Shown here: positions 1 to 64,000 of the stretch, one piece after another
Position numbering within the stretch: the first letter of the stretch is position 1
Layout: each line of letters starts with the position of its first letter
DNA from: Streptomyces humicola
GTDB taxonomy: Bacteria > Actinomycetota > Actinomycetes > Streptomycetales > Streptomycetaceae
Length of the DNA stretch: 64,000 nucleotides
Assembly: GCF_024436035.1 (NCBI RefSeq)
Contig: NZ_JANFNG010000025.1
Location: 1-64,000, forward strand
Direction of reading: 5' to 3'
Notes under the pieces: generated by a model
Databases searched by the model: none
What the model was told of the DNA's origin: nothing
What the model saw: only the letters and a program-made list of their open reading frames with translations
Translations under genes and position numbers: made by a program

Positions 1-59
1 AGGCCACGTGACGTTCGAGCGCCGAGGAGGCACCCCACAGCGGCACCGACCCCCCGACA

Positions 60-305
60 GCGCCGAGGCGCACGTGAGCCCGGGCACGGCACTCGCGCGA
101 AGGCGTACGTGATCGGGCCAGTCACGCCGGCGGGCCGGCGGCGCGCAGCGCCGAGGCGCACGTGACTGGGCTGGCCACCGGTGTGGACGCGCGCACGTGA
201 TCTGAGGTACGTGATCTGGCTGGTCACGGGGCCGGGAAAGCCGGCGCGCAGCGCCAGCCGCACGTGGCCAGACCAACCACGTCAGCGGGCCGGCGGCGCG
301 CAGCC
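60..305. repeat. Hairpin repeat cluster, locus 1
   Basis: This non-coding stretch lies 3' of pssA and is built from repeated blocks. Short hairpins of the form GTGA-N9-TCAC recur at about 109-125 and 211-226, with a looser version at 162-178. They alternate with a GC-rich spacer reading approximately GGCGCGCAGCGCC. CACGTG or TACGTG cores occur at least six times. The block at 109-170 aligns at about 85 percent with 14721-14780, and the 19-mer GCACGTGAGCCCGGGCACG at 70-88 is identical to 14703-14721. No coding frame here resembles a protein. A terminator, REP-like or protein-binding role is inferred only. Confidence 0.75.
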
Positions 306-310
306 GGGGG

Positions 311-1156
311 TCACCCCAAGCGCGATTGACGTGAGGTCGCTCGGCCGCGGATCGCGTTCACGCGACGGAACGTCGCGAAGAGCGGAATCACGGCGGCCGC
401 GACGACCTGCAGCGCCGCCCCCGTCTGCAGCAGCGCCGCCCCGCCCGGCACCCCCACCGCCCACGCGGACAGGCACCCCATGCTGATGAAGATCCAGCAC
501 AGCGTGGCGACCGCCAGCCGCCCCCGCGGCTTGGGGTACTCGACGCGGCTGACCATGAGCCACGCCACGCCCCCGATGATCGCCAGCGTCGGCAGGAACG
601 GCAGCTGAAGCAGGACCGCGGAGACGATGGTCAGCGCGCCCATCGGGCTCGGCATGCCCTGGAAGATCCCGTCCCGGACTGTGACGCAGGAGAATCTCGC
701 GAGCCGCAGCACCACGGCGAGCACGACCACGACCCCCGCGACGGCGGAGATGTTCTTGTGGCCGTCGTCGGCGACCATGCCCCAGACGACGACGAAGTAC
801 GCGGGGGCGAGGCCGAAGCTGATCAGGTCGGAGAGGTTGTCGAGCTCGGCGCCCATCGCTGAGCTGCGCAGCTTGCGGGCGACGAGGCCGTCGAAGAGGT
901 CGAAGACCGAGGCGAGCAGCATGAGCATGACCGCCGTCGCCGCACTGTGCCGGGTCATGCCGCCGTCGGTCTGGCCCATGAGGTGGGGGACCAGGACGCC
1001 GGTGGTGGTGAAGTAGACCGCCATGAAGCCGCACGTGGCGTTGGACAGCGTGAGGGTGTCCGCTATCGACAGCCGCGTCGAGACGGGCATGTCGGCGGTG
1101 TCCTCTCCGTCGGCCCAGGAAGTAGGTGCGTCCGTGTCGGGGTCAATCACGGTCAA
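311..1156 (-). CDS. pssA: CDP-diacylglycerol--serine O-phosphatidyltransferase
   Basis: This 281-residue membrane enzyme condenses CDP-diacylglycerol with L-serine to give phosphatidylserine. The CDP-alcohol phosphatidyltransferase signature is clear at residues 89-110, with D89, G90, A93, R94, G102, D106 and D110. Hydrophobic segments follow across the rest of the protein, as expected for the family. The first start is a TTG at 1156, and GTG at 1150 is an alternative two codons in. The gene overlaps the 3' end of psd by 14 bases, so the two should be translated together. Synthase and decarboxylase are the last two steps of phosphatidylethanolamine synthesis. Confidence 0.93.
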   Translation of the reverse strand: MTVIDPDTDAPTSWADGEDTADMPVSTRLSIADTLTLSNATCGFMAVYFTTTGVLVPHLMGQTDGGMTRHSAATAVMLMLLASVFDLFDGLVARKLRSSAMGAELDNLSDLISFGLAPAYFVVVWGMVADDGHKNISAVAGVVVVLAVVLRLARFSCVTVRDGIFQGMPSPMGALTIVSAVLLQLPFLPTLAIIGGVAWLMVSRVEYPKPRGRLAVATLCWIFISMGCLSAWAVGVPGGAALLQTGAALQVVAAAVIPLFATFRRVNAIRGRATSRQSRLG

Positions 1157-1790
1157 GGCGAGTCACCCCTGCCTGCGTCGTCTGGCCGACCTCCACGGCA
1201 GGCTCGACTCCCTCCGGCAGGTAGACGTCGACCCGTGAGCCGAAGCGGATCAGCCCGATCCGCTCGCCCTGCTCGACCTTCGCGCCCTGTGGCACGTACG
1301 GCACGATACGCCGTGCGACCGCACCGGCGATCTGAATCATCTCGATGTCGCCGAGTTCGGTGTCGAAATGCCAGACTACGCGTTCGTTGTTCTCGCTTTC
1401 CTTGTTGAAAGCGGGAACGAATCCGCCGGGAATGTGCTCGACGGAGGTGACCGTGCCGGCCAGCGGTGCGCGATTGACGTGCACATTGAGCGGGCTCATG
1501 AAGATGGCGACGCGGGTGCGTCCGTCCTTCCACGCCATGATGCTCTGCACCACACCGTCGGCTGGCGAGATGACCCGACCGTGAGAGATCTCACGGTCGG
1601 GGTCGCGGAAGAACCACAGCATGCCTGCCGCGAGCGCGGTGGCGGGAACGGCCGCGGCGGCCCAGCGCCCGGAGCGTCGGGCGCGGGTCAGGCTGACCGC
1701 CGCCGCGGCGACGGTCGGCAGGAGCCACGGCGACGCTCCACGCGCGAGGCGGACTCGGCCGCGTTGTGCAGAGGATGGGCTGTGGGGCAT
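1143..1790 (-). CDS. psd: Phosphatidylserine decarboxylase proenzyme
   Basis: This 215-residue enzyme decarboxylates phosphatidylserine to phosphatidylethanolamine at the membrane. The short actinobacterial form is recognisable from the FFRDPDR and SPADGVV blocks after one N-terminal hydrophobic segment (about residues 22-60). The FNKESENNER block is also present. The RFGSRVD motif places the self-cleavage site that makes the pyruvoyl group at G184-S185. It is the first gene of the psd-pssA pair. ATG at 1790 follows a short non-coding gap that carries a 7-base palindrome. Confidence 0.94.
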   Translation of the reverse strand: MPHSPSSAQRGRVRLARGASPWLLPTVAAAAVSLTRARRSGRWAAAAVPATALAAGMLWFFRDPDREISHGRVISPADGVVQSIMAWKDGRTRVAIFMSPLNVHVNRAPLAGTVTSVEHIPGGFVPAFNKESENNERVVWHFDTELGDIEMIQIAGAVARRIVPYVPQGAKVEQGERIGLIRFGSRVDVYLPEGVEPAVEVGQTTQAGVTRLDRD

Positions 1791-1843
1791 GGATGACCTT
1801 CGTAGCGGAGGATGCCGCGAATGAAAATGGGGACGGCGGCTTT

Positions 1844-1860
1844 AACCGATGCTATCGGTT
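1844..1860. promoter_or_regulatory. Palindrome upstream of psd
   Basis: AACCGAT-GCT-ATCGGTT is a perfect inverted repeat with 7-base arms and a 3-base centre, 54 bases upstream of the psd start. On the minus strand it overlaps a possible -10 (TAGCAT) with TTGCCG 19 bases upstream. A promoter or operator for psd-pssA is plausible, but the binder is unknown. Confidence 0.35.
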
Positions 1861-1969
1861 TCGACCAGCAACTCGGCAAGCGCGAAGGCGAGTCGGTGGT
1901 TGAAAGGCGAGTACGCCTCGAGGCCGTAGTGTGATCTTCTTCGCGGATAAGTCACCCATATGCGGACAT

Positions 1970-3181
1970 TCATCCCTGGAGTCGATACTCCTCGAGAAGC
2001 CTCCGGCCGATGATCATCTTCTGGATCTCCGCCGTTCCCTCACCGATCAGGAGCATCGGTGCCTCCCGGTAGAGCCGCTCGATCTCGTACTCCTTCGAGA
2101 ACCCGTAGCCGCCGTGGATCCGGAAGGAGTCCTCCACGACCTCCTTGCAGTACTCGGAGGCCAGGTATTTCGCCATACCCGCCTCGAGGTCGTTGCGCTC
2201 GCCGGAATCCTTCTTGCGCGCGGCCATCACCATCATCTGGTGCGCGGCCTCCACCTTCGTGGCCATCTCGGCCAGCTTGAACTGGATGGCCTGATGCTGG
2301 GCGATCGGCTTGCCGAAGGTATGGCGTTGCTGCGCGTAGGCGATGCCCAGTTCGAATGCGCGGCGCGCGACACCGCAGCCGCGGGCGGCCACATTGACCC
2401 GGCCCACCTCGACGCCGTCCATCATCTGGTAGAAGCCGCGTCCGCTGCTGCCGCCGAGGACCCGGTCGGCGGGGATGCGGACGTCCTCCAGGATCAACTC
2501 GGTGGTGTCGACGCCCTTGTACCCCATCTTCTCGATCTTGCCGGGCACAGTGAGGCCGGAGACCTTCGGGTTGGGGCCGAATCCGGGTTCCTTCTCGATG
2601 AGGAACGTCGTCATCGACTTGTGCGGAGCCGTGCCCTCGGGGTGGCCCTCGTCCGTGCGGCAGAGCACCGCGACGAGGTTCGCCGAACCGCCGTTCGTCA
2701 GCCACATCTTCTGGCCGTTGATGACGTAACTGTCACCCTCCTGGACGGCCTTGGTGCGGATCGCCGAGACGTCGGAACCGAGGCCGGGCTCCGACATCGA
2801 GAACGCGCCACGAATCTCGCCCGTAGCCATCTTCGGCAGGAAATATTCCTTCTGCTCCTGCGTACCGTGCTGCTTGATCATGTAGGCGACGATGAAGTGG
2901 GTGTTGATGATGCCCGACACGCTCATCCAGCCGCGGGCGATCTCCTCCACGCACAGCGCATACGTGAGCAGGGACTCACCGAGGCCCCCGTACTCCTCGG
3001 GGATCATCAGGCCGAAGACACCGAGCTCTTTGAGGCCCTCGACGATCCGCGTCGGGTACTCGTCGCGGTGCTCCAGCTCGGTGGCGACCGGCAGGATCTC
3101 CTTGTCGACGAAATCCCGGACCGTGGAGAGGATCTCCTGCTGGATCTCGCTGAGGCCCTCGGTCTGCTGCAGGCGGCTCAT
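1970..3181 (-). CDS. Acyl-CoA dehydrogenase, probable methylsuccinyl-CoA dehydrogenase
   Basis: This 403-residue FAD enzyme of the acyl-CoA dehydrogenase family has the FAD and substrate signature FSMSEPGLGSDVSAIRTKA. It also has the C-terminal IHGGYGFSKEYEIERLYREA block and the LIGEGTAEIQ segment that carries the catalytic Glu in short-chain members. It is the last gene of the ccr-ecm-maoC run, starting 3 bases after the MaoC stop and behind an AGGAG ribosome site. In that context oxidation of methylsuccinyl-CoA to mesaconyl-CoA is the best assignment. Sequence alone does not exclude another short branched acyl-CoA substrate. Confidence 0.85.
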   Translation of the reverse strand: MSRLQQTEGLSEIQQEILSTVRDFVDKEILPVATELEHRDEYPTRIVEGLKELGVFGLMIPEEYGGLGESLLTYALCVEEIARGWMSVSGIINTHFIVAYMIKQHGTQEQKEYFLPKMATGEIRGAFSMSEPGLGSDVSAIRTKAVQEGDSYVINGQKMWLTNGGSANLVAVLCRTDEGHPEGTAPHKSMTTFLIEKEPGFGPNPKVSGLTVPGKIEKMGYKGVDTTELILEDVRIPADRVLGGSSGRGFYQMMDGVEVGRVNVAARGCGVARRAFELGIAYAQQRHTFGKPIAQHQAIQFKLAEMATKVEAAHQMMVMAARKKDSGERNDLEAGMAKYLASEYCKEVVEDSFRIHGGYGFSKEYEIERLYREAPMLLIGEGTAEIQKMIIGRRLLEEYRLQG

Positions 3182-3184
3182 CTC

Positions 3185-3697
3185 TTACTTCTCCTGGGAC
3201 TTCAGCTCGGGGCGGCCGGGCTGCTCGCCGCCGCGCTCCTTGATGTACGTGGCGGTGGGGACCATGACCTTGCGGCGGAAGACGCAGACCAGCGTGCCGT
3301 CCTGCTTGTACCCCTTGGTCTCGACGTAGACGATGCCGCGGTCGCTCTTCGACTTGCTCTCCCACTTGTCGAGCACGGTCGTCTCGCCGTAGATCGTGTC
3401 GCCGTGGAAGGTCGGCGCGACGTGCCGCAGCGACTCGATCTCCAGATTGGCGATCGCCTTGCCGGAGATGTCCGGGACGGACATGCCGAGCAGAAGGGAG
3501 TAGATGTAGTTGCCCACCACCACGTTCTTGCCGAAGTCCGTCGTCTTCTCGGCGTAGTTCGCGTCCATGTGGAGCGGATGGTGGTTCATGGTGAGCAGGC
3601 AGAAGAGGTGGTCGTCGTATTCCGTGACCGTTTTTCCGGGCCAGTGCTTGTACACCGCGCCGACCTCGAACTCTTCGTATGTCCGCCCGAATTGCAT
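3185..3697 (-). CDS. MaoC-type hydratase, probable mesaconyl-CoA hydratase
   Basis: This 170-residue single hot-dog-fold protein has the MaoC hydratase-2 motif at TEYDDHLFCLLTMNHHPLHM, with an Asp and the PLH histidine in the catalytic positions. A second conserved block reads VVVGNYIYSLLLGMS. In the ethylmalonyl-CoA pathway a MaoC hydratase converts mesaconyl-CoA to beta-methylmalyl-CoA. The actinobacterial protein is about half the length of the well-studied proteobacterial enzyme. It starts with ATG behind GGAGG, one base after the ecm stop, and lies 3 bases before the acyl-CoA dehydrogenase. The substrate is inferred from context. Confidence 0.82.
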   Translation of the reverse strand: MQFGRTYEEFEVGAVYKHWPGKTVTEYDDHLFCLLTMNHHPLHMDANYAEKTTDFGKNVVVGNYIYSLLLGMSVPDISGKAIANLEIESLRHVAPTFHGDTIYGETTVLDKWESKSKSDRGIVYVETKGYKQDGTLVCVFRRKVMVPTATYIKERGGEQPGRPELKSQEK

Positions 3698-3698
3698 C

Positions 3699-5696
3699 TC
3701 ACGCCTCCAGCTTGTTCGACCGGCGGATCTCGTCCACGATCCGGCCGATCATCCCGGTGATATCGAAGTCCTTCGCAGTGAAGACGGCAGCGACGCCCTC
3801 CCCGCGGAGCGCCTCGGCGTCCGCGGTCGGGATGATGCCACCGACGATCACCGGCACATCGTCCACCCCGGCGCGCCGCAGCCGCCGCAGGACATCCGGG
3901 ACGAGTTCGAGATGTGAGCCCGACAGGATGGACAGGCCCACACAGTGCACGTCCTCGGCGACGGCCGCCGCGACGATCTGCTCAGGGGTGAGCCTGATGC
4001 CCTGGTAGACGACCTCGAAGCCGGCGTCGCGGGCGCGCACGGCGATCTGCTCCGCGCCGTTGGAGTGGCCGTCGAGCCCCGGCTTGCCAACGAGCAGCCG
4101 CAGCTTGCCGACGCCCAGCCCCTCGGCGGTGGCGGCCACCTTGGCGCGAACGGCGGCAAGCGCGGTGCCCTCCTCGGCGGTGACCGCGACCGGCGCGCTG
4201 CTCACGCCCGTCGGGGCGCGGAACTCGCCGAAGACGTCGCGCAGCGCGAAGGCCCACTCCCCGGTGGTGACACCGGCACGGGCGCACTCCAGCGTCGCCT
4301 CCATGAGGTTGGCGTCGGTGGTCGCCGCGGCCTTCAGCGCCTCGATGGCGGCCTTCACCCGCGGCTCGTCGCGCTCGGCGCGCCACCGGTCGAGCGCCTC
4401 GACGACGCGCGCCTCGCCCGCCGGGTCGACGGTGTGGATCGCGGTGTCGAGGTCGGCGGTGAGCGGGCTGGGCTCGGTGGACTCGTAGCAGTTGACGCCG
4501 ATGACCTTGTCCTCGCCGGACTCGATCCGGGCCCGGCGCAGCGCGTGCGAGGCGACCAGCTGGGACTTGAGGTACCCCGACTCGACGGCCGGGATGGCCC
4601 CGCCCATCTCCAGCACCCGCTCGATCTCGGCCATCGCCTCGGTGGCGATCGCGTCGGTCCGCGCCTCGATGACATGGCTGCCGCGGAAGATGTCCTCGTA
4701 CTCCAGCAGATCGCTCTCGTGCGCGAGTACCTGCTGGATGCGCAGGCTCCACTGCTGGTCCCACGGGCGGGGCAGGCCCAGCGCCTCGTTCCAGGCGGGC
4801 AGTTGGACGGCGCGGGCGCGCGCGTCCTTGCTGAGCGTGACGGCGAGCATCTCCAACACGATGCGCTGGACGTTGTTCTCCGGCTGGGCCTCGGTCAATC
4901 CGAGCGAGTTGACCTGGACGCCGTAGCGGAACCTGCGGTGTTTGGGGTCCCGGATGCCGTAGCGCTCCTGGGTGATGGTGTCCCAGAGGCGGGCGAAGGC
5001 CCGCATCTTGCACATCTCCTCGATGAAGCGCACGCCCGCGTTGACGAAGAACGAGATGCGCCCGACGACATCACCCTTGCGATCCTCCGGCACCTGGCCG
5101 GATGCGAACACCGCGTCGAGCACGGCGATCGCGGTGGACATCGCGTAGGCGATCTCCTGGACGGGGGTGGCGCCCGCTTCCTGCAGGTGGTAGCTGCAGA
5201 TGTTGATCGGGTTCCACTTGGGGATGTGGTTCACCGTGTAGGTGATCATGTCGGTCGTCAGGCGCAGCGAGGGGACGGGCGGGAAGACGTGCGTCCCGCG
5301 CGACAGGTACTCCTTGACGATGTCGTTCTGCGTCGTGCCCTGCAGCTTGGTGACGTCCCCGCCCTGCTCCTCGGCGACCACCTGATAGAGCGCCAGCAGC
5401 CACATGGCCGTGGCGTTGATGGTCATCGAGGTGTTCATCTGCTCCAGCGGGATGTCGTGGAACAGCCGCCGCATGTCGCCGAGATGGGCGATCGGGACCC
5501 CGACCCGGCCGACCTCGCCGCGGGCGAGGACGTGGTCGGGGTCGTAGCCGGTCTGGGTCGGCAGGTCGAACGCGACCGAGAGGCCCGTCTGGCCCTTGGC
5601 GAGGTTGCGCCGGTAGAGGGCGTTGGACTCGTCCGCCGAGGTGTGGCCGGCGTACGTACGCATCAGCCAGGGGCGGTCCCTGTGCCGCTCGGCCAT
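3699..5696 (-). CDS. ecm: Ethylmalonyl-CoA mutase, B12-dependent
   Basis: This 665-residue single-chain mutase has the substrate-binding (beta/alpha)8 domain first, with DLPTQTGYDPDH near the N-terminus. A C-terminal cobalamin domain follows, with the DGHSNG form of DxHxxG (cobalt-ligand His about 544), then GLSILSGSH and VIVGGIIP. A one-chain mutase of this size next to crotonyl-CoA carboxylase/reductase is typical of MeaA/Ecm, which interconverts ethylmalonyl-CoA and methylsuccinyl-CoA. ATG 5696 overlaps the ccr stop by one base (TGATG). The same frame stays open upstream through ccr, but that extension is antiphase shadow and was not used. Confidence 0.92.
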   Translation of the reverse strand: MAERHRDRPWLMRTYAGHTSADESNALYRRNLAKGQTGLSVAFDLPTQTGYDPDHVLARGEVGRVGVPIAHLGDMRRLFHDIPLEQMNTSMTINATAMWLLALYQVVAEEQGGDVTKLQGTTQNDIVKEYLSRGTHVFPPVPSLRLTTDMITYTVNHIPKWNPINICSYHLQEAGATPVQEIAYAMSTAIAVLDAVFASGQVPEDRKGDVVGRISFFVNAGVRFIEEMCKMRAFARLWDTITQERYGIRDPKHRRFRYGVQVNSLGLTEAQPENNVQRIVLEMLAVTLSKDARARAVQLPAWNEALGLPRPWDQQWSLRIQQVLAHESDLLEYEDIFRGSHVIEARTDAIATEAMAEIERVLEMGGAIPAVESGYLKSQLVASHALRRARIESGEDKVIGVNCYESTEPSPLTADLDTAIHTVDPAGEARVVEALDRWRAERDEPRVKAAIEALKAAATTDANLMEATLECARAGVTTGEWAFALRDVFGEFRAPTGVSSAPVAVTAEEGTALAAVRAKVAATAEGLGVGKLRLLVGKPGLDGHSNGAEQIAVRARDAGFEVVYQGIRLTPEQIVAAAVAEDVHCVGLSILSGSHLELVPDVLRRLRRAGVDDVPVIVGGIIPTADAEALRGEGVAAVFTAKDFDITGMIGRIVDEIRRSNKLEA

Positions 5697-7078
5697 CAGA
5701 TGTCCCTGCTGTGCTTGATGGTCCGCTCCGCTAGCGCGTCGCGGAACAAATTGATGGCCGGCAGGTGCTTCTCGCGCATCTCCGGGTCGCGGACGCCCAG
5801 GCCCTCTTCCGGGGCGAGGCACAGGACGCCGACCTTGCCCTGGTGGAGGTTGCGGTGCACCTCGTACGCGGCCTGGCCGGTCTCGTCCAGCGGGAAGACC
5901 TTGGAGAGCGTCGGGTGGATCTTGCCCTTGGCGATCAGACGGTTGGCCTCCCACGCCTCGCGGTAGTTGGCGAAGTGCGAACCGATGATCCGCTTCAGCG
6001 ACATCCACAGGTAGCGGTTGTCGTACTCGTGCATGTAACCGGAGGTGGAGGCGCAGGTGACGATCGTGCCGCCCTTGCGGGTGACGTAGACGGAGGCGCC
6101 GAAGGTCTCGCGGCCCGGGTGCTCGAAGACGATGTCCACGTCCTCGCCGCCGGTCAGCTCGCGGATGCGCTTGCCGAAGCGCTTCCACTCCTTGGGGTCC
6201 TGGGTGTGTTCGTCCTTCCAGAACGTGTAGCCCTCGGCGGTGCGGTCGATGATCGCCTCGGCGCCCATCGCACGGCAGATCTCCGCCTTCTGCGGCGAGG
6301 AGACCACGCAGACCGGGGTGGCGCCGCCGGCGAGGGCGAACTGGGTGGCGTAGGAGCCGAGTCCGCCGCTGGCGCCCCAGATCAGCACGTTGTCGCCCTG
6401 CTTCATGCCGGCGCCGTTGCGCGAGACGAGCTGGCGGTACGCGGTGGAGTTGACCAGACCCGGGGCCGCCGCCTCCTCCCAGGTGAGGTGGGCCGGCTTG
6501 GGCATCAGCTGGTTGGACTTGACGAGGGCGATCTCGGCGAGGCCGCCGAAGTTGGTCTCGAAGCCCCAGATGCGCTGCTCCGGGTCGAGCATCGTGTCGT
6601 TGTGGCCGTCGGCGGACTCCAACTCGACCGACAGGCAGTGGGCGACGACCTCGTCGCCCGGATGCCAGGCGTTCACGCCCGGACCGGTGCGCAGCACGAC
6701 GCCCGCGAGATCGGAGCCGATAATGTGGTACGGCAGGTCGTGCCGCTTGCCAAGCGGATTGGACTTGCCGTAGCGCTCCAGGAAGGCGAACGTCGGCAGC
6801 GGCTCGAAGATCGACGTCCACACGGAGTTGTAGTTCACGGAGCTGGCCATCACGGCCACCAGGGCCTCGCCGGGCCCGAGTTCGGGCACCGGCACCTCCT
6901 CCACGTGCAACGACTTGCGCGGGTCCTTCTCGCGCGTGGTCAGGCCGGAGAACATCTCGGCCTCGTCCTTGTGGACGGTGACGGCACGGTAGGACTCGGG
7001 CAGCGGCAGCGCCGCGACATCGGCGGCGATGCCGGCTGTGCTGTCTGACGCGAGGATTGCGTCGAGGATGTCCTTCAC
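5696..7078 (-). CDS. ccr: Crotonyl-CoA carboxylase/reductase
   Basis: This 460-residue zinc-free medium-chain dehydrogenase/reductase carries out NADPH-dependent reductive carboxylation of crotonyl-CoA to ethylmalonyl-CoA. The nucleotide fold is seen at WGASGGLGSYATQFA. The four residues described for CO2 binding in the Kitasatospora enzyme (Asn81, Phe170, Glu171, His365) align with N84, F173, E174 and H368 here. That supports true carboxylation rather than simple reduction. The start is GTG 7078 behind CCGGAGG. It is the first gene of the ccr-ecm-maoC-acyl-CoA dehydrogenase operon, with a leader of roughly 190 bases from the predicted promoter. Confidence 0.96.
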   Translation of the reverse strand: MKDILDAILASDSTAGIAADVAALPLPESYRAVTVHKDEAEMFSGLTTREKDPRKSLHVEEVPVPELGPGEALVAVMASSVNYNSVWTSIFEPLPTFAFLERYGKSNPLGKRHDLPYHIIGSDLAGVVLRTGPGVNAWHPGDEVVAHCLSVELESADGHNDTMLDPEQRIWGFETNFGGLAEIALVKSNQLMPKPAHLTWEEAAAPGLVNSTAYRQLVSRNGAGMKQGDNVLIWGASGGLGSYATQFALAGGATPVCVVSSPQKAEICRAMGAEAIIDRTAEGYTFWKDEHTQDPKEWKRFGKRIRELTGGEDVDIVFEHPGRETFGASVYVTRKGGTIVTCASTSGYMHEYDNRYLWMSLKRIIGSHFANYREAWEANRLIAKGKIHPTLSKVFPLDETGQAAYEVHRNLHQGKVGVLCLAPEEGLGVRDPEMREKHLPAINLFRDALAERTIKHSRDI

Positions 7079-7412
7079 TTGGGGCCTCCGGCGAAGCGTT
7101 ACGGGACGCTTGAGGGAACGCTGGGGTCTTGGGTGTGCCGTCGGTTCGGCGAGGGTGGTGCGGCGAGCGCGCGGTGGCGCGCGGGAGATGCCTGTGACGC
7201 AGGCGTCCGGGCCTTTGGGGACAGACGGCGTGCGAGGCGTGTGCTCTGCACGCCGCCCGCCCGGACACCACTAATCTATGGCACGCGGTGCCATGAGTAA
7301 AGACACTGCGTGCCAAGAATTTTTTTGCCGGAACCACAGCGTCTGCTCGACACACGCACGCAACACCGCCGTCCCCGAACCGGGAACGGCCGTAAATGCG
7401 CACCTCAGGTGG
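7079..7412. other. Intergenic region, ccr leader and promoter
   Basis: These 334 bases between ccr and the upstream TetR gene hold no credible gene. The proximal part is a long G- and C-rich leader. The distal part has an A/T-rich promoter zone with a palindrome at 7278-7294 and a further GTGCCA half-site at 7311-7316. Confidence 0.6.
7273..7301 (-). promoter_or_regulatory. Predicted ccr promoter with spacer palindrome
   Basis: On the minus strand TTTACT (7301-7296) and TAGATT (7278-7273) are separated by exactly 17 bases, a sigma-70-type layout. The spacer is almost entirely the perfect palindrome ATGGCAC-CGC-GTGCCAT at 7278-7294. Such placement is typical of a repressor operator. The adjacent TetR protein is the obvious candidate binder, but this is inference. 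Confidence 0.55.
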
Positions 7413-8168
7413 TTATTCGGCGCCAAGAGCCTTTTCGACGGCGCGTAGCACCTCGGCGGGAGACGCGCTGGTGCGAGCGACGGCCACCACCACCTCGCCG
7501 CCACGCGGCTCGGCCGGGGGCCGGGCCTGCTCGCTCCTGCCCACCCCCATCCCCGTCCCGAAGGTCTCCCTGATCACGTCGAAGGCGTGATCCAGCTGCG
7601 CCTCCACGTCCCCCTTGCCGCCGGCCCGCAGCCAGCGCCGCAGCACATGGTTGTGGGCCGCCACCACCGCGGACGCGGCCACCTCGGCGAGCAGCGGGTC
7701 GTCATCGCCCGCACGGTGCTGCGCCTCGTCGAAGTGGCCCAGCAGATAGCGGGTGAACAGTCGGTCGTAGCGGGCCACTGACGCGATCTCGTGTTCGCGC
7801 AGCGCCGGGACCTCGCGGGTGAGCTTGTAGCGCTCGACGGAGACCTCGGGGGACTCGGCATACATGCGCAGCACCTCGGTGATGCCCCGGCAGACCGTGT
7901 CCAGCGGGTGTTCGCCCGGCTCCGCGCTGTCCAGCACGGCCTGGACGCGGACGAGGGTGTCGTCGTGGTCCGGGAAAATCGCCTCTTCCTTGGAGCGGAA
8001 GTGACGGAAGAACGTGCGCCGGGCCACCCCGGCCGCCGCGGCGATCTCGTCGACCGTGGTCCCCTCGTACCCCTTAGTGGAGAAAAGGTGCATCGCGGCG
8101 GCGGACAGCTCCTGGCGCACGCGGTGCCGCTGTGCGGTGGTACGGGCGGTGCTGCGCGGCTGGGGCAT
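7413..8168 (-). CDS. TetR/AcrR family transcriptional regulator
   Basis: This 251-residue regulator has an N-terminal helix-turn-helix at about residues 12-60, including GYEGTTVDEIAAAAGVARRT and FFRHFRSKEEAIF. A long helical ligand domain follows. It lies upstream of ccr in the same direction and downstream of the 3-hydroxyacyl-CoA dehydrogenase, so local control of C4-CoA metabolism is likely. ATG 8168 (protein MPQPRS) begins at the usual distance before the HTH. A longer reading frame upstream has no family similarity. The ligand cannot be told from sequence. Confidence 0.88.
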   Translation of the reverse strand: MPQPRSTARTTAQRHRVRQELSAAAMHLFSTKGYEGTTVDEIAAAAGVARRTFFRHFRSKEEAIFPDHDDTLVRVQAVLDSAEPGEHPLDTVCRGITEVLRMYAESPEVSVERYKLTREVPALREHEIASVARYDRLFTRYLLGHFDEAQHRAGDDDPLLAEVAASAVVAAHNHVLRRWLRAGGKGDVEAQLDHAFDVIRETFGTGMGVGRSEQARPPAEPRGGEVVVAVARTSASPAEVLRAVEKALGAE

Positions 8169-8292
8169 GTGGGGAACGTTACATGCCGCTACCGGCGGAC
8201 GGTGGGGCGGGCCGTTCTGCCGGGCCTGATCGAGGCCGGGCAGCAGGCCGTCCCACCCCCCGTCGTGACCCCTGAGCTCTCCCCTGAGCTCG

Positions 8293-10119
8293 TCAGGCCC
8301 TGGCATATTCGCGGAAGCCGCGGCCGGTCTTGCGGCCGAGGCAGCCCGCGGAGACGAGGTGCTCCAGCAGCGGGGCGGGTGCGAGCCCGGGGTCGCGGAA
8401 CTCTCGATGCAGCACCTGCTCGATGGCGAGCGAGACGTCCAGGCCGACCACGTCGAGGAGTTCGAACGGCCCCATCGGGTAGCCACCGCCGAGCTTCATC
8501 GCCGTGTCGATGTCGTCCACGCTCGCGTAGTGCTCCTGCACCATCTTCACGGCGTTGTTCAGGTACGGGAACAGCAGGGCATTGACGATGAAGCCGGCCC
8601 GGTCGCCGCAGTCCACCGGGTGCTTTCGCAGGGCCCTGCACACCTCGTGCACGGTGGCGCGCACGTCATCGGCGGTCAGCACCGTCCGGACCACCTCGAC
8701 CAGCTTCATCGCCGGCGCCGGGTTGAAGAAGTGCATGCCGACGACGTCCTGCGGCCGCGACGTGGCGGTGGCGATCTCGACCACCGGCAGCGAGGAGGTG
8801 GTGGTGGCCAGCACCGCGCCCGGCTTGCACACCTTGTCGAGCGTGGTGAACAGCTGCTGCTTCACCGAGAGTTCCTCGGCGATCGCCTCGACCGCGAGAT
8901 CGACGTCGGCGAAGTCGTCCAGTGAACCCGAGGGAGTGAGCCGGGCCAGCGCCGCGTCCCGGTCCTCGGCGGTCAGCCGGCCCTTGTCGACCGAGCGGGC
9001 AAGGGACTTGGCGATCCTGGCGACCGCCGAGTCGGCCTTCTCCGGCGAGCGAGCGGCCAGCACGACCTCGTACCCGGCCTTGGCGAAGACCTCGGCGATG
9101 CCGGAGGCCATCGTGCCGGAACCGGCCACGCCGACGCGCCGCACCGTGCGGCCCGCGCCGCCCGTCGAGCCGCCTACAGGAGTCTCGGCGTCCGCGATCT
9201 TCGTCTGGCTGCCGGGGGATTCGTAGGTGTAGAAGCCGCGCCCGGACTTGCGGCCGGTGAGTCCGGCGGCCGCCAGGTGGCCCAGGATCGGGGCGGGCGC
9301 GTGCAGCCGGTCGCGCGAGGCGGCGTACATCGCTTCAAGCACCGTCTTGGCGGTGTCGATGCCGATCAGGTCGAGCAGTTCGAGCGGCCCCATCGGCAGG
9401 CCGCAGCCCAGCTTCATCGCCGCGTCGATGTCCTCACGTGTCGCGTACCGCGCCTCGTACATCGCGGCGGCCTGGTTGAGGTAGCCGAACAGCAGCCCGT
9501 CCGCGATGAATCCGGGCCGGTCGCCGACGGGGACGGCCTCCTTGCCCAGGCTGCGGACCAGGGCCGTGACGCGCTCGGTCGCCTCCGGCGAGGTGAGGAC
9601 GGTCGAGACCACCTCGACCAGCTTCATCGCCTGTGCCGGGGCGAAGAAGTGCAGACCGAGCACCCGCTCCGGGTGGGCGCTGTCGGCGGCGAGCTGGGTT
9701 ACCGACAGCGCGTTGGTGCCCGTGGTCAGGATCGTTTCCGGCTTGACGACGGCGTCGAGTGCAGCGAAGACCTCGCGCTTGAGCGGGTAGTTCTCCGGCA
9801 CGACCTCGATCACCAGATCGGCCTCGGCGGCCGCCTGCAGGTCGGAGGAGGTGCGCAGCCGGGCGAGCGCGGCATTGCGTTCGGCCTCGGTGATCTTCCC
9901 GCGCTCCACGGCGCGGGCAGTGGAACGCTCGAGGGCAGTGACGGCCGCGACGGCGGCGCGCTCGACCGGTTCGATGCCGATGACCTCGTGACCGGCCCTG
10001 ACCAGGACCTCGGCAATACCGGAACCCATCGTGCCGAGCCCGACGACGGCGACGGTCAGGGATGAGCGGGCGGGAGACGACGAGGATGGGGAAGCGGGCG
10101 TAGTGGACGGACGGTCCAT
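8293..10119 (-). CDS. Tandem-domain 3-hydroxyacyl-CoA dehydrogenase
   Basis: This 608-residue protein is two complete 3-hydroxybutyryl-CoA dehydrogenase units in tandem, about 1-302 and 325-608. They interconvert acetoacetyl-CoA or beta-keto acyl-CoA and the 3-hydroxyacyl-CoA with NAD(P). Both copies keep the dinucleotide-binding glycines (VVGLGTMGSG and VAGSGTMASG), the catalytic His (H157, H463) and its Glu partner (E169, E475). The second copy keeps the substrate residues S442-S443, N466 and N513. The first has N136-A137, A160 and D207 in the equivalent places. The two-step arrangement would feed a crotonase and then Ccr. The family assignment is firm; activity of the N-terminal half is doubtful. 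Confidence 0.92.
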   Translation of the reverse strand: MDRPSTTPASPSSSSPARSSLTVAVVGLGTMGSGIAEVLVRAGHEVIGIEPVERAAVAAVTALERSTARAVERGKITEAERNAALARLRTSSDLQAAAEADLVIEVVPENYPLKREVFAALDAVVKPETILTTGTNALSVTQLAADSAHPERVLGLHFFAPAQAMKLVEVVSTVLTSPEATERVTALVRSLGKEAVPVGDRPGFIADGLLFGYLNQAAAMYEARYATREDIDAAMKLGCGLPMGPLELLDLIGIDTAKTVLEAMYAASRDRLHAPAPILGHLAAAGLTGRKSGRGFYTYESPGSQTKIADAETPVGGSTGGAGRTVRRVGVAGSGTMASGIAEVFAKAGYEVVLAARSPEKADSAVARIAKSLARSVDKGRLTAEDRDAALARLTPSGSLDDFADVDLAVEAIAEELSVKQQLFTTLDKVCKPGAVLATTTSSLPVVEIATATSRPQDVVGMHFFNPAPAMKLVEVVRTVLTADDVRATVHEVCRALRKHPVDCGDRAGFIVNALLFPYLNNAVKMVQEHYASVDDIDTAMKLGGGYPMGPFELLDVVGLDVSLAIEQVLHREFRDPGLAPAPLLEHLVSAGCLGRKTGRGFREYARA

Positions 10120-10484
10120 CGCGAAACTCCAGGGGGTCTGCCCCGCACGGGGCGTGACGACTGAGAGGTGACTGCAGGTGAGTCATGCGCATGCGCGCAG
10201 GTCACTCAGATGCAGGTGCACGGACACGTGAGTGCCCGCGTGGTGGAGTGGCGGGCCCTGTCCCGGGGCCGCGCCGCGATGTTGCCGAACCGACGTACTG
10301 CTGCGGGTGGTGCTGTGCCCGCGGCGGCTGCGTCACCAGGCCACCGTGGGCGGGGAGTCCGTACGACCACGGTCGGTGGTGCACGGCCTCGTGGTTCTGA
10401 GGGTAACTCGTCAGTAACCTGGGCGCCAGACTTTCGCCCATGTGATCTGCGCCGCTGACAGATGAGCGGTGCCGGATGGGTGTG
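10120..10484. other. Intergenic region upstream of the dehydrogenase
   Basis: These 365 bases have no credible coding frame. Immediately upstream of the dehydrogenase are three spaced GCAGGT direct repeats within about 10174-10216. Further up is TAACT-CGTC-AGTAA at 10404-10417, a near-palindrome with one mismatch that resembles TetR-type operators. The promoter itself is not obvious. Confidence 0.45.
10404..10417. promoter_or_regulatory. TetR-like near-palindrome
   Basis: TAACT-CGTC-AGTAA has 5-base arms with one mismatch around a 4-base centre. Similar TTACT-N4-AGTAA sites are known from TetR regulators of acyl-CoA metabolism in actinobacteria. It sits about 290 bases from the dehydrogenase start, so assignment to that gene is uncertain. 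Confidence 0.25.
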
Positions 10485-10868
10485 TCAGCGCGCGGCGCCC
10501 CCGAGCCGTCGGGCGTACCGGACCTCGGGCACGGGCACGCCGTCGACGACGAACGGCTCTAGGCCGCCGTCCGGGGCGAACCCGGCGCGTTCGTAGAAAC
10601 GCCGGGCCCGCGCGTTCCCCTCCAGTACCCACAGCCGCACCCAGGGGAAGCCCTGCGCGTTCGCGTGATCGAGCGCCGCCTCGGTCAGCGTCCGCCCGAA
10701 GCCGTGGCCGATGCGGTCGGGCCGCACGTACAGGGCATACAGCCCACCCTCCTGCGTGGTGGATGCGTTTTCCTCGCGGTACGGGCCGAGGCACGCCCAG
10801 CCGACGACCGCGCCATCCGGTTCCTGCGCGACGATGTTCGCCACGCGCTCTCCCGCCCGCGCGAGCAT
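10485..10868 (-). CDS. GNAT acetyltransferase, 5'-truncated
   Basis: These 127 residues carry the acetyl-CoA-binding core of a GNAT N-acetyltransferase. Motif A includes RIGHGFGRTL (R-x-x-G-x-G type), followed by the LWVLEGNARARRFYERAGF block usual at motif B. Family members are normally about 160-180 residues. The first strand and helices, some 40 residues, are missing. The reading upstream of ATG 10868 does not continue the family. The truncation point coincides with the edge of a radical SAM gene fragment at about 10881, so the gene was probably cut by the same rearrangement. Function is doubtful and the acceptor substrate is unknown. Confidence 0.7.
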   Translation of the reverse strand: MLARAGERVANIVAQEPDGAVVGWACLGPYREENASTTQEGGLYALYVRPDRIGHGFGRTLTEAALDHANAQGFPWVRLWVLEGNARARRFYERAGFAPDGGLEPFVVDGVPVPEVRYARRLGGAAR

Positions 10869-10880
10869 CGCGGTGGGGGC

Positions 10881-11025
10881 GCGGCGGCAGTGCCATCGCG
10901 GAGGCGGGCGCGAGCTCGGTCACGCCGCTGGTGCTCCACCTGCGCCCGGGCGCCCGCGAGTGGTACATGGCATGGCTGGCGGCGAACCACCCGCATCTGG
11001 TGCGCCGCTACGAGGCGAGGGACGG
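10881..11025 (+). pseudogene. C-terminal fragment of Rv2578c-like radical SAM gene
   Basis: The plus-strand frame through this region reads IAEAGASSVTPLVLHLRPG and then AREWYMAWLAANHPHLVRRY. This matches my recollection of the C-terminal part of the Rv2578c/SPL-related radical SAM family. It has no start, runs into unrelated sequence on both sides, and stops at 11071. The N-terminal part of the same family lies just to the right on the opposite strand. The fragment therefore appears inverted relative to its own 5' half. Confidence 0.6.
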
Positions 11026-11087
11026 GCCGCCAAGGTGTCTCACCATGGCAATGGCACGAACCGCCCGCTAAACCATGGTGGTTTGCT

Positions 11088-11309
11088 TCAGTGCCCGCAG
11101 GCGTGGCTGCAGCCCCGGTAGGGGTTGACCGTCCATTCGAACGGCATGCGGGACGCGCCCGGCACCCGGTTGATGATCGAGCGTGCCCTGACCTCGTGGA
11201 AGGTGATGCCCTTGAAGCCCGGGGTGTCGAAGGTGCGGGACACGACGTCCGTGCCGAACAGCGCGGGCGCGGCCCCACCGGCTTCGAGGCTCAGGTTGTC
11301 CCAGCGCAT
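11088..11309 (-). pseudogene. N-terminal fragment of Rv2578c-like radical SAM gene
   Basis: ATG 11309 sits behind a strong GGAGG site and opens a 73-codon frame reading MRWDNLSLEAGG and later FEWTVNPYRGCSHAC. This is the conserved start of the Rv2578c-type radical SAM proteins. The frame stops two codons after the second cysteine of the expected CxxxCxxC iron-sulfur motif, so the cluster cannot form. The catalytic barrel is absent and an inverted C-terminal piece lies at 10881-11025. It is a broken gene, possibly still translated as a short peptide. Confidence 0.75.
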
Positions 11310-11475
11310 GCCGCCTCCTTCGTCGCCGTCGCACCCAGAATAGAACGTGCGATCGATTTTCGACACACCGCACCCCGGATTCGATTGCGCCGCCCGTCAG
11401 TGGTTGGCTGTGGCGCGACGTCGCAGGAGACACACGAGTCGACTCAGGTCACAAAGAACACCGGAGGAGAGAGAC

Positions 11476-11919
11476 ATGGCGCAGGTCGAGGCCACCACGC
11501 AGCGCGTGGTCGCAGCCGCACCCGAGGCGGTTTTCGCCGCGCTCGCCGACTACACCAAGACCCGCCCCGAGCTGCTGCCCGAGCAGTTCAGCGAGTACGA
11601 GGTGCAGGAAGGCGGCACCGGGGCGGGCAGCGTCGTGCACTGGAAGCTGCAGGCGACGCAGAAGCGCGTGCGCGACTGCCTGATCGAGGCGAGCGAGCCC
11701 ACCCCCGGGCAGCTGGTTGAGCGCGACCGCAACTCCTCCATGGTCACGACATGGACCGTCACCCCGGCGGGGGAGGGGCGCGCCAAGGTGGTCGTCACCA
11801 CCACCTGGGAGGGAGCCACCGGCATCGGCGGTTTCTTCGAGAAGACCTTCGCCCCCAAGGGCCTCAACCGCATCCACGACGCCGAACTCGCCCGCCTCGC
11901 AAGCCATGTGGAGAGCTGA
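11476..11919 (+). CDS. SRPBCC (START-like) family protein
   Basis: This 147-residue protein of the polyketide cyclase/dehydrase-like SRPBCC superfamily begins VVAAAPEAVFAALADYTK, which is typical of the first strand and helices. It ends in the long amphipathic helix FAPKGLNRIHDAELARLASH. The fold makes a hydrophobic ligand cavity. The specific ligand or reaction is not evident. ATG 11476 follows GGAGGAGAG at good spacing. It is monocistronic, followed by a strong hairpin at 11951-11983. Confidence 0.85.
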   Translation: MAQVEATTQRVVAAAPEAVFAALADYTKTRPELLPEQFSEYEVQEGGTGAGSVVHWKLQATQKRVRDCLIEASEPTPGQLVERDRNSSMVTTWTVTPAGEGRAKVVVTTTWEGATGIGGFFEKTFAPKGLNRIHDAELARLASHVES

Positions 11920-11950
11920 CGGCGTTCACCGGTTCGGGTGGATTTGATTG

Positions 11951-11983
11951 ACGTGCGGTGTGCGCCCGGCGCACACCGCACGT
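11951..11983 (+). terminator. 15-bp stem terminator
   Basis: A perfect inverted repeat with 15-base arms (11951-11965 and 11969-11983) and a 3-base loop lies 31 bases after the SRPBCC stop. A second small hairpin, GGGC-GAAA-GCCC, follows directly. There is no U-run, which is usual for streptomycete terminators. Confidence 0.75.
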
Positions 11984-12135
11984 GGGCGAAAGCCCCTGAT
12001 GGGGCGCCAAATGCGCCCCACCGCAGGCAAGTTGACCGACGTTGGTGACTCCTCTCCGCTGAAACGTCTCGCTTGCTCATTGATGTCGCGTAATGCGAGA
12101 AATGGGCCCGCGAACGGCGACGAGGGGAGCGATAC

Positions 12136-14541
12136 GTGGGCGGTACCGCACAGCTGGAGCAACCTGCGCTGCCCCAGGAGACCACCGCGATCTCCGACGT
12201 CACGGAGCTGTCCAAGACCCTGGTCAGCCACGAGGTCACCGAAGAGCTCCCGCCGGTCGCCACGCTCGGCCCCCGCCGGGTGCGCACCGTCTTCGCCGGC
12301 CTGATGCTCGCACTGCTCCTCGCCGCCCTCGACCAGACGATCGTCGCGACCGCGCTCCCCAAGGTCGTCGGCGAACTCCACGGCCTGGACCGGATGTCGT
12401 GGGTGGTCACCGCCTACCTGCTCGCCTCCACCGTCGGACTGCCCCTCTACGGCAAACTCGGCGACCTGCTCGGCCGCAAGGCCGTCTTCGAGTTCGCGAT
12501 CGTCACCTTCGTCATCGGCTCCGCACTCGCCGGCTGGTCGCACACGATGGACGAACTCATCGTCTTCCGCGGGCTCCAGGGCCTCGGCGGCGGAGGACTG
12601 ATCACCGGCGTGCAGGCGATCATCGCCGACATCGTCCCGCCGCGCGAGCGAGGCCGCTACATGGGCCTGATCGGCGCCGGCTTCGGACTCGCCTCGATCG
12701 CAGGACCACTGCTCGGCGGCTACCTCACCGACCACGTCTCATGGCGCTGGTGCTTCTACGTCAATGTGCCGTTCGGCCTCGCCACCCTGCTCGTCGTCGC
12801 CACCGTCCTCCACCTGCCCAAGCCCGCACACCGCGCCCGAGTCGACGTCCTCGGCTGCCTCCTCCTCGCAGGCGCGTCAACCTGCCTGGTCCTGCTCAGC
12901 ACCTGGGGCGGCACGCGCTACGCCTGGCGCTCGCACATCATCCTCGGCCTCGGCGCGGGTGCCCTCGCCTGCACCGCCCTCTTCCTCCTCGTCGAACGGT
13001 TCGCCGTCGAACCGGTCATCCCGCTGCGCCTCTTCCGCGACGGCATCTTCACCGTCTCCGGGATCACCGGCGCCGTGGTCGGCGTCGCCCTCTTCGGCGC
13101 AGCGAGCTACCTCCCCACCTTCCTGCAGATGGTCGACGGTGCCTCCGCCACCGAATCCGGTCTGCAGATGCTGCCGATGGTCGGCGGTGTGGTCCTCGCC
13201 TCCACGGCCGCCGGGCAGTTGACCAGCCGCACCGGACGCTACAAGGCCTATCCGGTCATCGGCTGCGCGCTGGCCGCGGCCGGCCTCTGGTTGCTCTCCC
13301 GCCTCGGGCCCGGCACCACCCGCCCCGTGTACAGCGTATGGATGGCCGTCCTCGGCATCGGCGTCGGCCTCGCGCTCCCGGTCCTCGTCCTGGCCGTGCA
13401 GAACACCGTGCGCCCGGCCGACCTCGGCGTCGCAACAGCCGCCACCAACTACTTCCGCCAGATCGGCGGCTCCCTCGGCGCGGCCGTCTTCGGCACGCTC
13501 CTCGCCCACCGCCTCACCACGGCACTGCCGCACTCGGCAGGCCTGCCGAACCTCGAATCGATCACCCCTGCGATCGTCCGCGCCCTGCCCGCACCACTGC
13601 GTGACTCCTATGTGCACGCCTACGCGGCCGCCATGCCGCGCATCTTCCTCTACCTGGTGCCGGTGCTCGGCCTCGGCTTCCTGACCGCCTTCCTGCTCAA
13701 GGAGAAACCTCTGATGACCGAGCACGGCTCCGACACGCCCCCGTACGGATTCGACGCGGTCATCCCGTCGGCGCGCACCCCCGCCGGTACGGGCGTGCCC
13801 GTCTGCGGAACGGTCCAGCACGCCGACGGCACGCGGGTGCCGCGCGCCGCGCTCACCCTCATCGACGCCTCCGGACGGCAGGTGGGCCGCGGCGCGACCG
13901 GAGAGGACGGGCGCTACGCCCTGAGCACGCCGGGCAGTGGCGCCTACGTCCTGATCGCGGCGGCGGGCGGCCACCAGCCGCAGGCCGTCAGCGTCACGGT
14001 CGGCGACCGTCCCGTCGACCTCGACGTGGTCCTCGGCGGCGCGGGGCGCCTGACCGGCGTGGTGGTGACCGCCGACGGCTCGCCGGTACGGGACGCGGTG
14101 GTGACGCTGACCGACGTACGTGGCGAGGTGGTCGCGAGCACACGCACGGGGCGCGAGGGCGGCTATGTGCTGGGTGACCTCGTGGCGGGTGAGTACACGC
14201 TGGCGGCGAACGCACCGGCGTACCGGCCCGCGGCGCTGCCGGTCTCCGTCCAGGCGGCGCGGGAGACGCGGCAGGACGTGGAACTGGCGGGCGGGGCGGT
14301 GCTGCGCGGTGTCGTGCGCGCCCCCGCGGGCCGGCCTGTCGAGGACGCGAGGGTCACCCTCCTGGACGCGGCGGGCAATGTCGTCGACTCGGTGACGACG
14401 GGAGCGGACGGGGTCTTCCGCTTCGTCGACCTCGCGGCGGGCTCCTACACGGTGATCGCAACGGGGTACCCGCCGGTGGCCACGGTCTTGCGTGTCGAGG
14501 GCGGGGGGCGCACGGAACGGGACATCCAACTCGGCACGTGA
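12136..14541 (+). CDS. DHA2-family MFS exporter with three C-terminal beta-sandwich repeats
   Basis: This 801-residue protein has a 14-helix EmrB/QacA-type transporter over about residues 50-530. Marks are [13 protein letters not shown] in helix 1, motif [11 protein letters not shown] and motif C AGPLLGG. Proton-driven drug or metabolite export is the family role. Residues 553-801 add three repeats of about 83 residues at 553-635, 636-720 and 721-801. Each has the carboxypeptidase-regulatory-like pattern of G-x-V ... T-G-x-D/E-G-x-Y/F ... G-x-Y. GTG 12136 follows GAGGGGAGC. The repeats are unusual on an MFS protein, and with 14 helices they would be predicted to face the cytoplasm. Confidence 0.9.
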
Positions 14542-14634
14542 CGGGACGCTGCGCTGGGTGCGGTACGTCTATTCGCACGGGTGCGTGACACTGCGGCTTG
14601 CGTGGGGTGTTTTTCCCGCCGCCCGCCCGTTGCC

Positions 14635-14794
14635 GTGATCGGGTGGGTCACGTGGGCGCTGCGTGGGTGGGTGGGGTCGGTGCCGCGCGCACGTGAGCCC
14701 AGGCACGTGAGCCCGGGCACGTGACCGGACCAGTCACGCCAATGGGCCAGCGGCGCGCAGCGCCAGGCGCAGGTGATTCGGCCAGTCACGGTGA
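14635..14794. repeat. Hairpin repeat cluster, locus 2
   Basis: This is a second copy of the repeat family at 60-305, placed between the convergent 3' ends of the MFS gene and the following membrane-protein gene. GTGA-N-TCAC hairpins occur at 14635-14650, 14721-14735 and 14773-14788. The spacer GGCGCGCAGCGCC and CACGTGA cores are also present. The segment 14721-14780 matches 109-170 closely, and 14703-14721 is identical to 70-88. The position at gene 3' ends suggests a terminator or attenuator role, but no function is shown. Confidence 0.75.
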
Positions 14795-14802
14795 CGAGAA
14801 AA

Positions 14803-16443
14803 TCACCCGCACGGGGTGCCGCGGGGGAGGGTGTATCTACTGCCGATGGTGAACACGCCCGCGTCGTGAGCGCGGAGCCGGGTCCACGCGCCGGCCTGTT
14901 CCAGGCAGCCCGTGCCGTGGAGAACACCCAACCACGGCGACCACGCCACCCGTACAAGAAACGACCCCGCCTGCGGTACGCGCATCGACAGCTCGCCCTG
15001 CCCCGCCCGGATCGCCGTCGACGGCGCCGACGTCAACGGCACGGCGTCCGTGACCGCGTACACGCGCCAGTGCGCGTCACCCCAGACCGGCCGCAGCCAC
15101 GTCTGTCCGGCCGCCACTATCCGCGCCTCCGCGACCGCCGCGTCGTCGGGTGCCGCGTCCGGAAGCACTACGTAGGACACCGCCCACGTCCGCAACCATG
15201 CGTGATACGTCGCGGCCGTGATCTTGCCGTCGTAGAAGACCGGGTTGCGCTCGACGTCGAGCTGGCGGTTCCAGCCTCGCGCGAGATTGACGTAGGGACT
15301 CAGGCCGGCCGACTCCCAGTGGGTCCTGGCGGCCACCACTTCGACGCGGTCCCGGTCGGCGCCGAGCCTCCCCAACTCGGCGATCAGCGGCTTCGCGTAC
15401 GTCGACCACCCTGCCGCGGGCGCCGTGCTCACCAGATCCTGCACCGGCTTCACGACCTGCCACCCGGCGGCGAAGACGAACGCGAGCCACAGCGCGAGCG
15501 CCCGCCGTCCACGAGCACCCTCCATCAGCGCCGCCAGCAGCACCGTCGCGGCGAACAGCAACGACAGCCGCTCCACGTTGCTGCCGATGGGCGACGGGAT
15601 CAAGAGCGTGAGCAGGTCGCCGGCGATGTACACCCACGCCCCCGCCCGCACCGCCCGCCACGACGGGGGAGCCCACAGCGCGACCGGCAGGCCCGTCGCC
15701 ACCACGAGTGCCGCGCCGCCCACCGAAAACGGCTGCACCCCGTAGAAGGGGAAGAGCAGCGTGATGATCCCGACCACCAGCGGCGGCGCGGTGAGCAGCG
15801 CGAGCGAGTCCCGGCGACGCCCCGTCAGGAACAGACCCGCACCCGCGACCAGCAGGAACAACCCGGCCACCGGGCTGGAGCCGGTGGCCACCGCCCCCAG
15901 CAGGAAGGCCGCTCCGTCGCGCACCGCACGCGGACCGAAGCTCTCGTACACCATCAGCGTCGCGGTGAGGCCGAACAGCACGCCGATGCTGAAGGTGATA
16001 CGCCCCGACGCGGTGTCCCCGGAGAGCGCAACCGCCCCGCAGACCGCGGGAAGCAGGGGACGGGCCAGACCCGAGCGCATCAGGAGACGCGCAAGCACCG
16101 CGGCGGAGAGGGTGCCGGTGATGACCGCCGTGGTGCGTACTCCCAGCCACGCCATCAGATAGGGGGTGAGCGCGCTGTAGGAGATGGGGTGCATCCCGCC
16201 GTACCACGACAGGTTGTACGCCGAACCGGGGTGCGCGCCGGTGAATTCGGCCCAGGCGTACTGCGCTGCCATGTCGCCGCCGTCGGTGGCGAGGAACCCC
16301 GCCCACAGCAGGTGCAGTACGGCGGCGACGAGGACCGCCGCGACCACGGGGTGACGCAGCGGGCGCAGCCAGGACAGCGGCCGCGGGACGACCGGTGACG
16401 GTGTCAGGAATGCGGCGTGAGGGGATGGTTCGAGGGTGTTCAT
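14803..16443 (-). CDS. Polytopic membrane protein of unknown function
   Basis: This 546-residue protein has a short cytoplasmic N-terminus and a first membrane segment at about 32-50. About ten further hydrophobic segments follow up to residue 340, then a soluble C-terminal region of about 200 residues. A loop after helix 1 reads DGGDMAAQYAWAEF, an acidic motif like those in the first external loop of GT-C-type membrane glycosyltransferases. I do not recognise the family, and GT-C membership is only a suggestion. ATG 16443 is chosen because the frame upstream is unrelated to any membrane protein. It is divergent from the PP2C regulator gene. Confidence 0.72.
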   Translation of the reverse strand: MNTLEPSPHAAFLTPSPVVPRPLSWLRPLRHPVVAAVLVAAVLHLLWAGFLATDGGDMAAQYAWAEFTGAHPGSAYNLSWYGGMHPISYSALTPYLMAWLGVRTTAVITGTLSAAVLARLLMRSGLARPLLPAVCGAVALSGDTASGRITFSIGVLFGLTATLMVYESFGPRAVRDGAAFLLGAVATGSSPVAGLFLLVAGAGLFLTGRRRDSLALLTAPPLVVGIITLLFPFYGVQPFSVGGAALVVATGLPVALWAPPSWRAVRAGAWVYIAGDLLTLLIPSPIGSNVERLSLLFAATVLLAALMEGARGRRALALWLAFVFAAGWQVVKPVQDLVSTAPAAGWSTYAKPLIAELGRLGADRDRVEVVAARTHWESAGLSPYVNLARGWNRQLDVERNPVFYDGKITAATYHAWLRTWAVSYVVLPDAAPDDAAVAEARIVAAGQTWLRPVWGDAHWRVYAVTDAVPLTSAPSTAIRAGQGELSMRVPQAGSFLVRVAWSPWLGVLHGTGCLEQAGAWTRLRAHDAGVFTIGSRYTLPRGTPCG

Positions 16444-16673
16444 GATGAATGATTCAGTTCTTCCCCTGATGCCGTACGGGGTACGGGACGCTAACACGTG
16501 ATCCTGGCGACCGCCCGTCGAGGGGCCGGCGCGCGGGCGTGCGCCGGATTGCGCCGTTGGGCCACATGGGGGACTGCCAGGGCCGTACCGTGGTAGTCGG
16601 TGCCGTAGATCTTGCGTCGGTCCTGGAGGCTGCCCCAAGAAGCGGCACGAGAGGGGAAGGAGACCGGCGGGTC

Positions 16674-19214
16674 ATGGACAGTCTCATGCCGCCCGAACAG
16701 CAGCCCGCGCCGTCGGGACGGATTCCGCTGGCCGTGATCGTCGTGGACGCCGCGGGCCTGGTCTCGCACTGGAGCACCGGGGCGCGCCGCCTGTTCTGTC
16801 TCTCGCGCGAGCAGGCCGTCGGCAGCCCGGCCGTCGACTTACTGCCCGTCAGCAGCCTGCCGGTGAACGACGGCCTCGGCGCTCCCGCTGCGGCGGGCAG
16901 CGCGTACGGCGACGAGGGCGCGGGCCCGGATCTCGACTCTTCCCTGAGCGGGGAGACGTCGTACCCGACCGCGGGCCGAGCCCGTCTCGCCGACGCCGAA
17001 GGGCGCCCGATCGACGTCCTGTGGTGGGCGTACCCGCTTGTCGGGCCGGGTACCGAGCGGCTCCTCGTACTCGCCGCCGATGCGGCACGGCTGCGTCCGC
17101 CCGGGGCAGCCGACGCCGATGGCTCCGACGGCTCCGACGGCGTGATCGAGCGCGTCGCACCCGGTTTCGCACTGCACACCGAGTTCCCGCAGGCTGAGGG
17201 GCTCGCCAAGCGGCTGCCGGAGATCCTGCCCAACATGGGCCCGGCCGGCAGCAGCCGGATCGTCGCGCAGGTGCTCGAACTCGGCTATCCCGTCCTTGAG
17301 ATCAGCAAGCACGACAGGGTGCCGGTGACGCCGGACTGGGGTGTCCCGCGCTACGTGGAGCGCGAGGCCCGGCTGCGGCGGGCGGCGGCCCGTGGATCCG
17401 TACCCGGCCTGCCGCAGCAGCGCGGCACGGCACCGGACCCGGAACGGGATCCGGACGACGGGCCCGATCTCGAATACGCCGCGGTGCGCGAGCGGCTTGA
17501 GTTCCTCAACGAGGTGAGCGGCCGGATCGGCAGCTCGCTGGACCTGACACGGACCATCCGCGAGGTGACGAGCGCCGCGGTGCCGCGCTTCGCCGACTTC
17601 GCCGGGACGCATCTGCGCGCCCAGGTGCTCGCAGGTGAGGGTTTCCCCGACGGCCCGCCGGACGTCACCACCGTCTGGCACCGGGTGTGGGTGGAGCACA
17701 ACGACGAGCCAGGGCGCTGGGACGACACGGTGCCGGTGGGGGAGGCCATCGCCTTTCCCGATCACACCCCGTTCTTCCAGTGCATGGTCACCGGTGAGCC
17801 GGTGCTCATCCCGCGGGTGAGCGAGGAGTTGGGCGACCGCATCTCGGCGCAGTTCGAGAAGCGGGATCTGCGCCCGCTGATCAACGGGCGGTCGATCCTC
17901 ATCGTCCCGTTGAAGGCCCGCAACGTGGTGCTCGGCTTCATGGTGCTGCTGCGCCGCGCCGAACGGGAGCCGTTCAACGACATGGACCGCACCACGGGCG
18001 CAGAGATGGCGGCACGCGCCGGTCTCGTGCTGGACAACGCGCGGATGTACACGTTCCAGGAGAACGTCGCCGAGACGCTCCAGGACAGCATGCTGCCGCA
18101 CATCACCCCGCGGATGGCGGGGTGCGACGTGGCCACCCGTTACCTGCCGGGCATGCGCCTCGGACGCGTGGGCGGCGACTGGTTCGACACGATCAAACTG
18201 CCGGGATCGCGGGTGGCGCTCGTGGTCGGCGACGTGATGGGGCACGGGCTCAACTCGGCGGCGATGATGGGCCAGTTGCGCACCGCCGTGCAGACGATGG
18301 CCGCGCTCGATCTGCCGCCTGCACAGCTGTTGCGCAATCTCGACGACCTGGCGCAGCGCCTCGGCGAGCAGTACCTGGCCACGTGCCTGTACGTGGTCTA
18401 CGACCCGGTGGAGTCGGAGCTGCTGATCTCCAACGCGGGCCATATCCCGCCGGTTCTGGTGCGCGCGGCCGACGGACGCAGTGAGCTGCTCGGCGTGCCG
18501 ACCGGTGCGCCGATAGGGGTCGGCGGGGTGCCGTTCGAGACGGTTTCGGTGCCTGTCGCCTCCGGGGACCGCCTGGTGCTGTGCACGGACGGCCTGGTCG
18601 AGGTGCGCGGGCAGGACATCGGCGCCGGGCTGGCCGCGCTGTGCGAGAGCGCTGCGCATCCGGCGGCCTCGATGGACGACGCGTGCGACACGATCATCCG
18701 GGCGCTCGGCAGGCAGGGCGAGCGCAAGGACGACGTCGCCCTGCTCATGGCCCGGCTGCGCGGCATCGAGCGCGAGCACGTGGCCGAGTGGCGCCTTGGC
18801 CGCGACCCGGGCGAGGTGGGCCGGGCGCGGGCGATGGCGCGCAAGACGCTCATCGCGTGGGGGCTCGTGGACGCGGTCGACGTAGCGGAGCTGCTGGTGA
18901 GCGAGGTCGTCACCAACGCTATCCGGTACGGCGGCGGCGGTGGTGACGGGCACCGCGGTGAGGGGCACGGCGGCAGCGTCGGGCTGCGGCTGGTGTGGGC
19001 CGACGCGTTGCTGTGTGAGGTCAGCGATGACGACCCGTCTGTTCCCGTGCTGATGAGCGCCGGGCCCGACGACGAGGGCGGGCGCGGCATGCGTGTGGTG
19101 AGCAGGCTCGCCACGGAGTGGGGCACGAGCCGTACGGCGCAAGGCAAGACGGTCTGGTTCGAACAGACCCTTGCGGGCCCTGCACGGGGCTGGCGGGGAC
19201 GGCCGGCGGTCTGA
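16674..19214 (+). CDS. PAS/GAF/PP2C (SpoIIE) phosphatase fused to RsbW-like ATPase
   Basis: This 846-residue signalling protein has a PAS-like region (about 20-115), a GAF domain (about 270-455) and an RsbU/SpoIIE-type PP2C domain (about 468-695). The PP2C metal motifs are GGDWFD and VGDVMGHG. It ends in an RsbW-type HATPase domain (about 702-835) with ELLVSEVVTNAIRYGG and GGRGMRV. It therefore combines phosphatase and anti-sigma-factor kinase modules of the partner-switching type. ATG 16674 follows GGGGAAGGAG. Codon 56 (16839-16841) is TTA, read in Streptomyces by the bldA tRNA, so translation may be limited to late growth. Its sigma or antagonist partner is not in the window. Confidence 0.9.
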   Translation: MDSLMPPEQQPAPSGRIPLAVIVVDAAGLVSHWSTGARRLFCLSREQAVGSPAVDLLPVSSLPVNDGLGAPAAAGSAYGDEGAGPDLDSSLSGETSYPTAGRARLADAEGRPIDVLWWAYPLVGPGTERLLVLAADAARLRPPGAADADGSDGSDGVIERVAPGFALHTEFPQAEGLAKRLPEILPNMGPAGSSRIVAQVLELGYPVLEISKHDRVPVTPDWGVPRYVEREARLRRAAARGSVPGLPQQRGTAPDPERDPDDGPDLEYAAVRERLEFLNEVSGRIGSSLDLTRTIREVTSAAVPRFADFAGTHLRAQVLAGEGFPDGPPDVTTVWHRVWVEHNDEPGRWDDTVPVGEAIAFPDHTPFFQCMVTGEPVLIPRVSEELGDRISAQFEKRDLRPLINGRSILIVPLKARNVVLGFMVLLRRAEREPFNDMDRTTGAEMAARAGLVLDNARMYTFQENVAETLQDSMLPHITPRMAGCDVATRYLPGMRLGRVGGDWFDTIKLPGSRVALVVGDVMGHGLNSAAMMGQLRTAVQTMAALDLPPAQLLRNLDDLAQRLGEQYLATCLYVVYDPVESELLISNAGHIPPVLVRAADGRSELLGVPTGAPIGVGGVPFETVSVPVASGDRLVLCTDGLVEVRGQDIGAGLAALCESAAHPAASMDDACDTIIRALGRQGERKDDVALLMARLRGIEREHVAEWRLGRDPGEVGRARAMARKTLIAWGLVDAVDVAELLVSEVVTNAIRYGGGGGDGHRGEGHGGSVGLRLVWADALLCEVSDDDPSVPVLMSAGPDDEGGRGMRVVSRLATEWGTSRTAQGKTVWFEQTLAGPARGWRGRPAV

Positions 19215-19258
19215 TTGATTGTTGGACCGTTGCATCGTCGGGCTCCTCGGGAGGCACA

Positions 19259-19981
19259 ATGAACGCAGCCGGCAGCTACCAGCAGGCGTGGGAGGGTTTT
19301 TGGGCGGCGGCGCCCAAGGAAGCCGGAGCCGTGATCTGGGACACGGCCGCCGCGGATGCCTCTGCCGCCCATCTGCCGCTGTTCGAGCCCCATTTCGATG
19401 CCTCGCTGCCGGTGGTGGACGTGGGGTGCGGCAACGGAACCCAGACCCGCTATCTCGCCGAGGTGTACGACAGGGCCATCGGCGTGGACCTGGCGCGCGG
19501 CGCGGTCGAGCGTGCGCGAGCGGCCGACACGGCGGGCGCCGCCGAGTACCGGGGGCTCGACGCAGCGGACGAGGATGCGGTGCGGCGTCTGCACGACGAG
19601 ACCGGTGACGTCAATGTCTACATGCGCGCCATCCTCCATCAGTGTGAGGCGACGGACCGGCCGAAGGTCGTCGCGGGACTGGCCTTGCTCATCGGCGACC
19701 GCGGCCGCATCTTCGACATCGAGCTCGCCACGGCGGCGAAGCAGGTGCTCGCCGCGGCCGCCCAGGGCCCGGACGGCCCGCCGCCCAAGCTGCGCCCGGT
19801 GCTCGAGCACGGGCTCACCCCGGCGGAGATGCCGGACGGCTCCGTCGCCGAGTTGTACCGCTCGGCGGGGCTCGACGTGCTCGCCCACGGCGAACTGCCG
19901 CTAGTGATGACCGAGCACCGCTCCGACGGCTCCCGCATCGACCTGCCCGCGCACTGGGTGGTGGCCGGCCGCAAGGGCTGA
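19259..19981 (+). CDS. Class I SAM-dependent methyltransferase
   Basis: This 240-residue protein has the Rossmann SAM site VVDVGCGNGTQTR (motif I), the acidic GVDLARG after strand 2, and a GLDAADEDAV segment. The substrate is not recognisable. It lies 44 bases after one PP2C regulator and 254 bases before another, in the same direction. ATG 19259 follows GGGAGG. Confidence 0.85.
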   Translation: MNAAGSYQQAWEGFWAAAPKEAGAVIWDTAAADASAAHLPLFEPHFDASLPVVDVGCGNGTQTRYLAEVYDRAIGVDLARGAVERARAADTAGAAEYRGLDAADEDAVRRLHDETGDVNVYMRAILHQCEATDRPKVVAGLALLIGDRGRIFDIELATAAKQVLAAAAQGPDGPPPKLRPVLEHGLTPAEMPDGSVAELYRSAGLDVLAHGELPLVMTEHRSDGSRIDLPAHWVVAGRKG

Positions 19982-20055
19982 CGGAACGGAACGGACCCGA
20001 CCGGACCCGACTCGACCGGACCGGACCGGACGGGCCTGACCGGGCCGGGCCGGTC
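19981..20055. repeat. Degenerate ACCGG simple repeat
   Basis: Just after the methyltransferase stop the sequence becomes a run of imperfect 5-base units related to GACCG/ACCGG, about 75 bases long. It can fold weakly in many registers. The rest of the gap to 20235 shows no gene. Confidence 0.6.
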
Positions 20056-20235
20056 GCGGCCGGGCGCCCGGAGGAGGACCATCGGAACCACGGGCACGAG
20101 GTGATGAAACCGGAGCGTCACAAGCGCATCCGGATTGTGTGATGATGAAACGTCAGCGAAGCCGGTCCCTTCTGCCGCGAGACCCGCGGTCGGACCCCAC
20201 AACGTCGACTCTCTGCGACTGGGGCACTGCGGAAA

Positions 20236-22632
20236 GTGACGGAGCTGTACTTGATGTTCGCCGGGGTGGCGCACGTTGCTGTCTACCTGCTGGACAAGCA
20301 GGCCGGTGAGCTGCGACTCGCCGACACGGCCGGGGACAGCCCCGGCGCCGCTTATGGTCTTTCGCCCAGCTACCCCTTGTCGGCCCCGTCGTTGGTCGCC
20401 GATGCCTTCCGTGAGGGCCGGCCCCTGTGGCTGACGCCGGCCGAGGTCGCGGTGCCGGCCGGTGCCGGCGTCGCGCTGGGCGCCCTGCCGCTGGGGGAGG
20501 ACGGTGGACGGCTGGGGTGCCTGGTCGTCGCCGACCGTCCGGGAGACGGCCTCGACGCCGAGCGACGCATCTTCCTGGAGCTGTACGCCGACCAGGTGGC
20601 GGCCCGGCTCGAAGCCGGCTGCCTGTGCGGCGCCGCCGACATCGTCGGCCGCAAGGAGCCGGGGCATGTGCATGTCCTGGCGCTGGACGGCATCCACGTC
20701 GGTTCGTTCACTCTGGTGCTGGGCACCGGGCGGGTCGACGCGGACGCGTCGCTGCTGGAGCTGATCGGCTTCTCACCGGAGGAGTTCGACGGACGCCTGG
20801 AGACGCTGCTTGCGTGCACTCTCCCGGAGGACCTGCCCGCGCTGATGTCCGTGGTCGAGCCGGGCCACATGACGCACGACGGCCGGGATCTGGAGTTCCG
20901 CGTCCGCAGGCCCACCGGTGAGTTGCGCTGGCTGCGGCTGCGCTGCCGGGTGCTCGCCGATGCCGCGGGCAGGCCGGAGCGGGTGCTGGGCGTGGTGGCC
21001 GAGGCATCGCACCTGCGCCCCAGCACCGACGATGTCTCCCGGCTGCAGCAACTGGCCGCCGCCCTGGCGACCGCGATGACCGTCCGGGACGTCAGCCGGA
21101 CCGTGGTGGCCACGTTGCGGGAGCCCCTGGCGGCCGACCGGATGGCGCTCGCCGAGCTCCACGCCGGACGGCTGACCGTCACCGCCCTCGATCCGCCTCA
21201 ACCCGGGGCGTGGCCGGAGATCTGGCGTCGCGAATGGCGCTCCGAGTGGCCCGATGCGGCCGCCCGCGACCTGCCCACGCTCCGGGCGGCCCTGCGCCTC
21301 GGCCGCGTGCAGCTGTGGGCCACCAGCACTGACCTTGAGCCCGGCCTCGCCGGGGTCGGACGGGGCGGCCTCGCCGTACTGCCGCTTCCGGCTGACGGCC
21401 GGGTGGTCGGCGCATGCCTGATCGGCTGGGACGAGCCCCACGGGTTCGCCCCGGAGGAGCGCTCCCTGCTGACGGCGATCGCGGGCGTGGTGGGGCAGGC
21501 CCTGGTACGGGCTCGCGCCCTGGACGCCGAGCACGAGCTCGCCGCGATGCTCCAGCGCAGCCTGCTGCCGCGCACGCTTCCGTCGCTGCCCGGCTGTGTG
21601 GCGGTCGCCCGCTATCTGCCGGCGACGGCCGGGCTCGAAGTGGGCGGCGACTGGTACGACGTGATCCCGCTCTCCGACAGATATGTGGCGCTGGTCATCG
21701 GGGACGTGCAGGGGCACAGCCCCGAGGCCGCGACGATCATGGGTCAGATCCGCACGGCGATCCGCGCCTACGCGGTGGAGGGCCATCCGCCGGATGTCGT
21801 GGTCTCCCACGCCAACCGGCTGCTCGTCGGCATGGAGACCGACGCCTTCGTCACCTGCTGCTACGTGGCCCTGGACATGGAGGAGGGCGAGGCCTGGGTC
21901 GTCCGGGCGGGGCACCTTCCGCCGTTGCTGCGCGCCCCGGACGGCGCCACCCAGGAGGTCGTCGCCGAGGGCGGGCCTCCGCTGGGTGTGCTCGCCGACG
22001 CCGAGTTCCCCATGACGATGGCTGGTCTCTCCCCGGGCGCGACCCTCGCGCTGATGACCGACGGGCTCGTCGAGTCCTCCAGCCTGCGTCTGGAGGACGG
22101 GCTGCAGCGGGTGTGCGAGGTGCTTGCGGCCACCGATCCCGCCGACGCCGACCGCATGGCCGACGAGGTGATCGGCGTGGCCGATCGCCGGGATGACGAC
22201 ATCGCGCTACTGCTCCTGCGGTACGACGGGACGGCCGTGCGACCGCTGCGCGCCGGCTGGGCGGTGTGGAGGCTTCCCGACGCCGTCATGCACGCTCGCC
22301 GGTTCACCGCCCGCGTGATGCGCTCGTGGAACGTCACGCAGGAAGCGGACGCGGTGCTGCTGGTCGTCTCCGAGTTGGTCACCAACGCGATGGTGCACAC
22401 CCGGGGCGAGGTGCGGCTCGATCTGACCCTGGCCGGGGACCGCCTGCGGGTCGCCGTGAGCGATTCGTCGCCGCGCGCACCGGTGCGGCAGACGAGTGTC
22501 GACTGGGAGGCGACCGGTGGCCGGGGGCTGCTGCTCGTGGAAGCGGTGTCGGAGTCCTGGGGCTCGGTGCCGCTCAGCGGCGGCAAGCAGGTGTGGGGCG
22601 AGATCGCTCTCCCCTCGCGCGCCATGACCTGA
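20236..22632 (+). CDS. GAF/PAS/GAF/PP2C phosphatase with C-terminal RsbW-like ATPase
   Basis: This 798-residue regulator has a partial or atypical GAF (1-130), PAS/PAC (about 150-260), a second GAF (about 269-430), a PP2C/SpoIIE domain (about 438-665) and an HATPase domain (about 672-795). PP2C metal motifs are GGDWYD and IGDVQGHS. The ATPase is marked by LVVSELVTNAMVHT and GGRGLLLVE. Architecture parallels the regulator at 16674-19214, but the sensory half differs. GTG 20236 begins inside what would be the first GAF strand. There is no clear ribosome site, so the true start is uncertain. Confidence 0.86.
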   Translation: MTELYLMFAGVAHVAVYLLDKQAGELRLADTAGDSPGAAYGLSPSYPLSAPSLVADAFREGRPLWLTPAEVAVPAGAGVALGALPLGEDGGRLGCLVVADRPGDGLDAERRIFLELYADQVAARLEAGCLCGAADIVGRKEPGHVHVLALDGIHVGSFTLVLGTGRVDADASLLELIGFSPEEFDGRLETLLACTLPEDLPALMSVVEPGHMTHDGRDLEFRVRRPTGELRWLRLRCRVLADAAGRPERVLGVVAEASHLRPSTDDVSRLQQLAAALATAMTVRDVSRTVVATLREPLAADRMALAELHAGRLTVTALDPPQPGAWPEIWRREWRSEWPDAAARDLPTLRAALRLGRVQLWATSTDLEPGLAGVGRGGLAVLPLPADGRVVGACLIGWDEPHGFAPEERSLLTAIAGVVGQALVRARALDAEHELAAMLQRSLLPRTLPSLPGCVAVARYLPATAGLEVGGDWYDVIPLSDRYVALVIGDVQGHSPEAATIMGQIRTAIRAYAVEGHPPDVVVSHANRLLVGMETDAFVTCCYVALDMEEGEAWVVRAGHLPPLLRAPDGATQEVVAEGGPPLGVLADAEFPMTMAGLSPGATLALMTDGLVESSSLRLEDGLQRVCEVLAATDPADADRMADEVIGVADRRDDDIALLLLRYDGTAVRPLRAGWAVWRLPDAVMHARRFTARVMRSWNVTQEADAVLLVVSELVTNAMVHTRGEVRLDLTLAGDRLRVAVSDSSPRAPVRQTSVDWEATGGRGLLLVEAVSESWGSVPLSGGKQVWGEIALPSRAMT

Positions 22633-22633
22633 C

Positions 22634-22649
22634 GTATCTTCCTAGATAC
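22634..22649. promoter_or_regulatory. Palindrome upstream of sugar-transport genes
   Basis: GTATCT-TCCT-AGATAC is a perfect inverted repeat with 6-base arms, 64 bases upstream of the substrate-binding protein gene in an A/T-richer stretch. It could be an operator for the ABC transporter run. No regulator gene is adjacent. Confidence 0.35.
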
Positions 22650-22712
22650 CTGCCTCATCATGTATGGCGACTATTGTCAACTTATGGGCAAAATGTTGGG
22701 ATCTGTGCTGGG

Positions 22713-23828
22713 ATGAACAGCCATCCGGTTCGTGCCGCCGTTGCCGCCACCGCGCTGACGGCAGTGTCGATGGCCGGCGGCCTCGCCGCCTGCGGCACCG
22801 GCCATGGCACGGCCGGTGCGAGCGCCTCCGCTGCCGGCCGCGGCGGCTTCGCGATCGGCCTGCTGCTTCCCGACACCCACACCGCCCGCTGGGCGCGCTC
22901 CGACAAGCCGCTGATCGAACGGAAGATCAGGCAACTGTGCGGCGACTGCTCGGTCGACTACGCCAACGCCTCGGCGGATGTGGCCACTCAGCAACAGCAG
23001 ATGGACTCCATGATCGCCAACGGGGTAAGGGTCGTGATCCTCGACCCCGTCGACTACGAGGCGCTCCGCTCCTCGGTCGTCAAGGCGCATGACGCGCACG
23101 TCCCCGTCGTCTCCTACGACCGCCTCGCCGAGGGCCCGATCTCGGCCTACTCCAGCTACGACTCCGTGCAGATCGGCAGGATCCAGGGCCAGGCACTTCT
23201 GACGGCGCTGAGCCACAAGGGGCACGACGCTCAGATCGTCATGGTCAACGGCGATCCCACCGACCCGAACACGCTGGCGCTGCAGAAGGGCGCTCTGTCG
23301 GTGCTCAAGGGCAAGGTGAGGATCGGCAGGTCGTACTACGCCACCGGATGGATCCCGCAGAACGCCTTCAGCGAGATGTCCGCCGCCATCGCCGAACTGG
23401 GCCCGGGCGGGATCGACGGCGTCTACTCGGCCAACGACGGCCTCGCGTCCGGCATCGTCGCCGCGTTCAGGGCGCAGGGCGTCCAGGCCGTGCCCCCCGT
23501 CACCGGCCAGGACGCCGATCTCGCGGCCGTGCAGCGGATCGTCGCGGGGCGGCAGTACGTCACCGTCTACAAGTCCTTCACCGCCGAGGCCGATGCCGCA
23601 GCCGAAATGGCAGTCGCCCTGGGCCGCGGCGAGAGCATCGGCGCCATCGCCAAGGACACGGTCAGCAACGACACCAGCAAACAGATCCCGGCCGTGCTGG
23701 GCGCCCTCGTGCCCGTCACCGTCGGCACGATCAAACAAACCCTCGTCAAGAGCGGCGTGTACACGATCGGCCAGATCTGTACCCCGCAGTTCCAGCCCGC
23801 CTGCCGGAAGGCCGGACTCATCGGCTAG
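22713..23828 (+). CDS. Sugar ABC transporter substrate-binding lipoprotein (XylF/RbsB type)
   Basis: This 371-residue lipoprotein has an N-terminal signal peptide with lipobox LAAC near residue 26. It then has a periplasmic-binding fold of the D-xylose/ribose group: IGLLLPDTHTARW, MDSMIANGVRVVILDPVDY and GVYSANDGLASG. ATG 22713 gives a proper signal peptide. The ATPase and permease follow closely, so this is the recognition component of a CUT2-type importer. The exact sugar is not determined. Confidence 0.9.
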   Translation: MNSHPVRAAVAATALTAVSMAGGLAACGTGHGTAGASASAAGRGGFAIGLLLPDTHTARWARSDKPLIERKIRQLCGDCSVDYANASADVATQQQQMDSMIANGVRVVILDPVDYEALRSSVVKAHDAHVPVVSYDRLAEGPISAYSSYDSVQIGRIQGQALLTALSHKGHDAQIVMVNGDPTDPNTLALQKGALSVLKGKVRIGRSYYATGWIPQNAFSEMSAAIAELGPGGIDGVYSANDGLASGIVAAFRAQGVQAVPPVTGQDADLAAVQRIVAGRQYVTVYKSFTAEADAAAEMAVALGRGESIGAIAKDTVSNDTSKQIPAVLGALVPVTVGTIKQTLVKSGVYTIGQICTPQFQPACRKAGLIG

Positions 23829-23856
23829 CGCCGGCCAGGCGAAGGAGATGGTTCAT

Positions 23857-24636
23857 GTGTCGACACCACCAGTGCTGGCGCTGCGCGGGATCTCCAGGAG
23901 ATTCGGCGCCGTCCAGGCGCTCAGGGACGTCGAGTTGGAGATCCACGCCGGTGAAGTCGTCGCGCTGGTCGGCGACAACGGCGCCGGCAAATCCACCCTC
24001 GTCAAGGTGATCACAGGCGTGGCCCCCGCCGACGAGGGCGCCATCGAGTGGGAAGGGCGGCCGGTGCGCATCAGCCGCCCGCATGAGGCCCGGGCCCTCG
24101 GCATCGCCTGCGTCTACCAGGACCTCGCGCTGTGCGAGAGCCTCGACGTGGTCGGCAACATCTTTCTCGGCCACGAGATCTGCCGGGCCGGAGTCCTCGA
24201 CGAGGTGTCCATGGAGCGCCGCGCCCGGGAATTGGACCTGCTCGACACCCTGTCCACCGGCATCGCCAACGTGCGCGTTCCCGTCACCGCCCTGTCCGCA
24301 GGCCAGCGCCAGACGGTCGCCATCTGCCGCGCGCTGCTCAGCCGCCCGAAGCTCCTCATCCTCGACGAGCCCACGGCGGCCTTGGGCGTGTCGCAGACCG
24401 CGCGGTTCCTCGATCTCATCGAACACCTCAGGGAGCGCGGCATCGGCGTGCTCCTCATCAGCCACAACCTCGGCGACGTCAAGGCCGTCGCGGACGAGGT
24501 GGCAGTGCTGCGCCTCGGGCGCAACAACGGCTTCTTCGATGTGCTGACCACCCCCCAGGAACAGATCATCTCCTCCATGACCGGCGCCACGGACAACGCC
24601 GTGACGCACCGCAAGGCGTGGGAGGCGGTGCGGTGA
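23857..24636 (+). CDS. Sugar ABC transporter ATP-binding protein, single domain
   Basis: This protein of about 259 residues has Walker A GDNGAGKST, signature LSAGQRQTVAICRALL, Walker B LLILDEPTAAL and the switch His in LLISHNL. GTG 23857 is preferred because AAGGAG at 23842-23847 is nine bases upstream. ATG 23848 abuts that site and is too close. Most CUT2 ATPases carry two fused ABC domains, but this one has a single domain, like FrcA. A homodimer is expected. The gene overlaps the permease by four bases (GTGA). Confidence 0.9.
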   Translation: MSTPPVLALRGISRRFGAVQALRDVELEIHAGEVVALVGDNGAGKSTLVKVITGVAPADEGAIEWEGRPVRISRPHEARALGIACVYQDLALCESLDVVGNIFLGHEICRAGVLDEVSMERRARELDLLDTLSTGIANVRVPVTALSAGQRQTVAICRALLSRPKLLILDEPTAALGVSQTARFLDLIEHLRERGIGVLLISHNLGDVKAVADEVAVLRLGRNNGFFDVLTTPQEQIISSMTGATDNAVTHRKAWEAVR

Positions 24637-25892
24637 AAGGCACAGACGCATCCGGGGACCCGGCCGGCCCGGTGGCCGCGGCCGAGCGGCGACCGGCGGT
24701 GCGCGAACGAGGGCTGAGGGTCCGCGCCGGTGAGTGCACGCACAAACTCCGCACCGGCGATGTCGGATCCGTCCCGGTCGTCGTCGTCCTGATCATGATC
24801 TGGACCGCCTTCCAGCTCCTCGACCACCACTTCCTCTCGCCTCGCAACCTGTCCAACCTCAGCGTGGACATCGTCGGCACCGGCCTGATCGCGGTCGGCA
24901 TCGTCTTCGTGCTGCTGCTCGGCGAGGTGGACCTGTCGGTGGGTTCGGTCAGCGGGCTCGCGGCAGCCGTGTTCGCCGTGTTGAACGTGAACAACGGAAC
25001 GCCGGAGTGGCTGGCGATCGTCGCCGCCGTGCTCACCGGCACCGTCATCGGCGTCGTCCAAGGTTTCTTCTTCGCCAAGGTCGGGGTGCCGTCGTTCGTC
25101 GTCACCCTCGCCGGGCTGCTCGCCTGGAACGGGCTGATGCTCTACGTCCTGGGCGCCAGCGGCACGATCAACCTGCGGGACACCGGCCTGATCCCCGCAC
25201 TCACCATCGAGTACTTCCACAACCCGGCGGCCACGTACGGGCTCGCGGCGCTCGGCGCGACCGCCTACTTTTTCGCCTCGCACCGCGACGCCCGCCGCCG
25301 GAGGGCGGCCGGGGTGCCGTACCGACCGCTCGGCTCCACCGCCGTACGTACGGCCGGGATCGCGGTGATCGCGTTCGCCGCCGCCTTCGTCCTCAGCCGG
25401 TTCCAGGGACTGCCGCTCGCCCTGCTGCTCTTCCTCGCGTTCGTGGTGTGCCTCGACGTCGTCCTGCGCCGCACTTCCTACGGACGGAAGATCTTCTCCA
25501 TCGGCGGCGGCGTCGAGGCGGCCCGCCGCGCGGGCATCAACGTGGTGTGGATGCGGATCTCGGCCTTTGCGGCGTCCGCGACGCTGGCGGCGATCGGCGG
25601 GCTGTTCCTCGCCTCCCGCGTCGCCTCGGTGGGCCAGACATCGGGATCGAGCAACCTGCTGATCAACGCCATCGCCGCGGCGGTCATCGGCGGCGCGAGC
25701 CTCTTCGGCGGGCGCGGCTCGCCCTGGTCCGCCGTGCTGGGGATCCTCGTCATCCAGTCGATCGCATCGGGCATGGTCCTCATGGGCATTGAGACGGCCG
25801 TGCAGTACATGATCACCGGCGGTGTGCTGCTCGGCGCCGTCGTGCTCGACTCGCTGTCGCGTCAGTCGCAGAAGGCGCACGGCCGGGCGTGA
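24633..25892 (+). CDS. Sugar ABC transporter permease (XylH type)
   Basis: This 419-residue membrane protein of the BPD_transp_2 family has the conserved early block GIVFVLLLGEVDLSVGSVSG. It also has GVPSFVVTLAGLLAWNGLM and the cytoplasmic coupling region FSIGGGVEAARRAGI. The length and the charged loop at about 210-235 resemble XylH. GTG 24633 overlaps the ATPase stop. It completes a three-gene importer. The next gene, dppA-like, starts 49 bases later. Confidence 0.9.
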   Translation: MKGTDASGDPAGPVAAAERRPAVRERGLRVRAGECTHKLRTGDVGSVPVVVVLIMIWTAFQLLDHHFLSPRNLSNLSVDIVGTGLIAVGIVFVLLLGEVDLSVGSVSGLAAAVFAVLNVNNGTPEWLAIVAAVLTGTVIGVVQGFFFAKVGVPSFVVTLAGLLAWNGLMLYVLGASGTINLRDTGLIPALTIEYFHNPAATYGLAALGATAYFFASHRDARRRRAAGVPYRPLGSTAVRTAGIAVIAFAAAFVLSRFQGLPLALLLFLAFVVCLDVVLRRTSYGRKIFSIGGGVEAARRAGINVVWMRISAFAASATLAAIGGLFLASRVASVGQTSGSSNLLINAIAAAVIGGASLFGGRGSPWSAVLGILVIQSIASGMVLMGIETAVQYMITGGVLLGAVVLDSLSRQSQKAHGRA

Positions 25893-25941
25893 TCCGGCGT
25901 GACTCTGCCGCTCGCCGCAGGGCCGTGGGTAGAGTCGGCGC

Positions 25942-26784
25942 ATGAAGATCCTGATCTCCGCGGACATGGAGGGCGCCACCGGCGTGACCTGGCCCGCCGA
26001 CGTGCTGCCCGGCAGCGAGCAGTGGCAGCGCTGCCGCAGGATGTTCACCTCCGACGTGAACGCGGCGATTGCCGGGTTCTACGACGGCGGGGCCGATGAG
26101 GTGCTGGTCAACGAGGCGCACTGGACGATGCGCAACCTCCTGCTCGAAGAGCTCGACGAGCGGGCACAGATGCTCACCGGCCGGCACAAGGACCTGTCCA
26201 TGGTCGAGGGCGTGCAGCACGACCCGCCGCGGGGACCCGACGGGGTCGCCTTCGTCGGCTATCACACCGGGGCGGGCAGCGAGGGCGTCCTCGCCCACAC
26301 CTATCTCGCCAACTCCATCACCGGCGTGTGGGTCAACGGGGAACCTGCGAGCGAGGGCAGGCTCAACGCCCTGGTGGCGGCGGAGTTCGGGGTACCCGTG
26401 GTGCTGGTGACGGGCGACGACCGGACGGGGCTGGACGCGCGGAGTTATGCCCCGCCGGCCCGGACCGTGGCCGTCAAGACCTATGTCTCCCGCTATGCGG
26501 CGGTGTGCCGGCCGCCGGCGCGCACCGCCGAGGAGATCCGCGCCGCGGCGAAGGCCGCCGCCGCCCTCGCCGTACGCCACGACCCGGTGCATGGCGGGCC
26601 GTTCACCGTCGAGATGGAGTTCGACGCCGCCCATCTCGTCGGAGCCGCGACCGTGGTGCCGACGGTCGAGCGGTGCGAGGAGCGCCGGGTGCGCTACACC
26701 GCCGCCACGATGTACGACGGGATCCGGTGCTTCAAGGCCGTGACCACACTGGTCTCGGCTGCGATCGAGGAGGCGTACGGCTGA
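25942..26784 (+). CDS. dppA: M55 family D-aminopeptidase
   Basis: This 280-residue member of the DppA family cleaves N-terminal D-amino acids from peptides with zinc. Metal and catalytic motifs are present: SADMEGATG with D8 and E10, the NEAHWTMRN His, FVGYHTG, and WVNGEPASEGRLNA. In Bacillus DppA sits with a dipeptide importer. Here it follows a sugar-type importer and precedes an M20 peptidase after one base. Muropeptide or D-peptide salvage is possible but inferred. Confidence 0.88.
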   Translation: MKILISADMEGATGVTWPADVLPGSEQWQRCRRMFTSDVNAAIAGFYDGGADEVLVNEAHWTMRNLLLEELDERAQMLTGRHKDLSMVEGVQHDPPRGPDGVAFVGYHTGAGSEGVLAHTYLANSITGVWVNGEPASEGRLNALVAAEFGVPVVLVTGDDRTGLDARSYAPPARTVAVKTYVSRYAAVCRPPARTAEEIRAAAKAAAALAVRHDPVHGGPFTVEMEFDAAHLVGAATVVPTVERCEERRVRYTAATMYDGIRCFKAVTTLVSAAIEEAYG

Positions 26785-26785
26785 G

Positions 26786-28114
26786 ATGACGACCGCGGCA
26801 CCGGACGGCCTGCTCCTCGACGAGGCGGTCCGTTTCACCTCCGAACTGATCAGGCTCGACACGAGCAATCGCGGGGGCGGCGACTGCGCCGAGCGCCCGG
26901 CGGCGGAGTATGTCGCCGAGCGCCTCGCCGACGCCGGCATCGAACCGCAGATCCTGGAGTCGGCGCCAGGGCGGGCCAACGTGGTGGCGCGCGTCGAGGG
27001 CTCGCAGCCGGATGGCGGCGGGCTGCTGGTGCACGGTCATCTCGACGTGGTGCCCGCCGAGCCCGCGGAGTGGAGCGTCCACCCGTTCTCCGGCGAGATC
27101 CGGGACGGCGTGGTGTGGGGCCGGGGCGCGATCGACATGAAGAACATGGACGCCATGGTGCTGGCCACGGTCCGCGCCTGGGCGCGCGAGGGCCGGCGGC
27201 CGCGCCGTGACATCGTCCTCGCCTTCACCGCCGACGAGGAGGACAGCGCAGCCTACGGCTCGGACTATCTGGTGCGGCACCATGCCGCCCTCTTCGAGGG
27301 GTGCACCGAAGCCATAGGCGAGTCGGGGGCGTTCACCCTGCACGACGGGCCGCGGCTGCGGCTGTACCCGATCGGCGCGGGGGAGCGCGGCACGGCGTGG
27401 CTGAAACTCACCGCACGGGGACGGGCGGGGCACGGTTCGAAGAACAACACCGAGAACGCCGTCAGCCGTCTCGCCGCGGCCATCACCCGCATCGCCGAGC
27501 ACCAGTGGCCGCTGCGACTCACCCCGACCGTCCGCGCGGCAGTCGACCGGCTCGCCACCATCTACGGCGTCGAGCAGCACGGCCCGCGGGACGTCGACGC
27601 GCTCATGCCCAAGGTCGGTCCCGCCGCCGAGCTGATCGCGCCGACGCTGCGCAACAGCGCCAACCCCACCATGCTGTCGGCCGGTTACAAGATCAACGTG
27701 ATTCCGGGGAGCGCCACCGCCCACGTCGACGGCCGCATCGTGCCCGGCGGGGAGGAGGAGTTCGCCGAGACGCTCGACCGGCTCACCGGCCCGCACGTCG
27801 ACTGGGAGTTCCTCCACCGGGAGGTGGCCCTGCAGGCACCGGTCGACTCGCCCACGTACGCGGCGATGTGCGAGGCCGTCGAGCACTTCGACCCCGGTGC
27901 GCACACCTTCCCGTACTCCATGTCGGGCGGCACCGACGCCAAGCAGTTCTCCCGCCTCGGCATCACCGGTTACGGCTTCGCACCGCTCGCACTACCGCCG
28001 GGCTTCGACTACCAGGCGCTCTACCACGGGGTGGATGAGCGCGTGCCCGTCGAGGCTCTGCACTTCGGTGTCCGCGTCCTCGACCGCTTCCTCAGTCGAA
28101 CAGCCGCCCGATGA
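26786..28114 (+). CDS. M20 family metallopeptidase
   Basis: This 442-residue di-zinc hydrolase of the M20/M25/M40 group has GHLDVVP (H85, D87), GRGAIDMKN (D117) and FTADEEDSA with the catalytic and bridging Glu pair. A typical dimerisation insert lies in the middle (about 190-320). Substrates in this group are dipeptides or N-acyl amino acids, and the specific one is not evident. ATG 26786 begins one base after the D-aminopeptidase stop, so the two are probably co-translated. Confidence 0.88.
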   Translation: MTTAAPDGLLLDEAVRFTSELIRLDTSNRGGGDCAERPAAEYVAERLADAGIEPQILESAPGRANVVARVEGSQPDGGGLLVHGHLDVVPAEPAEWSVHPFSGEIRDGVVWGRGAIDMKNMDAMVLATVRAWAREGRRPRRDIVLAFTADEEDSAAYGSDYLVRHHAALFEGCTEAIGESGAFTLHDGPRLRLYPIGAGERGTAWLKLTARGRAGHGSKNNTENAVSRLAAAITRIAEHQWPLRLTPTVRAAVDRLATIYGVEQHGPRDVDALMPKVGPAAELIAPTLRNSANPTMLSAGYKINVIPGSATAHVDGRIVPGGEEEFAETLDRLTGPHVDWEFLHREVALQAPVDSPTYAAMCEAVEHFDPGAHTFPYSMSGGTDAKQFSRLGITGYGFAPLALPPGFDYQALYHGVDERVPVEALHFGVRVLDRFLSRTAAR

Positions 28115-28149
28115 GCCGGACAGGCCGGCAGACAGGAGATCCGACACCC

Positions 28150-30147
28150 ATGACCGATCGCACCGCACCGTACGGCGCCTGGCAGTCCCCGGTCGACGCC
28201 GCCCTGGCCGCCGCCCATGACGGCCGCCCGGACTTCGTCGGCACCGTCGGTGACGAGGTGTGGTGGAACGAGCCGAGGCCCGCGGAGGGCGGACGGACGG
28301 CGCTGATCCGACGACGCGCCGACGGCACGCAGGTCAGCGTGTTGCCGGCGCCCTGGAACGTGCGCAGCCGGGTCATCGAGTACGGCGGTCTGGCCTGGGC
28401 GGCGGTGCCCGGCGCGTCGGGCCCCCTGGTGGCTTTCGTCCACTTCGCCGACCAACGGCTGTACGCCTACGAGCCCGACGCGCCGCAGAGCAGCCCGCGG
28501 CCGCTCACCCCGCTCTCCGCGGTGGGCGGCGGGTTGCGCTGGGCCGATCCGCGGGTGTTCGTGGAACGGGGCGAAGTCTGGTGCGTACTGGAGGAGTTCA
28601 CCGGGCCGGCCCAGACCGATGTGCGGCGGGTGATCGCGGCCGTGCCGCTCGATGGCTCCGCCGCCGACGACCGGGCCGCGGTGCGTGAACTGACCGACGA
28701 CACCCACCGGTTCGTCACCGGCCCCCGGCTCTCCCCGGACGGACGCCGCGCCGCCTGGCTGGCGTGGGATCACCCGCGCATGCCGTGGGACGGCACGGAA
28801 CTGAAGATCGCCGAGGTGGGCGAGGGCGGCCTGATGGACGTGCGGACCCTCATCGGAGGCCCGGAGGAGTCGGTCGCGCAGGTCGAATGGGCGCAGGACG
28901 GCACACTGCTCGCCACCACGGACCGCACCGGCTGGTGGAACCTGCACCGCGTGGACCCGGCGACCGGCGAGGCCGTCAACCTCTGCCCGCGCGAGGAGGA
29001 GTTCGCCGGGGCCGGATGGCGGATCGGGCTGCGGTGGTTCGCGCCGCTCGACGGCGGCCTCGTCGCGGTGGTCCACGGGCGGGGCGCGCAGCGGCTCGGC
29101 ATCCTGGACGCCGCGACCGGCGACCTCGCCGACGTGCCCGGCCCGTGGACGGAGTGGGCCTCGACGCTGGCCACCGACGGCACCCGGGTGACCGGCGTGG
29201 CGGCGAGCGGCACCAGCGGATACGAGGTCGTCGAGCTCGACGCCCGCACCGGGCGCGCCCGCGTCATCGGCACCCGGCACGCCGACGCCGTCGACCCCGG
29301 CTTCCTGCCCGAGCCCGTGGCCCGCACCTTCGAAGGACCCGGCGGCCGCGAGGTCCACGCCACGGTGTATCCGCCGCGGAACCTGCAGTTCGCCGCCCCG
29401 GACGGCCAACTGCCGCCCTACGTCATCTGGGTGCACGGCGGCCCGACCAGCCGTGCCCCGCGCGTTCTCGACCTGGAGATCGCATACTTCACCTCGCGCG
29501 GCATAGGGGTCGCCGAGGTCGACTACGGCGGGTCCACCGGCTACGGCCGTGCCTACCGCAACCGGCTGCGCGAGCAGTGGGGCGTCGTCGACGTGGAGGA
29601 CTGCGCGGCGGTGGCGCGGGCCCTGGCCGCGGAAGGCCTCGCCGACGGTGAGCGGCTGGCCATCCGCGGCGGCAGCGCCGGCGGCTGGACCACGGGTGCG
29701 TCGCTCACCTCGACCGACGTCTACGCCTGCGGCACGATCAGCTACCCCGTCCTCGACCTCGGTGGCTGGTCGGGCGGCGCCACGAGCGACGAGCAGACCC
29801 ACGACTTCGAGTCGCAGTACCTCACTTCACTCATCGGCTCCCGGGCGGCCGTTCCCGACCGTTACCGCGACCGCTCGCCGGTCAACCACGCCGACCGGGT
29901 CACCGCGCCGTTCCTGATGCTCCAGGGCCTCGACGACGTGATCTGCCCGCCCGTGCAGTGCGAGCACTTCCTCGCCGCGATCGCCGGCCGCGGTATCCCG
30001 CACGCCTACCTCACCTTCGAGGGCGAGGGCCACGGCTTCCGCCGCAAGGAGACGATCGTCACCGCCCTGCACAGCGAACTCTCCCTCTACGGCCAGGTCT
30101 TCGGCTTCACCCCTCCGGGCGTGCCGCCTCTGGAGCTCACCAAGTGA
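28150..30147 (+). CDS. S9 prolyl oligopeptidase family serine peptidase
   Basis: This 665-residue protein has a beta-propeller N-terminal part (about 1-400) and a C-terminal alpha/beta hydrolase. The nucleophile Ser509 is in RGGSAGGWTT, the acid in LQGLDDVICPP and the His in EGEGHGFRR. No signal peptide is seen, so it is cytoplasmic. Acyl-aminoacyl peptidase-like activity is likely. ATG 28150 follows GGAG at 11 bases. Its stop overlaps the phosphopantetheinyl transferase start (GTGA). Confidence 0.88.
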   Translation: MTDRTAPYGAWQSPVDAALAAAHDGRPDFVGTVGDEVWWNEPRPAEGGRTALIRRRADGTQVSVLPAPWNVRSRVIEYGGLAWAAVPGASGPLVAFVHFADQRLYAYEPDAPQSSPRPLTPLSAVGGGLRWADPRVFVERGEVWCVLEEFTGPAQTDVRRVIAAVPLDGSAADDRAAVRELTDDTHRFVTGPRLSPDGRRAAWLAWDHPRMPWDGTELKIAEVGEGGLMDVRTLIGGPEESVAQVEWAQDGTLLATTDRTGWWNLHRVDPATGEAVNLCPREEEFAGAGWRIGLRWFAPLDGGLVAVVHGRGAQRLGILDAATGDLADVPGPWTEWASTLATDGTRVTGVAASGTSGYEVVELDARTGRARVIGTRHADAVDPGFLPEPVARTFEGPGGREVHATVYPPRNLQFAAPDGQLPPYVIWVHGGPTSRAPRVLDLEIAYFTSRGIGVAEVDYGGSTGYGRAYRNRLREQWGVVDVEDCAAVARALAAEGLADGERLAIRGGSAGGWTTGASLTSTDVYACGTISYPVLDLGGWSGGATSDEQTHDFESQYLTSLIGSRAAVPDRYRDRSPVNHADRVTAPFLMLQGLDDVICPPVQCEHFLAAIAGRGIPHAYLTFEGEGHGFRRKETIVTALHSELSLYGQVFGFTPPGVPPLELTK

Positions 30148-30869
30148 GCGCGCCGCACCAAGTGGCCCTCCAGCCGCGGACGCTCGCACCCGGCGCACTC
30201 GGCGGGCCGCTGGTCAGGCCCGAGCCGGGGGAGGCCCCGCACGTGTGGCTGGTGCGGGTCGCCGCGCACCGCGGATCGCTTGGGGACGCCCTGACGCTCT
30301 TCGACGAGGACGAGCGGTCGCGCCATGCCGCCTTCCACCGGGCGGAGGACCGCGACCGCTACGCCGCCGCGCACGTGGCGCTGCGGCGTCTGCTCGGCGC
30401 GTACCTCGGCACGGCGCCGGGCGCGGTGGCCGTGGAGCGTGAACCGTGCCCGTTGTGCGGCGGCCCGCACGGGCGGCCTGCGGTGTCGGGGTCCGGGCTG
30501 CACTTCTCGCTCTCGCACAGCGGGGAGCTGGTGCTGCTCGCCTTCGCCGCGACGCCCGTCGGCATCGACGTCGAGGAGACGCATGACCTGGCGGCGATCG
30601 AGGATGTGTCGACGAGTCTCCATCCACGCGAGCAGAGCGAGTTGGCCGCGACGGCCCATTCCGGGCGTGCCGCCGCGTTCCTGCGCTGCTGGACGCGGAA
30701 GGAGGCGTACCTGAAGGGCACGGGCGAGGGGCTGCCCGGCGATCCGGCGCGGACGTACGTCGGCACAGGGGAGATGCCGGCGGCCGTGCACGGCTGGACG
30801 CTTGCGGACATCCCGGTCGACGCGGGCCACGCGGCGGCCGTCGCCGTGCGCCGCGGGCAGCTCCCGTAG
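30144..30869 (+). CDS. 4'-phosphopantetheinyl transferase, Sfp type
   Basis: This 241-residue enzyme transfers phosphopantetheine from CoA to carrier-protein serines. The two Mg/CoA motifs are GIDVE at 140-144 (D142, E144) and RCWTRKEAYLKG (W183, K186, E187). A CPLCGGPHG segment and SLSHSGE are usual in this group. It overlaps the S9 peptidase gene by four bases. No PKS or NRPS gene is in the window, so its carrier partners are elsewhere. Confidence 0.92.
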   Translation: MSAPHQVALQPRTLAPGALGGPLVRPEPGEAPHVWLVRVAAHRGSLGDALTLFDEDERSRHAAFHRAEDRDRYAAAHVALRRLLGAYLGTAPGAVAVEREPCPLCGGPHGRPAVSGSGLHFSLSHSGELVLLAFAATPVGIDVEETHDLAAIEDVSTSLHPREQSELAATAHSGRAAAFLRCWTRKEAYLKGTGEGLPGDPARTYVGTGEMPAAVHGWTLADIPVDAGHAAAVAVRRGQLP

Positions 30870-30927
30870 CCGACTCGCGCGCGAATTGTTTCGCGCATAT
30901 GCCCTGCGCGACGTAGTGTCGCGTGCC

Positions 30928-31683
30928 ATGGCACAGCAGCCGACCACCACCACCGAATGGATCAGCCTCGGCGAGGGCTACGACGCCTACGCAGCCGTCC
31001 CGTCCTGGCGCAGCCCGGCCGGAGTCGTCATCGTCGCCCCCGAGCTCTTCGGCATCACCGCCGACATCCGCGAGGCCGCCGAGCGGCTCGCCGCCGAGGG
31101 CTACGCCGCGGTGGCACCCGACTTCCACTGGCGCAGCGAGCCGCGCGCCGAGATCCCGTACGACGACGCCGGACGCGCCCGCGGTTTCGAGCTGCTGAAC
31201 CGGATGACGCGCGACGACCTGCTCGCCGACATCGAGACCGCGCAGGTGGCGGCGGTGGCACGCTACGCGCCCGGCCACGCGAGCGCGATCGTCGGCTTCA
31301 GCCTGGGCGGCCACTTCGCCGTGCTCGCCGCCACGCAGATCCCCTTCGCGCTCGCCGTGACCTTCTACGGCGGCTGGATGGTGCGCGGCGGCATCCCGGT
31401 CGCCGAACCGCACCCGCCGCTCGCCGACAGCAGGCTCATCGCTGCCAACGGCACGTATGTGCTCGGCTTCTCCGGCGACCGTGACCATGTCGTTCCGGCC
31501 GACGAAGCGAGGGAGATCGAGCGGTTGCTCGCGGATGCGGGTGTGGAGCACGACATGGTCGTCTATCCGGGCGTGGAGCACGGCTTCTTCTGCGCGGGAC
31601 GCCCGGCCTCCTACGACGAGAAGGCCGCCGCCGACGCATGGTCACGGCTGCTTGGCGCGTTGCGCGAGCACGTGGGGCGGTGA
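30928..31683 (+). CDS. Dienelactone hydrolase family protein with Ser nucleophile
   Basis: This 251-residue alpha/beta hydrolase has the DLH layout: PELFG at the oxyanion position, nucleophile elbow GFSLGG with S125, an Asp in GDRDHVVP and H218 in GVEHGF. True dienelactone hydrolases use Cys at the elbow, but many family members, as here, have Ser. The substrate is unknown. ATG 30928 lies 58 bases after the phosphopantetheinyl transferase. Confidence 0.87.
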   Translation: MAQQPTTTTEWISLGEGYDAYAAVPSWRSPAGVVIVAPELFGITADIREAAERLAAEGYAAVAPDFHWRSEPRAEIPYDDAGRARGFELLNRMTRDDLLADIETAQVAAVARYAPGHASAIVGFSLGGHFAVLAATQIPFALAVTFYGGWMVRGGIPVAEPHPPLADSRLIAANGTYVLGFSGDRDHVVPADEAREIERLLADAGVEHDMVVYPGVEHGFFCAGRPASYDEKAAADAWSRLLGALREHVGR

Positions 31684-31754
31684 GCGCTGGCTGCGCACCG
31701 CGGGGCGGCATTGTGCGTGGCCCGGTGCGCATTTCGTCTCGCGGCGGTCAGTCG

Positions 31755-32000
31755 TCAGAGCTCGCTGGCGAAGGCGACGAAGCCGGCCCACTCGGCGGGG
31801 GAGAACGCGAGCTGTGGGCCCTGCTTGTCCTTGGAGTCCCGCACATGGACCGTGCCGGGGCAGACGGCCACCTCGACGCAGTCGCCCGAGTCCCCACTGC
31901 TGTAGCTGGACTTGTGCCAGGAGACAGCGACCTCAACGCAGTCGCCGGAGCTGCCGCTGCTGTAGCTGCTCTTGAACCAAGCCAGTTCGTCGGTGCTCAT
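31755..32000 (-). CDS. DUF397 protein with internal duplication
   Basis: This 81-residue protein has two tandem copies of the DUF397 core, WFKSSYSSGSSGDCVEVAV and WHKSSYSSGDSGDCVEVAV. They correspond to a 60-base tandem repeat at about 31866-31985. A single C-terminal half (VHVRDSKDKQG) follows. DUF397 proteins are found next to WhiJ/Scr1-like HTH regulators in streptomycetes and are thought to act with them. The ATG overlaps the HTH gene stop by four bases (ATGA). Confidence 0.9.
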   Translation of the reverse strand: MSTDELAWFKSSYSSGSSGDCVEVAVSWHKSSYSSGDSGDCVEVAVCPGTVHVRDSKDKQGPQLAFSPAEWAGFVAFASEL

Positions 32001-32842
32001 AGCGCTCCTCGCATCCGCTGCAACAAGCCCCTGGAGTCCTCGGGGGTGAGGGCCTGCGAGCGCAGTTTCGCATACCGCATCTGGAGCACGCTGATCGTTT
32101 TGGGATCGGGTACGAACTGGCCGCTCTCCTGCCCCTCGGAGTAGCCGAACCATCGGTTCTCCGAGGTCTCCAGTAGCTGGATGGGGCCATTCAGCCCAGC
32201 GTGCACTCCTCTGGACAGGGGCAGCACTTGGATTTCGGCGTTCCGTTTTGTGGCGACTTGCAGGATGTGATCGATGAGCTCCCGCGTGACGTCCTCTCCT
32301 CCGGTGCGTCGCAGGAACAGGTGCTCATCGAGGATGAAGCTGAAGGCGGTGTGCGGGCGCTCTGTCAACAGCCGTTGGCGTTCAAGACGGGCAGCCAGCT
32401 GGGCATCGATGTCCTCATCGCTCAGCGGCGGGAGGCGATGCTCGAACAGCGTCCGCGCATACGCCTCCGTCTGCAACAACCCGGGAATCAGGCGGCACTC
32501 GTACGTATACAGAGTGATCGCGCCCGCCTCCAACCGCGCCCAGCGCCGGAACCAGGACGCCAGTCCCGGCTGTCGCGCAATATGCCGCACCGCCTTGCGC
32601 AAGGCGCCCGTGTTGCCCAGGGCCTCCTCCGCGCGCTCGACAAACACGGGATCCGGCATGCGTCGGCCCAGCTCGATGGATGCCACCGTGTGTTTGGAGA
32701 ACCGGACCAGCCCGCTGAACTCCTCCCTGCTCAGGCCCGCGTGCTCGCGCAGTGCCTGGACCACCGCGCCGAACGTGCGCAGGCTGTCCGACGGCTCCGG
32801 CTCGCCGTCCGAACCGTTCGTACCGACCGTGCCCTCGGCCAT
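31997..32842 (-). CDS. WhiJ-like XRE regulator with DUF5753 domain
   Basis: This 281-residue protein has an N-terminal helix-turn-helix at about 22-75 (SREEFSGLVRFSKHTVASIE). The rest is the DUF5753 region typical of WhiJ-family proteins (YECRLIPGLLQTEAYART and the ending ILQMRYAKLRSQAL). These regulators control development and secondary metabolism together with a DUF397 protein and an RsbW-like ATPase. All three are present here. ATG 32842 is downstream of a divergent promoter region with a perfect palindrome, so autoregulation is likely. Confidence 0.92.
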   Translation of the reverse strand: MAEGTVGTNGSDGEPEPSDSLRTFGAVVQALREHAGLSREEFSGLVRFSKHTVASIELGRRMPDPVFVERAEEALGNTGALRKAVRHIARQPGLASWFRRWARLEAGAITLYTYECRLIPGLLQTEAYARTLFEHRLPPLSDEDIDAQLAARLERQRLLTERPHTAFSFILDEHLFLRRTGGEDVTRELIDHILQVATKRNAEIQVLPLSRGVHAGLNGPIQLLETSENRWFGYSEGQESGQFVPDPKTISVLQMRYAKLRSQALTPEDSRGLLQRMRGAL

Positions 32843-32933
32843 CCCCGGCCACCTCCCGCACCCCTGCCCCCGCGCAACTCTCCCGATCGGCCTATGGTCA
32901 CGGTCGGTTACGAGTACTGTCCACCCTGCGCGT

Positions 32934-32956
32934 GCGTACGCTGACGCAGCGTACGC
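32934..32956. promoter_or_regulatory. Perfect 10-bp-arm palindrome, probable operator
   Basis: GCGTACGCTG-ACG-CAGCGTACGC is a perfect inverted repeat in the 160-base divergent region between the WhiJ-like gene and the ATPase gene. It is 92 bases from one start and 47 from the other. An operator for the WhiJ-like protein is the simplest reading, but this is inferred from position. Confidence 0.6.
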
Positions 32957-33002
32957 GGTGCTGATCTGGTGAACGGCCCACGTCGCGGTCCAGATTGGGC
33001 CC

Positions 33003-33449
33003 ATGACAGCGCCACCCGCCAGCCGACAGCCCGTTTCTGTACGGGTGTTCACTCACCGCTTCAGCGCCACTCCGCTCGGAGCCCGGCTCGCCCGGCATCT
33101 CGCGGTCAACCAGCTTCACTGCTGGGGCATCGCACCCCGCGCGAGCGCATCCGACACCGCCGCCGTTCTCGTCGCGGAGATGGCGGCCAATGCCGTGACC
33201 CACGGGCGCGTCCCCGGACGGGACTTCGAGCTGCGGCTCGCCCTCACCGGGCGCACCCTACGGATCGAGGTCTCCGACACCCGTACCGAGCGGCGCCCGC
33301 CCGGTCCCGGCGACGTGTCGTCGCCGCAGCCCCTGGCCGAGTCCGGTCGCGGTCTGGTGTTGGTCGAGGCGCTCGCGGACCGTTGGACGGTGCTGGACCG
33401 TGTGCCGGTCGGCAAGACCGTGCGCGCCGAGCTCGACCTGCCGCGCTGA
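33003..33449 (+). CDS. RsbW-like ATP-binding protein
   Basis: This 148-residue protein is a stand-alone HATPase_c_2 domain, with N-box VLVAEMAANAVTHG, G1 region IEVSDTRTE and G2 GRGLVLVEAL. Such small kinases act as anti-sigma factors or anti-anti-sigma kinases. This one is divergent from the WhiJ-like/DUF397 pair, the usual trio partner in streptomycetes. Its target is unknown. Confidence 0.88.
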   Translation: MTAPPASRQPVSVRVFTHRFSATPLGARLARHLAVNQLHCWGIAPRASASDTAAVLVAEMAANAVTHGRVPGRDFELRLALTGRTLRIEVSDTRTERRPPGPGDVSSPQPLAESGRGLVLVEALADRWTVLDRVPVGKTVRAELDLPR

Positions 33450-33553
33450 CGGGGCCACCCCGAAGAGTTGAGGAACGGGGCTGGATAGCGCTCCGATGTG
33501 TTTGAAGTGTTGACAAGGAATCAATCTGTCGTTTGACTCTTGCCTCGATCGTG

Positions 33554-33569
33554 TTGGCAACGTTGTCAG
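33554..33569. promoter_or_regulatory. LacI-type operator upstream of GH92
   Basis: The palindromic core GGCAAC-GTTGTC within TTGGCAACGTTGTCAG matches the CAACGTTG pattern of LacI/GalR-family sites. A TTGACA-like -35 lies upstream at about 33512. The site is 68 bases before the GH92 start, suggesting carbohydrate-responsive repression. No LacI gene is adjacent. Confidence 0.45.
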
Positions 33570-33636
33570 ATCGCCGACCGCCGCTCAGCTCCGTACGTCA
33601 TCCGCGAAGTCTCGACTTCCCCCGGGGAGGCCCGTG

Positions 33637-36600
33637 ATGGCAAGACTCCAGCGCCCGAGAGCGCCAAGACGAACAGATCCCAGCTCCTTCCACCGGCACC
33701 GCAAGCGCCTCGCTGCCCTCGGCGTCATCGCGCTGGCGGTGCTGCCCTTTCAGGCGCTGTCCGGCGCTGTCCCGGCGTCCGCCGCCACGACGCTGGTCGG
33801 CGATCCCGCGTCCTTGGTCAACCCGCTCATCGGCACCTCGGGGAGCGTGGACACCTTCCCCGGACCCGACATGCCCTCCGGCATGCTGCAATGGAGTCCG
33901 GACACCACACCCGACCGCCCGGACGGCGGCGGTTACGAGTACAACGACTCCAAGATCTCCGGATTCAGCCTGACCCACCTGTCGGGACCGGGCTGCGGCG
34001 CCGGCGGCGACGTCCCCATCCTCCCCGTCACCGGCCCGCTCTCCGGGAACCTCAGCAACACGTCGGCAGGCTTCAGCCACTCCGACGAGAAGACCGGTAT
34101 CGGCTACTACGGCGTCACCGACTCCTCTGGCATCACCACGCAGCTAACCACGACCACCCGTGCCGGCCTCGGCACCTTCACCTTTCCCGGCAACGGTGAC
34201 GCCTCCGACTCCAGCCTGCTGCTCAAGCTCAGCGGCGGCGCCACCCCGGTGGACGGCACCCGTGCCCAGACCGTGGGCGACGACGAGGTCGTCGGTGCCG
34301 TGCAGAGCGGCCAGTTCTGTGGCGCCAAGAACAGCTACACGCTGCACTTCGACATCAAGTTCAGCCAGCCGTTCGTCACCAGCGGCACCTGGAACGGCAG
34401 CACCATCAACCAAGGGGCGGCGTCAGTGAACCTGGGCCGCGCACCGCTCGCCCCGAGCACCCCCCACCCCAACGGCCCGCAGCGCGAGCCGCACTTCACC
34501 GTCCCGTCCTCGCCGCCGCCGACCATCCACGGCAGCGAGGCCGGCAAACTTTCCGCCGCCGGTGTGCCGGTCACCGGCGCCAACGGGATGTACCTCACCT
34601 TCGACACCAGCAGCAATCCCACGGTGACGGCGGCCGTCGGCATCTCGTACACCAGTGACGCCAACGCCACGCTCAACCGCACGCACGAGGTGCACGGCTG
34701 GGACTTCAACGCGATGCGCAAGGCGAACCACGACGCCTGGAACCAGCTCTTCGGCCGGGTCCGCATCGGCGGAGGCACCCACGACCAGCAGGTGCAGTTC
34801 TACACCGCGCTCTACCACGCGCTGCTGCACCCGAACGTCTTCTCGGACGACAACGGCCAGTACATGGGCTACGACAACCAGGTCCACACCCTCGCCAAGG
34901 GGCAGCAGGCCGAGTACGCCAACTACTCGGGCTGGGACATCTACCGCTCGCAGGTGCAGCTGATGGCGATGGCCGAGCCGCAGGTGGAGAGCGACGTCGT
35001 CACCTCGATGGTCAACGACTTCGACCAGACGGGCCTGCTGCCCAAGTGGGCGCAGAACAACGGCGAGAGTTACGTGATGGTGGGCGACCCGGCGGACGGG
35101 ATCATCGCGGATGCGTATGCCTTCGGCGCCCGCTCCTTCAACACCTCGCAGGCCCTCGACGCGATGGTCTACGAGGCGACCAAGCCCAACAACAACCGTC
35201 CAGGCGAGTCGGTCCGCGAGGCGAAGGGCTATCTGCCCATCGACGGGAGCAACTGGGGCTGCTGCAACTTCTACGGTCCGGTCTCCACGCAGCTGGAGTA
35301 CGACACTGCGGACTACGCCATCGCCTCGTTCGCCAAGTCGCTGGGCAAGAACAGCGACTACACGAAGTTCGCCGGCCGCGCCCAGGACTGGCAGAACGTC
35401 TTCAACCCGCAGTCCGGCTACATGCAGGCGAAGCAGGGCGACGGCGAGTGGGCGCCCGGCTTCACCCCCGGAACCGCCAACGGTTTTGTGGAGGGAACCT
35501 CCGCCCAGTACACCCCGATGGTGCCGTTCAACATCAAGGCACTCATCGCGGCGCGCGGCGGCTCGCAGGCCTACAGCTCCTACCTCGACAGCCTGCTGAG
35601 CAACCTGACCAACCCCACCTCCACAAACGCCGATCTCAGCAATGAGCCCAGCCTGGAGATCCCCTGGGAGTACGACTACCTGGCGCAGCCGTGGAAGACC
35701 CAGGCGATCGTCCGCCAGACCCAGCAGCAGCTGTGGTTCAACGCGCCCGTCGGCTCCTTCGGCAATGACGACCTGGGCGAGATGAGCTCCTGGTACGTCT
35801 GGTCCGAGCTCGGTATGTACCCGCAGACGCCCGGCACCGACACTCTCGCGCTCGGCAGCCCGGTCTTCCCGGAGGCGCAGCTGACTGTGGCCGGCGGGCA
35901 CCAGGTGACGATCAACGCCCCCCAGGCCGCGCCGGACGCGCCGTATGTGCAGGCGCTGCACGTCAACGGCAAGGCGTGGAACGACTCCTGGCTCACCTAC
36001 GCCTCGCTGAGCCGTGGCGCGACCCTCGACTACACCCTGGGGACGACACCGGACACCGGCTGGGCCTCTTCGGCCGGTTCGGTCCCGCCGTCCGACCCCA
36101 CCGGTGAGCACGCGGTGCTCGCCTCGACCGACCCGTCGGGCTCGGGCCTGGTGCTCGCGCCGGGCGGTACCGGCACCGGGAACCTGGACCTGATGAACAT
36201 CGGCGCTGTGGACAGCCCGGTGAAGTGGACCGCCCAAGCGCCCTCCGGCGTCACCGTGCAGCCCGCCTCCGGTTCGCTCACGGTCCCGGCGGGCTCCACG
36301 GCACGTCAGGAGGTCAAAGTAACCGGCGGCACCACTGAGGGGATATTCCCCGTCACCTTCGCACTGAGCGACTCCTCCGGCGCGAGCCTCGGCAACGCGG
36401 TGCTGCGCGCGGTGGTGGCCAAGCCGGGGGAGCTGTGGCCGTACGCCACAGGCAAGGGCGTCTACCCAGACGGGAGCTCCTTCACCGGCGGCTTCGACGG
36501 GCAGGGGTTCGCCTATTCGCAGAACGCCCTGGCGGCGGCCGGGATTTCGCCCGGTGGCACGGTGACGTCGGGTGGCATCACGTACACCTGGCCCGGCGAG

Positions 36601-37008
36601 GCCTCCGGACAGAACGATGTCATCGCCATGGCCGGCCAGACGATCCCGGCGGACGCTCCGGCGGGCGCCTCGACACTGGGGCTGCTGGGCGCGGCCACCA
36701 ACGCCCCGCCCACCACGGGGACGACGGGGCAGATCACGATTCACTACACGGACGGGAGCACCTCGACGGCGACGATCGGCTTCTCCGACTGGACACTCAA
36801 CGCCGGTGCGAGCAAGCCGATCCCGGGTGACACCACCGTCGCCACCACCCCGTACCGCGACACGGCAAGCGGCGGGAAGCAGACGGTGCTCACCTACGTC
36901 TTCGCCACCACGGTGCCGGTCGATACGGGCAAGCAGGTCGCCTCGCTCACCCTCCCGGTGACGAGTGACGGCACCGCGGATCTGTTCGCCCTCGGCTACG
37001 GGAGCTGA
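33637..37008 (+). CDS. Secreted GH92 alpha-mannosidase
   Basis: This protein of about 1123 residues has a long signal peptide (arginine-rich N-region, hydrophobic core LAALGVIALAVLPFQALSG, cleavage near ASA-A). A GH92 N-domain follows (VNPLIGTSGSVDTFPGPDMP), then the catalytic toroid with MVGDPADGIIADAYAFGAR, EIPWEYDYLAQPWKTQ and GNDDLGEMSSWYVWSELGMY. The last 300 residues add an NEW3-like module and a further beta domain. GH92 enzymes are exo-acting alpha-mannosidases. ATG 33637 after GGGGAGG is preferred over GTG 33634. Confidence 0.92.
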   Translation: MARLQRPRAPRRTDPSSFHRHRKRLAALGVIALAVLPFQALSGAVPASAATTLVGDPASLVNPLIGTSGSVDTFPGPDMPSGMLQWSPDTTPDRPDGGGYEYNDSKISGFSLTHLSGPGCGAGGDVPILPVTGPLSGNLSNTSAGFSHSDEKTGIGYYGVTDSSGITTQLTTTTRAGLGTFTFPGNGDASDSSLLLKLSGGATPVDGTRAQTVGDDEVVGAVQSGQFCGAKNSYTLHFDIKFSQPFVTSGTWNGSTINQGAASVNLGRAPLAPSTPHPNGPQREPHFTVPSSPPPTIHGSEAGKLSAAGVPVTGANGMYLTFDTSSNPTVTAAVGISYTSDANATLNRTHEVHGWDFNAMRKANHDAWNQLFGRVRIGGGTHDQQVQFYTALYHALLHPNVFSDDNGQYMGYDNQVHTLAKGQQAEYANYSGWDIYRSQVQLMAMAEPQVESDVVTSMVNDFDQTGLLPKWAQNNGESYVMVGDPADGIIADAYAFGARSFNTSQALDAMVYEATKPNNNRPGESVREAKGYLPIDGSNWGCCNFYGPVSTQLEYDTADYAIASFAKSLGKNSDYTKFAGRAQDWQNVFNPQSGYMQAKQGDGEWAPGFTPGTANGFVEGTSAQYTPMVPFNIKALIAARGGSQAYSSYLDSLLSNLTNPTSTNADLSNEPSLEIPWEYDYLAQPWKTQAIVRQTQQQLWFNAPVGSFGNDDLGEMSSWYVWSELGMYPQTPGTDTLALGSPVFPEAQLTVAGGHQVTINAPQAAPDAPYVQALHVNGKAWNDSWLTYASLSRGATLDYTLGTTPDTGWASSAGSVPPSDPTGEHAVLASTDPSGSGLVLAPGGTGTGNLDLMNIGAVDSPVKWTAQAPSGVTVQPASGSLTVPAGSTARQEVKVTGGTTEGIFPVTFALSDSSGASLGNAVLRAVVAKPGELWPYATGKGVYPDGSSFTGGFDGQGFAYSQNALAAAGISPGGTVTSGGITYTWPGEASGQNDVIAMAGQTIPADAPAGASTLGLLGAATNAPPTTGTTGQITIHYTDGSTSTATIGFSDWTLNAGASKPIPGDTTVATTPYRDTASGGKQTVLTYVFATTVPVDTGKQVASLTLPVTSDGTADLFALGYGS

Positions 37009-37029
37009 CGAGGAGTCGGCTTTGTCATT

Positions 37030-37067
37030 CCGGTGCCCCGGCGCGCAACAGCGCGCCGGGGCACCGG
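37030..37067 (+). terminator. 17-bp stem terminator
   Basis: A perfect inverted repeat with 17-base arms (37030-37046 and 37051-37067) and loop AACA begins 22 bases after the GH92 stop. It is the strongest hairpin in the window and is followed by ATTTC. Confidence 0.88.
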
Positions 37068-37296
37068 ATTTCGCCTGCCGCGGCAGCGGCATATGTCGTC
37101 GGCGGGGATGATTCCGGCACACGCCTGTGAAGTCTGTGTTGGTGATGTGCACGACAAGTGAATCCTTGACTATCCAGGGCACATGCTTCTGCACGCCTCT
37201 ATTCGGGCGTGTTGCGCTGCGGTTACCTCGGAGTAAGTCCCGCGGCAACCCGCGGGTACGTACATCACTCTTCCGCAACACCCCGTGGAGGACCCT

Positions 37297-38091
37297 GTGC
37301 GTAGATCACCCCTGCTCGCCTCCGCCGTCGCGCTCGCGGCGGCCCTGGGTATCACACTCGGCGGCGCCTCGTCGGCGTCCGCCGGCGGCGTCAACTACGT
37401 TGCCCTCGGCGACTCGTACTCCTCCGGAGTCGGCTCGACCAGCAACTACCTCAATAGCTGCGACCAGAGCACAGCCGCCTACCCGTACCTCTACGACACG
37501 GCGACCAACCCCAGCTCCTTCAGCTTCCAGGCCTGCACCGGCGCCACCACCAGCAGCACCGAGAGCAGCCAGCTCGGAGCCCTCAACTCCGGTACCACAC
37601 TGGTGAGCGTGACCGACGGCGGCAACGATGTCGGCTTCTCCACGGTCATGGAGGACTGCGTCCTCGGCGACGACAGCTACTGCCTCAGCGCCATCCACAC
37701 TGCCGAGAACACGACGAAGAACCAACTTCCCGGATGGCTGGACACGCTGTACTCGGACATCCGCAGCGACGCGCCCAACGCACACGTCGTGGTGCTCGGG
37801 TACCCCGAGTTCTACGACCTGTCCCAGTCCAGCTCCTGCGTCGGGCTCGACTCCACCAAGCGCACCGCCCTCGACCAGGGCGCCGACCTCCTCGACAGCG
37901 TCATCGCGGGTGAGGTCGCCAAGTACGGGAACTTCACCTTCAAGGACGTGCGGCCCTACTTCGCCGGACACCAGCTGTGCGACTCCGACGAGTGGCTGCA
38001 CTCCCTGACGTGGCCGATCTCCGACTCCTACCACCCCACGGCCGCAGGTCAGTCCGGCGCCTACCTCCCGGCATTCGAGGCGGGCCTGTGA
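37297..38091 (+). CDS. Secreted SGNH/GDSL esterase
   Basis: This 264-residue protein has a signal peptide ending near ASA-GG. The SGNH catalytic blocks are GDSYSSG (Ser), the Gly/Asn pair in DGGNDVGF, and SDSYHPT with the Asp/His. It resembles extracellular streptomycete lipases and esterases. GTG 37297 is chosen because GGAGG at 37287-37291 is five bases upstream. That ribosome site overlaps an earlier GTG at 37285, which is rejected. It is a single gene between two hairpins. Confidence 0.92.
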   Translation: MRRSPLLASAVALAAALGITLGGASSASAGGVNYVALGDSYSSGVGSTSNYLNSCDQSTAAYPYLYDTATNPSSFSFQACTGATTSSTESSQLGALNSGTTLVSVTDGGNDVGFSTVMEDCVLGDDSYCLSAIHTAENTTKNQLPGWLDTLYSDIRSDAPNAHVVVLGYPEFYDLSQSSSCVGLDSTKRTALDQGADLLDSVIAGEVAKYGNFTFKDVRPYFAGHQLCDSDEWLHSLTWPISDSYHPTAAGQSGAYLPAFEAGL

Positions 38092-38114
38092 TCCCGTGAT
38101 CACCTGACCCCGCG

Positions 38115-38148
38115 CCCGGCCGTCCGTTCCCCCACACGGGCGGCCGGG
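38115..38148 (+). terminator. GDSL gene terminator
   Basis: Twelve-base arms (38115-38126 and 38137-38148) with one mismatch and a 10-base loop lie 23 bases after the esterase stop. Confidence 0.65.
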
Positions 38149-38259
38149 ACGCTCTGCGACTGGCTTTCAGCCTCACGGGCGGCATCACGCATGCCTGCCG
38201 CTCCCTCGGGTACCCGAGCCGACTCGACGGCCCGCACGACCAGAGAAGGAGACGGACAG

Positions 38260-38667
38260 ATGACCGAGAACACGCCCACGGGCGATCCCACCCCCGTCCA
38301 GCAGGCACTCCACCTGCTCGCCGCCGACGGGACCAACGCGGTGGCGCTGGGCACCCTGGCCGCCAGTGAAGTGCTGCTGCCCGTGCCCGACGATTCCGTC
38401 AATCCGGAGGGCGAGGAGCCCGGCTCGCTCGCCCTGCCCGTCTTCGAGCAGGGCGACGGGTTGCGTCTGGTGCCGGTCTTCACCTCCGAGGAGCGGATGA
38501 CCCGCGCCCTGCCGCAGGTGCGCAGCTACCGGACCATCCGGCTCGCCACGCTCAGCCAGGGCTGGCCGGCCGACGACCTGTCGCTGTCGATCGACGCCGG
38601 CTCGCCCGACACGCTCACCGTCCAGGGCGAGGGCGTACGGGCGCTGGCGACGCTGACCGGCGGCTGA
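38260..38667 (+). CDS. SseB family protein
   Basis: This 135-residue protein has the SseB N-terminal domain pattern, with LPVPDDS, LALPVFEQGDGLRLVPVFTSEERM and a final small beta segment. The family has no clear biochemical role in actinobacteria. ATG 38260 follows AGAAGGAG. It is monocistronic with a hairpin after it. Confidence 0.82.
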   Translation: MTENTPTGDPTPVQQALHLLAADGTNAVALGTLAASEVLLPVPDDSVNPEGEEPGSLALPVFEQGDGLRLVPVFTSEERMTRALPQVRSYRTIRLATLSQGWPADDLSLSIDAGSPDTLTVQGEGVRALATLTGG

Positions 38668-38682
38668 GGCTGAATCCACCGA

Positions 38683-38722
38683 GCGGGCGCCGCTCCGCCG
38701 TGACCGGCAGGGCGGCGCCCGC
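38683..38722 (+). terminator. SseB gene terminator
   Basis: Perfect 11-base arms (38683-38693, 38712-38722) around an 18-base loop begin 15 bases past the stop. The hairpin lies between the convergent SseB and DUF2795 genes, so it may serve both. Confidence 0.65.
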
Positions 38723-38766
38723 GCTGTCATCCCTCATCTGACCCGCGGCATCTGACCCGCGCCATC

Positions 38767-39135
38767 TCACTCGCGGCGCAGCTCGTCGACGACCTCCTGC
38801 ACATTGCGGTACGTCCTGCCGCCCGGCAGTCGGCGCACCATCTCGGTCAGATCATCGGGGGCATGCTGCTCGGCCAGGTCGTGGACAAGCCCTCCGCGCT
38901 TCGCCGGGAACGCCCCGCGCCGCAGGTGCCGGGCGAGCTCGAAGCGCAACGACACCTCGTCCGTCGCGCCCGAGGGAACGTTGCCCGTCGCGACCCGCGG
39001 GTCGTCGTCGGCGCCGGGCTCCGGGTCGTGCCATTCCTCGACCCTCGTGGGGCGACCCGAGCGGATCAGCCCCTTCAGCTCGTGCTTCATCTCGTCGTCC
39101 TTGTGGAAGCTGAGCCGGTCACTACCTCGCTGCAT
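38767..39135 (-). CDS. DUF2795 domain protein
   Basis: This 122-residue hydrophilic protein ends in a DUF2795-like segment (LTEMVRRLPGGRTYRNVQEV). The first part is highly charged (DEMKHELKGLIRSGRPTRVE). No enzymatic motifs are present. Proteins of this type are common and uncharacterised in actinobacteria. Confidence 0.75.
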   Translation of the reverse strand: MQRGSDRLSFHKDDEMKHELKGLIRSGRPTRVEEWHDPEPGADDDPRVATGNVPSGATDEVSLRFELARHLRRGAFPAKRGGLVHDLAEQHAPDDLTEMVRRLPGGRTYRNVQEVVDELRRE

Positions 39136-39306
39136 GACATTCCTCCCGGATTGTCCGCTAGGTGTTCTGCTTCTTACCCACTCCGGGCGGCTCATGCGCA
39201 CTCCGTCCTCGTCGCTGCCACTCCGTCGTCCACCCGTATGGTTGAGCGCCGCGCGGGCACCTAATCTGGTGGCAGGGGGAGAGACGCATCCGGGAAGGAA
39301 CGCGCC

Positions 39307-39561
39307 ATGGCTGAGCACCCCACCGGTGTGGCACCGGAGCTGCTGGACGACCGGACGCTGCTCAGGGAGCTGGAAGCACTCCACCGGACCCGGCACGACA
39401 CGCTGCTGTTCGGATCGGCGGAGGCGCTGCGCACGCACAGTGCGCGCATGGCCGCGCTCGAAGGCGAGTATCTGCGCCGCCATCCCACGCGCAACCCGCT
39501 CGCGGGGCGCACCAGGCAGGGGGCGCGCGCTCGCACGGCAGCACGCCCGGTGGGGGCCTGA
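39307..39561 (+). CDS. Small helical protein (DUF6158-like)
   Basis: These 84 residues are mainly one helical hairpin, DDRTLLRELEALHRTRHDTL followed by RTHSARMAALEGEYLRRHP, with a basic tail. This matches a small conserved actinobacterial family of unknown function. ATG 39307 follows GGGAAGGAA. Confidence 0.75.
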   Translation: MAEHPTGVAPELLDDRTLLRELEALHRTRHDTLLFGSAEALRTHSARMAALEGEYLRRHPTRNPLAGRTRQGARARTAARPVGA

Positions 39562-39584
39562 TCCGGCCCGGCGCTCCCGGCCGG

Positions 39585-41180
39585 TCACGTCACGTCTCCG
39601 GTGAGGAACTCCACGACCGCGGGTCCGTCGGCGTCCAGCGCGCTCCGCCACGCACCCGCCACCTCTTCCGGCTCCGTCACCCTGATCCCGGTGAGTCCCA
39701 GCGAGGCCGCGAAGGCCGCGTAGGAGACGTCGGGCACCGTCCGGCCCGGCCCGCGGCCGTTCCAGACACCCACCACGAGACGCGGGTCCTTCCACGCGTC
39801 CCGGTACCGTGCCGCCGTGATCAGCTCGGCGAGGCCGCTCATCTGCATGGCGTGGTCTCCGGCGAGTGCGATCGCGGGCCGGTCCGGGCAGGCGAACTTC
39901 GCGCCGATGGCGTACGGCACGCCGCTGCCCGCCGATGCCAGCGTCCCCGAGAGCGACGCCCGCATCGTCCCGCGGATCCGCAGATGGCGTGCGTAATAGG
40001 CGGCGACAGGACCGGGATCACAGGTGAGGACCGCGTCCTCGGGCAGCAGCGGATCCAGTTCCCGCGCCACATGCTCGGGGTTGACCGGCTCCGCGGGCAG
40101 CGCGGCACGCCGCTCCATCTCGCCCTGCCAGCGCCTGGTGTCGGCGATGACCTGTTCCTGCCAGCCGCGGTCGGGCTTGCGTCGCAGCTTGGGCAGCAGC
40201 CGCTGCAGCGTGATGCGGGCGTCGCCGACGAGGTTCACCTCGTACGGGTAACCCATCCCGACACGGTGCGGATCGATGTCGATCTGCACGCCGCGCGCCT
40301 CGCCGAACGCGGGCAGGAACCGGGTGTACGGGAAGTCGGAGCCGATCGTCAACAGGGTGTCGCAGCCCCGCATCAGGTCATACGCAGGACGCGTGCCGAG
40401 CATGCCGATCAGGCCGGTGACATAGGGGAGTTCATCGCTGAGCACGTCCTTGCCAAGCAGTGCCTTGGCCACCCCGGCGCCCAGCACGTCGGCCACCTGC
40501 TCGACCTCGGCGCGCGCCCCGGCGGCGCCCTGACCGGCGAGAATGGCCACCTTGCGGCCGGAGTTGAGCACCTCGGCGGCGTGTTCGAGGGCGTCGCTGT
40601 CCGGCATGGGCGCCCACTGCTCGGTACCGATGGTGGCGGGGTCCATGGTGAACTCGCGGGCGGACGGCGCGTACTCGGCGAACTGCACGTCGGCCGGGAC
40701 GATCACGGCCGTCGGGCAGCGGCGCCCGTACGCGGTGCGGATCGCGCGGTCGAGCACACCGGAGAGCTGGTCGGGGGCGGTGACCGTCTCGAGGAAGTCG
40801 GCGGCCACGTCCCTGAACAGGGCGTTCAGATCGACATTGCGCTGGTACGGGCCGCCCGTCGCGCCGCGGTCGGCCTGGCCGACGATCGTCACGAGCGGCA
40901 CGTGGTCGAGCTTCGCATCGAACATCCCGCCCAGGAGGTGGATGGCGCCCGGCCCGGACGTCGCCGTGCACACCCCGGCCAGACCGCTGAACTTGGCGTA
41001 GCCCACGGCCTGGAACGCGCACGACTCCTCATGCCGGGCCTCGATGAGATGCGGATCGCTCCCGGCGCGCGACCATGCGGCGAGCAGCCCGTTGATCCCC
41101 TCGCCGGGATGACCGAAGACATGGGTGACGCCCCACTCGCGCAACCGGGTGAGGATCTGGTCGGCCACTGTGGTGCTCAT
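39585..41180 (-). CDS. Thiamine-pyrophosphate enzyme family protein, altered active site
   Basis: This 531-residue protein has the three-domain layout of pyruvate oxidase/acetolactate synthase-like enzymes. The PYR domain carries the catalytic Glu in RHEES (E51/E52), the middle domain spans about 190-340, and the PP domain spans about 365-530. The canonical GDG thiamine-metal motif reads GDH (441-443). The Asn-containing end of the motif is followed by WNGRGPGRTVPDVSY, some 18-20 residues shorter than I expect for the family. Fold assignment is firm, but activity is uncertain. It is divergent from the aminotransferase-like gene at 41377. Confidence 0.85.
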   Translation of the reverse strand: MSTTVADQILTRLREWGVTHVFGHPGEGINGLLAAWSRAGSDPHLIEARHEESCAFQAVGYAKFSGLAGVCTATSGPGAIHLLGGMFDAKLDHVPLVTIVGQADRGATGGPYQRNVDLNALFRDVAADFLETVTAPDQLSGVLDRAIRTAYGRRCPTAVIVPADVQFAEYAPSAREFTMDPATIGTEQWAPMPDSDALEHAAEVLNSGRKVAILAGQGAAGARAEVEQVADVLGAGVAKALLGKDVLSDELPYVTGLIGMLGTRPAYDLMRGCDTLLTIGSDFPYTRFLPAFGEARGVQIDIDPHRVGMGYPYEVNLVGDARITLQRLLPKLRRKPDRGWQEQVIADTRRWQGEMERRAALPAEPVNPEHVARELDPLLPEDAVLTCDPGPVAAYYARHLRIRGTMRASLSGTLASAGSGVPYAIGAKFACPDRPAIALAGDHAMQMSGLAELITAARYRDAWKDPRLVVGVWNGRGPGRTVPDVSYAAFAASLGLTGIRVTEPEEVAGAWRSALDADGPAVVEFLTGDVT

Positions 41181-41376
41181 GGCTGCCTCCTCACGTCACA
41201 CAGAGCCGGATAACCCGTGACGGGCGGGGGAAACCTCGCAGAGGGCAGGGCGCGGGCGCACGGACGCGGTCCCGCGGAAGATCCGGGTCCGCCGCTGCCG
41301 CAGGATCTAAGGTCGCCTCTGATCAGCCGTTTCCCAGGCCGGCCGTCTCGTGGCCTGCCGTCCACCGGAGGTACGG

Positions 41377-42573
41377 ATGCAGCGGACCGCAGCCGGTTCC
41401 CGGCCCGCCAAGCCCGCCATCACCGATCCCGGCCTGCCGGTGCCGCCGCTGCTCGCCGAGCGGCTTGCGGCCGCAGCCCCGGACGACGGCGAGCCGCAGC
41501 CCGTCGGGGGCGGCCCCGAGGTGCGCACCGCCGCCTGCGGATACTGGGAGCGGCGCGGGCTGCCCACAGGGCCTGAACGGGTGGTCTTCGGCCCGGGGCC
41601 GGGATCCGTGCTGCTCGCCCTGCTCACCGCGGCCGGGGGCGATCTGCTGCTGCCCCGGCCCGGCCCGGCCTGGTACGAGCCGCAGGCCCGGCTGCTCGGC
41701 CGGACCGCCCACTACACGCCCACCCCCTCCGACTGCGGCGGTGTGCCCGATCCGTTCGCCCTGCTGGAGACGGTGCGCAGGGCCCGCGCCGACGGGGCGG
41801 ATCCTCGGCTGCTGGTGCTCTCCGTCGCCGACGACCCCACCGGCAGCGTCACCCCGCCCGAGCTGCTGCACGAGGCATGCGAGGCGGCGGCCGACGCCGG
41901 GCTGCTGATCGTCTCCGACGAGACGTACCGGGACGTGCTGCACGATCCGCACACCGTCTTGGTCAGCCCGGCCGAGATGCTGCACGACCGCACCGTCGTC
42001 CTCACCGACCTGGGCGCCGGGCTGATGCCGCCCGGCTGGCCGGCCGCCCTCGCCCGGTTCCCCGAGGAGGGGCCGGCCGCCGCACTCCAGAGACCTGTCA
42101 TGGAAGCGCTCACTGCCGCACGTGCGGTGGCCGCCGCTCCCGTCCGCGCCGCAGCAGTGCTCGCACTCACCGAACCGCCCGAGCTGCGCGCACACGCCGC
42201 TGCCGCCAACCGGCTGCACGCAGCGGTGGCGGGTGCCGCCCACCGCACCGTCACCGCACGGGGCGCCGTGTGCCCGCCTCCGCAGGCCGGCTTTCACCTC
42301 TATCCCGACCTGACCCCGCTGCGGCCGGCCCTCGACGCATGCGGCATCACCCGGTCGGACGAGCTGGAGGACCGGCTGCCCGCATGCCTGAGCGGCCACC
42401 GCTTCGGCGAGGACCCGGCGGCGCTGCGGGTCCGCATCACCACCTCCGCGTTCTACGGCAGCACCCCCGCCCAGCGGCGCACGGCTCTGGAAGCGGCCGA
42501 GCCGCTTCAGGTCCCGCATGTGGCCGGGGCGCTGGCAGGGCTGGACCGAGCACTCATCGAACTGACCGCCTGA
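41377..42573 (+). CDS. Aminotransferase-fold protein lacking the PLP lysine
   Basis: This 398-residue protein aligns with class I/II aminotransferases. It has DDPTGSVTP at the NPTG position, SDETYRDVLHD with the PLP Asp and Tyr (D181, Y184), and LRVRITTS near the C-terminus. Where S-x-S-K-x5-G-x-R is expected it has TDLGAGLMPPGWP. The Schiff-base Lys becomes A214 and the phosphate-binding Arg becomes P222. The only lysine in the whole protein is K12. The NPTG Asn is D153. It cannot form a normal internal aldimine. ATG 41377 follows CGGAGG. Confidence 0.85.
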   Translation: MQRTAAGSRPAKPAITDPGLPVPPLLAERLAAAAPDDGEPQPVGGGPEVRTAACGYWERRGLPTGPERVVFGPGPGSVLLALLTAAGGDLLLPRPGPAWYEPQARLLGRTAHYTPTPSDCGGVPDPFALLETVRRARADGADPRLLVLSVADDPTGSVTPPELLHEACEAAADAGLLIVSDETYRDVLHDPHTVLVSPAEMLHDRTVVLTDLGAGLMPPGWPAALARFPEEGPAAALQRPVMEALTAARAVAAAPVRAAAVLALTEPPELRAHAAAANRLHAAVAGAAHRTVTARGAVCPPPQAGFHLYPDLTPLRPALDACGITRSDELEDRLPACLSGHRFGEDPAALRVRITTSAFYGSTPAQRRTALEAAEPLQVPHVAGALAGLDRALIELTA

Positions 42574-42688
42574 CGAGCCGGCCGGCGTTCGCCCGACGAG
42601 CCGACAAGCCCTCTGCGGGCGACGCGCAGAGGGCGGCGAAAGCCGCGTCTTCCGCCTCGCGGGCGGAGACGCTCACGAAGGAGATGCA

Positions 42689-43705
42689 GTGACCGATCAG
42701 ACCGATCAGACCGATCAGGCCCGGGCCGGGCAATCCGCCGGGACCCGGCCGCTGGGGGAGCGGCGCAGCTGGCCGCGCTCCTTCGCCGACCGGCTCACCG
42801 ACCCGCTGCCCGGCTTCGGTGACCTCATCCGGGTCGGCCGCCACGGTGGCTTCCACCCGAGCCGCCAGGACCGTGCCACGGACATCCCCCAGCTCCCCTT
42901 CGCCCCGGAGCCGCTGCCGGAGGTGGACAAGGAGACCATCGCCGTCAGCTGGGCCGGGCACGCCAGCTGGGTGGTGCGCATCGGCGGCCTCACCGTCCTG
43001 ACCGACCCCGTCTGGTCCCGCCGCATCCTCGGCACCCCGCCACGCATCACACCCGTCGGCATTCCCTGGCATGCCCTGCCGCCCGCGGACGCGGTGGTCG
43101 TCAGCCACAACCACTACGACCACCTCGACGCACCGACGCTGCGCCGCCTGCCGCGCGCCACCCCGCTCTTCGTCCCGGCCGGGCTCGCCCGGTGGTGCCG
43201 GCGGCGCGGATTCACCCGCGTCACCGAGCTCGACTGGTGGGAAGCGGCCGAATTCGGCGGCGTGCGCTTCGACTTCGTCCCCGCACACCACTGGAGCCGG
43301 CGCACCCTGGCCGACACCTGCCGTTCCCTGTGGGGCGGCTGGGTGATGCGGGATGTCGCCGGGCAGTGCGTCTACTTCGCGGGCGACACCGGATACGGGC
43401 GCTGGTTCACCGAGATCGGCCGCCGCCACCCCGGGCTCGACATCGCGCTGCTGCCCATCGGCGCCTACGCGCCGCGCCGGCTGCTGCGTACCGTGCACAC
43501 CGATCCGGAGGAGGCGGTCCAGGCGTGTATGGACGTCGGCGCGCGCATCATGGCACCGATGCACTGGGCCGCTTTTCTCCTGTCGTCGGAGCCGCCGCTG
43601 CAGCCGCTCACCCGGGTTCGCGCAGCGTGGCAGGCCACCGGCCGCCCGCGCGATCAGCTGTGGGACCTGCCAGTGGGCGGCTCGCGGGTGCTCGACACCC
43701 GTTGA
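42689..43705 (+). CDS. MBL-fold metallohydrolase (NAPE-PLD/UlaG-like)
   Basis: This 338-residue protein has the metallo-beta-lactamase motif SHNHYDHLD. It also has FVPAHHWSRR, YFAGDTGYG and a C-terminal APMHWAAF His. The sequence order matches the N-acylphosphatidylethanolamine phospholipase D-like group, but the substrate is unknown. GTG 42689 is followed by three perfect 9-base repeats (ACCGATCAG) encoding TDQ-TDQ-TDQ. The nearest upstream gene ends 115 bases before. Confidence 0.86.
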   Translation: MTDQTDQTDQARAGQSAGTRPLGERRSWPRSFADRLTDPLPGFGDLIRVGRHGGFHPSRQDRATDIPQLPFAPEPLPEVDKETIAVSWAGHASWVVRIGGLTVLTDPVWSRRILGTPPRITPVGIPWHALPPADAVVVSHNHYDHLDAPTLRRLPRATPLFVPAGLARWCRRRGFTRVTELDWWEAAEFGGVRFDFVPAHHWSRRTLADTCRSLWGGWVMRDVAGQCVYFAGDTGYGRWFTEIGRRHPGLDIALLPIGAYAPRRLLRTVHTDPEEAVQACMDVGARIMAPMHWAAFLLSSEPPLQPLTRVRAAWQATGRPRDQLWDLPVGGSRVLDTR

Positions 43706-43743
43706 GCGCCGGTGGATCACGCCGTTGGTGTGATCCACGGCGC
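43706..43743 (+). terminator. MBL gene terminator
   Basis: Arms of about 14-15 bases (43706-43720 and 43730-43743), with one bulged base and a 9-base loop, begin at the stop codon. Confidence 0.7.
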
Positions 43744-43890
43744 ACGTGTGGTTCGCGTGACCTTCTTGTGGTGAATATGTGACTGCCAGTACAACTAGGC
43801 TACTTCGACCGGCCTGTGGGGGCTTCTCGTGCGAGCCACGCGTGTCACCGACCCGGGCGACGAGATCCGACACGACCCGAGGCGGTCCGC

Positions 43891-44298
43891 ATGACCACAC
43901 CGTCGTCTCCGCCTGACGATTCTTCGGCCCTCCCCGACGACGTCTGGGAGAAGTTCCAGCACGATTCCGAGTCGGCCATCAGGAAGACCGCCCCGAAGGA
44001 GCCGTCCGCCCGCGCCCGCATGGTGACCCGCAGACTGCGGGAGCAGGGTCCGGCCGAGCCCGTCGGGTGGCGCACCGGATCGGCATGGGACGAGATGGAG
44101 GCGCCGGAACGCCCCGCACACAGCCGCCTGTGGCAGATGACCCGGTCGTTGCTGATCGTGATCGCGGTGGGCGCGATCGTCCTGTTCGCCCTCGACCCGT
44201 CCGGTGCCATGTCGCTGCTGCGCGACAAGGACGGCGGACCGCCCGCCACGGCGACGTCGGCGCCCCGGGCTGTCGAGCCGACGACCACGACCCGGTGA
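43891..44298 (+). CDS. Small single-pass membrane protein
   Basis: This 135-residue protein has an acidic, proline-rich N-terminus, one membrane segment at about 84-102 (LLIVIAVGAIVLFAL) and a short Thr-rich outer tail. I do not recognise the family. It lies 85 bases upstream of efeO in the same direction, so a link to iron uptake is possible but unsupported. Confidence 0.7.
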   Translation: MTTPSSPPDDSSALPDDVWEKFQHDSESAIRKTAPKEPSARARMVTRRLREQGPAEPVGWRTGSAWDEMEAPERPAHSRLWQMTRSLLIVIAVGAIVLFALDPSGAMSLLRDKDGGPPATATSAPRAVEPTTTTR

Positions 44299-44383
44299 CG
44301 CGGGGTTCCGCGCCAGTGAACTCCGGACGAATTCACGGTTCCACGGCCTAGGGTGGGTGTCCGGAGCCGCTTCGCTCCCTACG

Positions 44384-45610
44384 ATGAGCGGCGTGATGAT
44401 CCGCCCGCGAATACCCCGCAGCCGCCGTGTGCTGCTGGCCGCCGGGGGAGGCGTGCTCGCCGCGGGAACGGTGGCCGCGGCCGTGCTCGTACCGTCCGGG
44501 GCACGCAACGGCGCCGCCGCACAGGGCCCGTCCGACGGGCTGCCGCACACCGCAGTCCAGATCTCCGCCTCGATGTGCGGTGACGGATGGTTGCGGCCGC
44601 ACGGCGGACTGCAGGTCTTCGACGTGCGCAACTTCTCCGATTCGCCCGCCGAGGTCGATCTGACCGACGCGGCCACCGGCAAGGTCTTCGGCGAGATCGA
44701 GGGCCTCGCCCCGGGCACCACACGGCCGCTCCAGGTCACCCTCGGCAACGGCTCCTACGCCTTCAAGTGCATCCCGGACGACGCCGACGCGGTCACCGGC
44801 ACCACGGTCACCATCAGCGGCTCGCAAGCCGTCTCCGGCCCGGCCGCGCTGCCCGTCACCCTCCAGGACCTCATCCCGCCCGCCATCTCCTACCAGAAGT
44901 GGATCGGTGACCGGATGGCCGATCTGGCGGCGAAGGTCGGAGCGCTCAAGTCGGCGATCGACAGCGGTGATCTGGCCGCCGCCCGCAGCGCGTGGCTGCC
45001 CGCGCACCTGGTCTACGAGCGGATGGGCGCCGCCTACGGCACCTTCGGGGACGCCGACAAGGCGATCAACGGCACCACTGCTGGGCTCGCGGGCGGCACA
45101 GGCGACCCGCACTTCACCGGCTTCCACCGCATCGAGTACGGGCTGTGGCACGGGCAGTCTGCGTCCCAACTGCGCGGCCCGGCCGCTCAGTTGGCCGACG
45201 ACATCAGCCAACTGCGTGCGTCATGGGCCCAGGCCCGTATGGACCCGGGCGACCTGGGACTGCGCGCTCACGAAATCCTGGAGAACACCCTGCAGTTCGA
45301 GCTGACCGGCCGCACCGACTACGGCAGCGGCAGCAATCTCGCCACGGCCCGCGCCAACCTCGACGGCACCCGCACCGTCCTGGCCTATCTGCGCCCGCTG
45401 CTCACCTCCCGCGACCCCGCACTGCCGCAACTCGAGGCCCAGTTGGACCGGCTGCAGCACACACTCGACTCCTTCGACACCCCCTCCGGCTGGACACCGT
45501 TCGACAAGCTCACCCTCGACCAGCGCGAACGCGTCGACGCGGACCTCTCGGAATCGGTCGAACAGCTCGCCCAGGTCGCGGCGGTCTTCGATGTACGGAG
45601 GACATCGTGA
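44384..45610 (+). CDS. efeO: Iron uptake protein EfeO, cupredoxin plus imelysin M75
   Basis: This 408-residue exported protein has a twin-arginine-type N-terminus ([11 protein letters not shown]). A cupredoxin-like domain follows (about 55-160, with Cys in SASMCGD and FKCIPDD), then an M75 peptidase-like domain with the HxxYE-type [12 protein letters not shown] and [10 protein letters not shown]. EfeO binds iron outside the membrane for the EfeUOB importer. ATG 44384 is used; ATG 44396 would still leave a signal peptide. Its stop overlaps efeB by four bases. Confidence 0.9.
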
Positions 45611-46959
45611 GCGACGCGCACGCGGCCGCCGGGTCGCAGTCGGAGTCGATGCCGGCGGTTTCGCCGGGTGGGCGGAGAAGCGAACGGGACGGCGCGGTGA
45701 GCGACGCACGCCCTGCACGTGACGCACGCGTCGCACGTCGTTGGGTGCTGCGTGGGGCCGCCGCGGCCGGGGTCGGGGGCGCGGCCGCCGCGGGGCTGGT
45801 GCGCGCCGACGCCGCGCGGGCGAGCACCGGCGCGCAGGAAACCCCGGCCGCCCCGGCCACGTCCGTCCCGTTCCACGGCACGCACCAGGCGGGCATCATC
45901 ACCCCCGCCCCGCCCAGCTGCGTCAGCCTCGCGCTCGACGTGATGGCCGAGAGCCGTGCGGAACTCACCGACCTGCTGCGCACCGTCACCGACCGGGCCC
46001 GTTTCCTCACCGCGGGCGGGACCCCGCCGCCGCTCGGCATCACCGCGCCGCCCCCCGACTCCGGCACGCTCGGCCCGCAGGTTCCCGCCGACGGGCTCAC
46101 CGTCACCCTCGGAGTGGGCGCCTCCCTTTTCGACGACCGGTTCGGGCTCGCGAAACGCAAGCCGCTGCGGCTGCGTCAGATGGAGCAATTCCCCAACGAC
46201 GATCTCGACCCTGCCTGGTGCCACGGCGATCTGAGCCTGCAGCTGTGCGCCGACGCCCCCGACACGGTGCTGCACGCGCTGCGCGACATCGCCCGCAACA
46301 CCCGTGGCGGGGCACAGATCCGCTGGCGCATGGACGGTTTCGTCAGCCCGCCGCGCCCGTCCGGCACCCCGCGCAACCACATGGGCTTCAAGGACGGCAC
46401 CGCCAACCCCGACACCTCCGATGCCCGCGAGATGGACCGCCTGGTGTGGGTGGGAGCGGGGTCCGGCGAGCCGGCGTGGACGGCGGGCGGCAGCTACCAG
46501 GTCATCAGGCTGATCCGGATGCTGGTGGAGTTCTGGGACCGGGTCTCCATCACCGAGCAGGAGCGGATGTTCGGCCGCAGGCGCGACACGGGCGCTCCGC
46601 TCGACGGCAACCGGGAGAGCGACGCGCCGAAGTACGCGCAGGACCCCAAGGGCGACGTCATCCCGCTGGACAGCCACATCAGGCTGGCCAATCCGCGCAC
46701 CGCGGCCACGGCCGACCAGCGGATCCTGCGTCGGGCGTACAACTACGACCGTGGCATGGACTCGAACGGCAATCTCGACATGGGGCTGGTGTTCTGCTGC
46801 TACCAGCAGGATCTCGACCGTCAGTTCACCACCGTGCAGGGGCGGCTGGTCAACGAGCCTCTGGTGGACTATGTGACGCCCTTCGGCGGCGGTTACTTCT
46901 TCGCACTGCCAGGCGTACGGGACACGGGAGACTGGCTGGGCAGGTCCTTGCTTCAGTGA
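45607..46959 (+). CDS. efeB: Dyp-type heme peroxidase EfeB
   Basis: This 450-residue protein has a Tat-like signal ([12 protein letters not shown]). The Dyp-type peroxidase fold follows: THQAGI, the GxxDG heme motif as [10 protein letters not shown], and the [10 protein letters not shown] region with the proximal His. EfeB is secreted folded and proposed to oxidise iron or handle heme for EfeUOB. GTG 45607 overlaps the efeO stop (GTGA). An EfeU permease gene is not present on either side. Confidence 0.92.
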
Positions 46960-47006
46960 CAGGAACAGGACAAAGTTGTGAGCTTCCGGGGAGTTTCTCA
47001 TCGGGA

Positions 47007-47032
47007 GTTCACTTTTCGGCAACCGCAGTTCA
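47007..47032 (+). promoter_or_regulatory. Possible PHO-box-like direct repeats
   Basis: GTTCA occurs at 47007 and 47028, inside GTTCACTTTTC and GTTCATCCCGA, 81 bases before the phosphoesterase start. Streptomyces PhoP sites are 11-base GTTCACC-type direct repeats, so spacing should be 22; here it is 21. Weak evidence for phosphate control. Confidence 0.2.
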
Positions 47033-47112
47033 TCCCGACTGCCGCAAGGAGCAACGAACATCACGCCCGGACTGAAGCACGCGAGCATCGCTCAGTAGTG
47101 GAGGACACAAGC

Positions 47113-48975
47113 ATGGTCGGCAGAGGCATATCGGCGGGCGCCCGGCGCCGGGCGATGCGGTGGGGGGCGCTGGCCGGAGCCGTGGCGCTGGCCGCCGCGA
47201 GCGGCACGGTGTCCGCGGCCGCGGCGTCCGCTCCCGCGTATCACGGCGCGCCCACCGCCACCCCCGTGAAGCACCTTGTGGTGATCTACGACGAGAACGT
47301 CTCGTTCGACCACTACTTCGCGACGTACCCGCAGGCGGCAAACACCGACGGGACGCCGTTCACGCCGGCGAAGAACACACCGAAGGTCAACAACCTGGCG
47401 AGCGCGGGCCTGCTCAAGCAGAACCCGAACCAGTACACGCCCTCCCGGCTCAGCTCGTCCCAGGCGATGACCTGCGACCAGAACCACAACTACTCGCCCG
47501 AGCAGTACGCCTACGACGGCGGCAAGGCCGACCAGTTCGTCCAGGACACCGAGACGAGCAAGTGCTCGGGCAACCTTTACGGCGAGCCGGGCCTGTCGAT
47601 GGACTACTACGACGGCAACACCGTCACCGGGCTGTGGAACTACGCCCAGCACTACGCGATGAGCGACAACTCCTTCGCCTCGGGCTACGGTCCCTCGACC
47701 CCCGGAGCGCTGGAGCTGGTCTCCGGCCAGACCCACGGCGTGATCTCGGTCGATCCCTCCTCCGGCACCGAGAACCCCAAGCAGACCGCGACCCCGGACC
47801 CGTACACCGTGGCCTCGCCGAACGCCAAGGGCGTCGGCACGGTGATAGACGACCCGGACCCGGCGTTCGACGACTGCGCCGACTCCGACCACACCAGCAA
47901 GAACGCCCTCGCCGAGCTCAGCGGCAAGAACATCGGCGACCTGCTCAACGCCAAGGGCGTCACCTGGGGCTGGTTCCAGGGCGGCTTCGCACCCAGCACC
48001 CCGTGGAACGGGAAGCAGGGCTCGTACGCCCAGTGCAAGGGCGACACGCACACCAACGTCGGCGGTGCGGCGGTCGAGGACTACAGCCCGCACCACGACC
48101 CGTTCGAGTACTACAAGTCCACCGCCAACCCGCACCACCTGCTGCCGAAGAGCATCAACGAGATCGGCCACAACGGGCAGGCCAACCACCAGTACGACCT
48201 CAGCGCCTTCGATGCCGTGGTCAAGGCGGGCAAGCTCCCCGCGGTCAGCTTCCTCAAGGCCGCCGAATACCAGGACGGGCACGCCGGCTACTCCGACCCG
48301 ACCGACGAGCAGCACTTCCTCGTCAAGGAGATCAACGAGATCCAGCAGTCGCCGCAGTGGAAGGACACCGCGGTCGTCGTCGCCTACGACGACTCCGACG
48401 GCTGGTACGACCACGCGTACGCGCAGCCGCTGAACGGCTCGAAGGACTCCACCAAGGCCTCCGACGGCAACGCCACCGACAGCCCGGCCTGCCAGGCGGG
48501 CCCCGCCCCGATCGGTGGCTACGAGGACCGCTGCGGCCCCGGGCCGCGGCTGCCGCTGCTGGTGATCTCCCCGTACAGCAAGGTCAACTCCGTCGACCAC
48601 GCGCCTGTCGAGCAAGCCTCGATCACCCGGTTCATCGAGAACAACTGGCGGACGGGCTCGATCGGTGACGCCTCGTTCGACCGGCGGGCGGGCTCGCTGA
48701 ACGGCCTGTTCGACTTCGGCCGCCCGCATGACCAGCAGGTGCTTATGAACAGCAACGGCTCGGTCGCCTCGGTCAAGCCCATCCCGACCGCACAGATGAC
48801 CGCGGCCGACAACAGCGACACGAACGCACCCTCCACCGACGACCTGGCGACGCAGCAGCTGGCCGAGACCGGCTCGTCCTTCCCGGCGCTGCCGGTCGGC
48901 CTCGGCGCGGGCGCGGTCGTCGTCGTCGGCGCGGGCCTCGCGTACACGGTCCACCGCCGCCGCTCGGTGGCCTGA
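47113..48975 (+). CDS. Sortase-anchored phosphoesterase family protein
   Basis: This 620-residue exported protein has an N-terminal signal peptide and a phosphoesterase-family domain (acid phosphatase/phospholipase C group) starting VKHLVVIYDENVSFDHYFATY. Later blocks are TPGALELVSGQTHG, CGPGPRLPLLVISPYSKVN and a long Asp/His-rich core. The C-terminus is a sortase E-type sorting signal: LAETG, a hydrophobic helix (LPVGLGAGAVVVVGAGLAY) and RRRS. The enzyme should therefore be linked to the cell wall. ATG 47113 follows GGAGGACAC. Phosphate release from organic phosphates is the likely role. Confidence 0.88.
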   Translation: MVGRGISAGARRRAMRWGALAGAVALAAASGTVSAAAASAPAYHGAPTATPVKHLVVIYDENVSFDHYFATYPQAANTDGTPFTPAKNTPKVNNLASAGLLKQNPNQYTPSRLSSSQAMTCDQNHNYSPEQYAYDGGKADQFVQDTETSKCSGNLYGEPGLSMDYYDGNTVTGLWNYAQHYAMSDNSFASGYGPSTPGALELVSGQTHGVISVDPSSGTENPKQTATPDPYTVASPNAKGVGTVIDDPDPAFDDCADSDHTSKNALAELSGKNIGDLLNAKGVTWGWFQGGFAPSTPWNGKQGSYAQCKGDTHTNVGGAAVEDYSPHHDPFEYYKSTANPHHLLPKSINEIGHNGQANHQYDLSAFDAVVKAGKLPAVSFLKAAEYQDGHAGYSDPTDEQHFLVKEINEIQQSPQWKDTAVVVAYDDSDGWYDHAYAQPLNGSKDSTKASDGNATDSPACQAGPAPIGGYEDRCGPGPRLPLLVISPYSKVNSVDHAPVEQASITRFIENNWRTGSIGDASFDRRAGSLNGLFDFGRPHDQQVLMNSNGSVASVKPIPTAQMTAADNSDTNAPSTDDLATQQLAETGSSFPALPVGLGAGAVVVVGAGLAYTVHRRRSVA

Positions 48976-48991
48976 CCTGGACAACCGTTCT

Positions 48992-49025
48992 GAGGGGCGC
49001 ACGGCTTGGCGGCCGTGCGCCCCTC
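48992..49025. terminator. Bidirectional 14-bp stem terminator
   Basis: Perfect 14-base arms (48992-49005, 49012-49025) with a 6-base loop sit between the convergent phosphoesterase and methyltransferase genes, 16 bases and 13 bases from the two stops. Confidence 0.82.
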
Positions 49026-49038
49026 GGCGTGTCAGGGC

Positions 49039-49860
49039 TCAGGCGCGGCAGACGATCTCGCCGTGCAGAACGGTGAACCAGCCGTCCGGACAGGCCGACC
49101 ACCCGCGCCAGGCGTCGGCGATGCGCTGCAGGTCCGCCTCGGTGGCGTAGCCGTCGCGCAGCGCCTGCCCGGCCATGGCCGAGGTGACGATCCGGTCGGC
49201 CCACATACCGCCCCAGTACGCGCGTTCCGCGTCATCGGCGTGGCACCAGGTGCCCGCGGTGGCCGTGATGTCGGTGAACCCGGCGGCCCGGGCCCAGGAG
49301 AGCACACGACGGCCGGCGTCCGGCTCGCCGCCGTTGGCCCGGGCGCATTGCTGGTACAGAGCCATCCATTCGTCCAGCGCGGGCAGCTGCGGGTACCAGG
49401 TGAATCCGTGATAGTCGGACTCGCGCGCCGCTACGACACCGCCCGGCTTGCAGACGCGACGCATCTCGCGCAGCGCGCCGACCGGGTCGGCGACGTGCTG
49501 GAGCACCTGGTGGGCGTGGACGACGTCGAAGGTGTTGTCGGCGAAGTCCAGCCGGTGGACGTCGGCGACGGCGAACTCGACGTTGTCCAGGCCGCGTTCG
49601 CGAGCCACCTGCCCGGCCGCCGCCAGCACCTCGGCGGATGTGTCGACCGCCGTGACCCGGCCGGCGGGTGAGACCCGCTCGGCCAGGTCGGCGGTGATCG
49701 TCCCCGGCCCGCAGCCGACGTCCAGCAGGGTCGTGCCCGGCTCGATGTACGGCAGCAGATACGCCGCGGAGTTCTCGGCGGTGCGCCAGCGGTGTGAGCG
49801 CAGCACCGTCTCGTGGTGGCCGTGTGTGTACGTCGTTGTCCGAGCCTGCGAATCGGGCAT
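49039..49860 (-). CDS. Class I SAM-dependent methyltransferase (UbiE-like)
   Basis: This 273-residue protein has motif I LLDVGCGPGTITADLA, acidic VDTSAE, FAVADVHRLDF and the motif IV/post region FDVVHAHQVLQHVADP, followed by VCKPGGV. The substrate is unknown. ATG 49860 follows GGGAGGGAAC. A longer start at 49920 has no ribosome site and adds an atypical basic leader. Confidence 0.88.
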   Translation of the reverse strand: MPDSQARTTTYTHGHHETVLRSHRWRTAENSAAYLLPYIEPGTTLLDVGCGPGTITADLAERVSPAGRVTAVDTSAEVLAAAGQVARERGLDNVEFAVADVHRLDFADNTFDVVHAHQVLQHVADPVGALREMRRVCKPGGVVAARESDYHGFTWYPQLPALDEWMALYQQCARANGGEPDAGRRVLSWARAAGFTDITATAGTWCHADDAERAYWGGMWADRIVTSAMAGQALRDGYATEADLQRIADAWRGWSACPDGWFTVLHGEIVCRA

Positions 49861-49972
49861 CGCGGTTCCCTCCCGGTGAGCGTCCTGGTGGACCTCTGAT
49901 CGTCGCGCCGGTATGTGCACCGTACGCGCAGTCTCACTTTTCGGGAATCGCGTATCGCATGGTGGACGACGG

Positions 49973-50830
49973 TCAGTCGTCGGCGGGCTTGTACGCGTAT
50001 ACCGTCGTGGTGATCCTGCAGACGCCGGGCGAGATCACCTCCGCCCGCAACGTCTGCGTCCGCACGTCGTAGTCCACGCCCTCGGCCTCGAAGGTGCCCG
50101 AGCAGACGCTGCGCTGCGGCAGCTGCAGCAGCGTCGTCACGGCGCCCGTGACCGGCGTGCCGTCCAGCGCATGCGGGAGGTCCACCTGCAGCAGGTCCTT
50201 CGCCGCGTCGTCCGAGACGCAGACCAGCCGGGTGCCCGAGACGAAGTCGCAGCCCTGGATGTCGCTCACCGTGCGGTCGAGGGTGATCTGGCCGGCCTGC
50301 GGCAGGTTGCCGCCGGTGCGCGGCGTCGACGGGTTGAGCAGCGGCGCGGGAAAGACCTGCAGCCGGCTCTCGTCACCCCATTCGCCCGAGACCAGCCACT
50401 GGTCGTCGGGGGAGACGGTGGCGAAGGAGTTGTTGAGCATCTCGCCCTGGTCGAGCGGGTGGACGTACTCGTAGAGCTGCCCGCCGGGTGTGGTGACGGC
50501 GAACATCTTCGATGTCGCGCCGCTGCCGCCCTGGTAGGCGTCGAAGGTGTAGCCGCCGGCGATGTCGGGATCACCGACGTGGTTCCAGCCCTGCATGCGC
50601 AGCGACAGCGGGATGGAGGCGAGGCCGCGGTAGAGGATCGTTCCGTCGGCGCGGCTGGCCAGACCCTCGCCTCCGGTGAGGGAGTTGACGACGGAGCTCC
50701 CGGTCTCCGTCCAGCCGGCGGGCGCGTCGGGCGCCGCGCTCGCGGCCGTACCGGCCGTACTGGCTGCGGTGGCGGCGGTCAGGGCTAACGAGGCGAGCAG
50801 GCGCGCGGCACGGCGCGAAGCAGCAGTCAT
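49973..50830 (-). CDS. Secreted protein of unknown function, beta-propeller-like
   Basis: This 285-residue protein has a clear Sec signal peptide (arginines, LLASLALTAATAASTAG, cleavage near ASA-A). The mature part alternates short strands with GxxL/WL-type turns (YTFDAYQGG, QWLVSGEWGDESRLQVFPAP), which suggests a beta-propeller. Two Cys pairs probably form disulfides. I do not recognise a named family. ATG 50830 follows GGGGGG. Confidence 0.75.
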   Translation of the reverse strand: MTAASRRAARLLASLALTAATAASTAGTAASAAPDAPAGWTETGSSVVNSLTGGEGLASRADGTILYRGLASIPLSLRMQGWNHVGDPDIAGGYTFDAYQGGSGATSKMFAVTTPGGQLYEYVHPLDQGEMLNNSFATVSPDDQWLVSGEWGDESRLQVFPAPLLNPSTPRTGGNLPQAGQITLDRTVSDIQGCDFVSGTRLVCVSDDAAKDLLQVDLPHALDGTPVTGAVTTLLQLPQRSVCSGTFEAEGVDYDVRTQTLRAEVISPGVCRITTTVYAYKPADD

Positions 50831-50933
50831 GGTTCCCCCCTGGATGGGTAGGTGGTGGTCGTACGTGAGCGTAGACCTCACCGCATGCGTTCCGGTGACG
50901 GAACCGGAACGGTGCCTCATCCGTCACATGGCC

Positions 50934-51404
50934 ATGAAGAAGCGACCCCTTGCCCCCACCGCCGCGGCCACCCTCGCCGCCGGCGCGCTCCTCACCGGAG
51001 TCTCCGGATGCGGTCACTCCACGACGGCCGGCAGCGCCGCGGGCCAGCCCGCGAGCCACGTCAGCCCGGGCCGGTCCATCGGCCCCGGCGGACCCATGCA
51101 GATGCCGACCGGCGGCCCCAAGACCTCCAAACAGCCGATCAACCAGCCGGTCACGCTCGCGGCGCAGGACCGTACGGTCACCGCCAAGGCCGTCGTCGGC
51201 GGATGCCGGACCGCCAAGCTCGTCTCCCAGGAGACGCTCACCGCTGTCACGCTCACGGTCGTCGTGACCAACAATCAGAAGCCCGGTGAGATGTGTTCCA
51301 CGCTCGCCAAGATCGTCCCCGTGCAGACGACCCTGAAGGCACCGCTGGACTCCCGCAAGCTGATCGACGGCGCGACCGGCAAGCAGCTGCCCGCCCCTAA
51401 GTAG
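50934..51404 (+). CDS. Small putative lipoprotein
   Basis: This 156-residue protein has an N-terminal KKR, a hydrophobic core and a lipobox VSGC near residue 26. A low-complexity Gly/Pro/Ser linker and a beta-rich C-terminal domain of about 90 residues follow. The function is unknown. ATG 50928 two codons upstream is equally possible, because no strong ribosome site distinguishes them. It is divergent from the secreted protein gene. Confidence 0.7.
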   Translation: MKKRPLAPTAAATLAAGALLTGVSGCGHSTTAGSAAGQPASHVSPGRSIGPGGPMQMPTGGPKTSKQPINQPVTLAAQDRTVTAKAVVGGCRTAKLVSQETLTAVTLTVVVTNNQKPGEMCSTLAKIVPVQTTLKAPLDSRKLIDGATGKQLPAPK

Positions 51405-51439
51405 CCCTTGCGCAACAGCCTTTGCGCGCGCGTCGGCCG

Positions 51440-51985
51440 TCAGGGGCCGGCCGGGCCGACACTGGTCCGGCCGGTACCCTGGACGATCACCGTGTCGCCG
51501 AGACGCGTGAAGGCATAGAAGCGCCGTGCGTCCGCCGTGGACAGGTGGATGCAGCCATGGGAGGTGTCGGCCGTGCCGATTTGCGAGTCCCACGGCGCGG
51601 CATGGACGAAGACGCCGCCCGAGGTGAGCCGCACAGCCCAGTGGACCGTCAGGTCGTAGTAGCTGGGACTGCTCCGGTCACAGGTGATGTGTGCGCTGCA
51701 TGAGGTCATCTCGATGACCGCGTCCTTGCCGAGGACGTGGAAGGTGCCGGAGGGCGTGCGGAATCCGGGCTTCCCGAAGCCTACCGGGAAGGTCATCACC
51801 GTTCTGCCGTTGTCGGTGACGCGCATCGTGTGCGTCGTGGCGTCGATCGTCGTGACGTGACCGGTGGTGACCGGGTCGCTGCGGTACGTCGTTGCGGCGG
51901 TCGCCGTTGCCGAAGACGCAAGAACCGTGACGAGGGCGGCGCCTATCGCGGTGCGCCCGATGGTTCGACGTCGCTGCCGTGCCAT
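51440..51985 (-). CDS. Secreted L,D-transpeptidase (YkuD)
   Basis: This 181-residue protein has a signal peptide (basic RQRRR, core IGAALVTVLASSATATA). A YkuD catalytic domain follows, with the active-site region FVHAAPWD and TSHGCIHLSTADA containing the catalytic Cys and His. These enzymes form 3-3 cross-links in peptidoglycan or attach proteins to it. It is a minimal single-domain form without a wall-binding domain. It is convergent with the lipoprotein gene. Confidence 0.9.
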   Translation of the reverse strand: MARQRRRTIGRTAIGAALVTVLASSATATAATTYRSDPVTTGHVTTIDATTHTMRVTDNGRTVMTFPVGFGKPGFRTPSGTFHVLGKDAVIEMTSCSAHITCDRSSPSYYDLTVHWAVRLTSGGVFVHAAPWDSQIGTADTSHGCIHLSTADARRFYAFTRLGDTVIVQGTGRTSVGPAGP

Positions 51986-52143
51986 CTGTGATCACCGTCC
52001 CGTGCTCCGAGGTCCCGTGCTCCGGGGCCAGGCGTTGATCTTTCCTCGATCAGCGTACGCGCGGCGCGGCCGTGCCGCCGCCCGGGCGACGGCACCGCGT
52101 GCGGTGACGGGCCCGGTGACCGGCCCGGCGACGGGTCCCGGGA

Positions 52144-52986
52144 TCAGTTCCAGTCGAAGGTGTCCGGGTCCGGGCCGAGCCGGTTGCCCTTGTCCAGCGC
52201 GTCGAGGGCCGCCAGGTCGTCGCCGTCGAGCTCGAAGTCGAAGACGTCGATGTTCTCGGCGATCCGGGACGGGGTCACGGACTTCGGGATCACGATGATG
52301 CCGTGCTGCAGATGCCAGCGCAGGACGACCTGGGCCGGGGTCCTGCCGTGCCGGGCCGCGATCCGGCCGATGACCGGGTCGTCGAGCAGTCCCTTGCCCT
52401 GACCCAGCGGCGACCACGCCTCGGTGGCGATGCCGTGTTCCGCGTTGAAGGCGCGCAGCCCGGTCTGGGCGAAGTCGGGGTGGATCTCGATCTGGTTGAC
52501 CGCCGGGACGATCTCCGTCTCGTCGATCAGCCGCCGCAGGTGGGCCGGCTGGAAGTTGGAGACGCCGATCGCCTTCGCGCGCCCGCTGCGGTGGATCTCC
52601 TCGAACGCCCGCCAGATCGTGAGGTAGTCGTCGCGCATCGGGCGCGGCCAGTGGATCAGGTACAGGTCGATGTAGTCCAGGCCGAGCCGGGACAGGGAGG
52701 CGTCGAACTCGCGCTGGACGGCCTCGCGCGTCCAGGTCTGCGAAGCGCTGTTCCACAGCTTGGTGGTGACGAAGAGCTCCTCACGGGGGATTCCGGAGGC
52801 CGCGAGCGCCTTGCCGGTGCCTTCCTCGTTGCGGTACATGGCGGCGGTGTCGATGCTGCGATAGCCCTCACGCAGCGCCGTGGCGACTGCGTCGGCCGCC
52901 TCCGCGTCCGACATCTGCCAGACGCCGAAGCCGAGCTGCGGGATCCGCACGCCGTTGTTCAGGGTGATGGAGGGGACCTTGCTCAC
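52144..52986 (-). CDS. Aldo/keto reductase
   Basis: This 280-residue NADPH-dependent reductase of the 2,5-diketogluconate reductase-like AKR5 group has LGFGVWQMS and the catalytic tetrad: Asp and Tyr in SIDTAAMYRNE, Lys in TTKLWN and His in YLIHWP. The coenzyme site is VIPKSVTPSRIAEN. GTG 52986 follows AAGGAAA. A longer start at 53034 is without support. The substrate is not determinable. Confidence 0.93.
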   Translation of the reverse strand: MSKVPSITLNNGVRIPQLGFGVWQMSDAEAADAVATALREGYRSIDTAAMYRNEEGTGKALAASGIPREELFVTTKLWNSASQTWTREAVQREFDASLSRLGLDYIDLYLIHWPRPMRDDYLTIWRAFEEIHRSGRAKAIGVSNFQPAHLRRLIDETEIVPAVNQIEIHPDFAQTGLRAFNAEHGIATEAWSPLGQGKGLLDDPVIGRIAARHGRTPAQVVLRWHLQHGIIVIPKSVTPSRIAENIDVFDFELDGDDLAALDALDKGNRLGPDPDTFDWN

Positions 52987-53068
52987 GAGCAGTGGTTTCC
53001 TTGTCTCGTCGTCGAGCAGTTTCCTCCGCGACAACGATCACGGCCCCGCTGCGGATTCCCCGGATCCG

Positions 53069-54898
53069 CTATCCGTGGTGGTAGAGAGCTTCGATCTCCG
53101 CCGTGTACGTCTTCTCGATGGCCTTCCGCTTCAGCTTCAGCGACGGGGTGAGCAGCCCCTTCTCCTCGCTGAACTGCGCCGCCAGTATGCGGAACGTACG
53201 GATCGACTCGGCCTGCGAGACAAGGGTGTTGGCAGCGACCACGGCCCGCCGGACCTCCATCTCGAGATCCTTGTCGCGCACCAGATCGGCGGGCGTCATC
53301 TGAGGCTTGCCGCGCATCGTCAGCCAGTGCGAGACCGCCTCCGGATCGAGGGTGACGAGCGCCGCGATGAACGGGCGGTCGTTGCCGACGACGACGCACT
53401 GGGCGACGAGCGGATGGGCCCGCACCCGCTCCTCCAGCGGGGCGGGCGACACGCTCTTGCCGCCGCTGGTGACCAGGATCTCCTTCTTCCGGCCGGTGAT
53501 CGTCAGATAGCCCTGCTCGTCGAGCATGCCCAGGTCACCGGTGGCGAGCCAGCCGTCGTGCAGGGCCTCGTCCGTCGCCTTGGGGTTGTTGAGGTAACCG
53601 GAGAAGATCTGGCCGCCGTACAGCCACACCTCGCCGTCGTCCGCGATGTGCACGGTGGTGCCGGGTATGGGCTGGCCGACGGTGCCGAAGCGCGTCTGCT
53701 CGGGCGGATTCGCGGTGGCCGCGGCGGTCGACTCGGTGAGGCCGTAGCCCTCGTAGACCGTGATGCCCGCCCCCGCGAAGAACAGGCCGAGGCGGCGCTC
53801 CATGCCCGACCCGCCGGACATCCCGTGCCGCAGCCGCCCGCCGAGCGCCTCACGCATCTTGGCGTAGACCAGCTTGTCGTACACCTGGTGCGCCATCCGC
53901 AGCCCTGCGCCCGGTCCGGGACCGGTGCCGAACGCCTTGTGCTCCTGTGCCTCGGCGTAGCGGATCGCGACCTCCGCGGCCTTGTCGAACGCACCGAGCT
54001 TGCCCGACAGCTCCGCCTTGCGCCGCGCCGAGTGGAAGACCTTCTCGAAGACGTACGGGACGGCGAGTACGAACGTCGGCTTGAACGCCGCCAGATCGGG
54101 GATCAGCTCCGCGGCGGCGAGGCTCGGCTGGTGGCCGAGGCGCACCCGGCCGGAACGTATCGCCGCGACCTCGACCATCCGGCCGAAGACATGGGCGAGC
54201 GGCAGGAAGAGCAGCGTGGATGCCTGGTCACCGGGCTTGGAGTGGAACACCGGCTCCCAGCGTTCGACGATGTTGTCGCACTCCGCCATGAAGTTGGCGT
54301 GGGTGAGCAGACAGCCCTTGGGACGGCCGGTCGTCCCCGAGGTGTAGATGATCGTGGCAATGGCGTCGGGGGTGATCGCCACCCGGTGCCGGTCCACCAC
54401 CTCGTCGTCGAGATACGCACCGGCCGCCATCAGCTCGTCGACCGCGCCGGCGTCCAGCTGCCACAACCGGGTGAGGTGCGGGAGCTGGTCCACGACGGCG
54501 CCGATCGTCATGGCGTGGTCCTCGTGCTCGACCATGCACGCCACCGCTCCCGAGTCGTGGAGCATCCAGCGCACCTGGTCGGAGGAGGAGGTCGGGTAGA
54601 CGGGAACCGACTGCGCGCCGATTGACCAGAGAGCGAAGTCGAACAGCGTCCACTCGTAGCGGGTACGCGCCATGATCCCGACGCGGTCGCCGAACCGCAC
54701 GCCGTCCGCGAGCAGGCCCTTGGCGAGCGCCAGCACCTCGTCCCGGAACTGCGCAGCCGTCACGTCGTGCCAGACGCCGTCGACCTTGCGTCCGAGCACG
54801 ACCTGGTCAGGAGCCTCCGCCGCATTGGTGAACACGGCGTCCGCCAGTCCTCCGACTGGGGGCGCCGTCACCAATGGCGGCACGGTGAACTCGCGCAA
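53069..54898 (-). CDS. Long-chain acyl-CoA synthetase
   Basis: This 609-residue AMP-forming ligase has A3 motif YTSGTTGRPKGCLLTH, A5 GYGLTESTA, A7-A8 TGDLGMLDEQGYLTITGRKK and the C-terminal catalytic Lys region TPSLKLKRKAI. Size and the HVFGRMVEV block match bacterial FadD15-like enzymes. The start is TTG 54898 (protein MREFTVPP), preceded by GAGGAG. Family members begin with the same residues, and the upstream extension does not match. It activates fatty acids for degradation or lipid synthesis. Confidence 0.92.
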   Translation of the reverse strand: MREFTVPPLVTAPPVGGLADAVFTNAAEAPDQVVLGRKVDGVWHDVTAAQFRDEVLALAKGLLADGVRFGDRVGIMARTRYEWTLFDFALWSIGAQSVPVYPTSSSDQVRWMLHDSGAVACMVEHEDHAMTIGAVVDQLPHLTRLWQLDAGAVDELMAAGAYLDDEVVDRHRVAITPDAIATIIYTSGTTGRPKGCLLTHANFMAECDNIVERWEPVFHSKPGDQASTLLFLPLAHVFGRMVEVAAIRSGRVRLGHQPSLAAAELIPDLAAFKPTFVLAVPYVFEKVFHSARRKAELSGKLGAFDKAAEVAIRYAEAQEHKAFGTGPGPGAGLRMAHQVYDKLVYAKMREALGGRLRHGMSGGSGMERRLGLFFAGAGITVYEGYGLTESTAAATANPPEQTRFGTVGQPIPGTTVHIADDGEVWLYGGQIFSGYLNNPKATDEALHDGWLATGDLGMLDEQGYLTITGRKKEILVTSGGKSVSPAPLEERVRAHPLVAQCVVVGNDRPFIAALVTLDPEAVSHWLTMRGKPQMTPADLVRDKDLEMEVRRAVVAANTLVSQAESIRTFRILAAQFSEEKGLLTPSLKLKRKAIEKTYTAEIEALYHHG

Positions 54899-55366
54899 GG
54901 TTGCTCCTCGGGGGCGCTCGGCGGGGCGCCTCGATGGTGTGCGTCCGCCCGGTGGGGCCGGCAGAAAACGGTCCTGACGGGCGGGCCCGTAAGCTACCTG
55001 ATCCGGCGCGAGGACGGGAAGGGATCTCACTTCACCGGAAATCGGATTTCTGCGACTCGTAGGACGAGTTCTCCGCCGGGAATGTGGGCTTTTGTCGCAA
55101 TCAGAGGGAACTGCAGTGGGGTTACTCGGCTGTAACAAACCGTGGATCTGCACCGAATCTGCCAGGCATCTTCCCGGTGCGCTCACGTCCGTTACCCGGT
55201 GTCATAGTGGCGGCGCTCGGCGGGTGATCGCGCCACGGTACCGGCGTACCCGGCGTACGCAGAGTCTACGCGGCGATGCTGTGTCGGGTGGCCACAACGC
55301 TCTCACATCTGGATGTCCGCCATCCGCCTGCTTCTGCCTGCTTCCTGGATCGTCGCATGGTGCGAG
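54899..55366. other. Intergenic region without recognisable gene
   Basis: These 468 bases upstream of the acyl-CoA synthetase and 3' of the LysR gene contain no convincing coding frame. A small inverted repeat GTTAC-N6-GTAAC at 55121-55136 could be an operator for the ligase gene, about 225 bases from its start. GC content is slightly lower than in the flanks. Confidence 0.5.
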
Positions 55367-56239
55367 TCACATGGGCCGGTGCAGCCTGTCGCCCGCGGCG
55401 AGGATGGCCCGTGCGAGCGCGGCCGCCGGTTCGCCGCCGGTGGCGGGCCGCTGCCCGTGCAGCAGGACGAAGTCGACCTCGCCCAGTTCCGGCAGTCCCG
55501 CCTTCGCGGGAAGCCTGCGCAGGCCCGGCAGCAGCAGGCCCTGGGCGTGCGCCACCACGCCGAGCCCGGCCAGCGCCGCCGCGCGCACCCCGCTGAGGCT
55601 GCTGCTCGTGCACACGATGTGCCAGGGACGGCCCGCGCGTTCGAGCACGTCGAGGGCGCGCGCCCTGGTGATGCTCGGCGGCGGATAGACGATCAGCGGC
55701 ACCGGGCGGTCCGGTTCGATGCGCAGCCGCTCACCGGCGATCCACACCAGCCGGTCCCGCCACACCAGCCGGCCCGGTCCCTCACCGGAGGCCCGCTTGC
55801 CGAGCATCAGGTCGAGCCGCCCCTCGGCGAGCTGCTCATGAAGCGTGCCGGAGAGTTCGACGGTGAGTTCGAGATCGACCTCTGGGTGGTCGCGGCGGAA
55901 GCCCTCCAGGATCTCCGGCAGCCGGGTCAGCACGAAGTCCTCCGAGGTGCCGAAGCGCAGCCGTCCGCGCAGCCGGGTACCGGCGAACCAGGCCGTGGCC
56001 CGCTCATTGGCGTCGAGGATCGTGCGGGCGAAGCCGAGCATGGCCTCGCCGTCCTCGGTCAGTTCCACCCCGTGCGTGTCCCGGGTGAACAGCTGGCGCC
56101 CGGCCGCCTCCTCGAGCTTGCGCACATGCTGGCTGACGGTGGACTGGCGCAGGCCGAGCCGGTGCGCGGCCTGCGTGAAGCTCAGGGTCTGCGCGACGGT
56201 GAGGAACGTGCGCAGCTGAACCGGATCGAACACGCTCAC
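55367..56239 (-). CDS. LysR family transcriptional regulator
   Basis: This 290-residue protein has an N-terminal winged HTH (LRTFLTVAQTLSFTQAAHRL and QSTVSQHVRKLEEAAGRQLF). A two-lobed effector domain begins about residue 90. It is divergent from the BASS-type transporter gene across 173 bases, the classic LysR arrangement, so it probably controls that transporter. The inducer is unknown. Confidence 0.92.
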   Translation of the reverse strand: MSVFDPVQLRTFLTVAQTLSFTQAAHRLGLRQSTVSQHVRKLEEAAGRQLFTRDTHGVELTEDGEAMLGFARTILDANERATAWFAGTRLRGRLRFGTSEDFVLTRLPEILEGFRRDHPEVDLELTVELSGTLHEQLAEGRLDLMLGKRASGEGPGRLVWRDRLVWIAGERLRIEPDRPVPLIVYPPPSITRARALDVLERAGRPWHIVCTSSSLSGVRAAALAGLGVVAHAQGLLLPGLRRLPAKAGLPELGEVDFVLLHGQRPATGGEPAAALARAILAAGDRLHRPM

Positions 56240-56356
56240 CAGGCTATCGCGGCTATCGCAAAACGTGATGGCAGTCAGCGCAGTGAACGGGGTTCACAAT
56301 GACCGTGCCCGTCCCGCAACCTGTCCTCACACTGCCCGAACGCGTGTCCCCGTCCC

Positions 56357-56410
56357 GACCGAGCGAACCCGACCGAGCGAACCCGACCGAGCGAACCCGA
56401 CCGAGAGAAG
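56357..56410 (+). repeat. 14-bp tandem repeat at the transporter leader
   Basis: GACCGAGCGAACCC is repeated three times perfectly (56357-56370, 56371-56384, 56385-56398), with a partial fourth copy ending GAGAGAAG. The array ends two bases before the ATG at 56413, so it occupies the 5' leader and runs into the ribosome site. Confidence 0.9.
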
Positions 56411-56412
56411 AC

Positions 56413-57480
56413 ATGCCGCGCCTGAAGATGCCGTCCTGGCTGCCGATCGACCCGTACATACTCGTGCTGGTCGCCACGGTCGGCCTCGCGGCCCTGCTGC
56501 CTGCCGAGGGCGCTGCCGCGCCTGTCGCCGCCGACGCGTCGAGCGTGGCCATCGGGCTGCTGTTCTTCCTCTACGGAGCCAGGCTTTCCACGCGCGAGGC
56601 AGTCGCCGGGATGAGCCACTGGCGGCTGCACCTCACCGTGGTGGTGAGCACGTTCGCGCTCTTTCCGCTGCTCGGCCTCGCCGCGCACGGGCTCGTTCCG
56701 TACGTCCTCACCCCGCAGCTCTACACCGGCCTGCTGTATCTGTGCATCCTGCCGTCGACGATCCAGTCCTCGATCGCCTTCACCTCGATCGCGCGCGGAA
56801 ACGTATCTGCGGCCATTTGTGCGGGCACGTACTCCAGCCTGATCGGCATGGTCGCCACCCCGGTGCTCGCCGGGCTGATACTGCTCCCCCTGCCTTGGGC
56901 GGGAGATGCCCACTCCACCGGCGCCTTCTCCGCGCACGGGCTGCTCGACATCGCGCTCCAGCTGCTCGTGCCGTTCGTCGCCGGTCAGTTGCTGCGCCGC
57001 TGGATCGGCGGCTTCCTCGCACGCCACAAGAAGGTGCTCGGACTCGTCGACCGGGGATCGATCCTGCTCGTCGTCTACACGGCGTTCAGCGAGGGCATGG
57101 CGAGGGGCATCTGGCACCAGGTCACGGCGGTCAGGCTGCTGGAGCTGCTCGGCGTCGAAGCGGTGCTGCTCGCCGTCGTCCTCACCATCACCAGCACGGT
57201 CTCGCGCAGGCTCGGCTTCAACCGCGGCGACCGCATCGCGATCGTCTTCTGCGGCTCCAAGAAGAGCCTGGCCAACGGCCTGCCGATGGCCAGCGTGCTC
57301 TTCGGCGCCCAGGCGGGACTCCTCATCCTGCCGCTGATGCTGTTCCACCAGATGCAACTGATGGTGTGCGCGGTGATAGCAAAGCGCTGGTCAACTGATG
57401 CCGGGGACGGCGGGGAGGGTAGCCTGCCATCGGAACGTTCACCGTCCCCTGACGCCCAGGCCCGCCCCGCCCACGCTTGA
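56413..57480 (+). CDS. BASS-family (bile acid:sodium symporter-like) transporter
   Basis: This 355-residue protein has about ten membrane segments. Motifs are [20 protein letters not shown] in the first half and [22 protein letters not shown] across the discontinuous helix. The second-half equivalent is [15 protein letters not shown]. This matches the PF13593-like SBF group, which transports organic anions with sodium. ATG 56413 follows GAGAGAAG. It is divergent from the LysR gene. A hydrophilic C-terminal tail of 30 residues is unusual but harmless. Confidence 0.88.
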
Positions 57481-57490
57481 GGAGAAAGCC

Positions 57491-57718
57491 GTGATCCGCG
57501 ACCTGTTCACCCCGACCCATCTGCTGATCGTCGTGCTCGTCGCGATCGTGCTCTTCGGCGCCAAGCGGCTGCCCGACACCGCCCGTCAGCTGGGCAAATC
57601 GCTGCGCATCCTGAAGGCCGAGACCAAGGCGCTGCGTGACGAGACCCCCGCGGGCGAGCAGCGCACGGTCGCCGGCGAGGTCGTGGACTCCGGCAAGGAG
57701 CGGGCGCAGGCCGGCTGA
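57491..57718 (+). CDS. tatA: TatA/E twin-arginine translocase component
   Basis: This 75-residue protein has a short outside segment, one membrane helix ([13 protein letters not shown]), the FGAKRLPD hinge and an amphipathic helix ([19 protein letters not shown]), then a charged tail. That is the TatA/E pattern. GTG 57491 follows GGAGAAAG, ten bases after the transporter stop. No tatC is in the window, so this is probably an accessory paralogue. FdhD, needed by Tat-exported formate dehydrogenases, lies convergently next to it. Confidence 0.88.
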
Positions 57719-57748
57719 CGACCGCAGCCGCGCCGGCTTGTCACCTGA

Positions 57749-58597
57749 TCAACGCGTCGCCGCCGCCGTGGGCAGCGCGATCCGGTGCTCACCCGCGTAG
57801 ACGTTCATCGACGTCCCGCGCAGGAAGCCGACCAGCGTCAGCCCGCTCTCGGCGGCGAGTTCGACCGCGAGTGACGACGGAGCCGACACCGCGGCCAGCA
57901 CAGGTATCCCGGCCATCACCGCCTTCTGGGCAAGCTCGAACGAGGCACGGCCGGAGACGAGCAGGATCTTGTCGGAGAGCGGGAGCAGCCCCTGCTGCAG
58001 GGCGCGCCCGACCAGCTTGTCCACCGCGTTGTGACGGCCCACGTCCTCGCGGATGTCAACGAGCTCCCCGTCCGCCGTGAACAAGGCGGCCGCGTGCAGT
58101 CCCCCGGTCCGCTCGAAGACGCGTTGCGCCGCGCGCAGCCGGTCGGGAAGGGCGGCGAGGACCTCCGGTGAGAGCCGGATTCCGGGCGTGTCGGGGATGG
58201 ACCAGCGGGCGGTGGTCCGGACGGCATCGAGGCTGGCCTTGCCGCACAGTCCGCACGATGACGTGGTGTACACGTTCCGTTCCAGCGTGATGTCGGGCAG
58301 CGCCACGCCGTCCGCGAGCCGGACGTCCACCACGTTGTAGGTGTTCGAGCCGTCCTCGGTCGCACCCGCGCAGTAGACGATCGTGGCGAGCTCCTCCGCC
58401 CTCCCGAGCACCCCCTCGCTGACGAGGAAGCCCGCGGCGAGCGCGAAGTCGTCGCCCGGAGTGCGCATGGTGATCGCCAGCGGCCTCCCGCCCAGACGGA
58501 TCTCCAGCGGCTCCTCCGCGACCAGAGTGTCCGCACGGTGCGTGACCGCGCCATCCCTGATCCGCAGTACGCGATGCCGCTCGGTGACCCGTCCCAT
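57749..58597 (-). CDS. fdhD: Formate dehydrogenase accessory sulfurtransferase FdhD
   Basis: This 282-residue protein transfers sulfur to the molybdenum/tungsten cofactor of formate dehydrogenase. The CxxC motif is C115-x-x-C118 in SSCGLCGKA. The nucleotide-binding region includes DVGRHNAVDKLVG. ATG 58597 (MGRV) has AGGGGG nine bases upstream. ATG 58603 is too close to that site. No formate dehydrogenase structural gene is in the window. Confidence 0.93.
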   Translation of the reverse strand: MGRVTERHRVLRIRDGAVTHRADTLVAEEPLEIRLGGRPLAITMRTPGDDFALAAGFLVSEGVLGRAEELATIVYCAGATEDGSNTYNVVDVRLADGVALPDITLERNVYTTSSCGLCGKASLDAVRTTARWSIPDTPGIRLSPEVLAALPDRLRAAQRVFERTGGLHAAALFTADGELVDIREDVGRHNAVDKLVGRALQQGLLPLSDKILLVSGRASFELAQKAVMAGIPVLAAVSAPSSLAVELAAESGLTLVGFLRGTSMNVYAGEHRIALPTAAATR

Positions 58598-58782
58598 GAT
58601 CATCAGCCCCCTGCCGTCATGATGCGATTGCCTTATGCAGGCATTGTCGTGCATCGCCGTCCCGTGTCGCCGTCCCGCATCGCCCTTCGTGGAGGGGGCG
58701 CCCGCCCGGGCAGTCATCGGCTGCCGGCCGCGCGGATACGCAGGTGAAACGCACTGCGAATCCTTGGTATCGTTGCTCCTGT

Positions 58783-58802
58783 CGCCGCGGGGAACCGCGG
58801 CG
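58783..58802. other. Hairpin just upstream of tRNA-Leu
   Basis: CGCCGCGG-GGAA-CCGCGGCG is a perfect 8-base stem with a 4-base loop, ending eight bases before the mature tRNA 5' end. It may be in the tRNA leader transcript. Confidence 0.5.
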
Positions 58803-58810
58803 CGATCCCG

Positions 58811-58895
58811 GTCCGGGTGGCGGAATGGCAGACGCGCTAGCTTGAGGTGCTAGTGCCCTTTATCGGGCGTGGGGGTTCAAGTCCCCCTCCGGACA
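58811..58895 (+). tRNA. tRNA-Leu(GAG)
   Basis: This 85-base class II tRNA has acceptor stem GTCCGGG pairing with TCCGGAC. The anticodon loop CTTGAGG has anticodon GAG. A variable arm reads TGCCC-TTTATC-GGGCG and the T arm is GGGGGTTCAAGTCCCC. Discriminator A is at 58895. CCA is not encoded. Leu tRNA genes are frequent integration sites for actinomycete elements. Confidence 0.95.
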
Positions 58896-59113
58896 CATAC
58901 AGTATGCCCACCGGTGGTGTCGGCCTTGTCGGTCGGCACCATTCGCGTTTCGTGGTCGCAGGAGACGCTCCACACTGTTTCGCCAGGGCCGCGTCCATCA
59001 CAAGCGGACTGGGCGCGAGGACGAGTCCCGGGACTGGGCGCAGGGCCTCTTCGGGGAGGCAGGGCCTCTCCGGCGCCCTGATGGTGGCGCGTTACCTGGG
59101 CAGCCAAAGAGGC

Positions 59114-59143
59114 CCCGAGCCGGGTATGCGCAACCGGCTCGGG
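59114..59143. terminator. Hairpin, 10-bp arms
   Basis: CCCGAGCCGG and CCGGCTCGGG are perfect arms around a 10-base loop (59124-59133) in a non-coding context. It could terminate transcription in either direction. Confidence 0.6.
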
Positions 59144-59446
59144 ACCACTTCCATTGCTCCCCCGCCCAGGGAGCGGACGAGGGTTGTTCTGACCTCTTTC
59201 ATCTTCCGACCCCTGTGCACCTGCCGCAACCGGAGATCACCCAAGCGGACGCATGCGGTGCGACTACGCGGGGCGGACGTGGTCCGCCCACTGATCATGT
59301 GCCGCGCGGCGCCGGGGCGGCCGTGGAGACCGCTCGCGTCAGTGGCCGCGGTGCGCTGTGCTGGGCACATGGCAGAGCATCCGATCATCTGTTCCGCCAA
59401 GGAGCTCATGCGGCTCACCGACGACATCGAGATCGATTAGCGCAGG

Positions 59447-59492
59447 CGACCCCCGCTCCCACACTGCATCAGGACATGAGGAGCGAGGGTCG
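59447..59492 (+). terminator. Hairpin, 13-bp arms
   Basis: Arms 59447-59459 and 59480-59492 pair with one mismatch around a 20-base loop, seven bases after a TAG at 59438-59440. It is consistent with a terminator for a short upstream gene. Confidence 0.55.
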
Positions 59493-59655
59493 TCGATCTG
59501 TCACCACCCCCGACCTGCGGCGTCCGCGCTGTATTCGTCGTTGGCCGGGCCGACCGCGGGAATCACATCTCGGGCGACCCGACCACGTAGGTCTGCCGGG
59601 GTCTCTCGCTGGGAATACAAGCTGAAGAGGGAGCCTGAGTCCCCGGAGGCTGGCC

Positions 59656-59859
59656 ATGCCCGTCAAGCCCCACCCCCGCAACGGGCACTTCGATCACGAG
59701 GGTTACTGCCGTTGCGGTGGTCCATGCTGTGTGGCCGAAGGCGGCGGCGAGTGCCTGTGCCGGCTGTGCGCTTGTCAGAGCACCCCGAGGACAGAGGTCC
59801 CCCTAATGAACACCACCGTGTACGAGGGCCCGTACAGCGGCACGCACCAGGCTGGCTAG
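59656..59859 (+). CDS. Small cysteine-rich protein
   Basis: This 67-residue protein has nine cysteines, eight of them packed in YCRCGGPCCVAEGGGECLCR and the following LCACQ. A metal-binding or disulfide-rich domain is suggested. An excellent GGAGG site at 59645-59649, six bases before ATG 59656, supports real expression. The N-terminal HPRNGHFDHEGYCRCGG resembles small proteins of actinomycete integrative elements as I remember them, but I cannot name a family. It lies alone between hairpins downstream of tRNA-Leu. Confidence 0.6.
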   Translation: MPVKPHPRNGHFDHEGYCRCGGPCCVAEGGGECLCRLCACQSTPRTEVPLMNTTVYEGPYSGTHQAG

Positions 59860-59972
59860 GACTCCCTTGGGCGGCTTGTAGTACCGACACAGCGCGACAG
59901 CCTTGCGAAGCCCTGGACATGCATATGCGCGTTGTCGAACGGCCGGGCGTGTTGTCACACCCGCCACGTATT

Positions 59973-60191
59973 ATGGCGATCATGTGTGCAGCTCGTGAGC
60001 CTCGGGTGAGGTACCTGCCTGCAGCGCTCCATGAGGCGGCAGCCCAGGTACGTGAAGAGCGTGCCCAGCAGGCCATTCGCGCCCTGATCGCTCGCGGCCG
60101 GCTCACGGCCGAGCAGCGTCTCGAACTTGCCCGCTGGCAACGCGAATGGGTCGCTGCGTGGCGCGAAAGCCAGTACGTCATCGCGGCGTGA
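59973..60191 (+). CDS. Small helical protein
   Basis: These 72 residues from ATG 59973 form a helical, highly charged protein: AALHEAAAQVREERAQQAIR, a GRLTAEQRLEL turn and a final helix RWQREWVAAWRES. No ribosome site is visible, so an upstream ATG near 59919 or leaderless translation is possible. Proteins with this LTAEQ...WQREW ending are common in actinomycete mobile elements, from memory. The function is unknown. Confidence 0.5.
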   Translation: MAIMCAAREPRVRYLPAALHEAAAQVREERAQQAIRALIARGRLTAEQRLELARWQREWVAAWRESQYVIAA

Positions 60192-60518
60192 AGACGACCC
60201 CGCCGCCGTGGAGGGTGTTTGCATCAGCTGTCCTCGTCCACCGCCGCGCCGAAAGCGGCCGCGCGTTGGGTGATGAAGCCGACGGCGACGTCGAGGATAT
60301 GGCGCCGGTCAGCCACGGTCTCCTGGGCCTTGGTGAGGTGGGTGCGCAGCGGCTTGGCGCGCTGGCCGTTACCGCCCTCCTCACCCTTGGCTCGACGGCG
60401 GGAGCGATCCAACGCGGCACGCGCAGGGAAGTACGCTGAACTGCCCCGCAGTGTCATCCACGACGCGGACTGCCGCCTCATCGGACGAGGCGGCGCCGTC
60501 GGCGATTCCGCGCATACG
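60192..60518. other. Intergenic region with a weak minus-strand frame
   Basis: A minus-strand frame of 85 codons (60224-60481) ends in RRHILDVAVGFITQRAAAFG, which looks protein-like, but its first codon lies inside the GH15 terminator. It has no ribosome site. It may be a fragment of a decayed gene. Nothing else is seen. Confidence 0.35.
60472..60494 (-). terminator. GH15 gene terminator
   Basis: GCCGCCTC-ATCGGAC-GAGGCGGC is a perfect 8-base stem starting 25 bases after the GH15 stop on the minus strand. Confidence 0.6.
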
Positions 60519-62291
60519 TCAGCGTGCGGGTGCCGTCTGATCCGCGAGGCGGGCGGCGCACTCGAGCATCAGGGCGTGGACGAACGCCTGGGGAAGGTTG
60601 CCGCGCAACTGGCGCTGCGGAACGTCGAATTCCTCGGCGAACAGCCCGGGGGGGCCGCACGCGGCGCGGTTGCGTTCGAACCAGCGGACGGCCTCCAGCT
60701 CGTGGCCTTGCTGGTGTTCGGCAAGCGCGGTGAGGAATCCGCAGAGCAGGAAGGCGCCTTCCGCTTCGTTCAGGGGACGTTCGTCGTGCCGGAAGCGATA
60801 CGCGTAGTGCTCCTGGGTGAGTTCCGACAGGTAGGCGCGGAGGGTCAGCGCGCTCCTGGGGTCGTCCGGCGGCACGGCGCCTCGGACGGGCGCGAAGAGC
60901 AGGGCCGCGTCGAGCCGGGGGTCGTCGGGGGAGCGTTGCCAGCGGCCCGACGGGTGGGTGGCGTGCGCGGCGGTGTCGGCGATGATGGCGTCCGCGAGCC
61001 CGGCCCACTGACCGGCCCGGCCGGGTGGCGGAGCGTAGAGCGCGATCGCGCGCAGTCCGGCGGCACAGATCAATCGGCTATGGGTCCAGGCCCGGTCGTC
61101 GAGTTCCCAGATCCCGGCGTCCGGTGCCCTCCAGCGCTCGCCGATCGCGGCCGCGGCGATCTCGGCTGCGCGCCATCCGTCCACGTCGAGCCTGCCGAGA
61201 CGGGCAGCCGCCGAGAACAGCAGCAGCGCCTCGCCGAACGGGTCGAGCTGGAACTGTTTGGCGGCGCGGTTGCCGATCACGTCGAAGCCGCCCGGATATC
61301 CCGGCAGGTCCAGTGGGCGCTGTTCGGGCACTGCACCGCCGTCCACGGCATAGGCGGGGGAGAGGGCCGGGCCGTCCTCGTGCAGCCGGGCGGAGGCGAA
61401 GCGCACGGCCTCGTCGAGGAGCGGGTATGCACCCGTGGCCGCGGCGGCCTGTCCGGCGTAGCACTGGTCGCGGATCCACACGTACCGGTAGTCGTAGTTG
61501 CGGCCCTCCGCGGCGCGCTCGGGCAGGCTCGTGGTGGCCGCGGCGACCATGCCGCCGCTCGCCCCGGTCATCCCGCGCAGTACGGCGTAGGCCTGCCGCG
61601 CGTCGCGTGGGGCGATGGTGGATTCGAGCGACGGCACGGCGCGTTCCCAGGCGGCGCGGGTGGCGGCCCAGGCGCGGGAGGCGTCGACCGGCGTACCACG
61701 CAGCGGCCGGTCGGAGATCTCCAGGACCAGGTCGTGTGATCCGCCCGCGGGCACGGTCAACTCATGGGCGAGTGATCCGTCGACGTCGGATTCGCCGGCT
61801 GCGCAAGCGCCGGACCAGCGCAGATGCAGTGGACCGGCCTCGCCCGTCCACTGTTCTCCCTGGCGTGCGAAGCGAGCCTGCTGCCGACCGAAGCACGCAT
61901 ACGGGCCGAGCACGATACGCATGCGGGCGGCAGCGTCGCGCGGGAGGATGCGGCGCAGTACGACGGCGCGGTGCGGGTCCGCCGGCAGGGCCAGCGCATC
62001 CTCGCACTCGACGACGCCGTCCTGCGTCACCCAGCGGTTGCGCCAGATGAGCGTGCCGTCCTGGTAGGAGCCACCCCACACGAAGGTGCCCACCGGCGTG
62101 ACCGCGTAACAGCCGCGCCCGCCGATCAAGGCGCAGAACAGTGCCTCGGAGTCCCAGCGGGGTGCGCACATCCATGCGATGTCGCCGCGCGGCCCGATGA
62201 GGGCCCCGCGCTCGCCGTCCGCCACTACTGCGTAGTCCCGCAGCACGTGAGGCGGATAAGCGAGCGTCTGGTTCACCGACCGCGGACCCAC
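60519..62291 (-). CDS. GH15 family glycoside hydrolase (glucoamylase/trehalase-like)
   Basis: This 590-residue cytoplasmic protein has the N-terminal beta domain of trehalase-like GH15 enzymes (DYAVVADGERGALIGPRGDI, WMCAPRWDSEALF). A toroidal catalytic domain follows, with GRNYDYRYVWIRDQCYA and GIWELDDRAWTHSRL holding the general acid Glu. The second Glu is in FAEEFDVP near GNLPQAFVH. No signal peptide is present, so intracellular trehalose or maltooligosaccharide hydrolysis is likely. It is divergent from the ligase genes. Confidence 0.92.
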   Translation of the reverse strand: MGPRSVNQTLAYPPHVLRDYAVVADGERGALIGPRGDIAWMCAPRWDSEALFCALIGGRGCYAVTPVGTFVWGGSYQDGTLIWRNRWVTQDGVVECEDALALPADPHRAVVLRRILPRDAAARMRIVLGPYACFGRQQARFARQGEQWTGEAGPLHLRWSGACAAGESDVDGSLAHELTVPAGGSHDLVLEISDRPLRGTPVDASRAWAATRAAWERAVPSLESTIAPRDARQAYAVLRGMTGASGGMVAAATTSLPERAAEGRNYDYRYVWIRDQCYAGQAAAATGAYPLLDEAVRFASARLHEDGPALSPAYAVDGGAVPEQRPLDLPGYPGGFDVIGNRAAKQFQLDPFGEALLLFSAAARLGRLDVDGWRAAEIAAAAIGERWRAPDAGIWELDDRAWTHSRLICAAGLRAIALYAPPPGRAGQWAGLADAIIADTAAHATHPSGRWQRSPDDPRLDAALLFAPVRGAVPPDDPRSALTLRAYLSELTQEHYAYRFRHDERPLNEAEGAFLLCGFLTALAEHQQGHELEAVRWFERNRAACGPPGLFAEEFDVPQRQLRGNLPQAFVHALMLECAARLADQTAPAR

Positions 62292-62401
62292 ACCACCACG
62301 CTACCCCTGCATGCGGCCGGACCTTCGGGGAAGGCACAAGGCGAGGCGACGACCGGCTGTCCTTCCAGCGGAACCAAGGGAAACGGGGAAGGGGTGGTTG
62401 G

Positions 62402-63442
62402 ATGCCTGTCCCGACGTCTGTGACGGGCCTGTTCGACGGTTTGCCGGCGGAAGAGCGCAAGGCATTGCGGCGGACGGCTCAGCCGGAGCATCCCAGGCCG
62501 ATGCTGGCCACGTTGACGGAACGCTACTTCTCCGATCCCGCATGGGTATTCGAGCGTAAGTTCGACGGAGAGCGCTGTCTGGCCATTCGTAACGGTGCCC
62601 GGGCCGGGCTGCTCTCCCGCAGCGGCCAGTCGCTCTCCGAGACCTATCCCGAGATCGCTGACGCTCTTGACCAGCAGGAATGCGACGACTTCGTGGTGGA
62701 CGGCGAGATCGTGGCCTTCGAGGGCTCCCGGACCAGCTTCGCGCGACTGCAGCAGCGCATGGGCATTCACGACGCGCGTCAGGCGCGGGCCAGCGGTGTG
62801 GCGGTGACCTACTACGTCTTCGATGTGCTCTACCTGGCGGGCCACGATCTGACCGGCCTGCCGCTGCGCACCCGCAAGGCGTTGTTGCGCCGGGCCCTGG
62901 ACTTCTCCTCGCCGCTGCGCTTCACCTCTCACCGCAACACGACCGGTGAGGCGTATCTGCGCCAGGCGTGCGAGCGGGGCTGGGAGGGGGTCATCGCCAA
63001 GCGCGCGGACAGCCGCTACGAGCAGCGGCGTTCAAGGCAGTGGCTGAAGTTCAAGTGCGGCCGGCGGCAGGAGCTCGTGATCGGCGGATTCACCGAACCG
63101 GCCGGCAGCCGCACCGGTTTCGGCGCGCTGCTGGTCGGTTACTACGAGGGCCCACGGCTGATCTATGCGGGCAAGGTCGGTACCGGCTACGACCGCAGGA
63201 CGCTGAAGACGATGCGCGAACGCCTGGACGATCTGGAGACCGGCAGCACGCCGTTTTCCGGGGGTGCGGTCCGTGAGCGCGGGGTTCACTGGGTTCGGCC
63301 GGAGCTCGTCGCCGAGATCGGCTTCACCGAGTGGACCGACGACGGGAAGCTGCGCCACCCGCGCTTCATGGGCCTGCGGACCGACAAACCACCCGAGCAG
63401 GTGGTGCGGGAGCGGCCAGGGGAGAAGGCGAGGGAGAGCTGA
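62402..63442 (+). CDS. ATP-dependent DNA ligase (LigD ligase-domain type)
   Basis: This 346-residue ligase has nucleotidyl-transferase motif I ERKFDGER with the adenylated Lys, then VDGEIVAF (motif III), EGVIAK (IV) and WLKFKC (V). An OB-fold ends in FTEWTDDGKLRHPRF. This equals the ligase domain of LigD as a separate protein. Its stop overlaps the polymerase gene start by one base (TGATG). The pair forms the enzymatic part of bacterial non-homologous end joining. No ku gene is seen. Confidence 0.93.
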   Translation: MPVPTSVTGLFDGLPAEERKALRRTAQPEHPRPMLATLTERYFSDPAWVFERKFDGERCLAIRNGARAGLLSRSGQSLSETYPEIADALDQQECDDFVVDGEIVAFEGSRTSFARLQQRMGIHDARQARASGVAVTYYVFDVLYLAGHDLTGLPLRTRKALLRRALDFSSPLRFTSHRNTTGEAYLRQACERGWEGVIAKRADSRYEQRRSRQWLKFKCGRRQELVIGGFTEPAGSRTGFGALLVGYYEGPRLIYAGKVGTGYDRRTLKTMRERLDDLETGSTPFSGGAVRERGVHWVRPELVAEIGFTEWTDDGKLRHPRFMGLRTDKPPEQVVRERPGEKARES

Positions 63443-64000
63443 TGACTGCGAAGACAAAGGAGACGATAGGGGTCGGGACCCGCAGCGTGCCGCTGTCCAA
63501 CCCGGACAAGGAGCTGTTCCCTGACGACGGGATCACCAAGGCCGAACTGGCCGACTACTACCGCACTGTCGCGCGTCCCATGCTCCCCCATCTCAAGGAC
63601 CGGCCGCTGGTGATGGAGCGCTACCCCGACGGGTTCCAGGGAAAGTCCTTCTTTCACAAGGATGTTCCTGACTACTTCCCCGAGTGGATCCGTACCGTTC
63701 AGGTGCCCAAGGAGGGCGGCAGCGTCACCATGGCGGTCTGCGACGACGCCGCCACACTCGTCTATCTCGCCAACCAGGCGTGCATCACCCCGCACCCGTG
63801 GCTGAGCCGCGCGGACTGCCTCGACTGCCCGGACCGGCTCGTGTTCGACCTCGACCCTTCCGAGCACGACGGCGACGGTTTCGAGACCGTACGGTGGAGC
63901 GCCCGCCAGTTGGGCGACCTGCTCACCGAACTCGGGCTTCGCCCGGCGGTGATGACGACCGGATCGCGCGGCCTGCACCTGCTGGTCCTGCTCGACCGGC
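63442..64000 (+). CDS. LigD-type polymerase (PrimPol) domain protein, partial
   Basis: The frame begins at ATG 63442 and runs past the window end, so 186 codons are visible. It starts with TRSVPLSNPDKELFPDDGIT and continues DRPLVMERYPDGFQGKSFF. It then has LVFDLDPSEHDGD with the catalytic Asp pair and TTGSRGLHLLVLLD with the His motif. These are the LigD polymerase-domain motifs. It is translationally coupled to the ligase. Whether a nuclease domain follows cannot be seen. Confidence 0.93.
   Translation, partial: MTAKTKETIGVGTRSVPLSNPDKELFPDDGITKAELADYYRTVARPMLPHLKDRPLVMERYPDGFQGKSFFHKDVPDYFPEWIRTVQVPKEGGSVTMAVCDDAATLVYLANQACITPHPWLSRADCLDCPDRLVFDLDPSEHDGDGFETVRWSARQLGDLLTELGLRPAVMTTGSRGLHLLVLLDR

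Follow-up and report, generated by a model that had tools for sequence, protein, structure and literature searches.

Two intergenic loci of Streptomyces humicola as the probable periphery of a non-coding hairpin repeat dispersed through Streptomyces and related genera

Background

REP elements and BIMEs are dispersed intergenic palindromes, present many times per genome at gene 3' ends, with a GTAG beside the palindrome and a RAYT (TnpA_REP) transposase. Integron attC sites are single-strand hairpins with unpaired bases and R and L boxes, and their integrase is IntI. Among chromosomal sites of other kinds, KOPS are 8-mers, and parS of Streptomyces has the core CACGTGA within the consensus GTTTCACGTGAAAC.

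We analysed a window of 64 kb, the first part of contig 17 (90 kb) in the draft genome of Streptomyces humicola (7.07 Mb in 78 contigs). An initial annotation had described a composite repeat shared by two non-coding loci of this window and had read it as a mobile or REP-like family at gene 3' ends or as clustered binding sites. The reading as a dispersed REP-like family beside gene 3' ends is supported, with one correction: the CACGTGA array that had been described is not the dispersed element, and the part that has spread is a hairpin unit of about 117 nt, whose start at window positions 1-54 is absent from that annotation. The hairpin unit is dispersed between genes across Streptomyces and relatives, with dozens of copies in some genomes.

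Results and discussion

A repeat shared by two loci of the window

The reported resemblance between the two loci was confirmed in its details. Within the window the 19-mer GCACGTGAGCCCGGGCACG has exactly two copies, at 70 and 14703 on the same strand, and the alignment of 109-170 with 14721-14780, previously put at about 85 percent, has 51 of 62 columns identical on recounting (82 %). The spacer common to both loci, GGCGCGCAGCGCC, is exact at 140 and 243 in locus 1 and at 14752 in locus 2. Of the nine GTGA-N9-TCAC motifs in the window five fall inside the two loci (at 109, 211, 14635, 14721 and 14773), while with any one of 21 other spacer lengths (3-8 and 10-24) the motif occurs 0-4 times in the window. 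Allowing at most one mismatch, GTGANNNNNCNNGTCAC matches the window 25 times compared to 8.1 ± 2.7 in shuffled sequence (shuffle maximum 15). The positions stand as well, locus 1 at the 3' flank of pssA and locus 2 in the convergent gap between 14541 and 14803. The features of the two loci are as follows.

1-54, minus strand: partial hairpin unit, 5' part (P1, P2 5' strand, TCCTCGG, start of the inner stem); cmsearch with model R1, 47.4 bits, E 1.3e-7
55-305, no strand: locus 1 flanking array with CACGTGA cores, GTGA-N9-TCAC 17-mers and GGCGCGCAGCGCC spacers
109-125, no strand: GTGA-N9-TCAC 17-mer, with a second at 211-227
140-152, plus strand: GGCGCGCAGCGCC spacer, also at 243-255
311-1156, minus strand: candidate pssA, 3' end facing the array; Pfam CDP-OH_P_transf, 6.6e-12
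12136-14541, plus strand: MFS transporter with C-terminal CarboxypepD_reg-like domains (Pfam), convergent gene left of locus 2
14600-14685, plus strand: locus 2 left-hand flank type, including the 17-mer 14635-14651 (side-by-side comparison)
14679-14685, plus strand: GGTGCCG, junction of the left flank with the right array, nothing between
14686-14794, no strand: locus 2 right-hand array: CACGTGA cores, two 17-mers (14721-14737, 14773-14789) and a spacer (14752-14764)
14803-16638, minus strand: ORF, the other convergent gene at locus 2, no Pfam match at 1e-5, start uncertain

The name pssA is plausible for 311-1156 because a phosphatidylserine decarboxylase gene adjoins this CDP-alcohol phosphatidyltransferase gene. 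By Pfam, several CarboxypepD_reg-like domains follow the transporter part of the MFS transporter. Elsewhere in the window R1 has a weak match at 59035-59086 (18.8 bits, E 0.11), near a tRNA at 58811-58895.

Locus 1 retains the hairpin, cut by the contig end. The cmsearch match at window 1-54 covers positions 1-54 of the R1 model and is truncated by the contig start; the end of contig C3 breaks at the identical base of the unit. At locus 2 (14600-14794) the same search of the window gave no R1 match. Its left flank type lies to the left of a hairpin pair in C33 and, inverted, to the right of one in C76. Since GGTGCCG in C33 stands immediately to the left of the hairpin pair and again within the right array, deletion is the simple reading of locus 2, which probably lost its hairpins between these direct repeats.

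Copies in the source genome

BLAST of 60-305 against the whole genome yielded the further copies that a repeat family predicts, with at least 25 places at E<=0.1 and at least 15 at E<1e-6 (query included, 40 of 187 candidates scored). Array copies lie mostly near contig ends in this draft genome. Among the ends met in our searches, hairpin or flank occurs at no fewer than 14 of 156, namely the ends of C1, C3, C15, C20, C26, C40, C44 and C46 and the starts of C5, C17, C32, C33, C46 and C78. The full anatomy is seen in the internal copies C33:5912-6253 and C76:221957-222302, where two units of about 117 nt face each other (-> <-) with arrays outside. This arrangement of two facing hairpins between flanks accounts for the copies near contig ends, and it is more likely that the repeats cause the assembly breaks than the reverse. 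At the end of C15 (L010) a poly-C tract directly follows the hairpin pair and is probably a sequencing or assembly artefact.

That poly-C run and the bias of own-genome copies to contig ends could suggest that the whole pattern is a product of assembly, or of chance similarity. Such an origin is refuted by the internal copies and by the strong covariation described below; many copies are also found in single-contig genomes, and we consider the probability negligible.

Anatomy and covariation of the hairpin unit

The unit spans about 105-127 bp and has two stems (an outer one and P2), an asymmetric internal loop and an inner hairpin that is variable but hardly changes in length. The internal loop is near-invariant, its two sides reading TCCTCGG and CTGCGGG, and a few variants occur; its constancy is partly built in, because most of the patterns and regular expressions that collected the units demanded these exact letters. 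An alignment of twenty units (seven of the source genome, 13 of other genomes) has internal gaps of at most 3 columns.

Around TCCTCGG and CTGCGGG the outer stem, P2 and inner stem covary. Across 46 sense matches to R1, a model whose structure was set by hand, 91.5 % of 916 cells are paired compared to 81.9 ± 0.6 % after shuffling, and 89 cells carry double changes compared to 30.1, a number reached by none of 500 shuffles. Double changes fall in 13 of 20 pairs (5.9 shuffled), and the covariation score is 0.233 compared to 0.078, with slid structures at 0.062 or below. An alignment of 75 rows gives the same picture, 18 of its rows being antisense duplicates of places already in. Both alignments were fitted to the model structure and thus lean towards the model. 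When no fitted alignment is used, the inner nine positions are 80 % paired (shuffled maximum 65 %) and P2 is 90 % paired compared to 81 %. Folded singly, four of five units are far stabler than their shuffles (z -3.1 to -5.7, -63 to -80 kcal/mol), while the fifth (L117) is no stabler than shuffles. Rfam has no family at the units, either in the window (gathering threshold) or at 8 loci (E up to 1).

Among stem mismatches G.T is not in excess over A.C, with 16 to 15 in P2 and 29 to 49 in P3 (from 103 distinct units; the stem filter passed 100 for P2 and 90 for P3). An RNA read from one strand would favour G.U pairs and none are in excess, so DNA, or both strands, fits better.

Distribution across genomes

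With 25 candidates scored in each genome, R1 matches occur in at least 22 genomes out of 147 of the order. We then counted two sequence patterns, subtypes A and B, in 391 genomes of the order, the tallies being made by eye. Thirteen genomes have at least 10 subtype A matches, with a maximum of 57 (G070) compared to at most 5 for the reversed control. A single subtype A match or more is found in 351 genomes; the pattern meets coding DNA by chance, so that counts below 10 are weak unless inspected and the counts include some chance matches. The source genome has 8 subtype A matches compared to 0 in the control, and all 8 are hairpin-like. For subtype B, 57 genomes have at least 5 matches, with a maximum of 36 (G144) and at most 2 in the reversed control. 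Most of the 391 genomes are under the threshold for both subtypes.

In a collection of contigs a conserved subtype A pattern found 20 loci, all Streptomyces, including S. xanthophaeus, A0642, A0958 and or43. A 27-letter pattern of the own-genome core had 0 matches in this collection, which may exclude the source genome. Plasmids gave no match to one 117-nt unit or to the own-genome composite element, phages none to one unit pair, and viral contigs none to one pattern.

Genomic context and flanking arrays

Best model matches and their neighbours in six genomes gave 96 units in 82 clusters, of which 69 are single, 12 are pairs and one has three units. All 12 pairs are arranged -> <-. No predicted gene is overlapped by 74 of the 82 clusters, and the other 8 overlap a heuristic gene call. 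Both neighbours were called for 72 clusters (28 convergent, 38 codirectional and 6 divergent), placing 66 of 72 beside a gene 3' end. A coding chance match, L205 322-391, was dropped from the context, inner-stem, mismatch and 60-nt flank counts and kept in the 35-nt flank count and in the T-tract and GTAG counts.

The flanks of units in other genomes are also repeat-rich, with different sequences. With flanks cut 35 nt outside the loop motifs, a flank 15-mer recurs at another locus of the same genome for 110 of 122 loci, compared to 16 of 122 for controls about 1 kb away; with a 60 nt cut the number is 103 of 122. Compared with equally many loci of other genomes, 49 loci (35 nt) and 63 loci (60 nt) share a 15-mer. 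At the 60 nt cut this cross-genome sharing amounts to 54 of 58 loci in four subtype B genomes (G179, G183, G105 and G302) and to 9 of 64 in the source genome and three subtype A genomes, so that flanking arrays are lineage-specific. The arrays of the four subtype B genomes may form a repeat family of their own.

The CACGTGA array itself has no match in one other genome of the source's genus. Sixty other relatives gave only short matches, in at least 34 of the 60 and with a best E of 1.7e-5 (12 candidates scored per genome); being short and marginal, these were rejected as homologues. Good array copies in related genomes, which a dispersed family of arrays would have, were thus not found outside the source genome, and the array behaves as a lineage-specific flank that is the source genome's own as far as tested.

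The initial annotation's second reading, clustered binding sites, would make the CACGTGA arrays targets of a regulator or of ParB. Repeated 17-bp near-palindromes with the spacer fixed at 9 are what such sites might look like. Nevertheless, the arrays sit at gene 3' ends tied to hairpins, other repeats take that place elsewhere, and the best array match to the parS consensus has 5 of 14 positions mismatched, on which ground parS was rejected. We regard clustered binding sites as very improbable.

A second dispersed Streptomyces motif was observed in 3' intergenic sites (L290, L295, L297, L299 and L112), including sites where the hairpin unit is absent. It consists of CAGCCCGTCCGGCG and a GAGGAC shortly after it; often a GGGGGCGCAGCCCCC-type hairpin comes next.

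Turnover in related regions

Two unit-bearing sites of G179 were compared with 12 related regions, of which one (L300) does not cover site 2. At site 2, G432 has a unit of the same kind, and G405 has a unit whose P2 and inner stem differ in sequence with pairing preserved; a regular expression with the exact loop motifs found no unit in the 9 other covering regions. At site 1 only the left arm remains in G432, where loss of the unit by deletion is seen. In the 12 regions we saw no insertion event with sharp edges or a duplicated target; the empty sites among them are too diverged, and the clearest case of absence is what a deletion left behind. In G440 (L292 reverse complement, 4455-5194) the site of a G179 hairpin unit is taken up by GGCGGCTTC(A/G)AGCGGCC-type units repeated in a long tandem array.

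Orientation relative to the origin

Taking dnaA as the marker of oriC, we scored the orientation of subtype B units in seven genomes. Of 90 units, 65 point away from dnaA (p 3e-5), a pooled value that is too small because relatives may have inherited sites in common. The counts with and against this direction are 16:3 in G105, 15:5 in G302, 10:3 in G111, 8:3 in G090, 5:1 in G398, 8:5 in G139 and 3:5 in G306, and only G105 and G302 fall individually below p 0.05. One G105 match (6927912), which overlaps a predicted gene and is not hairpin-like, was dropped from the count. Gene direction does not explain the polarity in these two genomes: gene bases near the units run with the fork for 51 % (G105) and 41 % (G302), about even, and in codirectional contexts units oppose the genes 15 times and follow them 6 times. 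The gene-direction test leaves out one G302 unit overlapping a predicted gene, giving 14:5 instead of 15:5. As the stems are self-complementary, direction would be carried only by the asymmetric loop. For subtype A the polarity is absent or reversed, with 10 units with and 15 against in G070 and 5:13 in G289, where 8 orientations were inferred from counts (ten places listed).

One explanation for a stable hairpin beside gene 3' ends is that it works in the transcript, as a terminator lacking a U-tract (I-shaped) or as a barrier to RNA decay, for convergent and codirectional genes, and has spread because it is useful. This is the main rival to a DNA-level element, and we grant it a modest probability. 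The placement of 66 of 72 clusters and the folding of four of five single units agree with it, and parts of two Term-seq studies (PMC8269248, PMC8914203) report 3' ends in S. clavuligerus and S. griseus that are structured and have no U-tracts. Termination, however, needs neither a near-invariant loop nor a near-constant length, neither strand has a G.U excess, and the orientation of subtype B tracks replication instead of genes. Conventional T-tract (L-shaped) terminators are ruled out by count: at least four T in 8 nt, within 60 nt, follow 7 units in sense and 3 in antisense out of 139, compared to 31 of 134 control pieces. This lack counts against U-tract terminators only.

The same polarity could alternatively mean that the units are KOPS- or AIMS-like sites of chromosome architecture, or replication-coupled sites, kept for their orientation. 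The subtype B figures, above all those of G105 and G302 with their even gene surroundings, would fit. We nonetheless think it improbable, given the patchy occurrence over 391 genomes, the missing or reversed polarity of subtype A and a unit that is long, intergenic and unlike KOPS.

A proposed REP-like family acting at the DNA level

The reading that we put forward is a REP-like dispersed hairpin family that would act at the DNA level via a putative recognition protein, and we hold it with about as much confidence as doubt. The hairpin would form in single-stranded DNA, and its loop would be read by a putative protein other than the Y1/RAYT transposase of REPs. Copies may have spread into tolerated 3' intergenic sites, where hairpins were presumably lost later through deletion. 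We also entertain, tentatively and as rather unlikely in its entirety, a bolder form: a genus-wide Streptomyces element of single-stranded DNA, inserted or kept in fixed orientation to the fork, whose loop would be read by a RAYT-unrelated protein, whose inner stem would serve as a lineage-specific address and to which lineages would add satellite-like flanks.

If the DNA-level reading is true, a well-studied genus carries up to dozens of dispersed hairpins per genome that are undescribed in the literature searched. It would help explain assembly breaks and the fast turnover of 3' intergenic regions, and would set the question which protein reads the TCCTCGG/CTGCGGG loop. Replication strand polarity makes single-strand recognition testable.

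We found no description of the unit in print within a coverage that reached parts of texts, PMC4681348 and PMC1590033 included, and that has most subscription-journal papers outside it. The portion of a stem-loop survey that was covered (PMC2267715) nowhere contains 'streptomyc', and little can therefore be concluded from its silence; the covered portions of RepRanger (PMC12306157) and of a hairpin survey (PMC13155455) are likewise silent on Streptomyces and carry little weight.

Comparison with known systems

In common with REP and BIME elements the units are dispersed intergenic palindromes in many copies, some as inverted pairs, at 3' ends and with a conserved irregularity in the stem. They differ in being several times longer and in having inner stems that vary freely. 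Of 138 units only 37 have a GTAG anywhere within 50 nt on the 5' side, and the consensus has none. Ten of 11 unit-bearing genomes tested (G000, G070, G164, G183, G179, G167, G094, G114, G032 and G066), the source genome among them, lack the Y1_Tnp domain (PF01797), which rejects a RAYT/Y1 transposase as common driver; in the eleventh, G104, a single match passes the cut-off (34.4 bits) and is interrupted by a stop. Y1_Tnp is present in two of five other genomes tested. Because the Y1 transposase and GTAG features are missing, we do not file the unit under REP/BIME.

MITEs are likewise short, non-coding and multi-copy with an inverted-repeat structure. Here, by contrast, the whole unit is the hairpin, and neither defined terminal repeats nor a target duplication is seen among the 12 related regions. 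I-shaped (U-less) terminators resemble the unit as stable 3'-end hairpins lacking a U-tract; the unit differs from them in its sequence-conserved loop, near-constant length, lack of G.U preference and, for subtype B, replication polarity. With integron attC sites it has in common a hairpin with unpaired bases in which stem sequence varies while recognition features stay fixed, except that attC sites form cassette arrays and the units described here are dispersed over the chromosome, alone or in pairs.
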